A stretch of DNA of 64,000 nucleotides from Pseudomonas silesiensis (lineage in GTDB: Bacteria > Pseudomonadota > Gammaproteobacteria > Pseudomonadales > Pseudomonadaceae). This document shows, in pieces, positions 1-64,000 of this stretch. The DNA lies in the NCBI RefSeq assembly GCF_001661075.1, contig NZ_CP014870.1, positions 5,709,703 to 5,773,702 on the forward strand, in the 5' to 3' direction. Position 1 is the stretch's first letter; each line of letters starts with the position of its first letter. The translations under genes were made by a program, and so were the position numbers. The notes beneath the pieces were generated by a model. That model saw nothing but the letters and a program-made list of their open reading frames with translations, ran no database searches and was not told the origin of the DNA.

Positions 1-489
1 GACTCCACCTACGGCCCCTGCTACCGCCATACCCAAGTTGCTCGCGACACGACTCAACGACTGCGCACGAACGCGCTGCGCAACCTGGCAATACTCCATG
101 ATCAAACGCTGGTGCAGCGTACGAATCGCCCCATCGAGTGCACCGCTGATCAGCAGCAATCCAGCCAGTAAAGGCACCTCGGTGACCAGCCCCAACAGAA
201 CCAATACCCATGCCGAGCCAAAAAACAACAAAGCGGTGAGCCGCGCCGTTGAAAAATGGTCGCTCAGCAGGCCACCACCCATCGATCCAATCAGCAAGCC
301 GGCCCCGTAACCAGATAACAGCCAGCCAACGGTTTCAATCGCAAGCCCCAACTCCTGACGCAGGTACAACGCCATGAACAGTTTGACCATGGCGCTCAGC
401 CGACTGATGAAGATCAGCGCAGCAAGCATCCAGGCCATTGGACAGAAATAGCCGTTTAGCCGAATAAAATGAATGAGCCGACTAGTCAT
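1..489 (-). CDS. MFS exporter, 3' end outside the window
   Basis: The first 163 codons of a major facilitator superfamily permease are present; the rest lies beyond base 1. The protein starts at an ATG that overlaps the last 8 bases of the preceding acyltransferase gene. Hydrophobic segments are seen at about residues 16-42, 54-76, 85-102 and 106-120. The loop between the second and third holds a motif-A-like pattern (GGGLLSD, then R83), typical of drug:H+ antiporters and other MFS carriers. Its place as last gene of a tightly coupled operon with two enzyme-like proteins suggests export of, or self-resistance to, the product they make; that is inference. The substrate cannot be told from the sequence. 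Confidence 0.8.
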   Translation of the reverse strand, partial: MTSRLIHFIRLNGYFCPMAWMLAALIFISRLSAMVKLFMALYLRQELGLAIETVGWLLSGYGAGLLIGSMGGGLLSDHFSTARLTALLFFGSAWVLVLLGLVTEVPLLAGLLLISGALDGAIRTLHQRLIMEYCQVAQRVRAQSLSRVASNLGMAVAGAVGGV

Positions 490-1534
490 CCCATTCATCC
501 AGGTTGTGACTCACCTGGCTATGAATACCTTTTGAAGCGAAAGGAATGTCCGAACGGATCTCGTGATTTGCATCGAAAAAATACTGCGCTTGTAGCCGTC
601 CTTCAGCATCCAGACCTATCAGAGGATTGTTTACCAAGAATTGTCTGGTTGAAGGACAAAGCGTCGGCGCTCGAATCAATAATCGCCATTGGCCAAAAGC
701 GTTACCTGGAATAACAGCCCGTGCCCCAAAGCGTTTTTTGTATTGGAAAGTACCTTTACTCAAAAACGGCTCACACCCTTGGAAGTCGACACAATCAATG
801 AACGATTGACTGGACGCCCATTTCAGAATTGCGTGATAGACAAAGTTCTGCGCTCCATTTGCTCGATGAATGGCGGCACCACCGTCCACCCCAATCAATC
901 GTGCATTCAGGGTGCGTGTTGACGTATCCATCTGCGAAATACTCCCAGCCACCCATTCATCATTCAAATGGACGCGGAACAGCATTCCACGCTTGAACAA
1001 TTGCGAATAAGCCGCTTGCTCTTGCACACTTCTTGCCAATGTCCCATAACGAGCGTTCATGGTCGGGACATGCATGGAACGGTAAAAGGAGAAGAAATGC
1101 TCATCATCCAGTGACACATCGAAACAAAAGCCTTTTTCGACCAATTGAGCATGGCGCTTGCTCTCTCGATTAGAGAACTGCCCCAACACAGCCCTCCAGT
1201 TTTTGGAAACATCAACTTTCTGGTGAATTCTGCTGAGCCCAATAATATCGCCTGGCCTCTGGCATTGCCGAATCACATCCAACGAAGTCATTAATAAAAT
1301 TATACCGGCTCGATTTTGGCTAATAAAAACCTCAAGCTGCTTCCATTCCAACGTACCTTCTTGCTCTACGAATGAATGTTCAAAAAAACATTGATCCACA
1401 AAAGGTGCAATGTAGAGAAGTCCTTCTGCCATTCCGACGTAGACAAGACGCGTCGGTATCCCAGCTTTGGAGCTTCCCTTGTAGATGCGAAAATGGCAAA
1501 GTGACTCCGGATTCATTAGAAGATCAGCGCTCAT
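482..1534 (-). CDS. FemAB/GNAT-like acyltransferase (Acetyltransf_6 type)
   Basis: A 350-residue protein with a C-terminal GNAT-like core at about 115-285. The supporting pieces are SNRESKRH at 121-128, the strand VAGSIS at 195-200, the helix GAQNFVYHAILKWA at 227-240 and the segment LSKGTFQYKKRFGA at 258-271, a pattern usual in FemX/BioF2-like N-acyltransferases that use aminoacyl-tRNA or acyl-CoA donors. The first 110 residues would be the degenerate N-terminal GNAT half. It overlaps the upstream gene by 4 bases (ATGA) and the downstream MFS gene by 8, so translation is probably coupled. Donor and acceptor are unknown; it may acylate or add an amino acid to a small molecule made by its partner. 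G+C is clearly below that of the core genes in the window. Confidence 0.65.
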   Translation of the reverse strand: MSADLLMNPESLCHFRIYKGSSKAGIPTRLVYVGMAEGLLYIAPFVDQCFFEHSFVEQEGTLEWKQLEVFISQNRAGIILLMTSLDVIRQCQRPGDIIGLSRIHQKVDVSKNWRAVLGQFSNRESKRHAQLVEKGFCFDVSLDDEHFFSFYRSMHVPTMNARYGTLARSVQEQAAYSQLFKRGMLFRVHLNDEWVAGSISQMDTSTRTLNARLIGVDGGAAIHRANGAQNFVYHAILKWASSQSFIDCVDFQGCEPFLSKGTFQYKKRFGARAVIPGNAFGQWRLLIRAPTLCPSTRQFLVNNPLIGLDAEGRLQAQYFFDANHEIRSDIPFASKGIHSQVSHNLDEWDD

Positions 1535-2916
1535 GGTTCGCAGTGACTGCGAAGTATCTCCATCATCTCTTCAGCATTGCTAACGAATGTCAGTCCATCA
1601 GTAGGGATGACTTCATAGTCCCCTCGGCAATAGGAACCCGATGCATGAATGGTGCAACCGTCCATTCCCACCAGTAACTGTCGGTCAATCGCATTCAAGC
1701 AACCTGTCATGGCCATCACCAATGACCATTCTTTCAGATCCCTGGGGTCTGCGGGCAATCTGACGGGTGTATCAGCCAGCAACTGGGCACATTCACTGTA
1801 GCGCTGCATGCACTCATAGAGCGAAACGACTATTCCCGAGCCCCCATTGGCTTTGACCAATCCGCTCATTTCTACGGCGGTAGGCGGAAGGTGCGTATAA
1901 AAAGTAGGTTCAAGAATTTCGTCGGGGCTCCAGGTCGCGGCAGGAAAATGCGGTGACTCCAGCTGAACCCATAAACCATTGGATGCCTTTGTGTAACTTG
2001 GCGTAGAAGCACCCTCGAAATTTCCATCAAGTAAATGCAGTACCATGTCACTGGTTGCCAGATGCTGAACCAAGAGAAATGAAGGCGTGGAAACCTGTTT
2101 CTTGTGTTGTTTCAGTACTTCTACGCCAGAGCAATATCCTAAAAGACCATATGCACTCGACACTGCATGCACATGAACGGTCTTGCGATCAGTGTCCCAA
2201 GCATCACCATACTCGAAGTCGAAAAACGCCCGAGTTTGATCAGAGAATCGGTAATTTTCAAGCCGAAGGGAATGCCATAACTTCAACTCACCCATTGGAT
2301 TATGGCTGAAAAGCGACTTGAACTGCTGCCCAACAACCTTCACTGCTTCCGGCGAGGCTGTATCTAAAACGAACACAGGGTTCAATGCACGCAACCGAAC
2401 ATCATCGTAAAGTTCGGTTCTACGAACTTTACCGATCGTCTGCGCAGGCGTCAGCGTGACAATGCGCAATTGCTCCGGATGAACCAATTTTGCTTTCAAC
2501 GCACGTAGAACCGCGTCACGGAGTGCAATGGCTTTGTTACCGGACGAAGGAGAAAACAACAGAATGCTGTCCCCGGTCTCCTGAATATGGCGAATGGCAC
2601 GTGCAACGATCAGTGTCGAAGCCAAGGTCTTTGTCGTTTGAGTATTCGCATTTTGCCTCAAATCGAATAATCGTAACGGTACCCCGCGGTAATTGCCCAT
2701 CTCAAAAAATTGCGCAGTAGCAACAGAAAGAAAGGACTGCATGCGAGCATCCAGCGGAGGTAGCTTCATGGCTGGTTCAAATGCATCGCTGCAGTGGTCA
2801 AATTCAAAATCGGCGACACTACTGACGATCAGATCGTAGTAGCGCTCGATTACGGAAGTGGGAGTTTGAGCTCGCTGTGTCGCCTGCGCGGCTGAACCGG
2901 TTTTAATCACGTCCAT
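1531..2916 (-). CDS. PLP fold-type-II (threonine-synthase-like) protein, possibly DUF6002
   Basis: A 461-residue protein resembling threonine synthase and other fold-type-II pyridoxal-phosphate enzymes. TQTTKTLAS at 92-100 sits where the PLP-binding lysine motif (S-x-K-D) is expected, with Lys96 as candidate. SSGNKA at 124-129 matches the phosphate-cradle SGN motif. HASGSY near 424-429 recalls the C-terminal threonine-synthase motif. The usual Asp after the lysine is replaced by Thr, so activity may differ or be lost. From memory it fits the family labelled DUF6002, found in biosynthetic clusters; this is unverified. First gene of a three-gene coupled operon (ATGA overlap with the acyltransferase). 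A GGGAG ribosome-binding site lies about 9 bases before the ATG. The reaction is unknown. Confidence 0.55.
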   Translation of the reverse strand: MDVIKTGSAAQATQRAQTPTSVIERYYDLIVSSVADFEFDHCSDAFEPAMKLPPLDARMQSFLSVATAQFFEMGNYRGVPLRLFDLRQNANTQTTKTLASTLIVARAIRHIQETGDSILLFSPSSGNKAIALRDAVLRALKAKLVHPEQLRIVTLTPAQTIGKVRRTELYDDVRLRALNPVFVLDTASPEAVKVVGQQFKSLFSHNPMGELKLWHSLRLENYRFSDQTRAFFDFEYGDAWDTDRKTVHVHAVSSAYGLLGYCSGVEVLKQHKKQVSTPSFLLVQHLATSDMVLHLLDGNFEGASTPSYTKASNGLWVQLESPHFPAATWSPDEILEPTFYTHLPPTAVEMSGLVKANGGSGIVVSLYECMQRYSECAQLLADTPVRLPADPRDLKEWSLVMAMTGCLNAIDRQLLVGMDGCTIHASGSYCRGDYEVIPTDGLTFVSNAEEMMEILRSHCEP

Positions 2917-3099
2917 TTGTCTTTTGCTCCCACTGCTGAATAGGTGCTGAGTGCGATGTCCTCTGAAAGCTAGGCGTTCACGGCTTGGTTGTCGCGGGTA
3001 AAAAAGAGTCGATAACGCAAAAGCAGAACCAAGCTACGAGATCAGGAAAAAAATCCTACAGAAAGACCTCACTTTCTATCGACATGGGGCTCTCCGACA

Positions 3100-3200
3100 A
3101 TTCGACTTGCCCGCGATGGCGGTGTATCAGTTAATGAATCGCTGAATGACACTTCGCAATCGCGGGCAAGTCGAATCGTCGCACCGCCGCTCCCACAGAG
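3100..3200. repeat. REP-like inverted repeat
   Basis: Two perfect 16-base arms (3101-3116 and 3160-3175, reading TTCGACTTGCCCGCGA and its complement) enclose a 43-base spacer, followed by a CCGCTCCCACAGAG tail like a REP end. It lies in the 344-base space 2917-3260, which otherwise holds only the presumed promoter of the PLP-protein operon; no gene is seen there. Confidence 0.6.
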
Positions 3201-3260
3201 ACTGCGTTTCACCCGGGGTTAAGTGATAACCCAACCTCTTCCACCGCGATCACACATCAG

Positions 3261-3533
3261 TCAGGCAGAAGAGGATCTTGTGTTGGCGATCGACGTCTGG
3301 CTGTCGTCCTCGCCCTCGTCACCTTCCATAGAATCGTCCTCATCCGTGCTGCCAGCCAGCAGCAGGTCACCCGGCTCTGATCCGGATTGGGCAATCATCG
3401 TCTCGCTCTGCGTGCCCTGCCAATTCCAGGCCTGCTTTTCATGGTCCTGACATTCCGCCCATGCTGCCGACGAACCGAGGGACAGTAGGACCAACACCTT
3501 CAGCAACAACACACCGCGTAGAAACATGCTCAT
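3261..3533 (-). CDS. small secreted acidic protein, unknown function
   Basis: A 90-residue protein if it begins at the ATG at 3533, chosen because GGAGG lies about 10 bases before it; the longer frame to 3647 has no such site. Residues 1-26 form a clear signal peptide (a Leu/Val-rich core, then SSAAWA before Glu-Cys), so the product should be periplasmic or secreted. The mature part is about 64 residues, with two aromatic residues near the start (AWNW) and a strongly acidic tail (DEDDSMEGDEGEDD). No known domain is recognised. It stands alone, on the same strand as prfC and separated from it by a REP palindrome. It could be a fast-evolving envelope protein; coding status is supported mainly by the signal peptide and ribosome-binding site. 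Confidence 0.5.
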   Translation of the reverse strand: MSMFLRGVLLLKVLVLLSLGSSAAWAECQDHEKQAWNWQGTQSETMIAQSGSEPGDLLLAGSTDEDDSMEGDEGEDDSQTSIANTRSSSA

Positions 3534-3712
3534 AGCCAACGCCCTCCTGCCCACGACGAACCCGGGTGCCGTGGCGTTTGTGCGAGATCCAGTTGTAATC
3601 GAGCGGGTTCTCAAACCAGGACGTTGATGATCGCCGGGAAATGCCATGGGTGCAGAGAATGGTTTTGCATAATCGCTATGGCGAATGGTTATTTAACAGC
3701 CCACAGATGCCC

Positions 3713-3799
3713 CCTGTAGGAGCGAGCTTGCTCGCGATGGTGGATCAGTCAACACTTGCCTAGCTGACACTCCATCGCGAGCAAGCTCGCTCCTACAGG
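3713..3799. repeat. REPIN (paired REP palindrome)
   Basis: Inverted REP pair of the type CCTGTAGGAGCGAGC...GCTCGCTCCTACAGG. The arms of about 28 bases are essentially perfect complements around a spacer of about 31 bases. It sits between the small secreted-protein gene and prfC (space 3534-3868, no gene seen). Confidence 0.85.
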
Positions 3800-3818
3800 T
3801 GAAAACTGTCGGCCAAAG

Positions 3819-3849
3819 AAAAACCCCGCAGCTTTCGCAACGGGGTTTT
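3819..3849 (-). terminator. rho-independent terminator of prfC
   Basis: A-tract, then CCCCG, loop, CGGGG, then TTTTG; on the minus strand the hairpin ends in a T run 20 bases after the prfC stop. The A/T runs on both sides make it potentially bidirectional. Confidence 0.85.
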
Positions 3850-3868
3850 GGATGTAACCAATCAGCGC

Positions 3869-5452
<1,584 letters not shown>

Positions 5453-5780
5453 GGGAAATCGCCTGGCAGGTGATTCAAAAAAGGGCGCAGATTATAGCCC
5501 AACTTGAGTCAATAACCGAACCGTTGAGCACATTAGGGGTGGCCAAATGCTGCTTCAGATGGGAACCTTTCAGACCGTGGAGGCGTCCACTCCCCTGTTA
5601 CGACTATTCGTCAGGGTTGAAAAATCAGCAAGTTAGCCTGACGAGGCTGCGCTTATGGCTCGATTTCATGCGGTTCCACCAGCATGAAGAGCTGCTTCTC
5701 GCGAACGTTGTTTTCCCGGCAGCCAGGAATGGCATGCCACACGGGACTGCGTCCGCCGACTGAACAAAAGGAGTCCGCCT
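5453..5780. other. intergenic region between prfC and the osmoprotectant operon
   Basis: No gene is seen in these 328 bases. They must hold the divergent promoters of prfC and the ABC importer. One inverted repeat stands out: CGTCAGG (5609-5615) and CCTGACG (5637-5643) with a 21-base spacer, about 140 bases before the first permease start. It could be a regulator site or a leader hairpin; no known motif is recognised. Confidence 0.4.
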
Positions 5781-6497
5781 GTGGCTATTCGCTATGGCAA
5801 GGGGCTGATAGGAGGTGCGGTTGTCGTCGCCCTCCTGGCCCTGCTGGTCCACTGGATTGGCATCAACACGATCGAACATTACCGCGACGATTTGTTGTTT
5901 TACCTGCAAGCTCATTTGATTCTCGTCCTCGTTTCCATGCTGGCCGCCCTTGTTGTGGGCATACCCGCCGGTATCTTCCTCAGCCGCCCGACCATGGTTG
6001 GACGCGCCGAACGCTTCATGCAGATCTTCAACATCGGCAACACCGTGCCGCCTCTCGCCGTGCTGGCCATCGCCCTGGGTGTCCTCGGCATCGGCAGCGG
6101 CCCCGCAATCTTCGCCCTGTTCCTCGCCTCGCTGTTGCCGATCGTGCGCAACACCTATGAAGGCCTGAAAAACGTCCAGGGTTCGCTCAAGGAAGCGGCC
6201 GTCGGCATCGGCATGACACCGACTCAGGTGTTGTGGCGGGTCGAACTGCCGAACGCCGTGCCGATCATCATCGGTGGCGTGCGCGTGGCGCTGGCGATCA
6301 ACGTCGGTACCGCACCCCTGGCGTTCCTGATCGGCGCCAACAGCCTGGGCAGCCTGATTTTCCCCGGCATCGCCCTGAACAATCAGCCGCAACTGATGCT
6401 CGGCGCGGCGTGCACCGCCCTGCTGGCCTTGCTGCTCGACGGCCTGGTGACACTCGCCAGCCGCCTCTGGCTCGAACGCGGGCTGCGCCCGTCTTAA
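5781..6497 (+). CDS. opuCD: osmoprotectant ABC importer, permease subunit 1
   Basis: A 238-residue inner-membrane permease of the ProW/OpuB/YehW family with about six hydrophobic segments. It holds the cytoplasmic EAA loop (EAAVGIGMTPTQVLWRVELP), which contacts the ATPase. It starts at GTG with GGAG 8-9 bases upstream. First gene of a four-gene operon: permease, binding protein, permease, ATPase. This is the reverse of the opuCA-CB-CC-CD order I recall from P. syringae, and the symbol follows from that; orthology is not proven. Such systems import glycine betaine, choline or carnitine under osmotic stress. Confidence 0.85.
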   Translation: MAIRYGKGLIGGAVVVALLALLVHWIGINTIEHYRDDLLFYLQAHLILVLVSMLAALVVGIPAGIFLSRPTMVGRAERFMQIFNIGNTVPPLAVLAIALGVLGIGSGPAIFALFLASLLPIVRNTYEGLKNVQGSLKEAAVGIGMTPTQVLWRVELPNAVPIIIGGVRVALAINVGTAPLAFLIGANSLGSLIFPGIALNNQPQLMLGAACTALLALLLDGLVTLASRLWLERGLRPS

Positions 6498-6517
6498 GCC
6501 TCGGCAAAGGAATCGAT

Positions 6518-7411
6518 ATGAAAAAACTATGCTTATTTTTAGGCTGCGCCCTGCTGTTCGCAGGATTTGCCCAAGCCGCTGAAAAACCTGTAATCCGCAT
6601 CGGCGCCCGGGTGTTCACCGAACAAACCCTGCTCGCGGAAATCACCTCCCAGTACCTGCGCACCAAGGGTTACGACACCCAGGTGACCGGCGGTCTGGGC
6701 AGCACCCTCGCTCGCAGCGCTCAAGAAAGTGGGCAACTGGACCTGATGTGGGAATACACCGGCGTGTCGCTGGTGGCTTACAACCATGTCACTGACAAAC
6801 TCGACAGCGCTCAGTCCTACGCCCGGGTGAAAGAACTCGACGCGAAAAAAGGCCTGATCTGGCTCACCCCGTCGAAGTTCAGCAACACCTACGCCCTGGC
6901 GCTGCCGGAAAAGACCGCGAAGGCTTATCCGCAGATCAACACCATCAGCGAGCTGAACACGGTGATGCAGGCCGAGGCGAAGACCAACCACCTCGTCGCC
7001 CTAGACACCGAGTTCGCCAACCGTTCCGACGGCATGGCCGGCATGGTCGACCTCTACGGCATGAACCTGACCCGTAAAAACACCCGCCAGATGGATGCCG
7101 GGCTGGTCTACACCGCCCTGCGCAATGGTCAGGTGTTTGCCGGCCTGGTCTATACCACCGACGGTCGTTTGAACGCCTTCAAGCTCAAACTGCTGGAAGA
7201 CGACAAGCACTACTTCCCCGACTACACCGCCGCGCCGGTCGTGCGCCAGGAGTACCTGGACGCCCATCCGACACTGGCGGAAGACATCAAACCGCTGGCC
7301 GAGCTGTTCGATGACGCCACCATGCGTGCGCTGAATGCGCGGGTCGATGTCGATCACGAAAGCCCTTCATCCGTTGCCGCAGATTTCCTGCGCCAGCACC
7401 CTATCAACTGA
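6518..7411 (+). CDS. opuCC: osmoprotectant-binding periplasmic protein
   Basis: A 297-residue solute-binding protein of the OpuAC/OsmF family. It starts at the ATG at 6518, 20 bases after the first permease, behind AAAGGAA. A signal peptide covers residues 1-20 (Leu/Phe-rich core, GFAQA then AEKP). The mature protein begins with the family pattern IRIGARVFTEQ and contains the region LWWEYTG-like (LMWEYTGVSLVAY), which lines the quaternary-ammonium ligand site in this family. Delivers a betaine-like substrate to the two permeases beside it. Exact ligand not readable. Confidence 0.88.
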   Translation: MKKLCLFLGCALLFAGFAQAAEKPVIRIGARVFTEQTLLAEITSQYLRTKGYDTQVTGGLGSTLARSAQESGQLDLMWEYTGVSLVAYNHVTDKLDSAQSYARVKELDAKKGLIWLTPSKFSNTYALALPEKTAKAYPQINTISELNTVMQAEAKTNHLVALDTEFANRSDGMAGMVDLYGMNLTRKNTRQMDAGLVYTALRNGQVFAGLVYTTDGRLNAFKLKLLEDDKHYFPDYTAAPVVRQEYLDAHPTLAEDIKPLAELFDDATMRALNARVDVDHESPSSVAADFLRQHPIN

Positions 7412-7423
7412 GGAGGAAAAGAC

Positions 7424-8077
7424 ATGGAATTTTTGAACGCCTTTTCCCATCTCGACTGGGCGCAGGTCGCGCAATTGACCTGGCAGCACATCACCCTGGT
7501 CGGCATTGCCGTGACATTGGCGATCCTCGTTGGCGTGCCGCTGGGCATCCTGATGACGCGCTTCCCGACACTCGCCGGTCCCTTGCAAGCCAGCGCCACG
7601 GTGCTGCTGACCGTGCCGTCGATTGCCCTGTTCGGCCTGCTGCTGCCGTTCTACTCGAAATTCGGCCAGGGCCTGGGCCCGATGCCGGCGATCACGGCAG
7701 TGTTCTTGTACTCGCTGCTGCCGATCATGCGTAACACCTACCTCGCCCTGACCGGCGTCGAACCCGGCATTCGCGAAGCCGCCCGCGGCATCGGCATGAC
7801 CTTTGGCCAGCGCCTGCGCATGGTCGAGCTGCCGATCGCCGTGCCGGTGATCCTCGCCGGTGTGCGCACCGCCGTGGTCATGAACATTGGCGTCATGACC
7901 ATCGCCGCGACCATCGGCGCCGGTGGCCTTGGTGTACTTATTCTCGCTTCAATCAGCCGCAGCGACATGTCGATGCTGATCGTCGGCGCCGTGCTGGTCA
8001 GTCTCCTGGCCATCTTCGCCGACCTGCTTCTGCAATGGCTGCAACGCACGCTGACTCCAAAAGGACTCCTGAAATGA
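7424..8077 (+). CDS. opuCB: osmoprotectant ABC importer, permease subunit 2
   Basis: A 217-residue permease of the ProW/YehY family, partner of the permease at 5781. The EAA loop (EAARGIGMTFGQRLRMVELP) precedes the conserved VPVILAGVRTAVV stretch. About five to six membrane segments. A strong ribosome-binding site (GAGGAGG) lies directly after the binding-protein stop. Its stop overlaps the ATPase start by four bases (ATGA), so the two are probably translationally coupled. Confidence 0.87.
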   Translation: MEFLNAFSHLDWAQVAQLTWQHITLVGIAVTLAILVGVPLGILMTRFPTLAGPLQASATVLLTVPSIALFGLLLPFYSKFGQGLGPMPAITAVFLYSLLPIMRNTYLALTGVEPGIREAARGIGMTFGQRLRMVELPIAVPVILAGVRTAVVMNIGVMTIAATIGAGGLGVLILASISRSDMSMLIVGAVLVSLLAIFADLLLQWLQRTLTPKGLLK

Positions 8078-9231
8078 TCGAACTTCAAAACCTCAGCAAG
8101 ACCTTCCAAAGCAACGGCAAAGATGTGAAAGCCGTGGACTCGGTAAGCCTGACCGTCAATGAAGGCGAGATCTGTGTGTTCCTCGGGCCATCGGGCTGCG
8201 GCAAAAGCACCACGCTGAAGATGATCAACCGTCTGATCAAGCCGACCTCGGGCAAGATCCTGATCAATGGCGAAGACACCACCGACCTCGACGCCGTGAC
8301 CCTGCGCCGCAATATCGGTTATGTGATCCAGCAGATCGGTCTGTTCCCGAACATGACCATCGAGGAAAACATCACCATCGTTCCGCGCCTGCTGGGCTGG
8401 GACAAGCAGAAATGCCACGACCGCGCCCGGGAGTTGATGAGCATGATCAAGCTCGAGCCCAAGCAGTACCTGACTCGCTACCCGCGTGAGTTGTCCGGTG
8501 GCCAGCAACAGCGGATCGGCGTGATTCGCGCCCTGGCGGCCGATGCGCCGTTGCTGTTGATGGACGAACCGTTCGGCGCGGTCGACCCGATCAACCGCGA
8601 GATGATCCAGAACGAGTTCTTCGAGATGCAGCGGGCGCTGAACAAGACGGTGATCATGGTCAGCCATGACATCGACGAAGCGATCAAGCTGGGCGACAAG
8701 ATCGCGATCTTCCGCGCCGGCAAGCTGTTGCAGATCGACCACCCGGATACGTTGCTGGCGCATCCGGCGGATGACTTTGTCAGCAACTTCGTCGGCCAGG
8801 ACAGCACGCTCAAGCGGCTGTTGCTGGTAAAAGCCGAAGATGCGGCGGACAACGCGCCGTCGGTGAGCCCGGAAACCCCGGTGGCCGAAGCGCTGGAATT
8901 GATGGACGAACTGGACCGTCGTTATGTGGTGGTCACGGATGGTGAGAATAAGGCGCTCGGTTATGTACGACGTCGCGACCTGCACCGTCAGACCGGCACT
9001 TGCGCGCAATACCGGCGCGAATTCAACGCCACGGCGGCGTACGACGAGCATTTGCGCATCCTGCTGTCGCGCATGTACGAGTTCAACCGTTCGTGGCTGC
9101 CGGTGATGGATGCCGAGCGGGTGTTCCTCGGTGAGGTGACCCAGGAGTCGATTGCCGAGTACCTGAGTTCCGGTAAGTCCCGTGGCGGCAAGACCAGCAT
9201 TGTTTCGCCGGCTGAAACTGCGGTCGCCTGA
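8074..9231 (+). CDS. opuCA: osmoprotectant ABC importer, ATPase with CBS domains
   Basis: A 385-residue ProV/OpuCA-like ATPase from the ATG at 8074; an upstream in-frame start inside the permease gene is not needed. Walker A is GPSGCGKST near 38-46, signature LSGGQQQRIG, Walker B LLLMDEPFGAVD, and the H-loop MVSHD. The C-terminal third carries a CBS pair (about 270-370), which in this family senses ionic strength or nucleotide and gates transport. Last gene of the operon; a REP palindrome follows at once. Confidence 0.92.
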   Translation: MIELQNLSKTFQSNGKDVKAVDSVSLTVNEGEICVFLGPSGCGKSTTLKMINRLIKPTSGKILINGEDTTDLDAVTLRRNIGYVIQQIGLFPNMTIEENITIVPRLLGWDKQKCHDRARELMSMIKLEPKQYLTRYPRELSGGQQQRIGVIRALAADAPLLLMDEPFGAVDPINREMIQNEFFEMQRALNKTVIMVSHDIDEAIKLGDKIAIFRAGKLLQIDHPDTLLAHPADDFVSNFVGQDSTLKRLLLVKAEDAADNAPSVSPETPVAEALELMDELDRRYVVVTDGENKALGYVRRRDLHRQTGTCAQYRREFNATAAYDEHLRILLSRMYEFNRSWLPVMDAERVFLGEVTQESIAEYLSSGKSRGGKTSIVSPAETAVA

Positions 9232-9240
9232 TCGGACGCC

Positions 9241-9331
9241 TTCGCGGGCAAGCCCGCTCCCACAGTGGTTTCCGTCGTATACAAAAATTTGTGTACACCA
9301 GAAACCCTGTGGGAGCGGGCTTGCTCGCGAA
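9241..9331. repeat. REPIN (paired REP palindrome)
   Basis: TTCGCGGGCAAGCCCGCTCCCACAG and CTGTGGGAGCGGGCTTGCTCGCGAA face each other around a spacer containing the palindrome-like TACAAAAATTTGTGTA. It lies 10 bases after the ABC ATPase gene and may shape its mRNA 3' end. Confidence 0.85.
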
Positions 9332-9510
9332 TGGGGCACCACAAATCCCGCCTGAAACATCTCAAATCTCCCTCCTACGGGAACATCACACTGTCATGCA
9401 GGTCCGTTACATCAGTAGATGTCCGGGACCGCACGACGGAAGCGTGCAATAACGCGACATTTTTTGTTGATCTCAAGGCCCTCACGCCCTAAAGTTCGCG
9501 CCGAACGTCC

Positions 9511-9621
9511 ATGCTGGAAACGATCCATCCGGCTCAAGTACTGACGACGAGACAGCAAGGCCAAGGGAAAGCACCGCCTCCCGTGGCCTTTTTGCTTTCG
9601 GCGACATGCCTTGGGAAGTAG
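9511..9621 (+). other. possible 36-codon leader ORF before speC
   Basis: An ATG at 9511 opens a 36-codon frame (begins MLETIHPAQV, ends LSATCLGK) that runs through the terminator-like hairpin and stops at TAG before the speC ribosome-binding site. Three consecutive proline codons fall in the hairpin loop and right arm. No good ribosome-binding site precedes it, so it may be chance. It is listed because leader peptides control ornithine decarboxylase genes in some enterobacteria. Confidence 0.2.
9557..9599 (+). terminator. terminator/attenuator-like hairpin in the speC leader
   Basis: AAGGCCAAGGG (9557-9567) pairs with CCCGTGGCCTT (9580-9590), 11 bp with one mismatch, followed by TTTTTGCTTT. 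It lies about 100 bases before speC and far from any upstream gene on this strand, so it ends either a small RNA or a regulated leader transcript. The rest of the 9332-9698 space shows no gene. Confidence 0.6.
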
Positions 9622-9698
9622 GCGAACCAAAGTGGGGATACGGAGGACGTTCATTTGCACCCATTGTTAATTTCAGTTTGCCCTTAGGAGTCTCCAGC

Positions 9699-10862
9699 AT
9701 GTCGATCAACGTCGAAGATTATTTCGAGCGCGCTACCTTTGACAAAATGAAGGCGTTCGCCGACAAGCAAGAAACCCCGTTCGTGGTGATCGACACCGCG
9801 ATGATCAGCCAGGCCTACGATGACCTGCGCGCCGGTTTCGAATTCGCCAAAGTCTATTACGCGGTAAAAGCCAACCCGGCTGTCGAGATCATTGACCTGT
9901 TGAAAGATAAGGGGTCGAGCTTCGACATCGCCTCGATCTATGAGCTGGACAAGGTGATGGACCGCGGCGTCAGCGCCGACCGTATCAGCTACGGCAACAC
10001 CATCAAGAAATCCAAAGACATCCGTTATTTCTACGAGAAAGGCGTGCGCCTGTTCTCCACCGACTCCGAAGCCGACCTGCGCAACATCGCCAAGGCGGCG
10101 CCGGGCTCGAAAGTCTACGTGCGTATTCTCACCGAAGGCTCGACCACGGCTGACTGGCCTTTGTCGCGCAAATTCGGCTGCCAGACCGACATGGCCATGG
10201 ACCTGCTGATCCTGGCCCGCGACCTCGGTCTGGTGCCTTACGGCATTTCCTTCCACGTCGGCTCGCAACAGCGCGACATCAGCGTCTGGGACGCGGCGAT
10301 CGCCAAGGTCAAAGTGATCTTCGAGCGCCTGAAGGAAGAAGACGGCATCGTGCTCAAGCTGATCAACATGGGCGGTGGCTTTCCGGCCAACTACATCACC
10401 CGCACCAACAGCCTGGAAACCTACGCCGAAGAAATCATCCGTTTCCTCAAGGAAGACTTCGGTGACGACCTGCCGGAAATCATCCTGGAACCTGGCCGTT
10501 CGCTGATCGCCAACGCTGGCATTCTGGTCAGCGAAGTGGTGCTGGTTGCGCGTAAATCCCGCACCGCCGTCGAGCGCTGGGTGTACACGGACGTGGGCAA
10601 ATTCTCCGGTCTGATCGAAACCATGGACGAAGCCATCAAGTTCCCGATCTGGACCGAGAAGAAAGGCGAAATGGAAGAAGTGGTCATCGCCGGCCCGACC
10701 TGCGACAGCGCCGACATCATGTACGAAAACTACAAGTATGGTTTGCCGCTGAACCTGGCCATTGGTGATCGTATGTACTGGTTGTCGACCGGTGCCTACA
10801 CCACCAGCTACAGCGCCGTTGAATTCAATGGCTTCCCGCCGCTGAAATCGTTTTACGTTTAA
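9699..10862 (+). CDS. speC: ornithine (type III PLP) decarboxylase
   Basis: A 387-residue fold-type-III decarboxylase converting ornithine to putrescine; relatives may also accept lysine. The start at 9699 is preceded by TTAGGAG at 8 bases spacing and gives the length I recall for P. aeruginosa SpeC; an in-frame ATG at 9606 would add 31 unlikely residues. The PLP lysine is Lys57 in YYAVKANP; GGGFPANY and EPGRS are the phosphate-binding and active-site motifs, and CDSADIMY holds the catalytic Cys-Asp. Monocistronic, with a perfect terminator just behind and a hairpin-bearing leader in front that may regulate it. Confidence 0.92.
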   Translation: MSINVEDYFERATFDKMKAFADKQETPFVVIDTAMISQAYDDLRAGFEFAKVYYAVKANPAVEIIDLLKDKGSSFDIASIYELDKVMDRGVSADRISYGNTIKKSKDIRYFYEKGVRLFSTDSEADLRNIAKAAPGSKVYVRILTEGSTTADWPLSRKFGCQTDMAMDLLILARDLGLVPYGISFHVGSQQRDISVWDAAIAKVKVIFERLKEEDGIVLKLINMGGGFPANYITRTNSLETYAEEIIRFLKEDFGDDLPEIILEPGRSLIANAGILVSEVVLVARKSRTAVERWVYTDVGKFSGLIETMDEAIKFPIWTEKKGEMEEVVIAGPTCDSADIMYENYKYGLPLNLAIGDRMYWLSTGAYTTSYSAVEFNGFPPLKSFYV

Positions 10863-10877
10863 TTAGTAATCGTCCAT

Positions 10878-10907
10878 AAAAAACCCGTGAATTTCACGGG
10901 TTTTTTT
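10878..10907 (+). terminator. rho-independent terminator of speC
   Basis: AAAAAACCCGTGAA-TTTCACGGGTTTTTTT: a perfect 7-8 bp stem flanked by A and T runs, 15 bases after the speC stop. Confidence 0.95.
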
Positions 10908-11035
10908 ATGGCTAATTATTGGCACCAATGTCCTGCACTCCGATTTCATAATGAGTTACAGACCAATCATATAAAAGCATCCAAAAACAAGGTTACTCTG
11001 CGACCTCACTCCATTATTTTAAAAGGATTTAAACC

Positions 11036-12103
11036 ATGGAACATAATGCCGCACCTGTTGCATCCCCACCGATCATTACCAAAAGCGACATTACACGTAT
11101 CAAAGAGTACGTCACCACCGCACATGCACTTCCAATCACCCTGAGTGAGGTTCAACAATTTCTCAAAGGTGAAGAAAACGGAATCGCAGGTCTGGAGCCG
11201 TATGAAATTGCCAGCACTTTTGCCAAAATCGTAAGCAACGCGAACAGCTGGAACGACATCGAATTATCGATGAAAAAAGTTGCCGGCAGTCTTAACGCCT
11301 TCCATGCGGACCTGACTTCCTTCGGCAACGACATTATCGATGCCGTTGTGACAATGCCAGGTTATAAAAACTACCTGGGCACTCTTGAAAGACTGTCCGA
11401 GGAAGAAATCGCCCTGCTGCCGCCTTTGCAGGTGGGACAGGAAGAGAAAAACAGATTCCCGACAATCAAGGACTCCATCCAGTTCATTGCCAGATCCATC
11501 GAACAAAAAAGGATGAGCAGCACTGACATTGAGCTACGCCTTCGTATCTTCAAAAAGGAGTTGAACAATGAAATATCGGTAATGATCAGCAAAAAGCTGA
11601 AGCTGGCCGACCCTCATGAAGTGTCCGCAGAAATCAGCCAGCTCAACGCCGAAATCGATGCAGCCCAACAATTGGTGGACAAAAAAACCAAGGCGTACGA
11701 ATCAAATATTTACGATAAGATCTTTTCATTCCACCCCACCCTGTTTGTGATCGAGCGTACCAAAGAGGTAGCTAAGATAATTGAGGTAGACCCTTTGATC
11801 CGTCGCCGGAACGAGCTCACCGAGCAAGTCCGCCAGAAGTACATTCTTACGGGGACCCTGCAAACACTGCATAACCGTCTATCCGTCATAGATACTTTTA
11901 TCAATGACGCTATCAGCAGTGTGGCTCTGGTGGAAACCTTGTGGATCACTATTTCCGAGTATATTGACTCGTCAAAAAACAAAGTGGACGGGATTCACGA
12001 GTTCCTGACGCTAAGAGCATTTGTTACCAGCCTGCGGGCAGTTCTCGAAGACTGGCAAAAAGTGGATGCGAATGCCAGAGCCCTGACAAGGGCGCTAGAT
12101 TGA
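11036..12103 (+). CDS. orphan alpha-xenorhabdolysin/YaxA-like toxin subunit
   Basis: A 355-residue, nearly all-helical protein without signal peptide. Features recalling the XaxA/YaxA alpha-pore-forming family: SWNDIE at 71-76 after a helix, the FADL-like run ending in MPGY at 107-110, long coiled-coil helices at about 160-220 and 255-290, and the C-terminal ETLWITISEYID (300-311) and FVTSLRAVLEDW (329-340). Known members are binary cytolysins of two adjacent genes; here no partner is present. The segment that forms the hydrophobic hairpin in XaxA is replaced by a short, charged stretch at 225-255. The gene is AT-richer than speC and the piu genes it separates, and has AAAGGA before the ATG; probably acquired by transfer. 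Family assignment is from memory. Confidence 0.6.
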   Translation: MEHNAAPVASPPIITKSDITRIKEYVTTAHALPITLSEVQQFLKGEENGIAGLEPYEIASTFAKIVSNANSWNDIELSMKKVAGSLNAFHADLTSFGNDIIDAVVTMPGYKNYLGTLERLSEEEIALLPPLQVGQEEKNRFPTIKDSIQFIARSIEQKRMSSTDIELRLRIFKKELNNEISVMISKKLKLADPHEVSAEISQLNAEIDAAQQLVDKKTKAYESNIYDKIFSFHPTLFVIERTKEVAKIIEVDPLIRRRNELTEQVRQKYILTGTLQTLHNRLSVIDTFINDAISSVALVETLWITISEYIDSSKNKVDGIHEFLTLRAFVTSLRAVLEDWQKVDANARALTRALD

Positions 12104-12148
12104 ATCTGCTCATTTCTGCACTTGGTAGAACCATTTATAAATAAACAG

Positions 12149-12910
12149 TCAAGTCACTTGTTTAGCGAGTTGCGACGCACGCTGCTGATACTGTAGAGCC
12201 ATCGCTCGAATGACGGGGTGCGGGGCGTTGAGTAACGCCTCACCACCCACTCGCAGAAAATTCTGGTTACCGCCAGCCAATGCCCGGCGCAACCAGGACA
12301 ACGCTTCGTCAACCTGCCCCTCATCGGCCAACAGCGCCGCATAACTGAACTGGCCTCGAAAATCCCCACCTTCGGCCGATCGTCGATACCAACACCTTGC
12401 CGCCGATGGATCGGCTGGACAAATCTGCCCTTCTTCCAGATAACGCCCCAGTAGGTTCATCGATTTTGCATGCCCCAGTTCTGCGGCCTGTCGATACAGG
12501 CTCAACGCTTGAAACGGGTCCATCACCACCCCGCGCCCGGTCGCCAGCAGATTGGCGTAGTTGTACATCGCCCAATCGAGGCCAGCTTCGGCGGCGACGC
12601 GATAATGCAAGGCAGCAACCGCCGCATCGGCAACACATCCCCAGCCATGCTCATGACAACGACCGAGCATGTTGCGCGCCATCAGATGACCTCCCTGCGC
12701 GGCGATTGCGAACCAGCGCACGGCCAGCGGCTGATCCTGCGCGATCCCTCGGCCATCCAGCAGAATCTGCCCGAGCAAGGCCTGGGCGTCGAGCACGCCT
12801 TCCCGGGCCGCAATCAGAATCGCCTGGGCCGCGCGAGCGGGGCTTTCATTGAGCATGGCTTTGAGGCGATCGCCGTCGAGCACTTCTTCGCGGCGCAATT
12901 GAAAACTCAT
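12149..12910 (-). CDS. Sel1-repeat protein downstream of piuC
   Basis: A 253-residue protein built of five or so Sel1-like TPR repeats (motifs such as [59 protein letters not shown]) between about residues 35 and 215. Sel1 repeats form solenoids for protein binding. It overlaps piuC by four bases (ATGA) and so belongs to the same iron-regulated transcript; the same pair occurs in P. aeruginosa (PA4516-PA4515, from memory). No catalytic motif and no signal peptide. Role unknown, perhaps an assembly or regulatory partner of the hydroxylase. Confidence 0.85.
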
Positions 12911-13587
12911 ACCTCGACCCAGCGACGCAGCAGGTTGTGGTAAGTGCCGGTCAGGCGGATCAGCGAAGGGTGATCGGGCATATCTTGCATCAACTGCTGG
13001 ATCGCCCCGTCCATCTCGAACAGCAAGGCGCGCTGGCTGTCTTCTCGGACCAGGCTTTGGGTCCAGAAGAACGAGGCAAAGCGCGAACCGCGGGTGACGG
13101 CGTTGACCTTGTGCAGGCTGGTGCCGGGGTACAGGACCATATCGCCCGCGGGCAACTTCACCCGTTGGGTGCCGAAGGTGTCCTGGATTTCCAGCTCGCC
13201 ACCGTCATAGTCCTCGGGCTCGCTGAAAAACAACGTTGCCGACAGATCGGTGCGCACCCGCTCAATGCTGTTCTTGGGCTGGCGCACGGCGTTGTCGATG
13301 TGGAAATCGAAGCTGCCACCGGCCGTGTAACAGTTCAGCAACGGCGGGAAGACCTTGTGCGGTAGCGCGGCCGACATGAACAGCGGATTTTTCCACAGCC
13401 GCTCCACCATCGCCGCGCCAACCTCCTTGGCCAATGGATGACCTTCCGGCAGTTGCAGGTTGTGCTTGGCCTTGGCCGACTGATAACCCGCGGTGATCTT
13501 GCCATCCGCCCAATCGGCCTGTTCCAGAGCCTCACGAATGCGCCGCACTTCTTCTTTAGCGAACAAGTCGGGAATGTGCAGCAGCAT
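12907..13587 (-). CDS. piuC: Fe(II)/2-oxoglutarate PKHD-type hydroxylase PiuC
   Basis: A 226-residue dioxygenase from the ATG at 13587, which is preceded by AGGTG at 8 bases; the longer frame to 13671 would run through the Fur box. Iron ligands are His96 and Asp98 in FHID and His159 in SLHKV; Arg169 in GSRF should bind 2-oxoglutarate. It lies divergent from the TonB-dependent receptor piuA and upstream of the Sel1 gene. In Pseudomonas piuC is Fur-regulated and mutants show altered uptake of siderophore-conjugated compounds; its substrate is not established. Confidence 0.92.
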
Positions 13588-13613
13588 GGGGAAGCACCTG
13601 AAGGCAAAAGGAT

Positions 13614-13638
13614 GGCAATGGTATTGATTCTTATTGCC
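13614..13638. promoter_or_regulatory. Fur box between piuC and piuA
   Basis: GGCAATGGTATTGATTCTTATTGCC has perfect 6-base outer arms; read on the minus strand as AATAAGAATCAATACCATT it closely follows the Fur consensus of repeated GATAAT/ATTATC units. It lies 27 bases before the piuC start and about 155 bases before piuA. A second AT-rich stretch at 13706-13742 before piuA could be its own promoter and Fur site. Confidence 0.7.
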
Positions 13639-13793
13639 TGTGTAAAACCCTGGCGACGAATGAAACATCAAAAACCGTAAGGGTAAATTGTAAAGAATGT
13701 AAATTCAGTGCGAATAGTAATGTTTCGCAATTGATACGAATACTTGTTTACCCTATATTCCGCGGCCTCAAATCCTTGGGGAGGGGAATGCTC

Positions 13794-16109
13794 ATGTCAC
13801 GCCAACACTCACAATTACCGGTCAGTTCACCGCGTTTGCTTGCGTCTGCAATTGGCGTGGCGATCACTGCCGGCTCCGCTGGCCATATGGTTTTCGCTGC
13901 CGAGAAGACCGACGAGAAAGCGCCGGGCAATGCGATTTCCCTCGACGCCACTGCGATTAACGGCGAAGCCCAGGACGCGACGACCTACAACGTTGAAAAC
14001 GCCTCCTCGCCCAAGTACACCGCGCCGCTGGTCGACACGCCGCGCTCGATTACCGTGATCCCGCAACAAGTCCTCAAGGACACCGGCGCCCTCAACATGC
14101 AGGACGCCCTGCGCACCGTTCCCGGCATCACCTTCGGTGCCGGTGAAGGCGGTAACCCACAGGGCGACCGTCCGTTCATTCGCGGCTTCGATGCCCAGGG
14201 CGATACCTACCTGGACGGCGTGCGCGACACCGGTTCGCAAAGCCGCGAGATCTTCGCCGTCGAATCGATTGAAGTCAGCAAAGGCCCTAACTCGGCCATC
14301 GGCGGCCGTGGCGCTGCCGGCGGCAGCATCAACCTGGTCAGCAAGAAAGCCCACCTGGGCGACTCGCTCGACGGTGGCTTCACCTGGGGCTCGGACCAGA
14401 CACAGCGCTATACCCTCGACGGCAACTACCAGTTCACCGACACCGCCGCTGGCCGTCTGAACCTGATGAGCCACGAAAGCAACGTCGCCGGCCGGGACAA
14501 GGTCGATTACGACCGTTGGGGCATCGCCCCATCGCTGGCCTTCGGCCTGGGCACCGACACTCGGGTGAACCTCGATTACTACCACCTGGAAAGTAACGAC
14601 ACGCCGGATTCGGGCATTCCGTACACCATTCCTGCCGGCCTTGCTGCCGCCCGCACCAAGTCCAATCCGGACAAGCCTTACGCCGGTGGCGATGACAGCA
14701 ACTTCTACGGTCTGGACCGCGATTTCCGCAAGGGCCGCACCGACACCGCGACCTTCGCCATCGAGCACGACCTGAACGATGCGTTGACCGTCAAGAACAC
14801 CCTGCGCCACGGCAGCAGCATGCAGGATTACATCCTGACCCAGCCGGACGACTCCAAGGGCAACGTCAACAATGGCAGCGTCTGGCGTCGGGCCAACACC
14901 CGTGTCAGCAACACCACGACCACCACCAACCAGACCGATCTGTTTGGTGATGTGTACATCGCCGGCTTCAAGAACAGCTTCGCCACCGGTATCGAGCTGA
15001 GCCGCGAGGAAGGCAAGAAGTCCTCGTACACGGTCAACACCGACACCACGCCGGGTACCGCCGCCGCGACCACCAACTGCACCCCGGCCCTGATCGGCGC
15101 TGCGAGCAACTACAACTGCACCTCGCTGTCCAACCCGAACCCGAACGACCCATGGGACGGCTCCATCTCGCGCAACTACGCCGGCACCGACACCAAGGCC
15201 AAGACCTATGCGCTGTACGTGTTCGACACCCTGGAGCTGTCCGATCAGTGGCTGGTGAACATGGGCCTGCGTTACGACCATTTCGATACCGACTACAAGA
15301 CCTACAACGCCGCCGGCACCACCACGTCCAAAGGCGATGACGTCAGCGAATTCGTCACAGGCCAATTCGGCGTGGTCTACAAGCCGGCTGAAAACGGCAG
15401 TATCTATGCCTCGTATGCCACGTCCGCCACGCCACCGGGCAACACCCTGGGTGAAGGTCAGGAAGGCAACCCGCTGGGCGGCACCCCGGATCGCAACGGC
15501 AACCTGCTGAAAAGCGACATGGAGCCGGAAACCACCAAGAACTACGAGATCGGTACCAAGTGGGACCTGCTGAACGATCGCCTGTCCCTGACCGCCGATA
15601 TCTTCCGCACCGAGAAAGACAACGCACGTGTTCAAGTGGACACCACCTCGTACGAAAACGCCGGTAAAACCCGCGTTCAAGGTGTCGAACTGTCGGCCAC
15701 CGGCAAGATCACCGACAAATGGCAAGTCTTCGCCGGTTATGCCTACATGGACAGCGAACAAGTCGACGGCGGCCCGTTGGGCGCGGCCAACGACGGCAAC
15801 GAGCTGCCTAACACGCCGAAAAACAGCGCCAGCCTCTGGACGACCTACCAGGTCACGCCGAAGCTGACCATCGGTGGCGGCGCGTTCTACGTCGACGACG
15901 TATTCGGCAGCGTGGCCAATACCACCATGGTGGATGACTATGTACGTTACGACGCGATGGTGGCCTACAAGCTGACCAAAAACGTCGACCTGCAGCTGAA
16001 CGTGCAGAACCTGACCGACGAAACCTACTACGACAAAGCGTTCTCGACCCACTTCGCCAACCAGGCGGCAGGCCGTACCGCGTTGCTGAGCACCAACTTC
16101 CACTTCTGA
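13794..16109 (+). CDS. piuA: TonB-dependent siderophore receptor PiuA
   Basis: A 771-residue outer-membrane receptor. The start at 13794 has GGGGAGGGG 7 bases upstream; ATG 13788 is possible but too close to it. A signal peptide covers about residues 1-36, ending at VFAAE. The plug has the DTPRSITVIPQQVL TonB-box region and the RGFDAQ / YLDGVRD motifs, and the rest is the 22-strand barrel ending in Phe (STNFHF). Catecholate-type receptors of this branch (PiuA, Fiu, CirA) import ferric mono- or bis-catechol complexes. Likely Fur-repressed, divergent from piuC and followed by the reductase piuB. Confidence 0.93.
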   Translation: MSRQHSQLPVSSPRLLASAIGVAITAGSAGHMVFAAEKTDEKAPGNAISLDATAINGEAQDATTYNVENASSPKYTAPLVDTPRSITVIPQQVLKDTGALNMQDALRTVPGITFGAGEGGNPQGDRPFIRGFDAQGDTYLDGVRDTGSQSREIFAVESIEVSKGPNSAIGGRGAAGGSINLVSKKAHLGDSLDGGFTWGSDQTQRYTLDGNYQFTDTAAGRLNLMSHESNVAGRDKVDYDRWGIAPSLAFGLGTDTRVNLDYYHLESNDTPDSGIPYTIPAGLAAARTKSNPDKPYAGGDDSNFYGLDRDFRKGRTDTATFAIEHDLNDALTVKNTLRHGSSMQDYILTQPDDSKGNVNNGSVWRRANTRVSNTTTTTNQTDLFGDVYIAGFKNSFATGIELSREEGKKSSYTVNTDTTPGTAAATTNCTPALIGAASNYNCTSLSNPNPNDPWDGSISRNYAGTDTKAKTYALYVFDTLELSDQWLVNMGLRYDHFDTDYKTYNAAGTTTSKGDDVSEFVTGQFGVVYKPAENGSIYASYATSATPPGNTLGEGQEGNPLGGTPDRNGNLLKSDMEPETTKNYEIGTKWDLLNDRLSLTADIFRTEKDNARVQVDTTSYENAGKTRVQGVELSATGKITDKWQVFAGYAYMDSEQVDGGPLGAANDGNELPNTPKNSASLWTTYQVTPKLTIGGGAFYVDDVFGSVANTTMVDDYVRYDAMVAYKLTKNVDLQLNVQNLTDETYYDKAFSTHFANQAAGRTALLSTNFHF

Positions 16110-16116
16110 TAGAGAA

Positions 16117-16218
16117 CTGTAGGAGCGAGCTTGCTCGCGATGGTCGTCAACGATGACGCGGAAAACCTGACGCCCCGCGTCGCTCTCGGGTTTTTCGCGA
16201 GCGAGCTCGCTCCTACAG
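16117..16218. repeat. REPIN (paired REP palindrome)
   Basis: CTGTAGGAGCGAGCTTGCTCGCGA and TCGCGAGCGAGCTCGCTCCTACAG face each other; one arm has diverged slightly. It starts 7 bases after the piuA stop, before the piuA terminator. Confidence 0.85.
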
Positions 16219-16233
16219 TATTGGCGTTGGGCC

Positions 16234-16265
16234 AGGCCCCGTTCATCCTGATGAACGGGGCCTTT
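16234..16265 (+). terminator. terminator after piuA
   Basis: AGGCCCCGTTCATC-CTGATGAACGGGGCCTTT: a 12-13 bp stem with a short T run, between piuA and piuB. Confidence 0.8.
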
Positions 16266-16348
16266 GTGCGTAAAAAAGAATGCTTCTCGACCACCCACGG
16301 CATAATGCGCGCCGTGATGATTATTTTCGAACGAACAAGGCGAGCGAC

Positions 16349-18877
16349 GTGTTGAAGAAAACCCTGTTCCAGTTGCACTGGTTTTTCGGCATCAGCGCCG
16401 GGCTGGTCCTGGCCCTGATGGGCATCACCGGGGCCACGGTATCGTTTCAGGATGAAATCCTGAGCGTGCTGAACCCTTCTGTGCTGCAGGTCGAGAAGCA
16501 GGTCGCCGGCGTCCTGCCACCCGCCGAGCTGGTGGAAAAAATCGAAGGGGCCTCGGGCAAGAAAGTGGCGATGCTCTGGGTCGAGACCGATAGCGCAAAC
16601 GCCGCGCGAGTGTCCTTTACCCCACCACCGGGTGAGCGCCGCGGCGAGATGCGCTACTTCAACCCATACACCGCCGAATTCATGGGCAATGCCGTCGGCC
16701 AGGACTTCTTCGGCTTCATGCTGCAGCTGCACCGTTTCCTCGCCATGGGCGATACCGGTCGGCAGATCACCGGCGCCTGTACGCTGATCCTGGTGTTCTT
16801 CTGCCTGTCCGGCCTCTACCTGCGGTGGCCGCGCCAGTGGAACAGCTGGCGCGCCTGGCTGACCTTCGACTGGAAGAAAAAAGGTCGCAGCTTCAATTGG
16901 GACCTGCACTCGGTGGCGGGCACCTGGTGCCTGTTGTTCTACCTCCTGGCGGCGCTGACCGGGTTGTCCTGGTCCTATGAGTGGTACAACAAGGGCCTGA
17001 CGCGGCTGCTTTCCGATTCACCGCAGAATGAGCGTGTTCGCGGCGGCCGTGGTCCCGCACCAGCCGGCCCGGCACCGACCGCCGATTACGCGGCAATGTG
17101 GAGCAGCATCTACAGCGCCGCCGGCCCGGCCCTGAGTGCCTACAACATTCGTATGCCGCCAGTGGCCGGGCAACCGGCAACCGTGTTCTATCTGTTGAAC
17201 AGTTCGCCCCATGACCGCGCACTGAACCAGATCAGCCTCGATCCGGCCACCGGCATCGTCAAGCGCCATGACCGCTACAGCGACAAGAGCCTCAAGGCGC
17301 AGTTGCTGACCAGCATCTACGCGCTGCACGTCGGCAGCTATTTCGGAATCATCGGGCGGATCATCCTGACGCTCAGCGCGCTGACCATGCCGCTGTTCTT
17401 CGTCACGGGCTGGCTGCTGTACCTCGATCGTCGACGCAAGAAAAAGCAGATCAAGGATGCCCGCCAAGGCCTCGCACAATCAGACAGCAATGCGCCGGCC
17501 TGGCTGATCGGCTTCGCCAGCCAGAGCGGGTTTGCCGAGCAATTGGCGTGGCAGACCGCCGGGCAATTGCAGGCCGCCGGCCTGCCGGTGAAAGTTCAGC
17601 CTCTGGCGGAGGTCAGCGAGCAGGATCTGCGCGATTCCAGCAACGCACTGTTTGTGGTCAGCACTTTCGGCGACGGTGAAGCGCCGGACAGCGCCCGGGG
17701 CTTCGAACGCAAGGTGCTGGGCCAGGCGCCGAGCCTGGAAAGCCTGAACTATGCGGTGCTCGGCCTCGGTGATCGGCAGTACCAACACTTCTGCGGTTTC
17801 GCCCGACGCTTGCACACCTGGCTGGGCATGCACGGCGGCAAGACCCTGTTCGCCCCGGTGGAAGTCGACAGCGGCGACCCCTACGCCTTGCGTCACTGGC
17901 AGCAGCAACTCGGCCTGGTGACCGGACAGGCGCCTGTGGACACCTGGCAAGCGCCCGGCTATGACCACTGGACTCTGATCCGCCGGGATTTGCTCAACCC
18001 TGACAGCAGCGCCTCGGGCGTGTACTTGCTGGGCCTCGCCGCCCCTACCACCAGCAGCTGGCTGGCCGGGGACCTGGTGGAAGTGCTGCCGCGCAATTGC
18101 CCGTGGGCGATCGAGCACTTCCTCGATGGCCTGGGCATCGACGGTCGAGCCACGGTGACGCTCGACGACCTGTCGCAACCGCTGGAGCAAGCTCTCGCCA
18201 GTCGACAGTTGCCCGAGAACCGGACCCATCTGGTCGCTCTGCACGCGCAAGCGCTGGTGGACGCCCTGATACCGTTGGCCATGCGCGAATACTCCATCGC
18301 CTCGATTGCCGCCGATGGCGTACTGGAACTGATCGTGCGCCAGGAACTGCACCCCGACGGCAGGCTCGGCATCGGCTCCGGCTGGCTGACCGAACATGTG
18401 CCGGTGGGCGGCACCGTCAGCCTGCGGGTACGCCGCAACAGCGGTTTCCATCTGCCGACCGAGCCGGTACCGATGATTTTGCTGGGCAACGGTACAGGGC
18501 TGGCGGGGCTGCGCAGTCTGCTCAAGGCGCGGATTGCCGACGGGCAGCAGCGTCATTGGCTGTTGTTCGGCGAGCGCAATCGCGAGCACGACTACCTGTG
18601 CCGCGATGAACTTGAAGAGTGGCTGATTTCGGGCGATCTGGAACGGTTGGACCTGGCGTTCTCGCGGGATCAGGCCGAAAAGATCTACGTGCAGGATCGA
18701 CTGCGCGAGTCGGCCTCGGAACTGAAGAAATGGCTGGCGGAGGGCGCGGTCATTTACATCTGCGGCAGCTTGCAGGGGATGGCTTCAGGGGTGGATCACG
18801 CGCTCAATGAAGTGCTCGGAATCGAGGAGGTTGACCGCCTTATCGAGCAGGGTCGCTACCGCCGCGACGTCTACTGA
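16349..18877 (+). CDS. piuB: PepSY membrane flavoreductase PiuB
   Basis: An 842-residue fusion. Residues 1-370 are a PepSY-associated membrane domain (first helix begins [16 protein letters not shown], four helices in all). A flavodoxin domain follows at about 388-520 ([20 protein letters not shown]) and then an FAD/NADPH cytochrome-P450-reductase module (RxYSIAS-like [16 protein letters not shown]-terminal RYRRDVY). It starts at GTG behind AAGG. The layout suggests electrons pass from NADPH through FMN and heme or quinone across the inner membrane to reduce ferric siderophore in the periplasm, as inferred for relatives such as FpvG and PA4513. Lies downstream of piuA with its own short upstream region. 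Confidence 0.85.
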
Positions 18878-18884
18878 CCCACCA

Positions 18885-19106
18885 AAATCCCATGGGGGTG
18901 TCCCATTCCACGACCATCCGCGCGGGACGGTCGCTGCGACTCCAGACCATCGCCCGGTCGCCCGGCAGGTCGCCGGACTGCACGCCATCGGTGAGTTGCG
19001 GACGGTCCTTGACCGAGGCGATCACCGCCGGCGCGACGCAGGGAAGCAACAGCCCGGCGCCGACGGCTTGCATGACACAACGGCGACCTAGGTCGAAATC
19101 GCTCAT
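18885..19106 (-). pseudogene. phoD: 5' remnant of phoD (alkaline phosphatase D)
   Basis: From an ATG at 19106 about 70 codons read as the start of a PhoD phosphodiesterase/alkaline phosphatase: a twin-arginine signal peptide (LGRRCVMQAVGAGLL), then DGVQSGDLPGDRAMVWSRSD and the strand MVVEWDT typical of the family's N-terminal domain. After EWDT similarity ends and the frame runs into the 3' end of the convergent piuB gene, stopping at 18840. A complete PhoD has about 500 residues, so more than 85% is missing. A GGAG ribosome-binding site remains. The deletion end lies next to the piuB stop codon. Confidence 0.75.
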
Positions 19107-19169
19107 GGGGTTCTCCCTTTAAAGGGAAAAACCAAAGCACATACGCATGACGCTGGCGTGAAATGCAAT

Positions 19170-19265
19170 CCCTGTGGGGCTGGCTTGCCAGCGATCGCGG
19201 TACAACAGTCGCCGAATGAGTTGGATGTTAAGCCGTCATCGCGGGCAAGCCCGCTCCCACAGGGG
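19170..19265. repeat. REPIN with one diverged arm
   Basis: CCCTGTGGGGCTGGCTTGCCAGCGATCGCGG on one side and CGCGGGCAAGCCCGCTCCCACAGGGG on the other. The first arm is of the GGCTGGCTTGCCAGC subtype and the second of the GCGGGCAAGCCCGC subtype, so two REP variants are paired here. Between the phoD remnant and fruA. Confidence 0.75.
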
Positions 19266-19291
19266 TTGGGGTGTGTCAGGGATTTGGGTGG

Positions 19292-21031
19292 TCAGGCCTT
19301 GGCGGGTTCCAGCGCCATCTCCACCACTTCCGGCCGTTTGAGCAGCGCATACGCCACCGCCGTCAGCAAACTCCCGGCCACAATCGCCAGCAGATACAAC
19401 AAGGCATGGTTGATCGCATTCGGAATCGCCAGCACGAACAACCCACCATGGGGCGCCATGAGTTTGCAGCCGAAATACATCGACAACGCCCCCGTCAGCG
19501 CACCACCGGCAATGCTCGCCGGGATCACCCGCAACGGGTCTTTCGCGGCAAACGGAATCGCGCCTTCGGAGATAAAGCACAGCCCCAGTACCAACGCCGC
19601 TTTACCCGCCTCGCGTTCCGCCTGGGCAAACTTGCGCCGGGCGATGAACGTGGCGATACCGAGGCCGATCGGCGGCACCATGCCCGCGGCCATGGTCGCG
19701 GCCATCGGTGCATAACTCTGTGACGCCAGCAGCCCCACCGAAAAGGCGTAGGCGGCCTTGTTGATCGGGCCGCCGAGGTCAACGCACATCATGCCGCCGA
19801 GCAACACACCAAGCAGGATCGCGTTGGTGGTACCCATGCTGTCGAGGAAGTGCGTGAGCCCGGTGAGCATCCCGGCCACCGGTTTGCCGACCACGTAGAT
19901 CATCACCAGGCCGGTGAACAGGCTCGCCAGCAACGGGATGATCAGGATCGGCTTCAGCGCTTCGAGACTTTGCGGCAAGCGCGCATAGCGATTGATCGCC
20001 TGCGCCGCATAACCGGCGATAAAGCCGGCAATGATCCCGCCGATGAAACCGGCGCCCAGGGTGCTGGCCAGCAGACCACCGATCATCCCCGGTGCCAGGC
20101 CGGGACGGTCGGCGATCGAGTAGGCGATATAACCCGCCAGTAACGGCACCATCAGCTTGAACGCGGTCTCGCCTCCGATCTGCATCAGTGCCGCCGCCAG
20201 CGTGCCCTCCTCCTTGAACGCGGTAATACCGAACACGAACGACAAGGCAATCATCAGGCCGCCCGCCACCACCATCGGCAGCATGAACGACACCCCGGTC
20301 AGCAGGTGTTTATAAACGCCGGTCTTCTCTTGCTTGACCGGGCCTTTGCCGCCGGTGGCTGCCGTTTCCTGCTTGCCTTCGGCCAGGGCCTTGTTCAGCG
20401 TCGCTTCGGCTTGCTTGAGCGCAATGCCGGTGCCGCAACGGTAAATTTTCTTGCCGGCGAACCGCTCGGTGGCGACCTCGATGTCCGCCGCCAGCAACAC
20501 CACGTCGGCATCGGCAATGGCGTCGGCGCTCAACGGATTGCGCGCGCCGACCGAGCCCTGGGTTTCCACTTGCAGGTCGTAGCCCAGGCGCTTGGCGGCC
20601 TGCTGCAAGGCTTCGGCGGCCATGAAGGTGTGCGCGACACCGGTCGGGCAGGCGGTCACTGCCACCAGGCGTGGTGCGTTTTTAACGACAGCAACAGGCT
20701 CGGCGACCGCTTCGGGAGCGACGTACACCTCGGCTTCTTCAGCGCCACGGCGCAGTACCGCCTCGACATCCTGCAGGGCCTGGGCCGGCGTGCTCTGGAA
20801 CACACGCTTGCCGACGAATCGCGACATCTCCACCGGGGCGCTGGTCACCAGCAACACCCACTCGGCGGCTTCGATCGTGGCCGCCGACAATTGGCGTTCC
20901 GGATGCGCGGCGTCGGCGACTTCGACGCTGGTGCTCCAGCCCTGACGCTGGGCCGCGGCATCGAGCAGCCGGGCGCACAGCACACTGGTGACCATGCCGT
21001 TCGGGCACGCCGTAACAATGGCTAACTTCAT
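19292..21031 (-). CDS. fruA: fructose PTS enzyme IIBC
   Basis: A 579-residue membrane protein that takes up fructose and phosphorylates it to fructose-1-phosphate. It has two tandem EIIB-type domains: the first with TACPNG (Cys9), the second with TACPTGVAHT (Cys128). Cys128 fits the phosphorylation site, and the first copy corresponds to the EIIB' domain of FruA. From about residue 240 the EIIC domain follows (LTGVSFMLPMVVAGG, GKPVAGMLTGL, EGAIPFAAKDP). Third gene of the operon, 11 bases after fruK. Confidence 0.95.
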   Translation of the reverse strand: MKLAIVTACPNGMVTSVLCARLLDAAAQRQGWSTSVEVADAAHPERQLSAATIEAAEWVLLVTSAPVEMSRFVGKRVFQSTPAQALQDVEAVLRRGAEEAEVYVAPEAVAEPVAVVKNAPRLVAVTACPTGVAHTFMAAEALQQAAKRLGYDLQVETQGSVGARNPLSADAIADADVVLLAADIEVATERFAGKKIYRCGTGIALKQAEATLNKALAEGKQETAATGGKGPVKQEKTGVYKHLLTGVSFMLPMVVAGGLMIALSFVFGITAFKEEGTLAAALMQIGGETAFKLMVPLLAGYIAYSIADRPGLAPGMIGGLLASTLGAGFIGGIIAGFIAGYAAQAINRYARLPQSLEALKPILIIPLLASLFTGLVMIYVVGKPVAGMLTGLTHFLDSMGTTNAILLGVLLGGMMCVDLGGPINKAAYAFSVGLLASQSYAPMAATMAAGMVPPIGLGIATFIARRKFAQAEREAGKAALVLGLCFISEGAIPFAAKDPLRVIPASIAGGALTGALSMYFGCKLMAPHGGLFVLAIPNAINHALLYLLAIVAGSLLTAVAYALLKRPEVVEMALEPAKA

Positions 21032-21042
21032 GACAATCCCTC

Positions 21043-21984
21043 TTATTGTTCTGTCAGGGGGCGTATGCGCACACCCTGTTCGAGCCGCGCCAATTGCGCG
21101 ACGTCGCCGATGCCGAAACCGATCTGGGTGACCGCCATCGCGGCAATCGCCGTGGCGGTGCGCAGGGTCTGTTCAGGGGTGTCGGCGCTGAGCAGACCGT
21201 GGAGCATGCCGGCCAATAACGAATCGCCGGCACCCACGGTGCTGACGACGCTGACCTTGGGCGGCGTGGCATGCATGGCAGACCCGACGCTGAACCAGTT
21301 CACACCCTCTGCCCCGTGAGAAATCACCACGTGTTCGATGCCCTGAGCGTGCAAGCGGCTCGCGGCTTCGGCCTGGGCCGCGACCGACACCACTTCGCAA
21401 TCCAGCACGTCGGCCAGCTCTTCGGTGTTGGGCTTGATCAGCCACGGTGCGGCCTTGAGCCCGGCACGCAAGGCTTCGCCGCTGGAGTCCAGCGCCACGT
21501 TCAGCCCGAGGCTCTTCAACCGCACAATCAACGCCTGCAGCCACTCGGGGCTGATGCCTTGGGGCAGACTGCCGGCCACGACAACCGCATCATGACCGGG
21601 CGCCAGTTGCTCCAGTCGATCGAGCAACGCCTGCTGCGCCGCTTCACTGACCAGAGGGCCGGGACCGTTGATGTCGGTAATGCGCCCATCGCTTTCCGCC
21701 AGTTTGATGTTGCTGCGGGTTTCGCCGGGGACGCGAATGAAAGCGTCGACAAAACCGCGCCTGGCGAACAGGGCTTCGAACGCCTGGGGATTGTCTTCTC
21801 CGAGGAAACCGCTGACCGTGAGCTGATGCCCGAGATCCGCCAGTACCTGCGCCACGTTCACACCCTTGCCGGCAGCGTGGGTGTGCATCTCGTCGCTACG
21901 ATTCACCTGGCCGGGTTCCAGGCGCGGCAACTGGACGGTGAGGTCCAGTGCCGGATTGAGGGTCAGGGTCAAGATTCTGGCCAT
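21043..21984 (-). CDS. fruK: 1-phosphofructokinase
   Basis: A 313-residue PfkB-family sugar kinase that turns fructose-1-phosphate into fructose-1,6-bisphosphate. The N-terminal pattern is LTLNPALDLTV; AAGKGVNVAQVL binds the sugar phosphate and GAGDSLLAG near 250 holds the catalytic Asp. Its ATG shares one base with the fruB stop (TAATG), so it is translationally coupled. Fructose-1-phosphate, its substrate, is the inducer of Cra. Confidence 0.95.
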   Translation of the reverse strand: MARILTLTLNPALDLTVQLPRLEPGQVNRSDEMHTHAAGKGVNVAQVLADLGHQLTVSGFLGEDNPQAFEALFARRGFVDAFIRVPGETRSNIKLAESDGRITDINGPGPLVSEAAQQALLDRLEQLAPGHDAVVVAGSLPQGISPEWLQALIVRLKSLGLNVALDSSGEALRAGLKAAPWLIKPNTEELADVLDCEVVSVAAQAEAASRLHAQGIEHVVISHGAEGVNWFSVGSAMHATPPKVSVVSTVGAGDSLLAGMLHGLLSADTPEQTLRTATAIAAMAVTQIGFGIGDVAQLARLEQGVRIRPLTEQ

Positions 21985-24845
21985 TACAGGGCCTCCACTA
22001 ATGCGCGCACTTCGTTTGCGCTGCCCACGGCCAAGGCCTGTTGGGCAAGGGTTTGAGTCTGGGTCAGGCTGAGTTCGCGGATGCGCGCCTTGACCTCGGC
22101 AATGCTGCGGCCCGACACGCTGAGTTCATCCACACCCAGCCCGACCAGCACCGGCACCGCCAGCGGGTCGGCCGCCAGTTCGCCGCACACGCCGACCCAC
22201 TTGCCATGGGCATGGGCTGCCCGCACGGTGATGTCGATCAGTTGCAGCACTGCCGGGTGCAGGCCGTCAGCCTGGGCCGACAAGGTTGGATGACCACGGT
22301 CGATGGCCAGGGTGTACTGGGTCAGGTCGTTGGTGCCGACGCTGAAAAAGTCGACTTCCCTGGCCAGCACTGGCGCCAGCAAGGCCGCCGAGGGCACTTC
22401 GATCATGATCCCCAGTTGCAGATCGGCCACGGGGATTTCCAGGCGCAGGCGTTCAGTCATGTCCCGGGCCTGGCGCCACTCATCGACGCTACCGACCATC
22501 GGAAACATGATGCGCAGCGGACGGTTATCGGCCGCGCGGAGCAAGGCGCGCAATTGCGCTTCCATGATGAGCGGGCGTTGCAGGGTCAGGCGAATGCCGC
22601 GCACGCCCAGGAAGGGGTTTTCCTCTTTGGCGATCGGCCAATACGGCAGCGGTTTGTCGCCCCCGACATCGAGGGTGCGCACCACCAGCGGCCGACCGGC
22701 CAGTCCATCGAGCACGCGACGGTATTCGACTTCCTGCGTGGCTTCATCCGGCGCTTGGGAGTGGGCCATGAAAATCAGTTCCGTGCGCAGCAGGCCAATG
22801 CCTTCGGCGCCCTGCTCCACCGCGCTGGTGACGCCGGCGCTTTCGCCGATGTTGGCGAACACTTCCACGGCGTGGCCGTCGGTGGTCAATGCCGGTTGAT
22901 GGCGTTGTTCGGCGGCCGCCTTCAGGCGTTGCTCGCGGGTGTCACGTTCTTCGATGGCGCGCTGCAAGGTTGCGGCATCGGCGTCCACGTGCAGGCGACC
23001 GCGCTGGCCATCGATCAGCAACGGTGTGCCCGGCGCCAGCAGCAATACCGCCGCGCCCGCGCCCACCAGCGCCGGAATGCCCAGTGCCCGGGCGACGATG
23101 GCGCTGTGGGCGGTGGCGCCACCGCGGGCGGTGAGAATGCCGGCGACGCGGGTCGGGTCGAGACGGGCAACGTCCGACGGACCGACTTCATCCATCACCA
23201 GAATGTACGGTTGCTCGGGCTCGCTCGGGGTTTCGACGCCACAAAGTTGCGCCAGCACCCGACGACCGATATCGCGCAAGTCGGCGGCACGTTCGGCGAG
23301 CAAGGCGTCCTGCAGCGATTCCTGCTGTTTGGCAGCCGCTTCAATCACCGCCATCCACGCCGCTTCGGCGCTTTCGCCTTGCTTGAGGCGGGTGTCGACT
23401 TCATCGGTCAATTCCGGGTCGTCGAGCATTTCCTGGTGGGTAATGAAGATCTCGCGAATCGCCTTGGATTTGCTGCGCTCGATCAAGCCTTCGATGTCGC
23501 GGCGCACCTGCGTCAGCGCCTGCTGGAGACGCTCGCGCTCGATGGCGGCGGATTCTCCGCGCAGCGGGTAATCGATAGTCTGCAGCACTTGAATATGCGC
23601 CGGGCCAATGGCGATGCCCGGTGCCGCCGCGATGGCCTGAACCAGGCTGCCGGAGATGGGTGCAAGCAACACTTCGGCGATCTCGGTGAGTACTTCGCGC
23701 TGCTGGCTTACGGCCGGCAGCGGCTCGACCTCTTCACCGAGGCCTTCTTCGATCGCCGCCAGCAACGCCGGCAAGGCATCGGCGGCAATGCTCGGCTCGG
23801 CAATGAACTCCAATACCTGACCGCGCCGGGCGCCGAGGCTGAGCAGCTTGCTCAAGCTCTTTACCGACACCGCGCTGTCCTGGCCATCGACGATGCGCAC
23901 ACGAATTTCGCCTTCGAAACTTTTCGCCAGCTGCGCGAGGATTTTCGCCGGACGCGCATGCAGCCCATGGGCGTTCGCCAGGGCGATGCGCGCGCTCGGC
24001 CAGTCCGCCGGCAGTTCACCACCGAGCACTTCGAGGACTTTGCGGCTGCTGGTTGCGCGACCCAATTCATGGCCCCGACCTTCGATCAGCAATGCACAAA
24101 GCCGCTCCAGCAACGCCTGATGGGCTTCACCGAGGCTGGCCAGGCAGAACAGACCGCTCAATGGCTGGCCGAGATAGCGCATCGGCTTGTCCGGGGTAAC
24201 GAAAGCCAGGCCCGGACGCTTGACCGTTTGCTCACTGTGCAACCACCACAGGCCATCGCCCAGCGGCAGCGCTTCGACCTGTTGCAGCACCGCGGAAAAA
24301 CCGTTGCTCACGCAGTCGGCCTGACGCAATAAACGCGCACCGCGCCAGACCAGCTCTTCGAAATCATCGGCAGACACACCGAGGCCGATCATCTGGGCAT
24401 CCAGCGCCAGCTCTTGCGGCGCGCCTTGCAGCAGCTTCAACAAGGCCTCGGCGGAACTGGCCCGGCGCAACGCCTGGCCCAGATCGGTCTCGCCCAGGGC
24501 GCGGGTCAGCAGTTGCAACAGGCGCAGGTGTTCGTCGGATTTGGCCGCAATGCCGATCGCCAGGTACACGATCTGACCGTCGCCCCAATCCACGCCCTCG
24601 GGAAATTGCATCAGCCGCACCCCGGTGGAAAACACCTGGTCGCGGGTCTCCGGGGTTCCGTGGGGGATGGCAATACCTTGACCGAGAAAGGTCGAGCCCT
24701 GGGCTTCGCGCGCCTGCAAACCGGCGAGATAACCCTCGGCCACCAGGCCATCGGCGACCAGGTGCCGGGCCAGTAAATTCAACGCTGTGGACTTATCCAC
24801 AGCCGACTGGCCCATGGAAATCTGCTCTATGGTGAGCTCGAGCAT
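21984..24845 (-). CDS. fruB: fructose PTS multiphosphoryl protein (EIIA-HPr-EI)
   Basis: A 953-residue fusion carrying all soluble steps of the fructose PTS. EIIA-Fru is N-terminal with His62 in IAIPHGTP; the HPr-like domain lies at about 285-370 with AHGLHARPA; enzyme I runs from about 400 to the end with GGATAHSAIVAR as active histidine and the PEP-binding barrel behind. The ATG at 24845 has AAAGGAGAAAG before it; the nine-codon longer frame lacks one. First gene of the operon, with a Cra operator about 145 bases upstream. Confidence 0.96.
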   Translation of the reverse strand: MLELTIEQISMGQSAVDKSTALNLLARHLVADGLVAEGYLAGLQAREAQGSTFLGQGIAIPHGTPETRDQVFSTGVRLMQFPEGVDWGDGQIVYLAIGIAAKSDEHLRLLQLLTRALGETDLGQALRRASSAEALLKLLQGAPQELALDAQMIGLGVSADDFEELVWRGARLLRQADCVSNGFSAVLQQVEALPLGDGLWWLHSEQTVKRPGLAFVTPDKPMRYLGQPLSGLFCLASLGEAHQALLERLCALLIEGRGHELGRATSSRKVLEVLGGELPADWPSARIALANAHGLHARPAKILAQLAKSFEGEIRVRIVDGQDSAVSVKSLSKLLSLGARRGQVLEFIAEPSIAADALPALLAAIEEGLGEEVEPLPAVSQQREVLTEIAEVLLAPISGSLVQAIAAAPGIAIGPAHIQVLQTIDYPLRGESAAIERERLQQALTQVRRDIEGLIERSKSKAIREIFITHQEMLDDPELTDEVDTRLKQGESAEAAWMAVIEAAAKQQESLQDALLAERAADLRDIGRRVLAQLCGVETPSEPEQPYILVMDEVGPSDVARLDPTRVAGILTARGGATAHSAIVARALGIPALVGAGAAVLLLAPGTPLLIDGQRGRLHVDADAATLQRAIEERDTREQRLKAAAEQRHQPALTTDGHAVEVFANIGESAGVTSAVEQGAEGIGLLRTELIFMAHSQAPDEATQEVEYRRVLDGLAGRPLVVRTLDVGGDKPLPYWPIAKEENPFLGVRGIRLTLQRPLIMEAQLRALLRAADNRPLRIMFPMVGSVDEWRQARDMTERLRLEIPVADLQLGIMIEVPSAALLAPVLAREVDFFSVGTNDLTQYTLAIDRGHPTLSAQADGLHPAVLQLIDITVRAAHAHGKWVGVCGELAADPLAVPVLVGLGVDELSVSGRSIAEVKARIRELSLTQTQTLAQQALAVGSANEVRALVEAL

Positions 24846-24989
24846 ACTTTCTCCTTTTTGGTGCCTGGGCACCAGGTATTGTTTTAGATGATTCCAGCTT
24901 AGGCGCTTGGTAGAACCTTTTCAGGAGCAGTTTCGGCAGTTTCGTGGCAGAACCAACCAAAGGCGTCTTAGCGTAGAAAATACGCTTGC

Positions 24990-25001
24990 TGAAACGTTTA
25001 A
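24990..25001. promoter_or_regulatory. Cra (FruR) operator
   Basis: TGAAACGTTTAA; its complement TTAAACGTTTCA is, from memory, the operator described for Cra of P. putida and E. coli. It lies in the 301-base divergent space between fruB and cra (24846-25146), which otherwise shows no gene. Cra bound here should repress fruBKA until fructose-1-phosphate accumulates. Confidence 0.85.
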
Positions 25002-25146
25002 TCTAGAATGATTGGCACGTTACTCGATAATGTCTCATCCTTGAAGCCCAACTTGTCGGATGCGTTGAGACAAGGGTCGTCTGGCTGAATCGGTTAGGAT
25101 TGGCGTACATGTCGCGGCAAGCTCGAAAAAACAAGGAATTCCCGGG

Positions 25147-26142
25147 TTGAAACTCAGTGATATTGCACAGTTGGCCGGTGTGTCCGTTACCACCGCCAGT
25201 TATGTCATCAACGGCAAGGCCGAGCAGCAACGCATCAGCAGTGCCACCGTCGAACGCGTGCGCGCGGTCGTCGAACAACATGGCTTCACGCCCAATCCCC
25301 AGGCGGCCGGATTGCGCAGTCGACACACGCGCACCCTGGGCTTCATTCTGCCGGACCTGGAAAACCCCAGTTACGCGCGGATCGCCAAACTGCTGGAACA
25401 AGGCGCCCGGGCGCGTGGTTATCAATTGTTGATCGCCAGCTCCGACGATGCCCCGGACAGCGAACGGCAGTTGTTGCAACTGTTCCGCGCCCGGCGCTGC
25501 GACGCGCTGATCGTCGCCAGTTGCTTGCCGGCGGGTGATGACAGTTACCGCCAGTTGCAAGCCAAGGGCATTCCTATCATCGCCATCGACCGGGTGATGG
25601 AGCCTGAGTATTTCTGCTCGGTGATCAGCGACGACCGCGAGGCCAGCCTGCAGCTTACGCGCAGTCTGCTTGAGCCGTTGCCCAAGCAGATCGCGCTGAT
25701 CGGTGCCCGCCCGGAACTGAGCATCAGCCAGGAACGTGCGGCGGGTTTCAAAGAGGCGTTGGCCGGGTTCGACGGCGAAATCCTGATCGAACACGGTGAA
25801 TCGTTCAGCCGCGAGTGCGGTAAACAATTGATGGACGAATTGCTCCAGCGCCTGGGACATTTGCCGGATGCGCTGGTGACCACGTCTTATGTGCTGCTGC
25901 AAGGCGTGTTCGATGCCTTGCACGATTTCCCGCTGAAGTCCCGCCCGCTGCGCCTCGGCACCTTTGGCGACACGCAGTTGCTGGACTTCTTGCCACTGCC
26001 GGTCAATGCCATGGCCCAGCAGCATCAACTGATTGCCGACAAGGCCCTGGCCCTGGCGCTGGCCGCCATCGAGCAGTCCGATTACCAACCCGGCGTGCAG
26101 GCCATCGCGCGGACCTTCAAACAGCGTATTCGTCAGGACTGA
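25147..26142 (+). CDS. cra: catabolite repressor/activator Cra (FruR), LacI family
   Basis: A 331-residue LacI-type regulator. The N-terminal helix-turn-helix is LSDIAQLAGVSVTTASYVING (residues 3-23), the hinge follows near 50-60, and the ligand domain begins LGFILPDLENPSYARIAKLLE. It starts at TTG, 8 bases after AAGGAA, a weak start suited to a repressor. Divergent from fruBKA and with a matching operator in between. In Pseudomonas, Cra controls mainly the fru operon, responding to fructose-1-phosphate. Confidence 0.93.
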   Translation: MKLSDIAQLAGVSVTTASYVINGKAEQQRISSATVERVRAVVEQHGFTPNPQAAGLRSRHTRTLGFILPDLENPSYARIAKLLEQGARARGYQLLIASSDDAPDSERQLLQLFRARRCDALIVASCLPAGDDSYRQLQAKGIPIIAIDRVMEPEYFCSVISDDREASLQLTRSLLEPLPKQIALIGARPELSISQERAAGFKEALAGFDGEILIEHGESFSRECGKQLMDELLQRLGHLPDALVTTSYVLLQGVFDALHDFPLKSRPLRLGTFGDTQLLDFLPLPVNAMAQQHQLIADKALALALAAIEQSDYQPGVQAIARTFKQRIRQD

Positions 26143-26145
26143 ATC

Positions 26146-26922
26146 GTGGAGCTGATCGACACCCACACCCATCTGGATTTTCCGGACTTCGACGAGGACC
26201 GTCAGGCACTGCTGGCCGAGTGCCGCGCCCTCGGTGTGCGGCGGATGGTGGTGCTGGGGGTGTATCAGGGCAACTGGCAGCGGGTCTGGGATCTGGTGCA
26301 AAGCGATCCTGACCTGCATGCGGCATTCGGTTTGCACCCGGTGTATCTGGATGATCACCGCCCTGAAGACCTGACCGAACTCGGCGACTGGCTGACTCGG
26401 CTGGCCGGTCATCGGCAGGTGTGCGCGGTGGGCGAGATCGGCCTGGATTACTTCATCGAGACCCTCGATCGCGAGCGTCAGCAGGTGCTGTTCGAGGCGC
26501 AGCTTGGGCTGGCGAAGGACTTCGACCTGCCGGCGCTGATCCATGTGCGGCGCAGCCATGCGGCGGTGATTGCCACGCTCAAACGGATCAAGTTGAAACC
26601 CGCGGGAATCATCCATGCCTTTGCTGGCAGCAAGGAAGAAGCCCGCGAGTACATCAAGCTGGGTTTCAAACTCGGACTCGGTGGCGCCGCGACCTGGCCA
26701 CAGGCATTGCGCATGCACCGGGTCCTTGCCGAACTGCCGCTGGAGTCGGTGGTACTGGAAACCGACTCACCGGACATGGCGCCCGCCATGTTTCCCGGCC
26801 AACGTAACAGCCCGGCGCATTTGCCGGCGATCTGCGAGGCGCTGGCGGGGATCATGGCGGTTAGTCCGGAGCAACTGGCAGCCGCCAGCACCGCCAATGC
26901 CTGCGAGTTGTTCAACTGGTAA
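26146..26922 (+). CDS. TatD-family metal-dependent nuclease
   Basis: A 258-residue TIM-barrel hydrolase. Metal ligands: HTH at residues 7-9 (DTHTHLDF), Glu in VGEIGLDY, His in LIHVRRSH and IIHAF, and Asp in ETDSPDM. TatD proteins are Mg-dependent 3'-5' DNA exonucleases linked to DNA repair and turnover. It starts at GTG only 3 bases after the cra stop and is probably co-transcribed with it. It is the YjjV-like branch rather than housekeeping TatD by my reading; moderately sure. Confidence 0.85.
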   Translation: MELIDTHTHLDFPDFDEDRQALLAECRALGVRRMVVLGVYQGNWQRVWDLVQSDPDLHAAFGLHPVYLDDHRPEDLTELGDWLTRLAGHRQVCAVGEIGLDYFIETLDRERQQVLFEAQLGLAKDFDLPALIHVRRSHAAVIATLKRIKLKPAGIIHAFAGSKEEAREYIKLGFKLGLGGAATWPQALRMHRVLAELPLESVVLETDSPDMAPAMFPGQRNSPAHLPAICEALAGIMAVSPEQLAAASTANACELFNW

Positions 26923-26942
26923 CTCACTGACTCACACAACAC

Positions 26943-27033
26943 CTGTGGGAGCGGGCTTGCTCGCGAAGAGGGACTCACATCCGACATCTAGGTTGACTGA
27001 CAGACCGCTTTCGCGAGCAAGCCCGCTCCCACA
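26943..27033. repeat. REPIN (paired REP palindrome)
   Basis: CTGTGGGAGCGGGCTTGCTCGCGAA and TTTCGCGAGCAAGCCCGCTCCCACA as nearly perfect complements around about 40 bases. It fills the space between the convergent tatD-like gene and the chemoreceptor gene. Confidence 0.88.
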
Positions 27034-27051
27034 ATTATCCGCGGTGTGTCA

Positions 27052-29082
27052 TTAAACGCGGAACGCGCTGATCAGCTGCTTGAGCTCCACCACCTGAGCC
27101 GACAACGCACGACTGGCATCCTCGGTCCGGTGCGCACCTTCGGCGGTCCGCTCGCCGGCGCGGTTGATCTCGACGATGTTCTGGTCGATATCGTGCGCCA
27201 CGGCGGTTTGCTGCTCCACCGCGGCAGCGATCTGCTGGTTCTGGTCGACGATCATGCCAACGGCGCCGAGAATGTTGTCCAGCGCCTGCTGGACCTTTTC
27301 CGATTGCCCCACGGTGCCGCTGGCCATCTGATGGCTGGCGCCCATGGCCTTCACCGCAGCGCCGACACCACTGTGCAGCCGGCCGATCATCTGCTCGATT
27401 TCTCCGGTCGATTGCTGGGTGCGCTTGGCCAGGGTCCGGACCTCATCCGCCACCACCGCAAAACCCCGGCCTTGTTCACCGGCCCGGGCGGCTTCGATGG
27501 CGGCGTTGAGGGCCAGCAGATTGGTTTGCTCGGCGATGCTTTTGATCACTTCCAGTACACGGCTGATGGACTGGCTGTCGGTGGCCAGTTGATTGATCAC
27601 ACGCACCGACTGCTCGATCTCGTTGGCCAGTGCAGCGATGCTGCCCTGTTGGGACTCCACCAGCCCGCGACCGCTGACGGTCTCGTCGTTAACGCTGTGG
27701 GCGCTGCTGACCGCCGCAGCGGCACTGCGCGCCACCTCCAGAGAAGTCGCCGACATCTGGTTCATGGCCGTGGCGACCTGCTCGATCTGCGAACGCTGCC
27801 CGGCCACTGCCTGGCTACTCTGGGTGGAGACGTTTTCGACTTGCCCGGCCTGGCGCTCGACCTCGCCGACGGTCTGCCCCACCCGCTCGATCAAATCATG
27901 GATTTTCTTCACGGTGCCGTTGAACACCTCGCCCAACTCGCCCAATTCATCGCGACTGTTGGCATTGAAGGTCACCGTCATGTCGCCGGCCGCCACCTTG
28001 TCCATCATCGCACCAAGGCGTTTGAGCGTGGTGCGGGTCGACGCGTAAAAGCCGCCGTAAAGGTAAAAAATCAACACAAACACCACCGACAACGCCACGG
28101 CCTGCAACACCATGTGAGTGCGGTTCTGATCCAGCCGCTGCTGCAATTGGGTGCCCAGAAACGTCAGGGTGGCTTCGTTGAGTCGATAGGTCTGATCCAT
28201 CAGGCCCGTGACCTGATCATAAAAGGCCTGCCAGGGCGCATCGAGGGTGTCGGCCATCACCACCTGCTCTTCGAACAGTTCGATGGCTTTTTTCAGCGAC
28301 GCTTTACTGAGCTCAGCCTGACCGGCCAGGGTTTGCTGTGCCGCGCTGCTTGAATCCAGCGCATCTTGCAACTTCAGGCCGTATTCGGCGTGCAGCTTTT
28401 CGATCTGTGCCAGCAGCTCGTCGAAACGGGTGCTCGAGGATGAATTGAGAAAGCCCTGCCCCAGGGAGTAAGCACCCATGGCCCGTCCATCGCCCAGGGT
28501 CTGGGTGATGAGGGGTGTGACGTTGGTGATGAGTTCGCTCAACTGACGCATGTCACTTTGGTTGTCGCGGCTGAGCCCGGCCTGACTGGCGATGATCTGG
28601 CTGAAAATTTGTGCGTTGCCCAGAAGCTTGCCGATCAGCGCACTTTTGCTTTGCATGGAGGTTTCCGACTGCTGGGACTTGAACGCAGCAATCATTTCAT
28701 CGCGCTTGGCGTCGAATACGATGATTTGCTCCGGATCGGTGGCCATCGCCACCAGTCCCTGCAAACGCGCGAGGACGCTTTGCTCCAAGGCATCGATTTT
28801 GCCTTCGACATTGCTGGCCTTGCCGGATTGACCCAAGGTGACGTAGATCTGCACCAGGTTGTTCAGGGTCTCCAGATCGCGCCGCAACGTCAGGCTGCTG
28901 CCCAGCAGGTCCAGGCTTTGCAGTTCGACCCGGGTGCCCTGGAATTCGCGATAGGAATCGCGTACCAGATAAAAGTTGGTCACCAGCATCGGCACGAGGA
29001 ACAGCACGCTGATCAGACTGAACTTCATGCCGAAACTCAACCGGTTCATCAGCGCGACGGCGGGATAGAGCAAGCTCTTCAC
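27052..29082 (-). CDS. methyl-accepting chemotaxis protein
   Basis: A 676-residue inner-membrane chemoreceptor. TM1 lies at about residues 20-41 and TM2 at about 325-347, enclosing a helical periplasmic domain of roughly 285 residues that is longer than a simple four-helix bundle. A HAMP domain follows near 348-400, then the signalling domain with the hairpin tip [32 protein letters not shown]. No C-terminal CheB/CheR pentapeptide is seen (ends LISAFRV). Ligand unknown. Its neighbour ampE suggests it is the counterpart of PA4520, from memory. Confidence 0.93.
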
Positions 29083-29294
29083 GGGTAGTCTCCCTTGGAT
29101 TTCTTATTGTTATTCAGGCGCGGATCGAGAGCAGATTGCCACTATTCGGGCGCTGTCCCTGTATAACTTAAATCGGCGGGGGGTTTTGTAACTTAAGGTT
29201 AACGGCGGGGCTGTTCATCGAACAGGTGATGTCTTCGGACGACCGATACCTTTCGGGTGAGGGGGCTCGCCCCAATGACATTCAGTCCGGCTTA

Positions 29295-29423
29295 CTGTAG
29301 GAGCGAGCTTGCTCCGGGCGGCGTTCCGACGATGGACTTTAGGGCGACGCGTTTATTCAGTAGAAACGCGTAATCGTTAACGACCATCGTCGGAACGCCA
29401 CCCGGAGCAAGCTCGCTCCTACA
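29295..29423. repeat. extended REPIN with 40-base arms
   Basis: The outer arms (CTGTAGGAGCGAGCTTGCTCC... and its complement) continue without a break into GGCGTTCCGACGATGG / CCATCGTCGGAACGCC, giving about 40 paired bases with a single mismatch. The centre has a further hairpin, ACGCGTTT...AAACGCGT. It occupies most of the 344-base space 29083-29426 between the chemoreceptor and ampE; no gene is seen there. Confidence 0.88.
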
Positions 29424-29426
29424 ACG

Positions 29427-30263
29427 CTACGGCAGCACGGTCCACAACGCAAAACCCGCATACCAGAGCACCGCCGCGCGCAGCAGCAGTTCCCAGATCC
29501 GGTCAAGGCTGTTGATGCCATCCGGTCCGACCACCGGCGCCGGAATTTCACCCGCCACCAGTCCGACCTTCTCGATCAATCGGGCGGCGCTGATGTTCCA
29601 GTTCAGCAGCTCGTGCAACATCACCCGGCCGACCGCGACAAAGTTGCCGACCAACGCAAAACTCGCCGCCAGCAACCGCACCGGCACCCAATCGAACGCA
29701 TGACGCAGTTGTGCCGCGCGCTCGACCACGGCCGGGTTCTGCCCGTGCTCTTCGGCCAGCGCCAGCAGTCGATAGCTCAAGGCAGCGACCGGCCCGAGCA
29801 GGAAATACCAGAAAATCACCGCGAAGAAGCTCTGGTAGGCTTCCCACAACAGATGCCCCTGGACCCGCTCCAGCAGCTGGTCAGCGCTGTCGGCGCAGAT
29901 TCCCAGGTCACGCTCCGCCACGTGGGCGGCGGCCTGCAGGTCTTCCCGGCGCCAGGCATCGCGAAACGGACCAAGGCCGGCCAGCAGATCGCCGCGCCCC
30001 AGACTGTAGATCACCACCAGCAGATGCACTGGCAACGCCAGCAGGCCGTAAGCCACGGGCTCCAGCACCAGCAACAGCAAGCCCAGCAGCGCCACGGGCA
30101 ACAACACCAGCACCACCAGGATCAGCCATGGCCGATTGACCAGGCGCGGGCTGGCCTCAAGCTTGTGCAGCTCGCGTACCCAACCTTCATCACGCTGGAC
30201 CCGATGGCGCAGGGCCGAGAATTTCTCGATCCAGACCGCCAACAGCAACACCAGAAAACTCAT
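29427..30263 (-). CDS. ampE: AmpE-like inner-membrane protein
   Basis: A 278-residue integral membrane protein of the AmpE/CobD-like family, with hydrophobic segments at about 1-12, 45-85, 147-170, 205-225 and 262-278. The N-terminus SFLVLLLAVWIEKFSALRHR and the DxRDLxxG-like region fit AmpE. In enterobacteria ampD-ampE form an operon affecting beta-lactamase induction; AmpE's own function is not settled. Its start overlaps the ampD stop by four bases (ATGA). Confidence 0.9.
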   Translation of the reverse strand: MSFLVLLLAVWIEKFSALRHRVQRDEGWVRELHKLEASPRLVNRPWLILVVLVLLPVALLGLLLLVLEPVAYGLLALPVHLLVVIYSLGRGDLLAGLGPFRDAWRREDLQAAAHVAERDLGICADSADQLLERVQGHLLWEAYQSFFAVIFWYFLLGPVAALSYRLLALAEEHGQNPAVVERAAQLRHAFDWVPVRLLAASFALVGNFVAVGRVMLHELLNWNISAARLIEKVGLVAGEIPAPVVGPDGINSLDRIWELLLRAAVLWYAGFALWTVLP

Positions 30264-30820
30264 TGTCGTTCCTCTTTTTCCAGAGCGGCGCGATAGCGTG
30301 CCCAGTCGAATGCCGGCCCCGGATCGGTCTTGCGACCGGGAGCGATGTCGCTGTGCCCGCAGATACGCTGCGCGGTAATGGCCGTGAAGGTGCTTTGCAG
30401 CTGTCGGGTCAGGGCCGTCAACGCGTCATATTGCACGTCGGTGAACGGCAGATCATCCGTGCCTTCAAGCTCGATGCCCACGGAAAAATCGTTACAGGTT
30501 TCCCGACCTTCAAAACTCGAGACCCCGGCATGCCAGGCGCGCTCAAGACAAGAGACAAACTGAGTGACAATGCCGTCACGTTCGATCAGAAAATGCGCAG
30601 ACACACGCAGGTCCGCAATCCCTTCAAAGTAGGGATGCTCCGTGACATCCAGACGATTCTGAAAAAACTCCTGCACCTTGCCGGTGGCAAATTGTGCCGG
30701 GGGCAGGCTGATGTTGTGGATCACCAGCAGGGAAATTTCGCCCAGGGGGCGCGCATTGAAGTTGGGCGATGGGCATAAACGCACACCCTGACACCAACCG
30801 CTCGCGGGGTCCAACTGCAT
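30260..30820 (-). CDS. ampD: 1,6-anhydro-N-acetylmuramyl-L-alanine amidase AmpD
   Basis: A 186-residue cytoplasmic zinc amidase that cleaves the stem peptide from anhydro-muropeptides during cell-wall recycling, and so keeps AmpR-controlled beta-lactamase low. Zinc ligands His35 (VIHNIS), His156 (CGHSD) and Asp166 (KTDPGP); Glu117 (GIELEG) and Lys164 complete the active site. Divergent from nadC, as in other pseudomonads. Confidence 0.95.
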   Translation of the reverse strand: MQLDPASGWCQGVRLCPSPNFNARPLGEISLLVIHNISLPPAQFATGKVQEFFQNRLDVTEHPYFEGIADLRVSAHFLIERDGIVTQFVSCLERAWHAGVSSFEGRETCNDFSVGIELEGTDDLPFTDVQYDALTALTRQLQSTFTAITAQRICGHSDIAPGRKTDPGPAFDWARYRAALEKEERQ

Positions 30821-30997
30821 ACAGATTCCTTCAACGACGACTGTGTTGGCGCCCAGTATGCCGCGATAGACCCTCCGGGCGCGATCACTTGCCGCGATTG
30901 AGCCGTTGCAGCGTGCCGATCACTGACGCCAAGGCCCGGTCGATCCGGCGAATCGATCAAATGCGGCTTTCAAAACGATGGCAAAGACGCTGATGCC

Positions 30998-31027
30998 TTG
31001 GGTTGCTCCCCGCCATGGCCCTATAAT
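30998..31027 (+). promoter_or_regulatory. sigma-70 promoter of nadC
   Basis: TTGGGT (30998-31003), 18-base spacer, TATAAT (31022-31027), 27 bases before the nadC ATG. The -10 box is a perfect consensus. Confidence 0.7.
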
Positions 31028-31054
31028 CGAACCACTTTGTTTGTGGAGTCCGTT

Positions 31055-31903
31055 ATGCCGAATCTACGTCTCGCCGATCTGACCGCCGAAATCGAAGCCA
31101 ACGTGCGCCGTGCGTTGCGCGAAGACATCGGCAGCGGCGACATTACCGCACAGCTGATCCCGGCCGAACGCCTGGCCAAAGCCACCATCATTACTCGCGA
31201 CGCCGCTGTCATTGCCGGCACCGCGTGGGTCGATGCGGTTTTCCTGCAACTGGACCCCCGGGTTGCCGTGCATTGGCAAGTGCGAGATGGCGAACGGGTG
31301 AAACCCAATCAGGTGCTGTTCCACCTCGAAGGCCCGGCACGCTCGCTGCTGACCGGCGAACGCAGCGCGTTGAACTTCCTGCAATTGCTTTCAGGGGTTG
31401 CCACCCGTGCGCAGGATCTGGCGGATTTCGTTGCCCAGACTCAGGTGAAACTCCTGGACACCCGCAAGACCCTGCCCGGACTGCGCCTGGCCCAGAAGTA
31501 CGCCGTGACCTGCGGTGGGTGCCACAATCACCGCATCGGCTTGTATGACGCCTTCCTGATCAAGGAAAACCATATCGCTGCTTGCGGTGGCATTCCCGAG
31601 GCCATCAATGCCGCGCACAAGATTGCCCCGGGCAAACCGGTGGAGATCGAAGTGGAAAGCCTGAGTGAGCTCAAGGAAGCGCTGGCGGCCGGTGCCGACA
31701 TCATCATGCTCGATGAGTTGAGCCTGGATGACATGCGCGAAGCGGTGCGCCTGAATGGCGGCAAGGCAAAACTGGAGGCCAGCGGCGGGATCAACGAAAG
31801 CACGCTGCTGCCGATTGCGCAGACCGGGGTGGATTACATTTCGATTGGTGCAATGACCAAGGATGTGAAGGCTGTGGACCTGTCGATGCGGCTCAGCCTC
31901 TGA
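31055..31903 (+). CDS. nadC: nicotinate-nucleotide pyrophosphorylase (quinolinate phosphoribosyltransferase)
   Basis: A 282-residue enzyme joining quinolinate and PRPP to nicotinate mononucleotide in de novo NAD synthesis. The start at 31055 gives the usual length; the longer frame would run into the promoter. Motifs: EDIGSGDIT near the N-terminus, [11 protein letters not shown] and [21 protein letters not shown] in the active site, EVEVES and LEASGGIN in the barrel. Single gene with its own promoter. Confidence 0.96.
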
Positions 31904-31917
31904 TCCGCGAAGCAAAT

Positions 31918-32004
31918 CTGTAGGAGCCCGGCTTGCCGGCGATGGCGATCTCAAGGACGCTGCAAGGCTTGAGGCCGCCTTCGCTGGCAAGCCAGCTCCT
32001 ACAG
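31918..32004. repeat. REPIN, GGCTTGCCGGC subtype
   Basis: CTGTAGGAGCCCGGCTTGCCGGCGATGG and TCGCTGGCAAGCCAGCTCCTACAG, with several compensating differences from the other copies. Between nadC and the small gene at 32007. Confidence 0.8.
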
Positions 32005-32006
32005 GG

Positions 32007-32312
32007 TCAGACCACCAGATTATTCATCTCGCAGTACTCTTCCCACTCGACGCCCAACACCTCGGCCGCCTCCTTGTGCAGCACCAGGCGCGCCGCCTCG
32101 AACTCTTCAGGGGTTGAGGTGTACTTGAGCGTCAGCTCCCACGGCTGCAGGCCCTGGGATTCCGCTTCATCCTCGAACGCCCACTGAATCTGGTCTTTCT
32201 GATCATCGGCTGGCAAGTCCTTGATCTCTTCAGCGAGCTGGGGGGAGTCCAGCAAGTATTTTTTCAGCGCTTCTTCGTGACGGGCTTCTTGAGTCAATTC
32301 TTTAACGGTCAT
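32007..32312 (-). CDS. small conserved protein (DUF6388-like)
   Basis: A 101-residue acidic, soluble protein from the ATG at 32312, chosen over an upstream in-frame start because AGAG lies at proper distance and the product begins with a neat helix (TVKELTQEARHEEALKKYL). The helices are followed by KDLPADDQKDQIQWAFEDEAE and a C-terminal EEYCEMNNLVV. I recall this as a Pseudomonas family labelled DUF6388; no function is known and none can be read from the sequence. Single gene between a REP palindrome and tRNA-Thr. Confidence 0.7.
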   Translation of the reverse strand: MTVKELTQEARHEEALKKYLLDSPQLAEEIKDLPADDQKDQIQWAFEDEAESQGLQPWELTLKYTSTPEEFEAARLVLHKEAAEVLGVEWEEYCEMNNLVV

Positions 32313-32445
32313 GGCGTTCTCTCTGATCTTGGGGAATGGAAGATGGATCTGGATCATCAAGGATCTCTCTGACGCAAAAAACCGCGTAAACCCGGTTTAT
32401 CTGGCCTTCAGAACCATTCGGGATCATCTGAAAACAAAGTGTCGC

Positions 32446-32521
32446 TGGTGCCCGAGACAGGAATCGAACCTGCGACCTTCGCGTTACGAGTGCGCTGCTC
32501 TACCGGCTGAGCTACACGGGC
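32446..32521 (-). tRNA. tRNA-Thr (anticodon CGU)
   Basis: A 76-base cloverleaf with encoded CCA: GCCCGTG acceptor, D-arm GCTC..GAGC, anticodon loop with CGT in ACTCGTAAC, T-arm GCAGGTTCGAATCCTGT. One acceptor pair (position 6:67) is a T-T mismatch; the rest pair. Similar in body to E. coli thrW. Confidence 0.93.
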
Positions 32522-32572
32522 GGTGGGCTAAACCTAGCACTGACCATGGAGTCAGGCAACTGACTGCACCAC

Positions 32573-32609
32573 AAAAAAATGCCCCACCGTTTTCACGGCG
32601 AGGCATTTT
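32573..32609 (-). terminator. terminator of pnp
   Basis: AAAAAAATGCCCCACCG-TTTT-CACGGCGAGGCATTTT: a stem of about 11 bp with a one-base bulge/mismatch and A/T runs on both sides, 35 bases after the pnp stop. Confidence 0.88.
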
Positions 32610-32643
32610 CCAGAACGTTGAATCGGTCAGGCGTGGGGGGTGA

Positions 32644-34749
32644 TTAAACGCCCGAAGCCTTGGCCGCTGCTACGTCTTTGATGGACAGCTTGATACGGCC
32701 GCGGTTATCCACGTCCAGTACCAGTACTTCCACTTCTTGGCCTTCCTTGAGGATGTCGGTCACTTTCTCAACGCGAGCGTCGCTCAGCATCGAGATGTGA
32801 ACCAGACCGTCCTTGCCAGGCAGGATGTTGACGAATGCGCCGAAGTCGACGATGCGCTCAACCTTGCCGACGTAGATCTTGCCGATCTCGGCTTCAGCGG
32901 TGATGCCCAGAACGCGCTGACGTGCTGCTTCAGCCGCTTCCTTGGTTTCGCCGAAGATCTTGATCGAACCGTCGTCTTCGATGTCGATCGAAGCCTTGGT
33001 TTCTTCACAGATCGCACGAATGGTCGCGCCGCCTTTACCGATGACATCACGGATTTTGTCGGTGTCGATTTTCATCGCGATCATGGTCGGAGCGTTTTCC
33101 GACAGCTCGGTACGCGACTGGCCAATGATCTGGTTCATCTGGCCGAGGATGTTCAGGCGCGCTTCCAGGGCTTGGCCCAGAGCGATCTCCATGATTTCTT
33201 CGGTGATGCCTTTGATCTTGATGTCCATCTGCAGCGCGGTCACGCCTTTGGCGGTACCCGCTACTTTGAAGTCCATGTCGCCCAGGTGGTCTTCGTCACC
33301 CAGGATGTCGGTCAGGACGGCGAATTTCTCGCCTTCTTTAACCAGACCCATGGCGATACCGGCAACCGGTGCCTTCATCGGAACGCCGGCATCCATCAAG
33401 GCCAGGGAAGCGCCGCAGACCGAAGCCATGGAGCTCGAACCGTTGGACTCGGTGATTTCCGACACCACACGGATGGTGTACGGGAACACGTCGGCAGCAG
33501 GCAGCATGGCTGCAATCGAACGACGGGCCAGACGGCCGTGACCGATTTCGCGACGACCGGCGCCACCCATGCGACCACACTCGCCTACCGAGAACGGAGG
33601 GAAGTTGTAGTGCAGCATGAACGGGTCTTTTTTCTCGCCTTCCAGGGTGTCCAGCAGCTGCGCGTCACGGGCAGTACCCAGCGTTGCAACGACCAGAGCC
33701 TGGGTTTCGCCACGGGTGAACAGTGCCGAACCGTGGGTCTTTGGCAGAACGCCGACTTCGATGTTCAAAGGACGTACGGTCTTGGTGTCGCGGCCGTCGA
33801 TACGTGGCTTGCCGTTTACGATGTTTTCGCGAACGGTGCGGTATTCGATTTCGCCGAAAGCAGCTTTGACTTCGCTGGAAGAAGGTTGGCCTTCTTCACC
33901 GGACAGCTTGGCAACGACCTGGTCTTTCAGTTCGCCCAGGCGAGCGTAACGGTCGGCCTTGATGGTGATGGTGTAAGCCTGGGAGATCGCGTCGCCGAAT
34001 TCGGCACGGATAGCGCCCAGCAGCGCGGTGGCTTCTGGCTGAGGAGCCCAGGTCCAGGTCGGCTTGGCAGCTTCAGCGGCCAGTTCTTTAACGGCGTTGA
34101 TCACAACCTGGAACTCGTCGTGAGCAAACAGTACCGCGCCCAGCATCTGGTCTTCGGTCAGCTCTTTGGCTTCCGATTCAACCATCAGTACGGCTTCCGA
34201 CGTACCGGCAACGACCATGTCCAGGCTCGAGGCTTTCTGTTGTTCGTAAGTCGGGTTCAGCAGGTAGCCGGTGCTTTCGTGGAAAGCAACGCGGGCAGCG
34301 CCGATCGGGCCATCAAACGGGATGCCGGAAATGGCCAGGGCAGCCGAGGTACCGATCATCGCAGCGATGTCCGGATCGGTCTTCTTGCTGGTGGAAACGA
34401 CGGTGCAGACAACCTGCACTTCGTTCATGAAGCCTTCCGGGAACAGCGGACGGATCGGACGGTCGATCAGTCGGGAAGTCAGGGTTTCTTTTTCGGAAGG
34501 ACGGCCTTCACGCTTGAAGAAACCGCCAGGGATCTTACCGGCGGCGTAAGTCTTTTCCTGGTAGTGAACGGACAGGGGGAAGAAGCCCTTGCCTGGATCG
34601 GCTTGCTTGGCACCGACGACAGTCACCAACACGCTGACGTCGTCGTCAACGGTGACCAATACTGCACCGGAGGCCTGACGGGCGATACGGCCAGTCTCGA
34701 GGGTAACGGTCGACTGACCGAACTGGAATTTTTTGATAACCGGGTTCAC
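32644..34749 (-). CDS. pnp: polynucleotide phosphorylase
   Basis: A 701-residue 3'-5' exoribonuclease of the RNA degradosome. Two RNase PH domains (about 1-230 and 310-545; the second with [15 protein letters not shown] and the [18 protein letters not shown] active region), a KH domain near 550-615 ([15 protein letters not shown]) and a C-terminal S1 domain ([24 protein letters not shown]). Downstream of rpsO, as in most gamma-proteobacteria; E. coli pnp represses itself through its leader after RNase III cleavage, and the 212-base leader here would allow the same, though no clear double-stranded stem was recognised. Confidence 0.98.
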
Positions 34750-34961
34750 GGTGTCCTACCTTCTTTTGTGGCTCTTGGGGAACTTGTCTTCTTGCGAAAT
34801 TCTTGGGCAACGCCGGGAATCGGCCCGACTTTCATTGTCCAGGTGCTGTCTGTCAGATAAAACAGGTGTCCAGATAAAACTAGAGGCTGGGAGCCTGCCA
34901 TGCGCCTGCGGGAAACCCGCCGACACACGGCAAACAACCAACCTCATAGTGCAATCGCTGA

Positions 34962-35231
34962 TTAGCGACGCAGACCCAGGCGACCGATCAGCGAGCTGTA
35001 ACGGCTCACGTCTTTGCCTTTCAGGTAGTCCAGCAGCTTACGACGCTGGTTAACCATGCGGATCAGACCACGACGGGAGTGGTGATCTTTACCGTTGATC
35101 TTGAAGTGACCTTGCAGTTTGTTGATGTTGGCGGTCAGCAGTGCAACTTGCACTTCTGGCGAACCAGTGTCACCAACAGCTTGCTGGTAGTCAGCAACGA
35201 TTTGAGCTTTTTCTTGAACGTCGAGAGCCAT
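34962..35231 (-). CDS. rpsO: 30S ribosomal protein S15
   Basis: An 89-residue S15 of standard length, with the signature [21 protein letters not shown] and the [19 protein letters not shown] rRNA-binding helix. It binds the 16S rRNA central domain and, in E. coli, represses its own mRNA through a pseudoknot. Between truB and pnp. Confidence 0.98.
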
Positions 35232-35348
35232 GAGGCAATCCTTTTATCAGGAAACTGTTTCAGAAAAACAGTTTCAACAGGCCAGGGACAAATCCCTGTA
35301 TCTAAAAATGAGTAGTGACCGTGCCTGTTAACAGCCACCCTCGTCCGG

Positions 35349-36266
35349 TCATTCTGACCGAATCAGTCGACGTGGCGCGATGCGCCCGTCTTCGCTCACT
35401 TCACCGATACCGATGAAACGACCGTTGTGATCCTGTACCCGTACCATGCCGAACTTCGGTGCATCCGGGGCGCGTACCGGCTGGCCGTTAAGCCAGTAGA
35501 ACGAGCTGTGCTCCGAGAACTGCAGCAGCGGCCAATCCAGCAGGCCGCTGTCCGATGGCATCAGGAAGCGATCGACCGCTTCGTTGCCGCCTTCGGCATG
35601 TACCGCTTCCAACTCTTCAAGCGTGACCGTCTGCGCCAGGGTGAAAGGCCCGGCCTGGGTACGTCGCAATTCAGCAACGTAAGCGCCACAACCGAGTTGC
35701 TCACCGATATCCTCCACCAGGGTGCGGATATAGGTGCCTTTGCTGCAATCCACCGCCAGCCGCGCAGTATCACCTTCAAAAGCCAGTAATTCCAAGCGCG
35801 CAATAGTAACAGAACGCGGTTCGCGCTCCACTACTTCGCCTGCACGGGCCAGCTTGTACAGAGGCTGGCCATCACGCTTGAGTGCCGAGTACATCGGCGG
35901 TATCTGACTGATTTGCCCACGAAAACCGGGCAGTACCGCTTCGACATCGGCGCGACCAACGGTCACCGGCCGCTCCAGCAAAACTTCACCTTCGGCATCG
36001 GCCGTGGTGGTGGTCTTGCCCAGTTGCGCCAGGGTTTCATAGGCTTTGTCGGAATCGAGCAGGTATTGCGAGAACTTGGTGGCCTCGCCGAAGCACAACG
36101 GCAATACTCCGGTGGCCAGCGGATCGAGACTGCCGGTGTGCCCGGCTTTCTCGGCGTTCAGCAGCCAGCGAACCTTCTGCAACGCGGCGTTGGAGGTAAA
36201 CCCCAGCGGTTTGTCGAGCAGAATGATGCCACTGACGTTACGACGGATACGTTTGACCTGAGCCAC
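35349..36266 (-). CDS. truB: tRNA pseudouridine-55 synthase
   Basis: A 305-residue TruB that makes the universal T-loop pseudouridine. Catalytic Asp48 in [11 protein letters not shown]; the N-terminal motif [28 protein letters not shown] and the C-terminal PUA-like domain ([17 protein letters not shown]). Three bases lie between the rbfA stop and its ATG. Confidence 0.97.
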
Positions 36267-36269
36267 CGA

Positions 36270-36671
36270 TTACTCCTTGGTGTCTTCGGCTTCAGCCGCA
36301 ACCGGGCGCTGACTGTCTTCAGCGACCGCGCGCTCGATCAAGGCCGATAGGTGCGCGCCACGCACGACGCTTTCGTCGTAGTGGAAGTGCAACTGCGGAA
36401 CGCTGCGCAACTTCATTTCGCGGGCCAACTGCATGCGCAGGAAACCGGCGGCGGAGTTGAGCACCTTGATGCTTTGCGCGATGTCTTCGGCGTTGTCCTG
36501 ACCCATCACGGTGATGAAGATCTTGGCGTGACCGACGTCACGGCTGACTTCAACAGCGGTAATGGTGACCAGGCCGACGCGCGGGTCTTTGACTTCACGA
36601 CGGATCAGCTGTGCCAGCTCACGCTGCATCTGATCGCCGATACGTTGGGTACGGCTGTATTCTTTTGCCAT
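36270..36671 (-). CDS. rbfA: ribosome-binding factor A
   Basis: A 133-residue KH-like protein for 30S maturation and cold adaptation. Family motifs: [38 protein letters not shown] and [10 protein letters not shown]. The C-terminal 20 residues are acidic and variable. A 159-base space with a strong hairpin separates it from infB upstream. Confidence 0.96.
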
Positions 36672-36723
36672 GTCTTGTTACCTGTTACTGCCACACGGTG
36701 AAACCCGTGGGGTCTGAAAGCGG

Positions 36724-36760
36724 CAAACGCCCGGCCTGACAAAAGCCAGACCGGGCGTTG
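36724..36760 (-). other. strong hairpin between infB and rbfA
   Basis: CAAACGCCCGGCCTGAC and GCCAGACCGGGCGTTG pair over about 15 bases (two G-U or mismatch positions) with a tetraloop AAAA (TTTT on the minus strand). No T run follows, so it is a weak terminator or an RNA processing/stability element within the operon mRNA. Confidence 0.6.
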
Positions 36761-36830
36761 CGTTTAGAGTCCTGACGCTGTGCCGCGCATCTGCATGCGG
36801 CGGCTCACCGTGGCCCTTGAAGTGCGCGAG

Positions 36831-39359
36831 TCAGAGGCTGCGAGCAACCTGGACCTTCTCGTAGACTTCGATCTTGTCGCCAGCTTTGACGTCGTTGTAG
36901 CTCTTGACGCCAATACCGCATTCCATGCCGGCACGTACTTCGGAAGCGTCATCCTTGAAGCGGCGCAGGGATTCCAGCTCGCCTTCGAAGATAACGATGT
37001 CTTCACGCAGTACACGGATTGGACGGTTACGGTGAACAACACCTTCGATCACCATGCAACCGGCGATCGCGCCAAACTTCGGCGAACGGAACACGTCACG
37101 CACTTCGGCCACACCCAGGATGTTCTCGCGAACATCGCTGCCCAGCATACCGGTGAGGGCTTTCTTGACGTCTTCGATGATGTCGTAGATCACGTTGTAG
37201 TAACGCATATCCAGACCTTCCTGCTCGACGATCTTGCGAGCGCCGGCATCGGCACGCACGTTGAAGCCGAACAGTACAGCGTTGGAGGCCAGTGCCAGGT
37301 TGGCGTCGGACTCGGTGATACCACCGACACCGCCACCGACAACACGCACTTGCACTTCGTCGTTACCCAGGCCGTTCAAGGCGCCGTTCAACGCTTCCAA
37401 CGAACCACGGACGTCAGATTTGAGGACGATGTTGAGCGTCTTCTTCTCTGCCTGACCCATGTTTTCGAAGATGTTTTCCAGCTTGCCGGCGTGAGCGCGA
37501 GCCAGTTTGACTTCGCGGAACTTGCCTTGACGGAACAGAGCCACTTCACGGGCTTTCTTCTCGTCCGACAGCACGCTCATCTCGTCGCCAGCGTCCGGGG
37601 TACCGTCCAGGCCGAGGATCTCGACAGGGATGGAAGGACCGGCTTCCTTGATTGGCTTGCCGTTCTCATCGAGCATGGCACGTACACGGCCATAGTTCGA
37701 ACCGACCAGCACCATGTCGCCTTGGCGCAGGGTACCGTCTTGAACCAGAACGGTAGCAACCGGGCCACGACCTTTGTCGAGACGCGATTCAACCACGACG
37801 CCACGGCCTGGAGCCGAAGGCGTTGCTTTCAATTCCAGAACTTCAGCTTGCAGCAGAACAGCTTCGAGCAACTCGTCCACGCCAGTACCGACTTTCGCCG
37901 AAACCGATACGAACGGAGTGTCGCCGCCCCACTCTTCCGACGTCACGCCGTGAACCGACAGTTCGCTACGGATGCGATCGAGATCGGCGCCCGGCTTGTC
38001 GATTTTGTTCACTGCAACAACCAGTGGAACACCAGCGGCCTTGGCGTGCTGGACAGCTTCAATGGTCTGCGGCATCACGCCGTCGTCCGCTGCAACTACC
38101 AGGATCACGATGTCGGTCGCCTTGGCACCACGGGCACGCATTGCGGTAAACGCGGCGTGACCAGGGGTGTCGAGGAAGGTGACCATGCCGCGCTCGGTTT
38201 CAACGTGGTACGCACCGATGTGCTGGGTGATCCCGCCGGCTTCGCCAGCAGCTACCTTGGCACGACGGATGTAGTCGAGCAGCGAAGTCTTACCATGGTC
38301 AACGTGGCCCATTACGGTCACAACTGGCGCACGGGAGAACGTCTCACCTTCAAACTTCAAGGACTCGGCCAGGGAATCTTCCAGGGCGGTGTCGCTGACC
38401 AGGGTCACTTTGTGGCCCAGTTCTTCGGCTACCAGCTGAGCAGTTTCCTGATCAAGCACCTGGTTGATGGTCGCTGGAGTACCCAGTTTGAACATGAACT
38501 TGATGATTTCAGCAGCCTTGACCGACATCTGATTGGCGAGATCGCCAACAGTGATGGTCTCGCCGATCTGCACATCACGCACGACAGGGCCGGTTGGGCT
38601 CTGGAAACCGTGGGCGTTGCGCTTCTTCAGCTTGGCCTTGCCGCGACCACCACGACGGAAGCCATCGCTTTCTTCGTCGGTAGTACGTGGAGCAACGCGT
38701 GGAGCAGGCGCTTTTTCCTTGACCGAAGCACGATGCGGAGCGTTTTTGCGCTCGCCATCGCCACTGCCACGACGACTGTTATCGTCGGCACGTGGTTTGT
38801 CCGGACGGCGCTGTTCGTTCTGCTTGTTGCGAACGTCAGCAGACGGCGCTGGAGCAGCGGCGACAACCGGCGCGCTTTCGCGTACAGGTTCGGCAACTGC
38901 AGCAGGTGCTGCAACGGCGTTGCCAGTAGCGGTTTGCGCAGCAGCAGGCTGGCGACGCGCTTCTTCTTCGGCGCGACGCTTGGCTTCTTCTTCAGCCTTC
39001 TGGCGTGCAGCATTTTCTACTGCGCGACGTTCATCCAGTTCGCGTTTGCGCTCGGCTTCGATTTCTTCCGGGCTGCGCTGTACGAAGACTTTCTTCTTGC
39101 GTACTTCAACGCTGATGCTTTTGCTGCCAGCAACACGCAGGGTGCTGGTGGTTTTGCGCTGCAATGTAATCTTGCGCGGTTCTTCCACTTTCGCCTTGTG
39201 GCTGCTCTTCAAGTGAGTCAGCAAAGACTGCTTCTCACTATCGCTCACACCTTCATCGGCGGCGGTGTGCGGCAGACCTGCCTCACGCATCTGCTGCAAC
39301 AGGCGCTCTACCGGTGTTTTGACCTCATCGGCCAGTTGTTTCACCGTGACTTGCGTCAT
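36831..39359 (-). CDS. infB: translation initiation factor IF-2
   Basis: An 842-residue IF-2 that places fMet-tRNA on the 30S subunit. N-terminal IF2N domain ([21 protein letters not shown]), a charged variable linker from about 90 to 260 (Ala/Glu/Arg rich), then the GTPase with [13 protein letters not shown] (G1), DTPGHAAFT (G3), NKIDKPG (G4), and the C-terminal domains that bind fMet-tRNA. 27 bases lie between nusA and its ATG. Confidence 0.98.
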
Positions 39360-39386
39360 GCACTTCTCTCCTCAGGCCGCGCCTAA

Positions 39387-40868
39387 TTACTCGAACCAGT
39401 GGGCTCGGGCGGCCATGATCAACTTGCCGGCACGATCATCGTCAATGCCGTCGATGTCGAGCAGATCGTCAATAGACTGCTCGGCCAGGTCTTCGCGGGT
39501 AATTACGCCGCGCACCGCCAGTTCCATCGCCAAATCCTTGTCCATACCCTCAAGCGAGAGCAGGTCTTCGGCCGGATGGGCGTCTGCCAGCTTTTCCTCA
39601 GTAGCGATGGCTTTGGTCAACAAACGATCCTTGGCACGAGCGCGAAGCTCGTTGACGGTTTCTTCGTCAAAGCCGTCGATGTTGAGCATTTCTTCCAACG
39701 GTACGTAGGCAATCTCTTCCAGGCTGGTGAAACCTTCATCTACCAGCACCTGTGCGAGGTCTTCGTCGACTTCCAGCTCGTCGATGAAGTTGCGCAGGAT
39801 GTCGCCGGTTTCTGCTTGCTGCTTAGCCTGGATGTCCGATTCGGTCATCACGTTCAGGGTCCAGCCAGTCAACTGGCTGGCCAGACGCACGTTCTGACCT
39901 CCGCGACCGATGGCCTGAGCCAGATTGTCTGCGCCAACGGCGATGTCCATGGCATGGGCATCTTCGTCAACGATAATAGCCGCCACTTCAGCCGGCGACA
40001 TTGCATTGATCACGAACTGCGCCGGGTTATCGTCCCACAGGACGATGTCCACACGCTCGCCGCCCAACTCGCCCGACACTGCCTGGACGCGCGAACCGCG
40101 CATGCCGATGCAAGCGCCTTGCGGGTCGATGCGTTTGTCCTTGGAGCGGACCGCGATCTTGGCACGCGAACCCGGGTCACGGGAGGCGGCCATTACTTCG
40201 ATCAGGCCTTCGGCAATTTCCGGCACTTCGATGCGGAACAACTCGATCAGCATTTCCGGCGCGGTACGCGACAGGATCAGCTGCGGGCCGCGGTTCTCGG
40301 TGCGGATCTCCTTGAGCAGCGCACGCAGGCGCACGCCAACCCGGAAGGTTTCGCGAGAAATGATGTCTTCGCGGGCCAGCAACGCTTCTGCGTTGTTACC
40401 CAGGTCGACGATCACGTTGTCGCGGGTCACTTTCTTCACGGTGCCGGAGATGATTTCTCCCAGGCGCTCGCGATAGGCATCAACGACTTGAGCACGTTCG
40501 GCTTCGCGAACTTTCTGCACGATGACTTGCTTGGCAGTCTGTGCGGCGATGCGGCCGAATTCGATGGATTCGATCTTTTCTTCGACTACGTCGCCAACCT
40601 TGGCGCCAGGATGCGTTTCTGCAACCTTGCTCGGCCAGGTTTCGATGGCCGGATCGTCCAGGTCTGCTTCTTCGACGACCGTCCAGCGACGGAAGGTCTC
40701 GTAAGCACCGGTGTGGCGATTGATTTCCACACGCAGATCGACTTCGTCCTCGAAACGTTTTTTGGTGGCAGTGGCCAGAGCCAGCTCCAGCGCTTCAAAA
40801 ATTACGTTTGCCGGTACGCCCTTTTCATTGGATACCGACTCAACAACCAGCAGTACTTCTTTGCTCAT
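39387..40868 (-). CDS. nusA: transcription elongation/antitermination factor NusA
   Basis: A 493-residue NusA. The start at 40868 follows AAAGGCGAGG-like bases and begins [17 protein letters not shown]; the seven-codon longer frame is not needed. N-terminal RNA-polymerase-binding domain, S1 domain near 135-200, two KH domains ([36 protein letters not shown]) and two acidic C-terminal repeats as in E. coli. Modulates pausing, termination and antitermination, including of its own operon. Confidence 0.98.
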
Positions 40869-40915
40869 CGTACGCCTCGCCTTTCGCAAGCCATTGGATC
40901 CGCGGGATCCGCGTC

Positions 40916-41374
40916 TCAGTCAAAACTGGGAATAATGTTGGCCTTGTCGATCATATCGATCGGCAACAGGAATTCATGGTCTTCAACCTGCACCACGACG
41001 TCCTGCTCTTCTACACCGCGCAGAAGGCCCTGAAAGTTGCGTCGCCCTTCAAAAGGCGAGCGCAGCTTGATCTTCACTTGTTCACCGGCAAATTTTGCAA
41101 ACTGCTCAATAGTGAACAGCGGGCGTTCCATGCCAGGCGAGGAAACTTCAAGGGTGTATTCAACGGCGATCGGATCTTCAACATCCAGGACACCGCTGAT
41201 CTGACGGCTGACGATGGCGCAATCGTCCACCAGCACACCGCCTTCTTTATCAATATAAACGCGCAACATTGAGTGGCGACCCTGAGCCGAAAACTCAATA
41301 CCCCAGCATTCATAGCCCAGGGCCACGACCACCGGGGCCAACAAGGCCTGCAACTCTTCTAGCTTGCTCGACAC
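40916..41374 (-). CDS. rimP: ribosome maturation factor RimP
   Basis: A 152-residue 30S assembly factor. A GTG start at 41374 is chosen because GAGGGG precedes it by 6 bases and the protein begins [21 protein letters not shown] as in relatives; an ATG six codons earlier is possible. Motifs: [26 protein letters not shown]. First protein gene of the metY-nusA-infB operon, behind two terminator-like hairpins. Confidence 0.95.
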
Positions 41375-41410
41375 CTGAACCCCCTCGTGCATGTATGTGC
41401 ATGCTATGCA

Positions 41411-41438
41411 AAATAAAAAAATGGGCGAAACGCCCATC
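41411..41438 (-). terminator. terminator-like hairpin in the rimP leader
   Basis: On the minus strand ATGGGCG-TTT-CGCCCAT is followed by TTTTTTATTTT, a strong intrinsic terminator only 37 bases before the rimP start. Transcripts from the tRNA gene or a nearby promoter would have to read through it, which suggests attenuation. Confidence 0.8.
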
Positions 41439-41482
41439 CTTGAAACGCCGTCGAACAGCGGCGTAGAAAGTGTCCAGCTAAC

Positions 41483-41505
41483 AAAAAGCCCCTGAAAAGG
41501 GGCTC
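41483..41505 (-). terminator. terminator after tRNA-fMet
   Basis: GAGCCCC-TTTTC-AGGGGCTTTTT on the minus strand, 8 bases after the tRNA 3' end. A third hairpin without T run (ACGCCG...CGGCGT, 41446-41465) lies between it and the rimP-leader terminator. Confidence 0.85.
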
Positions 41506-41512
41506 CTGAAAC

Positions 41513-41589
<77 letters not shown>

Positions 41590-41652
41590 ACAAAGCTGGG
41601 GCGGAAGTATACGACCGATCCCTCACAGGGTCAATGTAACCTTCCACCTACA

Positions 41653-41677
41653 AGAAAGCCCGCAACAGCGGGCTCTC
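41653..41677 (-). terminator. terminator after tRNA-Leu
   Basis: GAGAGCCCGC-TGTT-GCGGGCTTTCTTG on the minus strand, 8 bases after the tRNA 3' end. Confidence 0.85.
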
Positions 41678-41685
41678 CTGATAAT

Positions 41686-41771
41686 TGGTACCGAGAAGGG
41701 GACTCGAACCCCTACACCCTATGGGCACAACCACCTCAAGGTTGCGTGTCTACCAATTCCACCACCTCGGC
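41686..41771 (-). tRNA. tRNA-Leu (anticodon GAG)
   Basis: An 86-base class II tRNA with long variable arm: GCCGAGG acceptor, anticodon loop CTTGAGG with GAG, variable stem TGTGCCCATAGGGTGT, T-arm GGGGTTCGAGTCCCC and encoded CCA. It lies 22 bases after the secG stop and is probably co-transcribed. Confidence 0.96.
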
Positions 41772-41793
41772 AATACTACGTTTGAAACCCTTC

Positions 41794-42177
41794 TTACTTC
41801 TGCTCTTGAGCTGGAGGCACGTCAGTCGCTGGAGTAGCCGACTTTTGCTCTTGAAGCACCGGGACATCATCAGAAGCCGGTTGCTGCTTTGGAACTTCCA
41901 ACACTGCTGGATTTGGCAAACCTACTTGAGTCAGCTGGTGAGCTTTCTCTTTAGCAAAGTAACCTAACCCTAAGCTGGTTATGAAGAAACCTGCGGCAAG
42001 TATAGCAGTAAACTTACTAAGAAAGGTAGAGGAACCTTGGCTTCCGAACACAGTATTTGAAGCACCTGCTCCGAAAGACGCGCCAGCATCCGCACCTTTA
42101 CCCTGCTGCAGCAAAACCAGAGCAACTACGCCCAATGCACCCAGCAGATGAAAAACGACTACGACTGTTTCCAGCAT
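41794..42177 (-). CDS. secG: preprotein translocase subunit SecG
   Basis: A 127-residue SecG with two membrane helices (about 3-23 and 55-75) around the conserved [34 protein letters not shown] loop; the C-terminal 45 residues are Pro/Gln/Ala-rich and variable. The start at 42177 lies 4 bases after tpiA. Part of SecYEG. Confidence 0.94.
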
Positions 42178-42181
42178 TTTT

Positions 42182-42937
42182 TCAGTTTCCCGCGGCGCGA
42201 CAGATCGCACCGAACTCATCTGCATTCAGGGACGCTCCACCAATGAGCCCCCCATCGATATCCGGCATGCCGAACAGTTCGACCGCATTGGCCGCCTTCA
42301 CGCTGCCGCCGTATAGAAGCCGCACACCTTGCGCGACTTCAGAATTCTTTTCCGCCAACTGGGCGCGAATGGCTGCATGCACATCCTGCGCCTGTTGCGG
42401 CGAAGCAGTCAGCCCGGTGCCAATGGCCCAGACCGGCTCGTAAGCGATGACTGCCTTGGCAAAGACACCGACACCCAGCTCCTCGATGATGCTGTCCAGC
42501 TGACGCCCGACAACCTCAAGCGTTTTCCCGGCTTCGCGCTGCTCAAGGGTTTCCCCTATGCACAACACCGGAATCAAGCCACATGCCTGTGCCGCTGCGA
42601 ACTTGCGGATCAGCATATCGTCCTGCTCGCCCATGATCTGGCGGCGTTCGGAGTGCCCGACAAGTACCAGGGAACAACCTGCATCCACCAACTGACTCGG
42701 TGCAACTTCACCGGTCAATGCGCCTTGCATGGATTCCACCGCAGAGTTCTGCGCGCCGATCGAAATCGACTGACCTTTCAAGCTATCAATCACTTGATTG
42801 ATATGCAGGCAAGGCGGGAATACCGCAACGTCAACATCGCTCGGCAAGTCCAGACGGCGGAGGCCGTCAATCAGCTCAGCGACGCTGGTGCGGGTACCGT
42901 GCATCTTCCAGTTACCAGCTACCATAGGGCGACGCAT
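42182..42937 (-). CDS. tpiA: triosephosphate isomerase
   Basis: A 251-residue TIM barrel interconverting glyceraldehyde-3-phosphate and dihydroxyacetone phosphate. Catalytic Lys11 in GNWKMH, His in VGHSERR, Glu in [19 protein letters not shown] binds phosphate. In the usual glmM-tpiA-secG order. Confidence 0.98.
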
Positions 42938-43003
42938 GCTGTACCTCGTCGGTCAAAGTGGGCGCAGATGTTACCCAACACAATCATGGCTGGCAAGCCG
43001 AAT

Positions 43004-44341
43004 TCAGGCAGAAACTTCAGTAACCAGGTTTGCCAGCTCTTCGGCGTGGCCGCGAACCTGTGTTTCGTCCTCGCCTTCGACCATTACCCGCACCAACGGC
43101 TCCGTCCCGGACTTGCGCAACAGCACACGCCCGCGCCCGGCCATGGCCTGGGTAACGCGCTCGCTGGCCGCCTTGACCGCCGGATGATCGAGGGGGCTTG
43201 CACCGCCGCCGAAACGCACATTGATCAGCACCTGAGGGCACTTGCGCAACGCCTGACGCGATTGCGCCAGCCCTTCGGAGCGTCTCTTCAGCGCCATCAG
43301 TACCTGCAAGGCCGCAATGATCGCGTCACCGGTGGTGGTATGACTGAAGCAGACAATGTGCCCCGAGTTTTCACCACCCACCAGCCAATCGCGCTCCTGC
43401 AACTCGGAGATGACGTAACGGTCGCCGACATTGGCCCGCACAAAAGGAATGCCCAGGTCCGCCAGGGCCAGCTCCAGCCCCAGGTTACTCATCAACGTAC
43501 CGACCACGCCGCCCTGCAGCTTGCCACGCTCCTGCAGATCGCGAGCAATGATGAACAGCAATTCGTCACCGTCGACGACAGCACCGGTGTGATCGACCAT
43601 CTGCACCCGGTCGCCATCACCGTCAAAGGCGATGCCCAAATCGGCGTGCTCGGCCAATACGGCAGCCTGCAACGGCCCCATATGGGTCGAACCGCAGTTA
43701 TCGTTGATATTCAGGCCATTGGGATGGGCAGAAAGCACAACGACATCGGCGCCCAGCTCACGGAACACACTCGGCGCCACCTTGTAGGTCGCACCGTGAG
43801 CGCAGTCGATCACAATCTTCAAGCCCGCGAAGCTGGTACCGGCCGGGACGCTGCCCTTGCAGAATTCGATGTAGCGGCCCGACGCATCGTTGATGCGCGA
43901 GACCTTGCCGATCTTGCTCGACTCGACCACGGTCATCGGGGTGTCGAGCAGTTCTTCGATCATATGCTCGACTTCATCCGGCAGCTTGGTGCCCTTGCCG
44001 GAGAAAAACTTGATGCCGTTATCGTCATGCGGATTGTGCGAGGCGCTGATCACGATGCCCGCTTCGGCATGGAAGGTGCGCGTCAGATAGGCGATGGCCG
44101 GTGTCGGCATCGGGCCCAGGAGCATGACATCGGCACCCGCCGACGTCAGTCCGGCCTCAAGCGCCGATTCGAACATGTAGCCGGAAATCCGGGTGTCCTT
44201 ACCCACCAACACTTTGCAGGCGCCCATTTTGCGGAACGCCATACCCGCGGCCCAACCGAGCTTGAGCATGAAATCAGGCGTGATCGGGTATTCGCCGACG
44301 CGACCACGAATGCCGTCGGTACCAAAGTATTTTTTAGTCAT
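43004..44341 (-). CDS. glmM: phosphoglucosamine mutase
   Basis: A 445-residue enzyme converting glucosamine-6-phosphate to glucosamine-1-phosphate for UDP-GlcNAc. Phosphoserine Ser101 in [12 protein letters not shown], metal loop DGDGDR, sugar loop GGENSGH, phosphate loop [10 protein letters not shown]. 16 bases after folP. Confidence 0.98.
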
Positions 44342-44357
44342 AAGCGCTCCATCCTTC

Positions 44358-45209
44358 TTATTCGGCTGATTCCACTGCGGCGATCATCCGCAGCACATCG
44401 ACTGTTTCGGCCACATCATGGACGCGCAATATACGCGCTCCCTTGAATGAGGCCAGCGCCGCGAGCGCGAGACCGCCATTCAGGCGTTCTCCGACCGGGC
44501 GATTCAAGGCCTGACCTATCATGCTTTTTCGCGAAACCCCGACCAGCAACGGCCGACCCAAGGCATGCAAGGCTTCCATATGCTTGAACAAGCTTAGATT
44601 GTGTTGCAGGGTTTTGGCGAAACCGAAGCCTGGATCCAGAATGATCCGCTCGGCGGGTATGCCTGCCGATACACATTTCGCCATGCGCCCGGCAAGAAAC
44701 TCGCCCACTTCCCGGGTCACATCCTGATACTGCGGATTGTCCTGCATGTCGCCCGGCTCACCGAGCATATGCATCAGGCAGACGGGCAAGCCGGTGGCCG
44801 CAGCCGCATCCAGCGCACCATCGCGCTGCAGCGAGCGCACGTCATTGATCAACCCGGCGCCCAACCGTGCGGTTTCGCGCATGACCGACGGGGTAGAAGT
44901 ATCCACCGAGATGATCACATCCAGTTCGCGATGAATGCGCTCGACGATGGGCGCTACACGCTCGAGCTCCTCCAGCGGGGAAACCGCCCTGGCTCCGGGC
45001 CGGGTCGATTCGCCACCGACATCGATCAGCGTCGCGCCGGCCGCCACCATGGCTTCGGCGTGGCGCATGGCCGCATCGAGCTGGCTGTATTGGCCACCGT
45101 CGGAAAAGGAATCTGGAGTGACATTGAGAATGCCCATGACATGCGTCAGGGCCAAATCAAGAACCCGGTTGCCGCAAGGCAACCGGGTCGAGGACTGAAC
45201 AGAAGTCAT
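44358..45209 (-). CDS. folP: dihydropteroate synthase
   Basis: A 283-residue TIM-barrel enzyme joining p-aminobenzoate and hydroxymethyl-dihydropterin diphosphate; the sulfonamide target. Motifs: [45 protein letters not shown]. Eight bases after ftsH. Confidence 0.97.
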
Positions 45210-45217
45210 TTCAAACC

Positions 45218-47137
45218 TTAAACGTCAGCAGCCGGACCGCCGATAGGTGTTTCCGGACGCTCGCCCTGCACTGCCGGAGGTGTTCCGGACGTACCGGTAC
45301 CACCGGACCAGTCGCGAGGTTCGCGAGGCGTACGACCGGCCATGATGTCATCGATCTGATCGGCATCGATCGTTTCGTACTTCATCAAGGCATCGGCCAT
45401 GGCGTCGAGCTTGTCACGGTTATCCGTGAGGATCTGCTTGGCGGTGCCGTAGCACTGGTCGATGATGCTGCGCACCTCGGAGTCGATCAGCTTCGCCGTC
45501 TCGCCGGAGAAACTGGCGCCTTGACCGCCGCCGCCGCGACCGAGGAACACTTCACCCTCTTCTTCGGCGTACATCAACGGACCGAGTTTTTCCGACAGGC
45601 CCCACTTGGTCACCATGTTCCGTGCAATCTGGCTGGCACGCATGATGTCGTTGGATGCACCGGTGGTGACACCATCGAAGCCAAGGGTCATTTCTTCAGC
45701 GATACGGCCGCCGTACAGCGAGCAGATCTGGCTGATCAACGCACGCTTGGACAGGCTGTAGCGGTCTTCTTCCGGCAGGAACATGGTCACACCCAGCGCG
45801 CGACCGCGGGGGATGATCGACACCTTGTAGACCGGGTCATGCTCAGGCACGACGCGACCGACAATGGCGTGGCCGGCTTCGTGATAAGCGGTGTTCTGCT
45901 TCTCTTTCTCGGACATGACCATGGATTTGCGCTCGGCACCCATCATGATCTTGTCTTTGGCCAGTTCGAACTCTTTCATTTCAACGATGCGCTTGCCGGC
46001 ACGGGCGGCGAACAGCGACGCCTCGTTCACCAGGTTCGCCAGGTCGGCACCGGAGAAACCAGGGGTACCACGGGCGATCACGGCCGGAGCGACGTCGTCA
46101 CCCATCGGCACTTTGCGCATGTGGACCTTGAGAATCTGCTCACGGCCGCGGATGTCCGGCAGACCGACCACGACCTGACGGTCGAAACGGCCTGGACGCA
46201 GCAGCGCCGGGTCCAGTACGTCCGGACGGTTGGTGGCGGCGATGACGATGATGCCGTCATTCATTTCGAAGCCGTCCATCTCTACCAGCAACTGGTTGAG
46301 CGTCTGTTCGCGCTCGTCGTGACCGCCACCCATGCCGGCACCACGATGGCGACCGACGGCGTCGATTTCATCGATGAAGATGATGCATGGCGCGTGCTTC
46401 TTTGCCTGCTCGAACATGTCGCGAACACGGCTGGCACCGACACCGACGAACATTTCGACGAAATCGGAACCGGAAATGGTGAAGAACGGCACTTTGGCTT
46501 CGCCGGCAATCGCCTTGGCGAGCAAGGTTTTACCGGTACCCGGAGGACCGACCATCAGTACGCCGCGAGGAATGCGACCGCCCAGGCGCTGGAACTTGCC
46601 CGGGTCACGCAGGAACTCGACCAGCTCGCCGACTTCTTCCTTGGCTTCGTCGCAACCGGCAACGTCACCCAGGGTGGTTTTCACCTGATCTTCGGAGAGC
46701 AGGCGCGCCTTGCTCTTGCCGAAGCTCATCGGTCCGCCCTTGCCACCGGCTCCGCCCTGCATCTGCCGCATGAAGAACATGAACACGGCGATGATCACCA
46801 GGATCGGGAAGCTTGCCACCAGGAGCTGAGTCCAGATGCTTTGCTGTTCAGGCTGTTTGCCTTCGACCACGACGTGGTTGTCCACGAGGTCGCCGATCAG
46901 ACCATTATCCTGGATTGCCGGACGGATGGTCTTGAAGCTGTCGCCATCGTTGCGCTTGCCGGTAATCACATAGCCATCGACGGCTACGCGTTCGACCTTG
47001 CCATCCTTGACCTGCTGGATGAAGTCGGAATAGTTGAGGGTCTGCGGCTCGTTAGGGCTGGAGAAGTTGTTCATCACCGTCACCAGGACTGCCGCGATGA
47101 TCAACCACAGGATCAGATTCTTTGCCATATCGTTCAA
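45218..47137 (-). CDS. ftsH: ATP-dependent zinc metalloprotease FtsH
   Basis: A 639-residue membrane AAA+ protease that degrades misfolded membrane proteins, LpxC and sigma-32. Two membrane helices (about 7-25 and 105-125), Walker [14 protein letters not shown], Walker [13 protein letters not shown] region, and the zinc site HEAGH. The TTG at 47137 has GAGGG 7 bases upstream; the ATG three codons later would be 16 bases away, so TTG is preferred. Confidence 0.97.
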
Positions 47138-47330
47138 TTAACTACCCTCTGAAGCAAGCGCCGCTGATGGCGCGCGCTTCGCATGATATTCACCGGCCTA
47201 ACTTACTACATTACCGACGACTCTGGCAGGCGTCGTCTGTAACCCTTTGTGAAACACTTTCTACACAATATTCGCTAATGCTCACGGGGCGAAATACGAA
47301 AATCCTATCGACCCGCAAAAAAACCTCGAT

Positions 47331-47960
47331 TTACTCACTACGGCCGCGGTAGCCCCAAGCCAGCATGTATTGCTCGCGGGAACTGCCACGGGAAGAGTCC
47401 GGCTTGATCATCTGGACCTTGTCGAATTTCTGACGAGCGTCCTTCACGTAAGCATCAAACCCTTCGCCCTGAAACACCTTGATCACGAAATTACCACCCG
47501 GCTTGAGTATCCGAGCCGCCAGATCAAGAGCCAGCTCACATAGAAACATGGCTTTCGGCATGTCCACCTCAGGCGTACCACTCATATTGGGGGCCATATC
47601 GGAAATCACAAGGTCCACCTGCGAATTACCCACGGCTTCAAGGATCTGAGCGAGCACTTCGTCCTGGGTGAAGTCACCCTGGATGAAAGTCACATCCGGA
47701 ATGCTGTCCATTTCCAGGATGTCCGAGGCGATCAGACGCCCCTGACCACCGATCAGCCGACTAGTGACCTGCGACCAGCCGCCGGGCGCCGCACCCAGGT
47801 CGACAACGCTCATACCCGGACGGATCAGCTTGTATTTCTCCTGGACCTCCAGAAGCTTGTAACTCGCACGCGAGCGGTAACCATCCTTCTGCGCCTGCTT
47901 CACATAGGGATCATTGACATGTCTTTGCAGCCATTTAAGGCTTGTCTTGGAACGGGCCAC
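47331..47960 (-). CDS. rlmE: 23S rRNA (U2552-2'-O) methyltransferase
   Basis: A 209-residue RrmJ/FtsJ enzyme acting late in 50S assembly. GTG start at 47960 behind GAGGTG; protein begins [23 protein letters not shown] motif [14 protein letters not shown], and the Lys-Asp-Lys-Glu tetrad is spread over [21 protein letters not shown] and [13 protein letters not shown]. Followed by ftsH with a 193-base space. Confidence 0.96.
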
Positions 47961-48065
47961 GGGCCACCTCAAAAATAAAACGGGTCGTGATTAACTGGGC
48001 GGTCCCGGACTCGCTCGGGTAAACTGGCCGCCGCTTTTTACAAGATCAGACGCAGGGGTCAGATT

Positions 48066-48374
48066 ATGCCGCTCACTCAAGAGCAGAAGAAACAGTACAA
48101 ATCCATTGGCCACCATCTGAAACCGGTTTTGATTGTGGCTGACAACGGTTTGACTGAAGGTGTGTTAGCCGAACTTGAACGCGCTTTGGCGGATCACGAG
48201 CTGATCAAAATCAAGCTCAACATCCTCGATCGCGAGTCGCGCCTGGCGAACATTGCAGAACTGTGCAAGGTCGGCAAAGCGGACCTGGTTCAGGTCATAG
48301 GCAAGATGGCACTGATTTACCGCAAGAACTTCAGCGTCAACAAGCAGCTGTCGAACGTTCATCGCTTCAAGTGA
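48066..48374 (+). CDS. yhbY: CRM-domain RNA-binding protein YhbY
   Basis: A 102-residue single CRM domain linked to 50S assembly, divergent from rlmE as in other gamma-proteobacteria. Motifs: QKKQYKSIGHHLKPVLIVADNGL and the C-terminal GKMALIYRKN. Confidence 0.93.
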   Translation: MPLTQEQKKQYKSIGHHLKPVLIVADNGLTEGVLAELERALADHELIKIKLNILDRESRLANIAELCKVGKADLVQVIGKMALIYRKNFSVNKQLSNVHRFK

Positions 48375-48383
48375 TGACAAGGG

Positions 48384-48788
48384 TCAAGGGTGTGCTTCGC
48401 GCACCCTGCCACTCCATCCCGGCACCGGCTGCAACACCAGCACCAGCCCGGAAAACCCCAGGACAAGAAAGCTGAACACGTGCCAGCGCACCGCATCCGG
48501 CCAACCGAAGCGCACCGCGTAGTACATCGCACACGCATACAGCGCCGTCATCAGCAGTTGCCCGCGAATATCGCGCCATAGACTGGCAAGGCCCTCGGCC
48601 TGAACCAGCACCAAAACCTGAAAAATCACACACACTGCGGCGAATCCCACCATCAGTGTATTCAGCACGTCTACGATTTCGTCGATCAGCAGCGGCGCCA
48701 GGCCGATATGACCCAGCACCGGCAGCAGACCGATATGCAACAGCCACAGGCCGCCCACCCACAACATCTGGGTCAGCTGCCAAAGCAT
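48384..48788 (-). CDS. DUF4149-like membrane protein
   Basis: A 134-residue protein with four hydrophobic helices (about 5-25, 43-65, 74-92 and 100-122), reading MLWQLTQMLWVGGLWLLHIG at the start. It fits the DUF4149 family and the place of PA4754 between yhbY and greA (from memory). Function unknown. The ATG at 48788 directly follows a perfect 9-bp hairpin with no good ribosome-binding site; a longer frame to 48839 exists but overlaps greA. Confidence 0.8.
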   Translation of the reverse strand: MLWQLTQMLWVGGLWLLHIGLLPVLGHIGLAPLLIDEIVDVLNTLMVGFAAVCVIFQVLVLVQAEGLASLWRDIRGQLLMTALYACAMYYAVRFGWPDAVRWHVFSFLVLGFSGLVLVLQPVPGWSGRVREAHP

Positions 48789-48811
48789 GGCGCCCGCATG
48801 CAGCGGGCGCC
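48789..48811 (-). terminator. hairpin after greA, abutting the next start codon
   Basis: GGCGCCCGC-TGCAT-GCGGGCGCC, a perfect 9-bp stem 6 bases after the greA stop. On the minus strand no T run follows; the DUF4149 ATG is the next triplet. It could end greA mRNA or limit translation of the next gene. Confidence 0.6.
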
Positions 48812-48816
48812 TTCTC

Positions 48817-49289
48817 TCAGATGTGGCGAACTTCGACAATCTCGTACTCGATAACGCCGCCAGGCGTTTTCACGGCAACTACATCGCCCTCTTCCTTGGC
48901 AATCAAGGCGCGGGCCAATGGCGAACCCACCGAAATCTTGCCGAGTTTGAAGTCCGCCTCATCCTCACCCACGATGTGGTAAGTGACGCGGTCATCAGTC
49001 TCGACATTGGCGATTTCAACGGTGGTACCGAAAATCACTTTGCCGGTGTGTGGAATGCTCGTGACATCGATGATGACCTGGTTCTGAATCCGGCCTTCGA
49101 TGTCACGAATCCGCGCCTCGACCATCCCCTGCTGCTCGCGGGCAGCGTGGTATTCGGCGTTTTCCTTCAAGTCACCCAGTTCGCGGGCCGTACCGATGTC
49201 CTGGCTGAGCTTCGGACGGACGACCTTGGTCAGGTGAGCGTGTTCTTCTTCCAGGGCTTTGGCGCCCTGGACGGTCATTGGGTATTTGA

Positions 49290-49293
<4 letters not shown>
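48817..49293 (-). CDS. greA: transcript cleavage factor GreA
   Basis: A 158-residue GreA that rescues backtracked RNA polymerase. The start at 49293 begins [18 protein letters not shown] and overlaps the carB stop by 4 bases (ATGA). N-terminal coiled coil with the acidic tip [17 protein letters not shown]-terminal FKBP-like domain. Confidence 0.97.
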
Positions 49294-52511
<3,218 letters not shown>

Positions 52512-52628
52512 GGGTTGTCACTCAAATCCGCAGGTCAGTCGGCAAGCCGTCTTGTTCAATCTTTGAAGGCCCGAGGGGGTCACCGGTGTCGGGACCGCCC
52601 TCAAGCCCTGCTCCATCAAGGCGAGCGA

Positions 52629-53765
52629 TCAGCGTCGCTTGGCCATTTCGTTGATGAAGCGATCGAACAATGGCGCTACGTCGTTCGGGCCAGGGCTGGC
52701 TTCAGGGTGACCCTGGAAGCTGAAGGCGCTCTTGTCGGTCAGCTCGATGCCTTGCAGGGTGCCGTCGAACAGCGATTTGTGGATCGCGCGGACGTTGCCT
52801 GGCAGGGTGGTCTCATCTACCGCGAAGCCGTGGTTCTGGCTGGTGATCATCACCACACCGCTGTCCAGGTCCTGGACCGGGTGGTTGGCACCGTGGTGGC
52901 CGTGGCCCATTTTCAGGGTCTTGGCGCCGGCGGCCAGGGCCAGCAGTTGGTGACCGAGGCAGATGCCGAACACCGGGATGTCGGTTTGCAGCACGTCCTT
53001 GATCGCCTGGATCGCGTAATCACAAGGCTCGGGGTCACCAGGACCGTTCGACAGGAACACGCCATCAGGGTTGAGCGCCAAGGCTTCAGCGGCGGGCGTT
53101 TGCGCCGGCACCACGGTCACGCGGCAACCGCGCTCGACCAGCATGCGCAGGATGTTCAGCTTGACGCCGTAGTCGTAGGCAACCACGTGGTATGGCAGCT
53201 CGGAGGCTTCGATGGTCGCGTGGCTGTCGGTTTTCAGATCCCAGACAGTCGAGCGCCATTCGTATTGCTTCTTGGTGCTGACGACTTTCGCCAGGTCCAT
53301 GCCTTTCAGGCCAGGGAACTCTCGCGCCGCGGCAATGGCCGCTTCTTCGGAAATGTTGTCACCGGCCATGATGCAGCCGTTCTGCGCGCCTTTCTCACGC
53401 AGGATGCGCGTCAGGCGGCGGGTGTCGATACCGGCGATTGCCACCACATTGTTGGCTTTCAGGTAGTCGGACAGCGACAGCTTGTTGCGCCAGTTGCTCG
53501 CGACCAGCGGCAGGTCACGGATGACCAGGCCAGCGGACCAGACACGATCGGACTCGGCATCTTCCGGTGTGGTGCCGGTATTGCCGATGTGCGGGTAAGT
53601 CAGGGTAACGATCTGTTGGGCGTAGGAAGGATCGGTAAGGATTTCCTGATAGCCGGTCATGGCGGTGTTGAACACCACCTCACCAACGGTCTGACCGTCG
53701 GTTCCAATGGCTTCGCCGCGAAAAATGCTGCCATCAGCAAGGGCGAGTATGGCTGGCTTAGTCAA
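52629..53765 (-). CDS. carA: carbamoyl-phosphate synthase small subunit
   Basis: A 378-residue glutaminase subunit. Class I amidotransferase domain with Cys269 in FGICLGHQ, followed by GHHGANHPV and the GHPEASPGP His-Glu. It starts at TTG (53765) behind GGGAGG, and the TTG overlaps the stop of a leader frame. P. aeruginosa carA is also reported to use a rare start and to be controlled by arginine and pyrimidines. Confidence 0.97.
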
Positions 53766-53914
53766 GAAGACCTCCCGTAAATAAAGCCTGAAAGGGCGAT
53801 CGCAGGTTGTAAAAAAGCGGAGTGACGTATGGACACGTCACCCCGCTTCTTCACCGAATAATTCTGCGCGCTTTTAGTGGACACACTAAAGCTGTAGCTT
53901 ACAGAAAAAGGCAT
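53762..53914 (-). other. possible leader ORF coupled to carA
   Basis: An ATG at 53914 opens a 50-codon frame (begins MPFSVSYSFSVSTKS, ends [10 protein letters not shown]) that passes through the terminator-like hairpin and ends in TGA overlapping the carA TTG (TTGA). No clear ribosome-binding site is seen at its ATG. The overlap would allow translational coupling to carA, whose own GGGAGG lies inside this frame. Confidence 0.35.
53811..53850 (-). terminator. attenuator-like hairpin in the carA leader
   Basis: On the minus strand AAGCGGGGTGACGT and ACGTCACTCCGCTT pair over 14 bases with one mismatch, then TTTTTT follows. It lies 45 bases before the carA start, so transcription can end before the gene unless read-through is allowed. 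Confidence 0.75.
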
Positions 53915-54024
53915 TTTTGGTCTACCGCCAATGAGCCCTAAAGGCCGGAGAATGCGACAGGACGTCGCTTGGCGGGATAAAACCGGGTCCAAACACTGGG
54001 TTCGAACCCGATTTCGGGCGCATC

Positions 54025-55963
<1,939 letters not shown>

Positions 55964-56261
55964 AAGTCTTTGCACTCTTAAGGACGTTCGGCAAACCCCT
56001 CCTGAGCCTCGCCAAACTCGTTGAGCCCCAATACAGGCCCGGACCCAACTCACGTCAATTCAACGATCCTGGTCTTTGATTCAAATCGGTACTTTCGGCT
56101 CGAAAAGCAGGAGCATTTCCGGCCATACCCTCAGCATCCGAGCAGTTGTCGCATGCTGTAAAAATTCGCTAACTCCAGACACGCCAACGCGGGAGCAAGC
56201 TCCCGCGCGGCGACATCCTACCAGTCACCGCCTGAAGGCAGTCAACCGGGCGACCAACAAC
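55964..56261 (-). other. dnaK-dnaJ intergenic region with hairpin
   Basis: The 298 bases between dnaK and dnaJ hold no gene. A perfect 9-bp inverted repeat CGCGGGAGC-AA-GCTCCCGCG (56188-56207) lies 54 bases after the dnaK stop; no T run follows it on the minus strand. It resembles a half REP and may stabilise or end the dnaK message. Confidence 0.5.
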
Positions 56262-58178
56262 TTACTTGTGGTCTTTGACTTCTTCGAACTCAGCGTCCAC
56301 GACGTCGTCGGCTTTTTGAGCTTTTTCGTCGTTTGGTGCAGCGCCTTCAGCAGGCTGAGCCTGTTCGGCGTACATTTTCTGAGCCACTGGCGCGGAGACT
56401 TTGGACAGCTCTTCAACCTTGGCGTCGATCGCCGCCTTGTCGTCGCCTTTGATGGCGGCTTCCAGGGCAACGACTGCAGCTTCGATTGCAGTCTTCTCTT
56501 CAGCGCTCACTTTGTCGCCGGCATCAGCGACCATTTTGCGCGTCGAGTGAACCAGGGCGTCGCCTTGGTTGCGGGCGCTGGCCAGCTCTTCGAACTTGCG
56601 GTCTTCTTCGGCGTTCACTTCAGCGTCACGAACCATCTGCTGAATTTCTTCCTCGGACAGACCGGAGTTGGCCTTGATCACGATCGACTGAGTCTTGCCG
56701 GTGGCTTTGTCTTTCGCGCCGACGTGCAGGATGCCGTTGGCGTCGATGTCGAAGGTCACTTCGATTTGTGGCACGCCACGTGGTGCTGGTGGAATCTCGG
56801 CCAGGTCGAACTTGCCCAGGGACTTGTTCTGTGCGGCTTGCTTGCGCTCGCCCTGCAGCACGTGAATGGTCACTGCGCCCTGGTTGTCATCGGCGGTCGA
56901 GAACACTTGCGATTTCTTGGTAGGAATCGTGGTGTTTTTCTCGATCAGCGCAGTCATCACGCCGCCCATGGTTTCGATACCCAGGGTCAGCGGGCTGACG
57001 TCGAGCAGCAGAACGTCTTTCACGTCACCGGCCAATACGGCGCCCTGGATGGCAGCACCCATGGCAACGGCTTCGTCAGGGTTGACGTCTTTACGGGCTT
57101 CTTTACCGAAGAAATCGGTGACCAGCTTCTGAACCAGTGGCATACGGGTCTGACCGCCGACCAGGATCACGTCGTTGATCGCGCCAACCTCGATACCGGC
57201 GTCTTTCATCGCGATGCGGCAAGGCTCGATGGTGCGTTGAACCAGGTCTTCAACCAGTGCTTCCAGCTTGGAGCGCGAGATCTTCACGTTCAAGTGCTTT
57301 GGACCGGTAGCGTCTGCAGTGATGTACGGCAGGTTCACGTCGGTCGACTGGCTCGAGGACAGTTCGATCTTGGCTTTTTCAGCCGCTTCTTTCAGACGCT
57401 GCATCGCCAGCGGGTCACCTTTGAGGTTCATCCCGCTTTCTTTCTTGAATTCGTCGACGAGGTAGTCGATCAGACGAATGTCGAAGTCTTCACCACCCAG
57501 GAAGGTGTCGCCGTTGGTGGCCAACACTTCGAACTGGTGCTCGCCATCGACTTCAGCGATTTCGATCACGGAAACGTCGAACGTACCGCCACCCAGGTCG
57601 TAAACGATTACGGTGTGATCGCCCTTGGCCTTGTCCATACCGTAAGCCAGCGCGGCTGCGGTCGGTTCGTTGATGATACGTTTAACGTCCAGGCCCGCGA
57701 TGCGACCGGCGTCTTTAGTAGCTTGACGCTGGCTGTCGTTGAAGTAGGCCGGAACGGTGATCACCGCTTCGGTCACTGGCTCGCCGAGGTAGTCTTCGGC
57801 GGTCTTCTTCATTTTCTTCAGGATTTCAGCCGAGATTTGTGGCGGCGCCATTTTCTGGCCGTTCACTTCAACCCAGGCGTCGCTGTTGTCAGCCTTGACG
57901 ATCTTGTAAGGGACCATCTGGATGTCTTTCTGCACGACTTCTTCGTCGAAACGACGACCGATCAAACGCTTCACCGCGTACAGGGTGTTGTGCGGATTGG
58001 TCACTGCCTGACGCTTGGCCGACTGGCCAACCAGGATTTCGCCATCGTTGGCATACGCCACGATCGAAGGGGTGGTACGCGCGCCTTCGGCGTTTTCGAT
58101 GACTTTGGCTTTGCCGTTTTCAAGAATGGAGACGCAGGAGTTGGTAGTCCCCAGGTCGATACCGATAATTTTGCCCAT
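56262..58178 (-). CDS. dnaK: chaperone DnaK (Hsp70)
   Basis: A 638-residue Hsp70 starting at 58178 ([17 protein letters not shown]). Nucleotide-binding domain with phosphate loops [16 protein letters not shown] and [11 protein letters not shown], linker [10 protein letters not shown], substrate-binding domain and a C-terminal acidic tail ending [12 protein letters not shown] (EEVD-like). It has its own sigma-32-type promoter overlapping the end of grpE. Confidence 0.98.
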
Positions 58179-58257
58179 GTTCACTCTCCCGAAATTTTGG
58201 ATTTGGATGCCGCAGCAGTGGTGGCTAACTGCGGTAGCACTTAAACGCTTGACTTCT

Positions 58258-58285
58258 AAATGGGGGCCTTGCGGCTAATTTCAAG
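58258..58285 (-). promoter_or_regulatory. sigma-32 promoter of dnaK
   Basis: On the minus strand CTTGAA (58285-58280), 14 bases, CCCCATTT (58265-58258); this matches the heat-shock consensus CTTGAAA-N11-16-CCCCATNT. The -35 box overlaps the grpE stop codon. Confidence 0.85.
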
Positions 58286-58844
58286 CCTGCTCGTCAATCG
58301 AAGGCGCAACTGGCGCACTGGCCTTGCTGACCACGACCATGGCCGGGCGCAGCAGACGACCGTTGAGCTGATAGCCCTTCTGGAACACCTTGAGCACGCT
58401 GTTCGGCTCGACATCGGCGCTTTCCTGCATGGCCATGGCCTGATGCTGGGATGCATTGAAGGGCTCGCCTTCAGGGTCGATCACTTCCAGCTGATAACGC
58501 TTCAGGGTGTCCTGGAACATTTTCAGGGTCAGTTCGATCCCTTCGCGCATCGGACGAATGTTTTCGTCGTCCGGGCTGGACAACTCCAGGCCACGCTCGA
58601 GGCTGTCGATGATCGGCAGCAGGTCGCCGGCGAACTTCTCCAGGGCGAACTTGTGAGCCTTCTCTACATCCTGCTCGGCGCGACGGCGGACGTTCTGCAG
58701 ATCAGCCGCTACACGCAAAGCCTGATCATGGGCGCCAGCCAATTGCTCTTCGAGCACTTGCACACGAGCCGCCAGCTCATCACCCTCCTGGGCAGCTTGA
58801 TCGGCGTCTAGATTTTGCGTATCCACTGTCTGTTCGTCAGCCAT
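58281..58844 (-). CDS. grpE: nucleotide exchange factor GrpE
   Basis: A 187-residue GrpE: acidic N-terminus, a long coiled coil (about 20-95) and the C-terminal beta-wing domain with [30 protein letters not shown] signature. Releases ADP from DnaK. Start at 58844 behind AAAGGAGA; sigma-32 promoter about 55 bases upstream. Confidence 0.97.
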
Positions 58845-58897
58845 AGATTTCTCCTTTCAATATCGTCCGCGAGCTCAACTCGCGCTTCTGTCCCGGT

Positions 58898-58925
58898 ATA
58901 TGGGGCCGCAAAATCGAGCTTCAAG
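58898..58925 (-). promoter_or_regulatory. sigma-32 promoter of grpE
   Basis: On the minus strand CTTGAA (58925-58920), 14 bases, CCCCATAT (58905-58898), an almost perfect heat-shock promoter in the space between grpE and the divergent recN. Confidence 0.88.
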
Positions 58926-59024
58926 GGCCGCTTGTTGATTAACCCTACAAAAAACAGCTGCATTGTCATTCCCTGGCGCACTAAGGATTTCGTCGGATCA
59001 AGCAAATCGAGCTAAGAAGGGGCA

Positions 59025-59061
59025 TTGTCAGCTCGATTAAAAACACTGTATAAATAACCAG
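59025..59061 (+). promoter_or_regulatory. recN promoter with LexA-like box
   Basis: TTGTCA (59025-59030), 18 bases, TATAAA (59049-59054). CTGTATAAATAACCAG (59046-59061) overlaps the -10 box and matches the SOS consensus CTGT-N8-ACAG at all but one of the outer bases. Confidence 0.7.
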
Positions 59062-59085
59062 ACCTAAAGCCTGGGAGCGGCCTTT

Positions 59086-60759
59086 ATGCTGGTGCACCTG
59101 TCCGTACACAACTACGCCATCGTTGAACATCTCGATCTCGAACTCGATCGCGGGATGAGCGTGATCACAGGGGAAACGGGCGCCGGCAAGTCGATCATGC
59201 TCGACGCGCTGGGCCTGACCCTGGGCGATCGCGCCGACAGCGGTGTGGTCCGCCCCGGTGCCGACAAGGCCGACATCCTGGCCACCTTCGACCTGGTCGA
59301 CATCCCGGAAGCCAGCGCCTGGCTGGCCGAGCGCGACCTGGAGAGCGACGGCCCGTGCATCCTGCGTCGGGTGATCACTGCCGAAGGGCGCTCCCGCGGC
59401 TATATCAACGGCACGCCCTGCCCGCTTGGCGACCTCAAGGCCCTGGGCGAGTTGCTGATCGACATCCACAGCCAGCACGAACACCAATCCTTGCTCAAGA
59501 CTGACACCCATCGCCGCCTGCTCGACGAGTACGCCGGCGCAACGGACCTGGCACGTCAGGTGCAACTGGCCGCCCAACGCTGGCGCCAGACCCGCCAGGA
59601 ACTGGATCGCCTTTCCAACTCCGGCGACGAGCAACGCGCCCGCCATCAGCTGCTCAGCTATCAGCTCGAGGAGCTGGAAAATCTCGGCCTCGGTGAAAAC
59701 GAGCTGGAGCAGCTTGAGCATGAGCACAAGAACCTGACCAATGCCGAAACCTTGCTGGGCATCTGCCGGCAAGTGGTCGAACAATGCAGCGAAAGTGATT
59801 CCGGTAATGTCCTGAATGCGCTCACCGCCAGCCTCAACCGCCTGTCGAGCGTGAACAATTCGATCGGCGCCCTGGGCGAAGCCAGCAGCCTGCTGACCAG
59901 TGCGCAGATCCAGGTCGAGGAAGCCGTGGGCGAACTGAATCGCTTCCTTGATAATTTCGACGCCGACCCGGCGCGCCTTCAATATCTGGAAGAACGTCTG
60001 GACGCGATTTACACCATGGCGCGCAAACATCGCATTCAACCGACCGAGGTCGCCGAGATGCAACAGCGCCTGCTGGATGAAATCGAGACCCTGAACGCCA
60101 ACGACGAATCCATCGAACGACTGAGCGATGAACTGGCGTCCTACGCCCGTCATTATCAGGAGAAAGCCCGGGAACTGAGCGACCTGCGCCATCAAGCCTC
60201 AAGCAGCCTGGCGAGCGCCGTGGAGCAGGAAATCCAGCGACTGGGCATGCCGGGCGGGCGCTTCACCATCGAACTGCGCCCTAACAGCAGCGATGAGTTA
60301 CTGCCCAATGGTCTCGAACAGGTAGAACTGCTGGTGAGTGCCAACCCGGGGCAGCCGCTCAAAGCCCTGGCGAAGGTGGCCTCCGGTGGCGAGCTGTCAC
60401 GAATCAGCCTGGCGATTCAGGTCATCACCGCGCAAACCTCGCGCGTACCGACCCTGGTCTTCGACGAAGTGGACGTGGGGATTGGCGGCCCAACTGCCGA
60501 AATTGTCGGCCAGTTGCTACGTCGTCTCGGCGAACGCGGGCAGGTGCTGACAGTGACCCACTTGCCGCAGGTAGCGGCGCAAGGTCACCAGCATCTATTT
60601 GTGCACAAGGTGCGCGGCGAGGACGCAACCCGTACGGCCGTCTCCAAGCTGAACAAGAATGATCGTGTCGAAGAAGTGGCGCGAATGCTGGGCGGCATCG
60701 ATCTGACCAAGGAATCCTTGGCTCACGCCAAGAAGATGGTGATTACCGCAAAAACCTGA
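59086..60759 (+). CDS. recN: DNA repair protein RecN
   Basis: A 557-residue SMC-like ATPase for double-strand-break repair. Walker A GETGAGKSIMLDALG at 29-43, long coiled coil between about 155 and 365, and ABC signature ASGGELSRISLA with Walker B LVFDEVDVGIGG near the end. Likely SOS-induced from the LexA-boxed promoter; ends at a strong terminator shared with convergent fur. Confidence 0.97.
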   Translation: MLVHLSVHNYAIVEHLDLELDRGMSVITGETGAGKSIMLDALGLTLGDRADSGVVRPGADKADILATFDLVDIPEASAWLAERDLESDGPCILRRVITAEGRSRGYINGTPCPLGDLKALGELLIDIHSQHEHQSLLKTDTHRRLLDEYAGATDLARQVQLAAQRWRQTRQELDRLSNSGDEQRARHQLLSYQLEELENLGLGENELEQLEHEHKNLTNAETLLGICRQVVEQCSESDSGNVLNALTASLNRLSSVNNSIGALGEASSLLTSAQIQVEEAVGELNRFLDNFDADPARLQYLEERLDAIYTMARKHRIQPTEVAEMQQRLLDEIETLNANDESIERLSDELASYARHYQEKARELSDLRHQASSSLASAVEQEIQRLGMPGGRFTIELRPNSSDELLPNGLEQVELLVSANPGQPLKALAKVASGGELSRISLAIQVITAQTSRVPTLVFDEVDVGIGGPTAEIVGQLLRRLGERGQVLTVTHLPQVAAQGHQHLFVHKVRGEDATRTAVSKLNKNDRVEEVARMLGGIDLTKESLAHAKKMVITAKT

Positions 60760-60774
60760 CAACGTCAGACAGCA

Positions 60775-60807
60775 CGAAGGCGACCCTGGGGTCGCCTTCG
60801 TTCGTTT
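60775..60807 (+). terminator. terminator between recN and fur
   Basis: CGAAGGCGACC-CTGG-GGTCGCCTTCG, an 11-bp perfect stem followed by TTCGTTT, 15 bases after the recN stop and close to the convergent fur stop. Confidence 0.85.
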
Positions 60808-60834
60808 CGCGAACCTCAAGTTCGCGCGACATGC

Positions 60835-61239
60835 TTACTTTTTCTTGCGCACGTACAGTACAAGGTTGTGGTCAACCATCTCGAAGCCATACTTGTCGAC
60901 GATTGCCTTCTGCAGTCGCTCAATTTCTTCATCGAAGAATTCGATCACTTCGCTGGTCTCGACATTGACCATATGGTCGTGATGCTTGCCGTCATCCAGC
61001 TCGAAGACCGCATGGCCTCCGTCGAAGTTGTGCCGCACCACAAGGCCAGCTGCCTCGAATTGGGTAAGGACACGGTAAACCGTGGCCAGACCGACGTCCT
61101 CACCAGCTTCCATCAGCGCCTTGTAGACGTCCTCGGCGCTCATGTGGCGTTGCGCGGCGGAGTCGAGCATTTGCAGAATCTTGACCCGTGGAAGGGTCAC
61201 TTTGAGGCCGGCTTTGCGTAGTTCGCTATTTTCAACCAT
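60835..61239 (-). CDS. fur: ferric uptake regulator Fur
   Basis: A 134-residue iron-sensing repressor. N-terminal winged helix (KVTLPRVKILQML, HMSAEDVYKALMEAGEDVGLATVYRVL) and C-terminal metal domain (HAVFELDDGKHHDHMV, VEFFDEEIE-like). It lacks the CxxC motif of many Fur proteins, as usual in Pseudomonas. Expected to act on the piu promoter at 13.6 kb. Divergent from omlA. Confidence 0.98.
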   Translation of the reverse strand: MVENSELRKAGLKVTLPRVKILQMLDSAAQRHMSAEDVYKALMEAGEDVGLATVYRVLTQFEAAGLVVRHNFDGGHAVFELDDGKHHDHMVNVETSEVIEFFDEEIERLQKAIVDKYGFEMVDHNLVLYVRKKK

Positions 61240-61262
61240 GGTCAGCTTTCTCGCGATGCTGC

Positions 61263-61291
61263 TTCGCAGCTTCTCTTAATGCGGGTATGAT
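61263..61291 (+). promoter_or_regulatory. possible sigma-70 promoter of omlA
   Basis: TTCGCA (61263-61268), 17 bases, TATGAT (61286-61291), 45 bases before the omlA ATG in the 97-base divergent space with fur. Confidence 0.5.
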
Positions 61292-61336
61292 CGGCGTTTA
61301 CGTTGTCCCAGCCAAGATAGTGGAAGTCGCCCACCG

Positions 61337-61864
61337 ATGCAAAACACCAAGCTCTTGCTAACCAGTTTCACCTTTGTGGGACTGCTCGCACTCGCCGGTT
61401 GTTCATTCCCCGGGGTTTACAAAATCGACATCCAGCAGGGCAATGTCGTCACGCAGGACATGATAGACCAGTTACGCCCGGGAATGACCCGTCGGCAAGT
61501 ACGGTTTATCATGGGCAACCCCCTGCTGACTGACACGTTCCATGCCGATCGCTGGGATTATCTCTACAGCCTGCAACCCGGTGGCGGTGAACGCCAACAG
61601 GAACGCATTAGCGTTATCTTCAACCCAAATGACCAACTTGTCAGCCTCTCTGGTGATTTCATGCCAGGCATGAGCCGGGACGAGGCCATTCTCGGCAAGG
61701 ACAGCGGCACCAGCGTGACCGCACCGGCAGAAAACGTCGAGAAGCCGAAACCGGAAAAACCGGTCAAGCCAGGTTCGTTGCTGGATCAGATTCAGAAGGA
61801 CGTCGACGGGGTAGAAACCGTTCCGGTCCCGAGCCCAGAACCTCTGGACACCTCGCCGCAGTAA
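61337..61864 (+). CDS. bamE: outer-membrane lipoprotein OmlA (BamE)
   Basis: A 175-residue lipoprotein of the SmpA/OmlA family, a part of the BAM outer-membrane assembly machine. Lipobox LALAGC with Cys22; the core holds the [21 protein letters not shown] motif and WDYLYSLQ. The C-terminal 60 residues are Pro/Lys-rich and longer than in E. coli BamE, as in other pseudomonads. Ends in a strong terminator. Confidence 0.96.
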
Positions 61865-61880
61865 TAATGTGCGGCGCCAT

Positions 61881-61907
61881 AAAAAACCCGGCATGTCCGG
61901 GTTTTTT
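61881..61907 (+). terminator. terminator of omlA
   Basis: AAAAAACCCGG-CATG-TCCGGGTTTTTT, 16 bases after the stop; A/T runs on both sides make it usable also for the convergent rnfH. Confidence 0.92.
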
Positions 61908-61928
61908 ATGGCCTGTCTTTTGTTCACA

Positions 61929-62243
61929 TCACTGGTTTCGCGCCTTAGCCTCGACGGCCTTGGCGGCGCGCAGCCGGCGAACTTCTTTCGGATCGGCCAG
62001 CAGCGGCCGGTAAATCTCGATGCGATCTCCCGCCTGCACTGCCCGAGTGTCCGGATCGAGGATCTGCTTGGCGAAGATCCCCACAGGACAATCGGCCAGG
62101 TCCAGTTCCGGAAACGCCTGACCGATACCCGACTGCTGCACAGCTGCTCGCACTGTCGTCCCCGCAGGCACCGTCACAGTGAGAAGCACCTGACGATCGA
62201 CGGTGGCATACACCACCTCGACCTCGATCATTGCCTCAACCAT
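61929..62243 (-). CDS. rnfH: RnfH-family ubiquitin-fold protein
   Basis: A 104-residue beta-grasp protein (IEVEVVYATVDRQVLLTVTVPAGTTVRAAVQQSG, VGIFAKQ, LQAGDRIEIYRPL-type end). It overlaps the ratA stop by 8 bases; an ATG four codons later is also possible. Always paired with ratA; role unclear (the RatB antitoxin proposal has not held up). Confidence 0.93.
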   Translation of the reverse strand: MVEAMIEVEVVYATVDRQVLLTVTVPAGTTVRAAVQQSGIGQAFPELDLADCPVGIFAKQILDPDTRAVQAGDRIEIYRPLLADPKEVRRLRAAKAVEAKARNQ

Positions 62244-62670
62244 GTATCTGCCTGGCCCGCTGGCAGAACGCATCCACCAGCGTATTGGCCGCCTGATTGA
62301 ACAACGGCCCCAAGGTGGCACGAATGATCGGCCCGGCGTAATCGAACGACAGGTCCAGGCTGATCTTGCACGCCTTCTCACCCAGCGGCTTGAACAACCA
62401 CACGCCGTGCAGCTGAGTGAACGGACCTTTTTCAAGGTTCATTTCGATCGACTGTCCGGGCACCAGGGTATTGCGCGTCACGAAATGCTGACTCAGCCCG
62501 CCTTTGGCTACGCCCACACTGGCGCGCATGTGCTCGGGGGAGCTTTCAAGGACTTCCGCCGAGGAGCACCACGGCAGAAACTCCGGATAACTCGCTACGT
62601 CGTTGACCAGGTCATACAGCGCTTGCGCGGGGTACGGCAGCAGGGCCGAACGTTGAATGTGTGTCGTCAT
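62236..62670 (-). CDS. ratA: RatA-like START-domain protein (CoQ10-binding family)
   Basis: A 144-residue polyketide-cyclase/START-fold protein from the ATG at 62670 (THIQRSALLPYPAQALYDLVNDVASYPEFLPWC). E. coli RatA was reported to block 70S formation, while the mitochondrial Coq10 relatives bind ubiquinone, so the role is open. Partner gene rnfH overlaps its end. Confidence 0.93.
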   Translation of the reverse strand: MTTHIQRSALLPYPAQALYDLVNDVASYPEFLPWCSSAEVLESSPEHMRASVGVAKGGLSQHFVTRNTLVPGQSIEMNLEKGPFTQLHGVWLFKPLGEKACKISLDLSFDYAGPIIRATLGPLFNQAANTLVDAFCQRARQIHG

Positions 62671-62677
62671 GTCAGCG

Positions 62678-64000
62678 TCACTTCCACAGCTGGGCGGCAA
62701 ACACTACGAGAATGCCGATGGGCGCCACATAGCGCATCAAGAACAGGGACAGGGCGAACAAGATCGGGCTGCGGATCGACAATTCGTCGCGTACCGTTTC
62801 CCGACCCATCACCCATCCCGCAAACACCACGAAACATAAACCACCGAGTGGCAACATGATTCGCGAGGTGAAGAAATCGATCACACCGAAGAAGTCCAGG
62901 CCACCGGCCGCACCCCATTGATAGAGATGGAACATCCCGCCTTCGTTCACGAAAAACTTGGCTTGCTTCCATATATTGAAGGAAAAGACCGTACCCAGAC
63001 CGACAAACCAGCAAGTGAATGCCAACCAGAACGTCACCCAGGCGCGACTGACCCTGGTGCGTTCAACCAGGTAAGCCACCATCGGTTCGAGCAGGGAAAT
63101 CGCCGAGCTCCAGGCGGCAATCGCCACCAGTACGAAGAACACTACGCCCATCAACTGGCCGAACGCCACGTTGCCAAAGGCAAATGGCAGGCTGACGAAC
63201 ATCAGGCCCGGGCCCTCGCTTGGGTTCAGGCCCGCGGCAAACACAATCGGAAACAATGCCAGGCCCGCAACCAGGGAAACGAACGTATCCAGCAGCGCCA
63301 CGCCGACGATGGTGCCGGAAATCGACGAATCCTTCGGCATATAGGCGCCGTAGATCATGATCGAACCAACGCCAACGCTCAGGGAAAAGAACGCGTGCCC
63401 CATGGCCGGCAGCAAGCCGTCCAGGACCTTTTCCGGGTGGAAGTCGAACATGAAATGCACGCCTCCCATGAAATGGCCGGTGGTCATGCTGTAGCCCAGC
63501 AACACCAGGATCATCACGAACAGCAGCGGCATCATGATCCGCAGGCTGCGCTCAAGGCCGGCCACCACGCCCTTGGCGATCACGATGGCGGACAGCAGCA
63601 TGAAAATCGTGTGCCAAAGTGTCAGGCGCCAAGGATCGGCGATCACGTTGCCGAAATACGCGCCAACCTGGTCTGCCGTCACCCCCTGGAAGTCACCTCG
63701 CCCCATGTCGATGATGTAATCCAGCGACCAGCCGCCGACCACACTATAGAAAGACAGGATCAGCAGCGCCGTGATCATCCCGGCAAAAGCCCCCCAGGAC
63801 CACTTCGCCGAATGCCCCGCCTCCAGCGCCAACACCTTCAAGGCGTTGGCTGGACTCTGCCGGGCGCGACGGCCGATCAGGGTTTCCGCCAGCATGACCG
63901 GCACCCCGATCAGCGCGATACAGGCCAGGAACATCAGCACGAAGGCGCCGCCGCCATAGACGCCGACCATGTACGGGAATTTCCAGATACTACCCAGACC
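62678..64000 (-). CDS. sodium-dependent transporter of the NSS/SNF family, 5' end outside the window
   Basis: At least 440 residues of a neurotransmitter:sodium symporter; the start lies beyond base 64000. The first visible residues, GLGSIWKFPYMVGVYGGG, are the TM1 signature that binds sodium and substrate. About 11 more hydrophobic helices follow, ending YVAPIGILVVFAAQLWK. Bacterial relatives (LeuT, MhsT, TnaT) carry amino acids; the substrate is not readable. It stops 7 bases before the ratA start and stands where smpB is expected in P. aeruginosa order. Confidence 0.92.
   Translation of the reverse strand, partial: GLGSIWKFPYMVGVYGGGAFVLMFLACIALIGVPVMLAETLIGRRARQSPANALKVLALEAGHSAKWSWGAFAGMITALLILSFYSVVGGWSLDYIIDMGRGDFQGVTADQVGAYFGNVIADPWRLTLWHTIFMLLSAIVIAKGVVAGLERSLRIMMPLLFVMILVLLGYSMTTGHFMGGVHFMFDFHPEKVLDGLLPAMGHAFFSLSVGVGSIMIYGAYMPKDSSISGTIVGVALLDTFVSLVAGLALFPIVFAAGLNPSEGPGLMFVSLPFAFGNVAFGQLMGVVFFVLVAIAAWSSAISLLEPMVAYLVERTRVSRAWVTFWLAFTCWFVGLGTVFSFNIWKQAKFFVNEGGMFHLYQWGAAGGLDFFGVIDFFTSRIMLPLGGLCFVVFAGWVMGRETVRDELSIRSPILFALSLFLMRYVAPIGILVVFAAQLWK

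Follow-up and report, generated by a model that had tools for sequence, protein, structure and literature searches.

A DUF6002, FemAB-like and MFS gene cassette of Pseudomonas silesiensis as a candidate tRNA-dependent pathway for an amino-acid-derived product

Layout of the cassette and its surroundings

The window analysed here is a stretch of 64,000 nucleotides from Pseudomonas silesiensis, whose genome is a single contig of 6.8 Mb. Three open reading frames lie at positions 1-2916, all on the minus strand (Table 1), and are called the cassette below. The earlier note had read them as three coupled genes on one strand; we found the frames in place and both overlaps as claimed, ATGA at 1534-1531 between the DUF6002 and FemAB-like genes and ATGACTAG at 489-482 between the FemAB-like and MFS genes. 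The latter applies when the MFS begins at its second ATG, and the overlap is 17 nt when it begins at the first (498). Both starts are possible since the alignments of relatives begin at MFS residue 1 to 6. The MFS gene crosses the left edge of the window and runs on for 819 bases, to C1:5708884; extending the sequence left of base 1, as had been proposed, completed the 438-aa product and placed the MFS at the 3' end of the operon. The cassette lies between genes that we take to be prfC, upstream, and dppF, downstream and left of base 1, where what is presumably a dpp-type peptide ABC operon adjoins the MFS.

Table 1. Cassette genes and upstream features, in window coordinates
Feature	Position	Strand	Remarks
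DUF6002 protein (PF19465), gene 1	1531..2916	-	461 aa; Pfam 551.7 bits
FemAB-like double-GNAT protein, gene 2	482..1534	-	350 aa; start within DUF6002 stop
MFS carrier, gene 3	1..498	-	N-terminal 166 of 438 aa in window; PF07690 E 1.4e-41
Inverted repeat upstream of cassette	3088..3188		42-nt arms, 81% complementary
prfC, upstream neighbour	3869..5452	-	same flanks at other loci

The cassette has a lower G+C content than the neighbouring core genes, as had been noticed from the sequence: 49.7% in DUF6002, 46.6% in the FemAB-like gene and 54.3% in the MFS gene, where prfC and four dpp genes have 59.0-62.6%. The difference widens at third positions, with 46-61% in the cassette and 78-81% in the prfC and dpp neighbours. 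A second inverted repeat lies downstream of the cassette (L002 14739-14840, 44-nt arms, 86%), and the repeats on either side resemble what we take to be REP palindromes. A scan ahead of DUF6002 gave a single weak sigma-70-type promoter site (3423-3394) and no terminator. Between prfC and the cassette there is also a short reading frame that opens with a signal-like stretch (3261-3647); it likewise stands upstream of the cassette in L004. At other loci its matches sit between the MFS and dppF; the local gene order seems to have changed.

Predicted folds of the enzymes and relatives of the carrier

The structure model of the DUF6002 protein (pLDDT 92.1) has a fold-type-II PLP fold, and both Foldseek and VIA-align placed it closest to threonine synthases and CapA2, the latter being, we assume, cysteate synthase. 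On this model the protein would be a PLP enzyme of fold-type II, nearest threonine synthase. Known motifs and a weak alignment point to K96 (TQTTKT) as the candidate PLP lysine, kept in 77 of 78 rows, to an SSGN loop at 124-127, with S125 and N127 in 78 of 78, and to S426 as the candidate pyridine-nitrogen residue (S in 72 rows, T in 5, C in 1). The protein shares the fold of ThrC and CapA2 but is only 10-18% identical to threonine synthases and CapA2, is 461 aa long, has conserved blocks of its own, such as HAVSSAYGLLGY, and is not matched by Pfam PALP (PF00291). At E up to 1 its sole Pfam family was DUF6002, and the DUF6002 gene was not among the 15 places in the host genome that PALP matched. 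Its sequence profile matched no solved structure, and PHROGs held no match. By analogy with threonine and cysteate synthase, the substrate may be phosphorylated homoserine or serine. PMC11211663 describes a pathway from L-phosphoserine with a cysteate synthase among its first two enzymes; passages of PMC9304779 do not mention such an enzyme. Elsewhere the host genome encodes a 486-aa ThrC-like protein with SKDFAA (L091, C1:5942868-5943578) and a second protein, L092, that is ThrC-like as judged from its start.

The model of the FemAB-like protein (pLDDT 91.7) has a double-GNAT fold, with Sbb17, Sba18, FemX and MprF as the nearest solved structures. Foldseek ranked Sbb17 and Sba18 first to third, followed by FemX and MprF, and VIA-align put FemX level with Sba18. 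Every one of these proteins depends on aminoacyl-tRNA, and judged from the model the FemAB-like protein is likely an aminoacyl-tRNA-dependent transferase too. Within a conserved block, QGCEPFL(S/T)KGTFQYKK, residues K260, Q264 and K266 are present in all 50 rows, and a lysine also occurs in the three distant relatives for which the block was compared (L073, L074 and L075). By inferred position, K266 could stand for FemX Lys305 or DhpH-C Lys329, residues named in section 7 of PMC12945691. The sequence profile found only two chance-level rows among solved chains. Pfam Acetyltransf_6 matched 9 of 50 members of the family, the window's own protein not being one of them; PHROGs gave one row of unknown function (E 0.0092) and viral contigs no match.

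For the MFS protein the best of 14 NCBIfam rows was YdeE, with an alignment covering MFS residues 38-391 and model positions 26-380. The score of 78.3 bits is far below the cut-off of 582 for this equivalog model (PRK10054), so the carrier is not a YdeE equivalog. YdeE of E. coli is described in PMC9600279 as an MFS exporter of dipeptides and arabinose. The identities first given to the three products, PLP fold-type-II-like, FemAB/GNAT-like and MFS, hold up, through confident models near threonine synthase and aminoacyl-tRNA-dependent transferases and through PF07690. The comparison with threonine synthase and FemX that the earlier note had called for yielded a fold-type II nearest the former and a double-GNAT fold near the latter.

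Linkage of the enzymes and the MFS without them

DUF6002 was present in 8 of 298 Pseudomonas genomes and, across the phylum, in 1 of 398, which was the host itself. The FemAB-like profile was found in 10 of 398 Pseudomonas genomes as nine full genes and one fragment, and DUF6002 adjoined all nine full genes. In the Pseudomonas genomes searched the enzymes were never found apart (8 of 8 for DUF6002, 9 of 9 for FemAB-like). We read 13 distinct intact loci, namely the host, eight others, L051 and L052, and L053 and L065. All 13 keep the order DUF6002, FemAB-like, MFS and the strand, on the dppF side of prfC; prfC itself is on the stretch in 11, because the L004 and L005 stretches begin after it. 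In L009 (Pseudomonas reactans) a 754-aa frame lies at 14375-16639, between the cassette MFS and the dpp operon.

Protein searches found 1001 relatives of DUF6002 and 65 of the FemAB-like family, and because of this difference many DUF6002 proteins must act without a FemAB-like partner or with one too distant to be recognised. Where the 120 best of the 1001 rows carried a name, Actinomycetota were frequent. We compared longest-contig sizes and found that 25 of 64 FemAB-like rows shared theirs with one of 119 DUF6002 rows, whereas shifted sizes, used as a control, gave a mean of 0.24 matches and a maximum of 3. Twelve of the 25 fall outside the Pseudomonas-like block (shifted control: mean 0.13, maximum 2), and in five of these the enzyme genes must be close because the contigs are shorter than 9.3 kb. 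In Actinoalloteichus hoggarensis the pair stands on neighbouring locus tags, 002060 and 002059, while for Streptomyces cucumeris, Pantoea sp. At-9b and Anaerobacillus isosaccharinicus equal size means the same contig only. One equality, P0121/P0025 (2813 bases), is likely a coincidence since P0145 fits that row better. By the equal contig sizes and the one neighbouring-tag pair, DUF6002 and FemAB-like genes are linked in other phyla.

Within the class, a sample of 274 genomes held only distant relatives beyond the host. Distant FemAB-like relatives (at most 74 bits) occurred in four other gammaproteobacterial genomes, and no DUF6002 gene stood beside such relatives on stretches covering five of the seven places. 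DUF6002 had no match in plasmids. Filed among the plasmids was NZ_LT559118.1 of Nonomuraea gerenzanensis, whose size of 11.85 Mb suggests a chromosome.

Close MFS copies (E no higher than 1e-100) occurred in 17 of 119 Pseudomonas genomes, four with the cassette and 13 without the enzymes. The earlier note had named homologues scattered in other genomes without each other as a result that would refute its reading; the two enzymes stayed together, but the MFS did show such scatter, with 13 of the 17 close copies standing without them. In all 13 enzyme-less genomes the lone MFS lies between prfC and dppF. A DUF6002 profile search of these whole genomes and of one further genome, G137, found nothing (0 of 14); it recovered 3 of 3 known carriers, and a remnant of 53 residues in G137 is invisible to it. 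That remnant belongs to a deletion scar (L064), in which DUF6002 residues 1-53 are fused in frame to approximately the last 35 FemAB-like residues, with an intact MFS after it. From a metagenome comes P0044, a protein of 535 aa that is likewise an in-frame fusion, possibly through an assembly error, of about 267 DUF6002 and then about 268 FemAB-like residues; its end points differ from those in G137, and an MFS row shares its longest-contig size. In L005 and L065 the cassette is followed by a second MFS.

We searched the gaps beside the 13 lone MFS genes for enzyme remnants and obtained one 31-aa match (E 0.010), which we took as chance. In the gap between prfC and the lone MFS of L040 (6071-8592), two frames resemble transposase parts by eye. 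The lone copy in L050 carries a frameshift. We discounted an apparent C-terminal MFS remnant in L004, which is likely intergenic sequence of a repeated kind.

On the MFS tree a single clade (100/100) unites the lone and second copies and sits within the cassette copies, and the MFS of the scar falls together with L065's cassette copy (100/99). The root of this tree was placed at the midpoint, and support along the backbone is middling (forks at 88/85, 89/88 and 88/74). A FemAB-like tree with outgroups splits L008/L009 off first (82/76) within a Pseudomonas clade supported at 95/95, and this first split is the same as in the MFS tree. The DUF6002 tree has Pseudomonas as one group with support of only 59/57. 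The flanking-gene tree is weak, with 3 of 24 inner branches starred, so the decision between gain and loss rests on the MFS and FemAB-like trees. These suggest that the lone MFS arose within the cassette MFS and, together with the deletion scar, that the enzyme-less loci mostly arose where the enzymes were lost and the MFS was retained.

An alternative, which we regard as possible but unlikely, is that the MFS has long served Pseudomonas as a transporter with a separate role, that the enzyme pair arrived upstream of it, and that it stands outside the pathway. The 13 of 17 close-MFS genomes without the pair are consistent with this, as are the 13 lone gaps without a convincing enzyme remnant and the G+C of the MFS gene (54.3%), which is above that of the enzymes (49.7% and 46.6%). 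Moreover, rooting the MFS tree on the lone branch would make the cassette and scar copies one clade. However, with the first split taken from the outgroup-rooted FemAB-like tree the lone clade lies within the cassette MFS, L005 and L065 hold both kinds of MFS, and the scar is a plain loss with the MFS kept. Among 76 genomes of the order, furthermore, only the host gave an MFS match (E no higher than 1e-20).

The cassette genes gave dN/dS values, for six pairs each, of 0.080-0.168 (DUF6002), 0.111-0.208 (FemAB-like) and 0.112-0.187 (MFS), and the lone MFS genes 0.084-0.118 (six pairs, two with a second copy). For prfC and dppD, both core genes, the values were lower still (0.009-0.093). All three cassette genes and the lone MFS genes are under purifying selection. 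With order and strand conserved in 13 loci and dN/dS of 0.08-0.21, the cassette is a unit that exceeds chance. Between L005 and L010 the cassette dS (0.14-0.26) is below the dppD dS of the same loci (0.48), which suggests a recent exchange of the cassette between strains at the same site.

Proposed function and alternatives

We think it somewhat probable that the cassette is a minimal tRNA-dependent pathway, in which DUF6002 makes or alters an amino acid, the FemAB-like enzyme adds a tRNA-borne one and the MFS both exports the product and protects the cell from it. DUF6002 would act on an activated amino acid through a PLP-based replacement or elimination. To the amine of its product the FemAB-like enzyme would then join an amino acid from charged tRNA, and the MFS would export the conjugate and shield the producer. 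Cells that lack the enzymes and retain the MFS would be immune non-producers, and retention of the lone MFS at the same site would fit a self-protection gene. Gene order, overlaps, modelled folds, conserved residues, the linkage of the enzymes and the enzyme-less MFS loci are what we observed; the use of aminoacyl-tRNA, a dipeptide-like and toxic product and an immunity role for the MFS are what we infer. The exported conjugate is likely an antimetabolite. The earlier note's suggestion of an operon that makes an amino-acid-derived product and exports it would agree with this.

It is improbable, in our view, that the cassette instead serves resistance, with the PLP enzyme and the transferase inactivating an amino-acid-like poison from other organisms, which the MFS would pump out. 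Eliminating enzymes do occur within fold-type II, drug inactivation is known for some proteins of the GNAT fold, and we did find serine dehydratases among the structural matches of DUF6002 and Eis among those of the FemAB-like protein. A rare cassette (8 of 298) and a lone retained MFS are also compatible with resistance. However, the folds of a threonine synthase and of an aminoacyl-tRNA-dependent transferase would be odd for a detoxifier, and PADLOC, which holds anti-phage models only, gave 0 families for the three cassette proteins at E up to 0.01. Very improbable is a FemAB-like enzyme that, as FemX or MprF do, acts on the cell wall or a membrane lipid and receives an unusual amino acid from DUF6002. 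In its favour, FemX is level with Sba18 in VIA-align, and FemX and MprF come next after Sba18/Sbb17 in Foldseek, but 350 aa is too short for the membrane part of MprF, a full gene occurs in just 9 of 398 Pseudomonas genomes, and its fixed partners are a PLP-type protein and, within Pseudomonas, an MFS.

Small operons with a GNAT-fold, tRNA-dependent peptide maker are of a known kind. The FemAB-like protein has its modelled double-GNAT fold and its small operon in common with Sba18/Sbb17, Orf11 of BD-12, VlmA, DhpH-C, DhpK and PacB, but the cassette differs from those natural-product pathways in its DUF6002 partner and in an operon without an NRPS or phosphonate gene. Our literature search found no paper naming DUF6002 or PF19465 and no match for orphan immunity. 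Titles and abstract openings on FemAB/FemX, MFS, PLP and dipeptides, along with parts of PMC12945691 and PMC8719888, describe no such operon. Within the reach of these searches, what is new is the family of the PLP partner, the composition of the cassette and the retention of the exporter.

A wider form of the minimal-pathway reading, which we put forward only tentatively, is that DUF6002 and the FemAB-like enzyme form a new cross-phylum, two-enzyme, tRNA-dependent route to dipeptide-type antimetabolites with the exporter as immunity gene, and that non-producing Pseudomonas lost the enzymes at least twice and kept the exporter. Since the enzymes would have been lost at least twice with the exporter retained, a single locus would display the producing state, the immune state without production and the scar that links the two. 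If true, this would give DUF6002 its first function. It would also add a class of tRNA-dependent natural products that is compact, needs no NRPS and may be missed by cluster finders, and would provide a natural experiment on self-resistance that outlasts antibiotic production.
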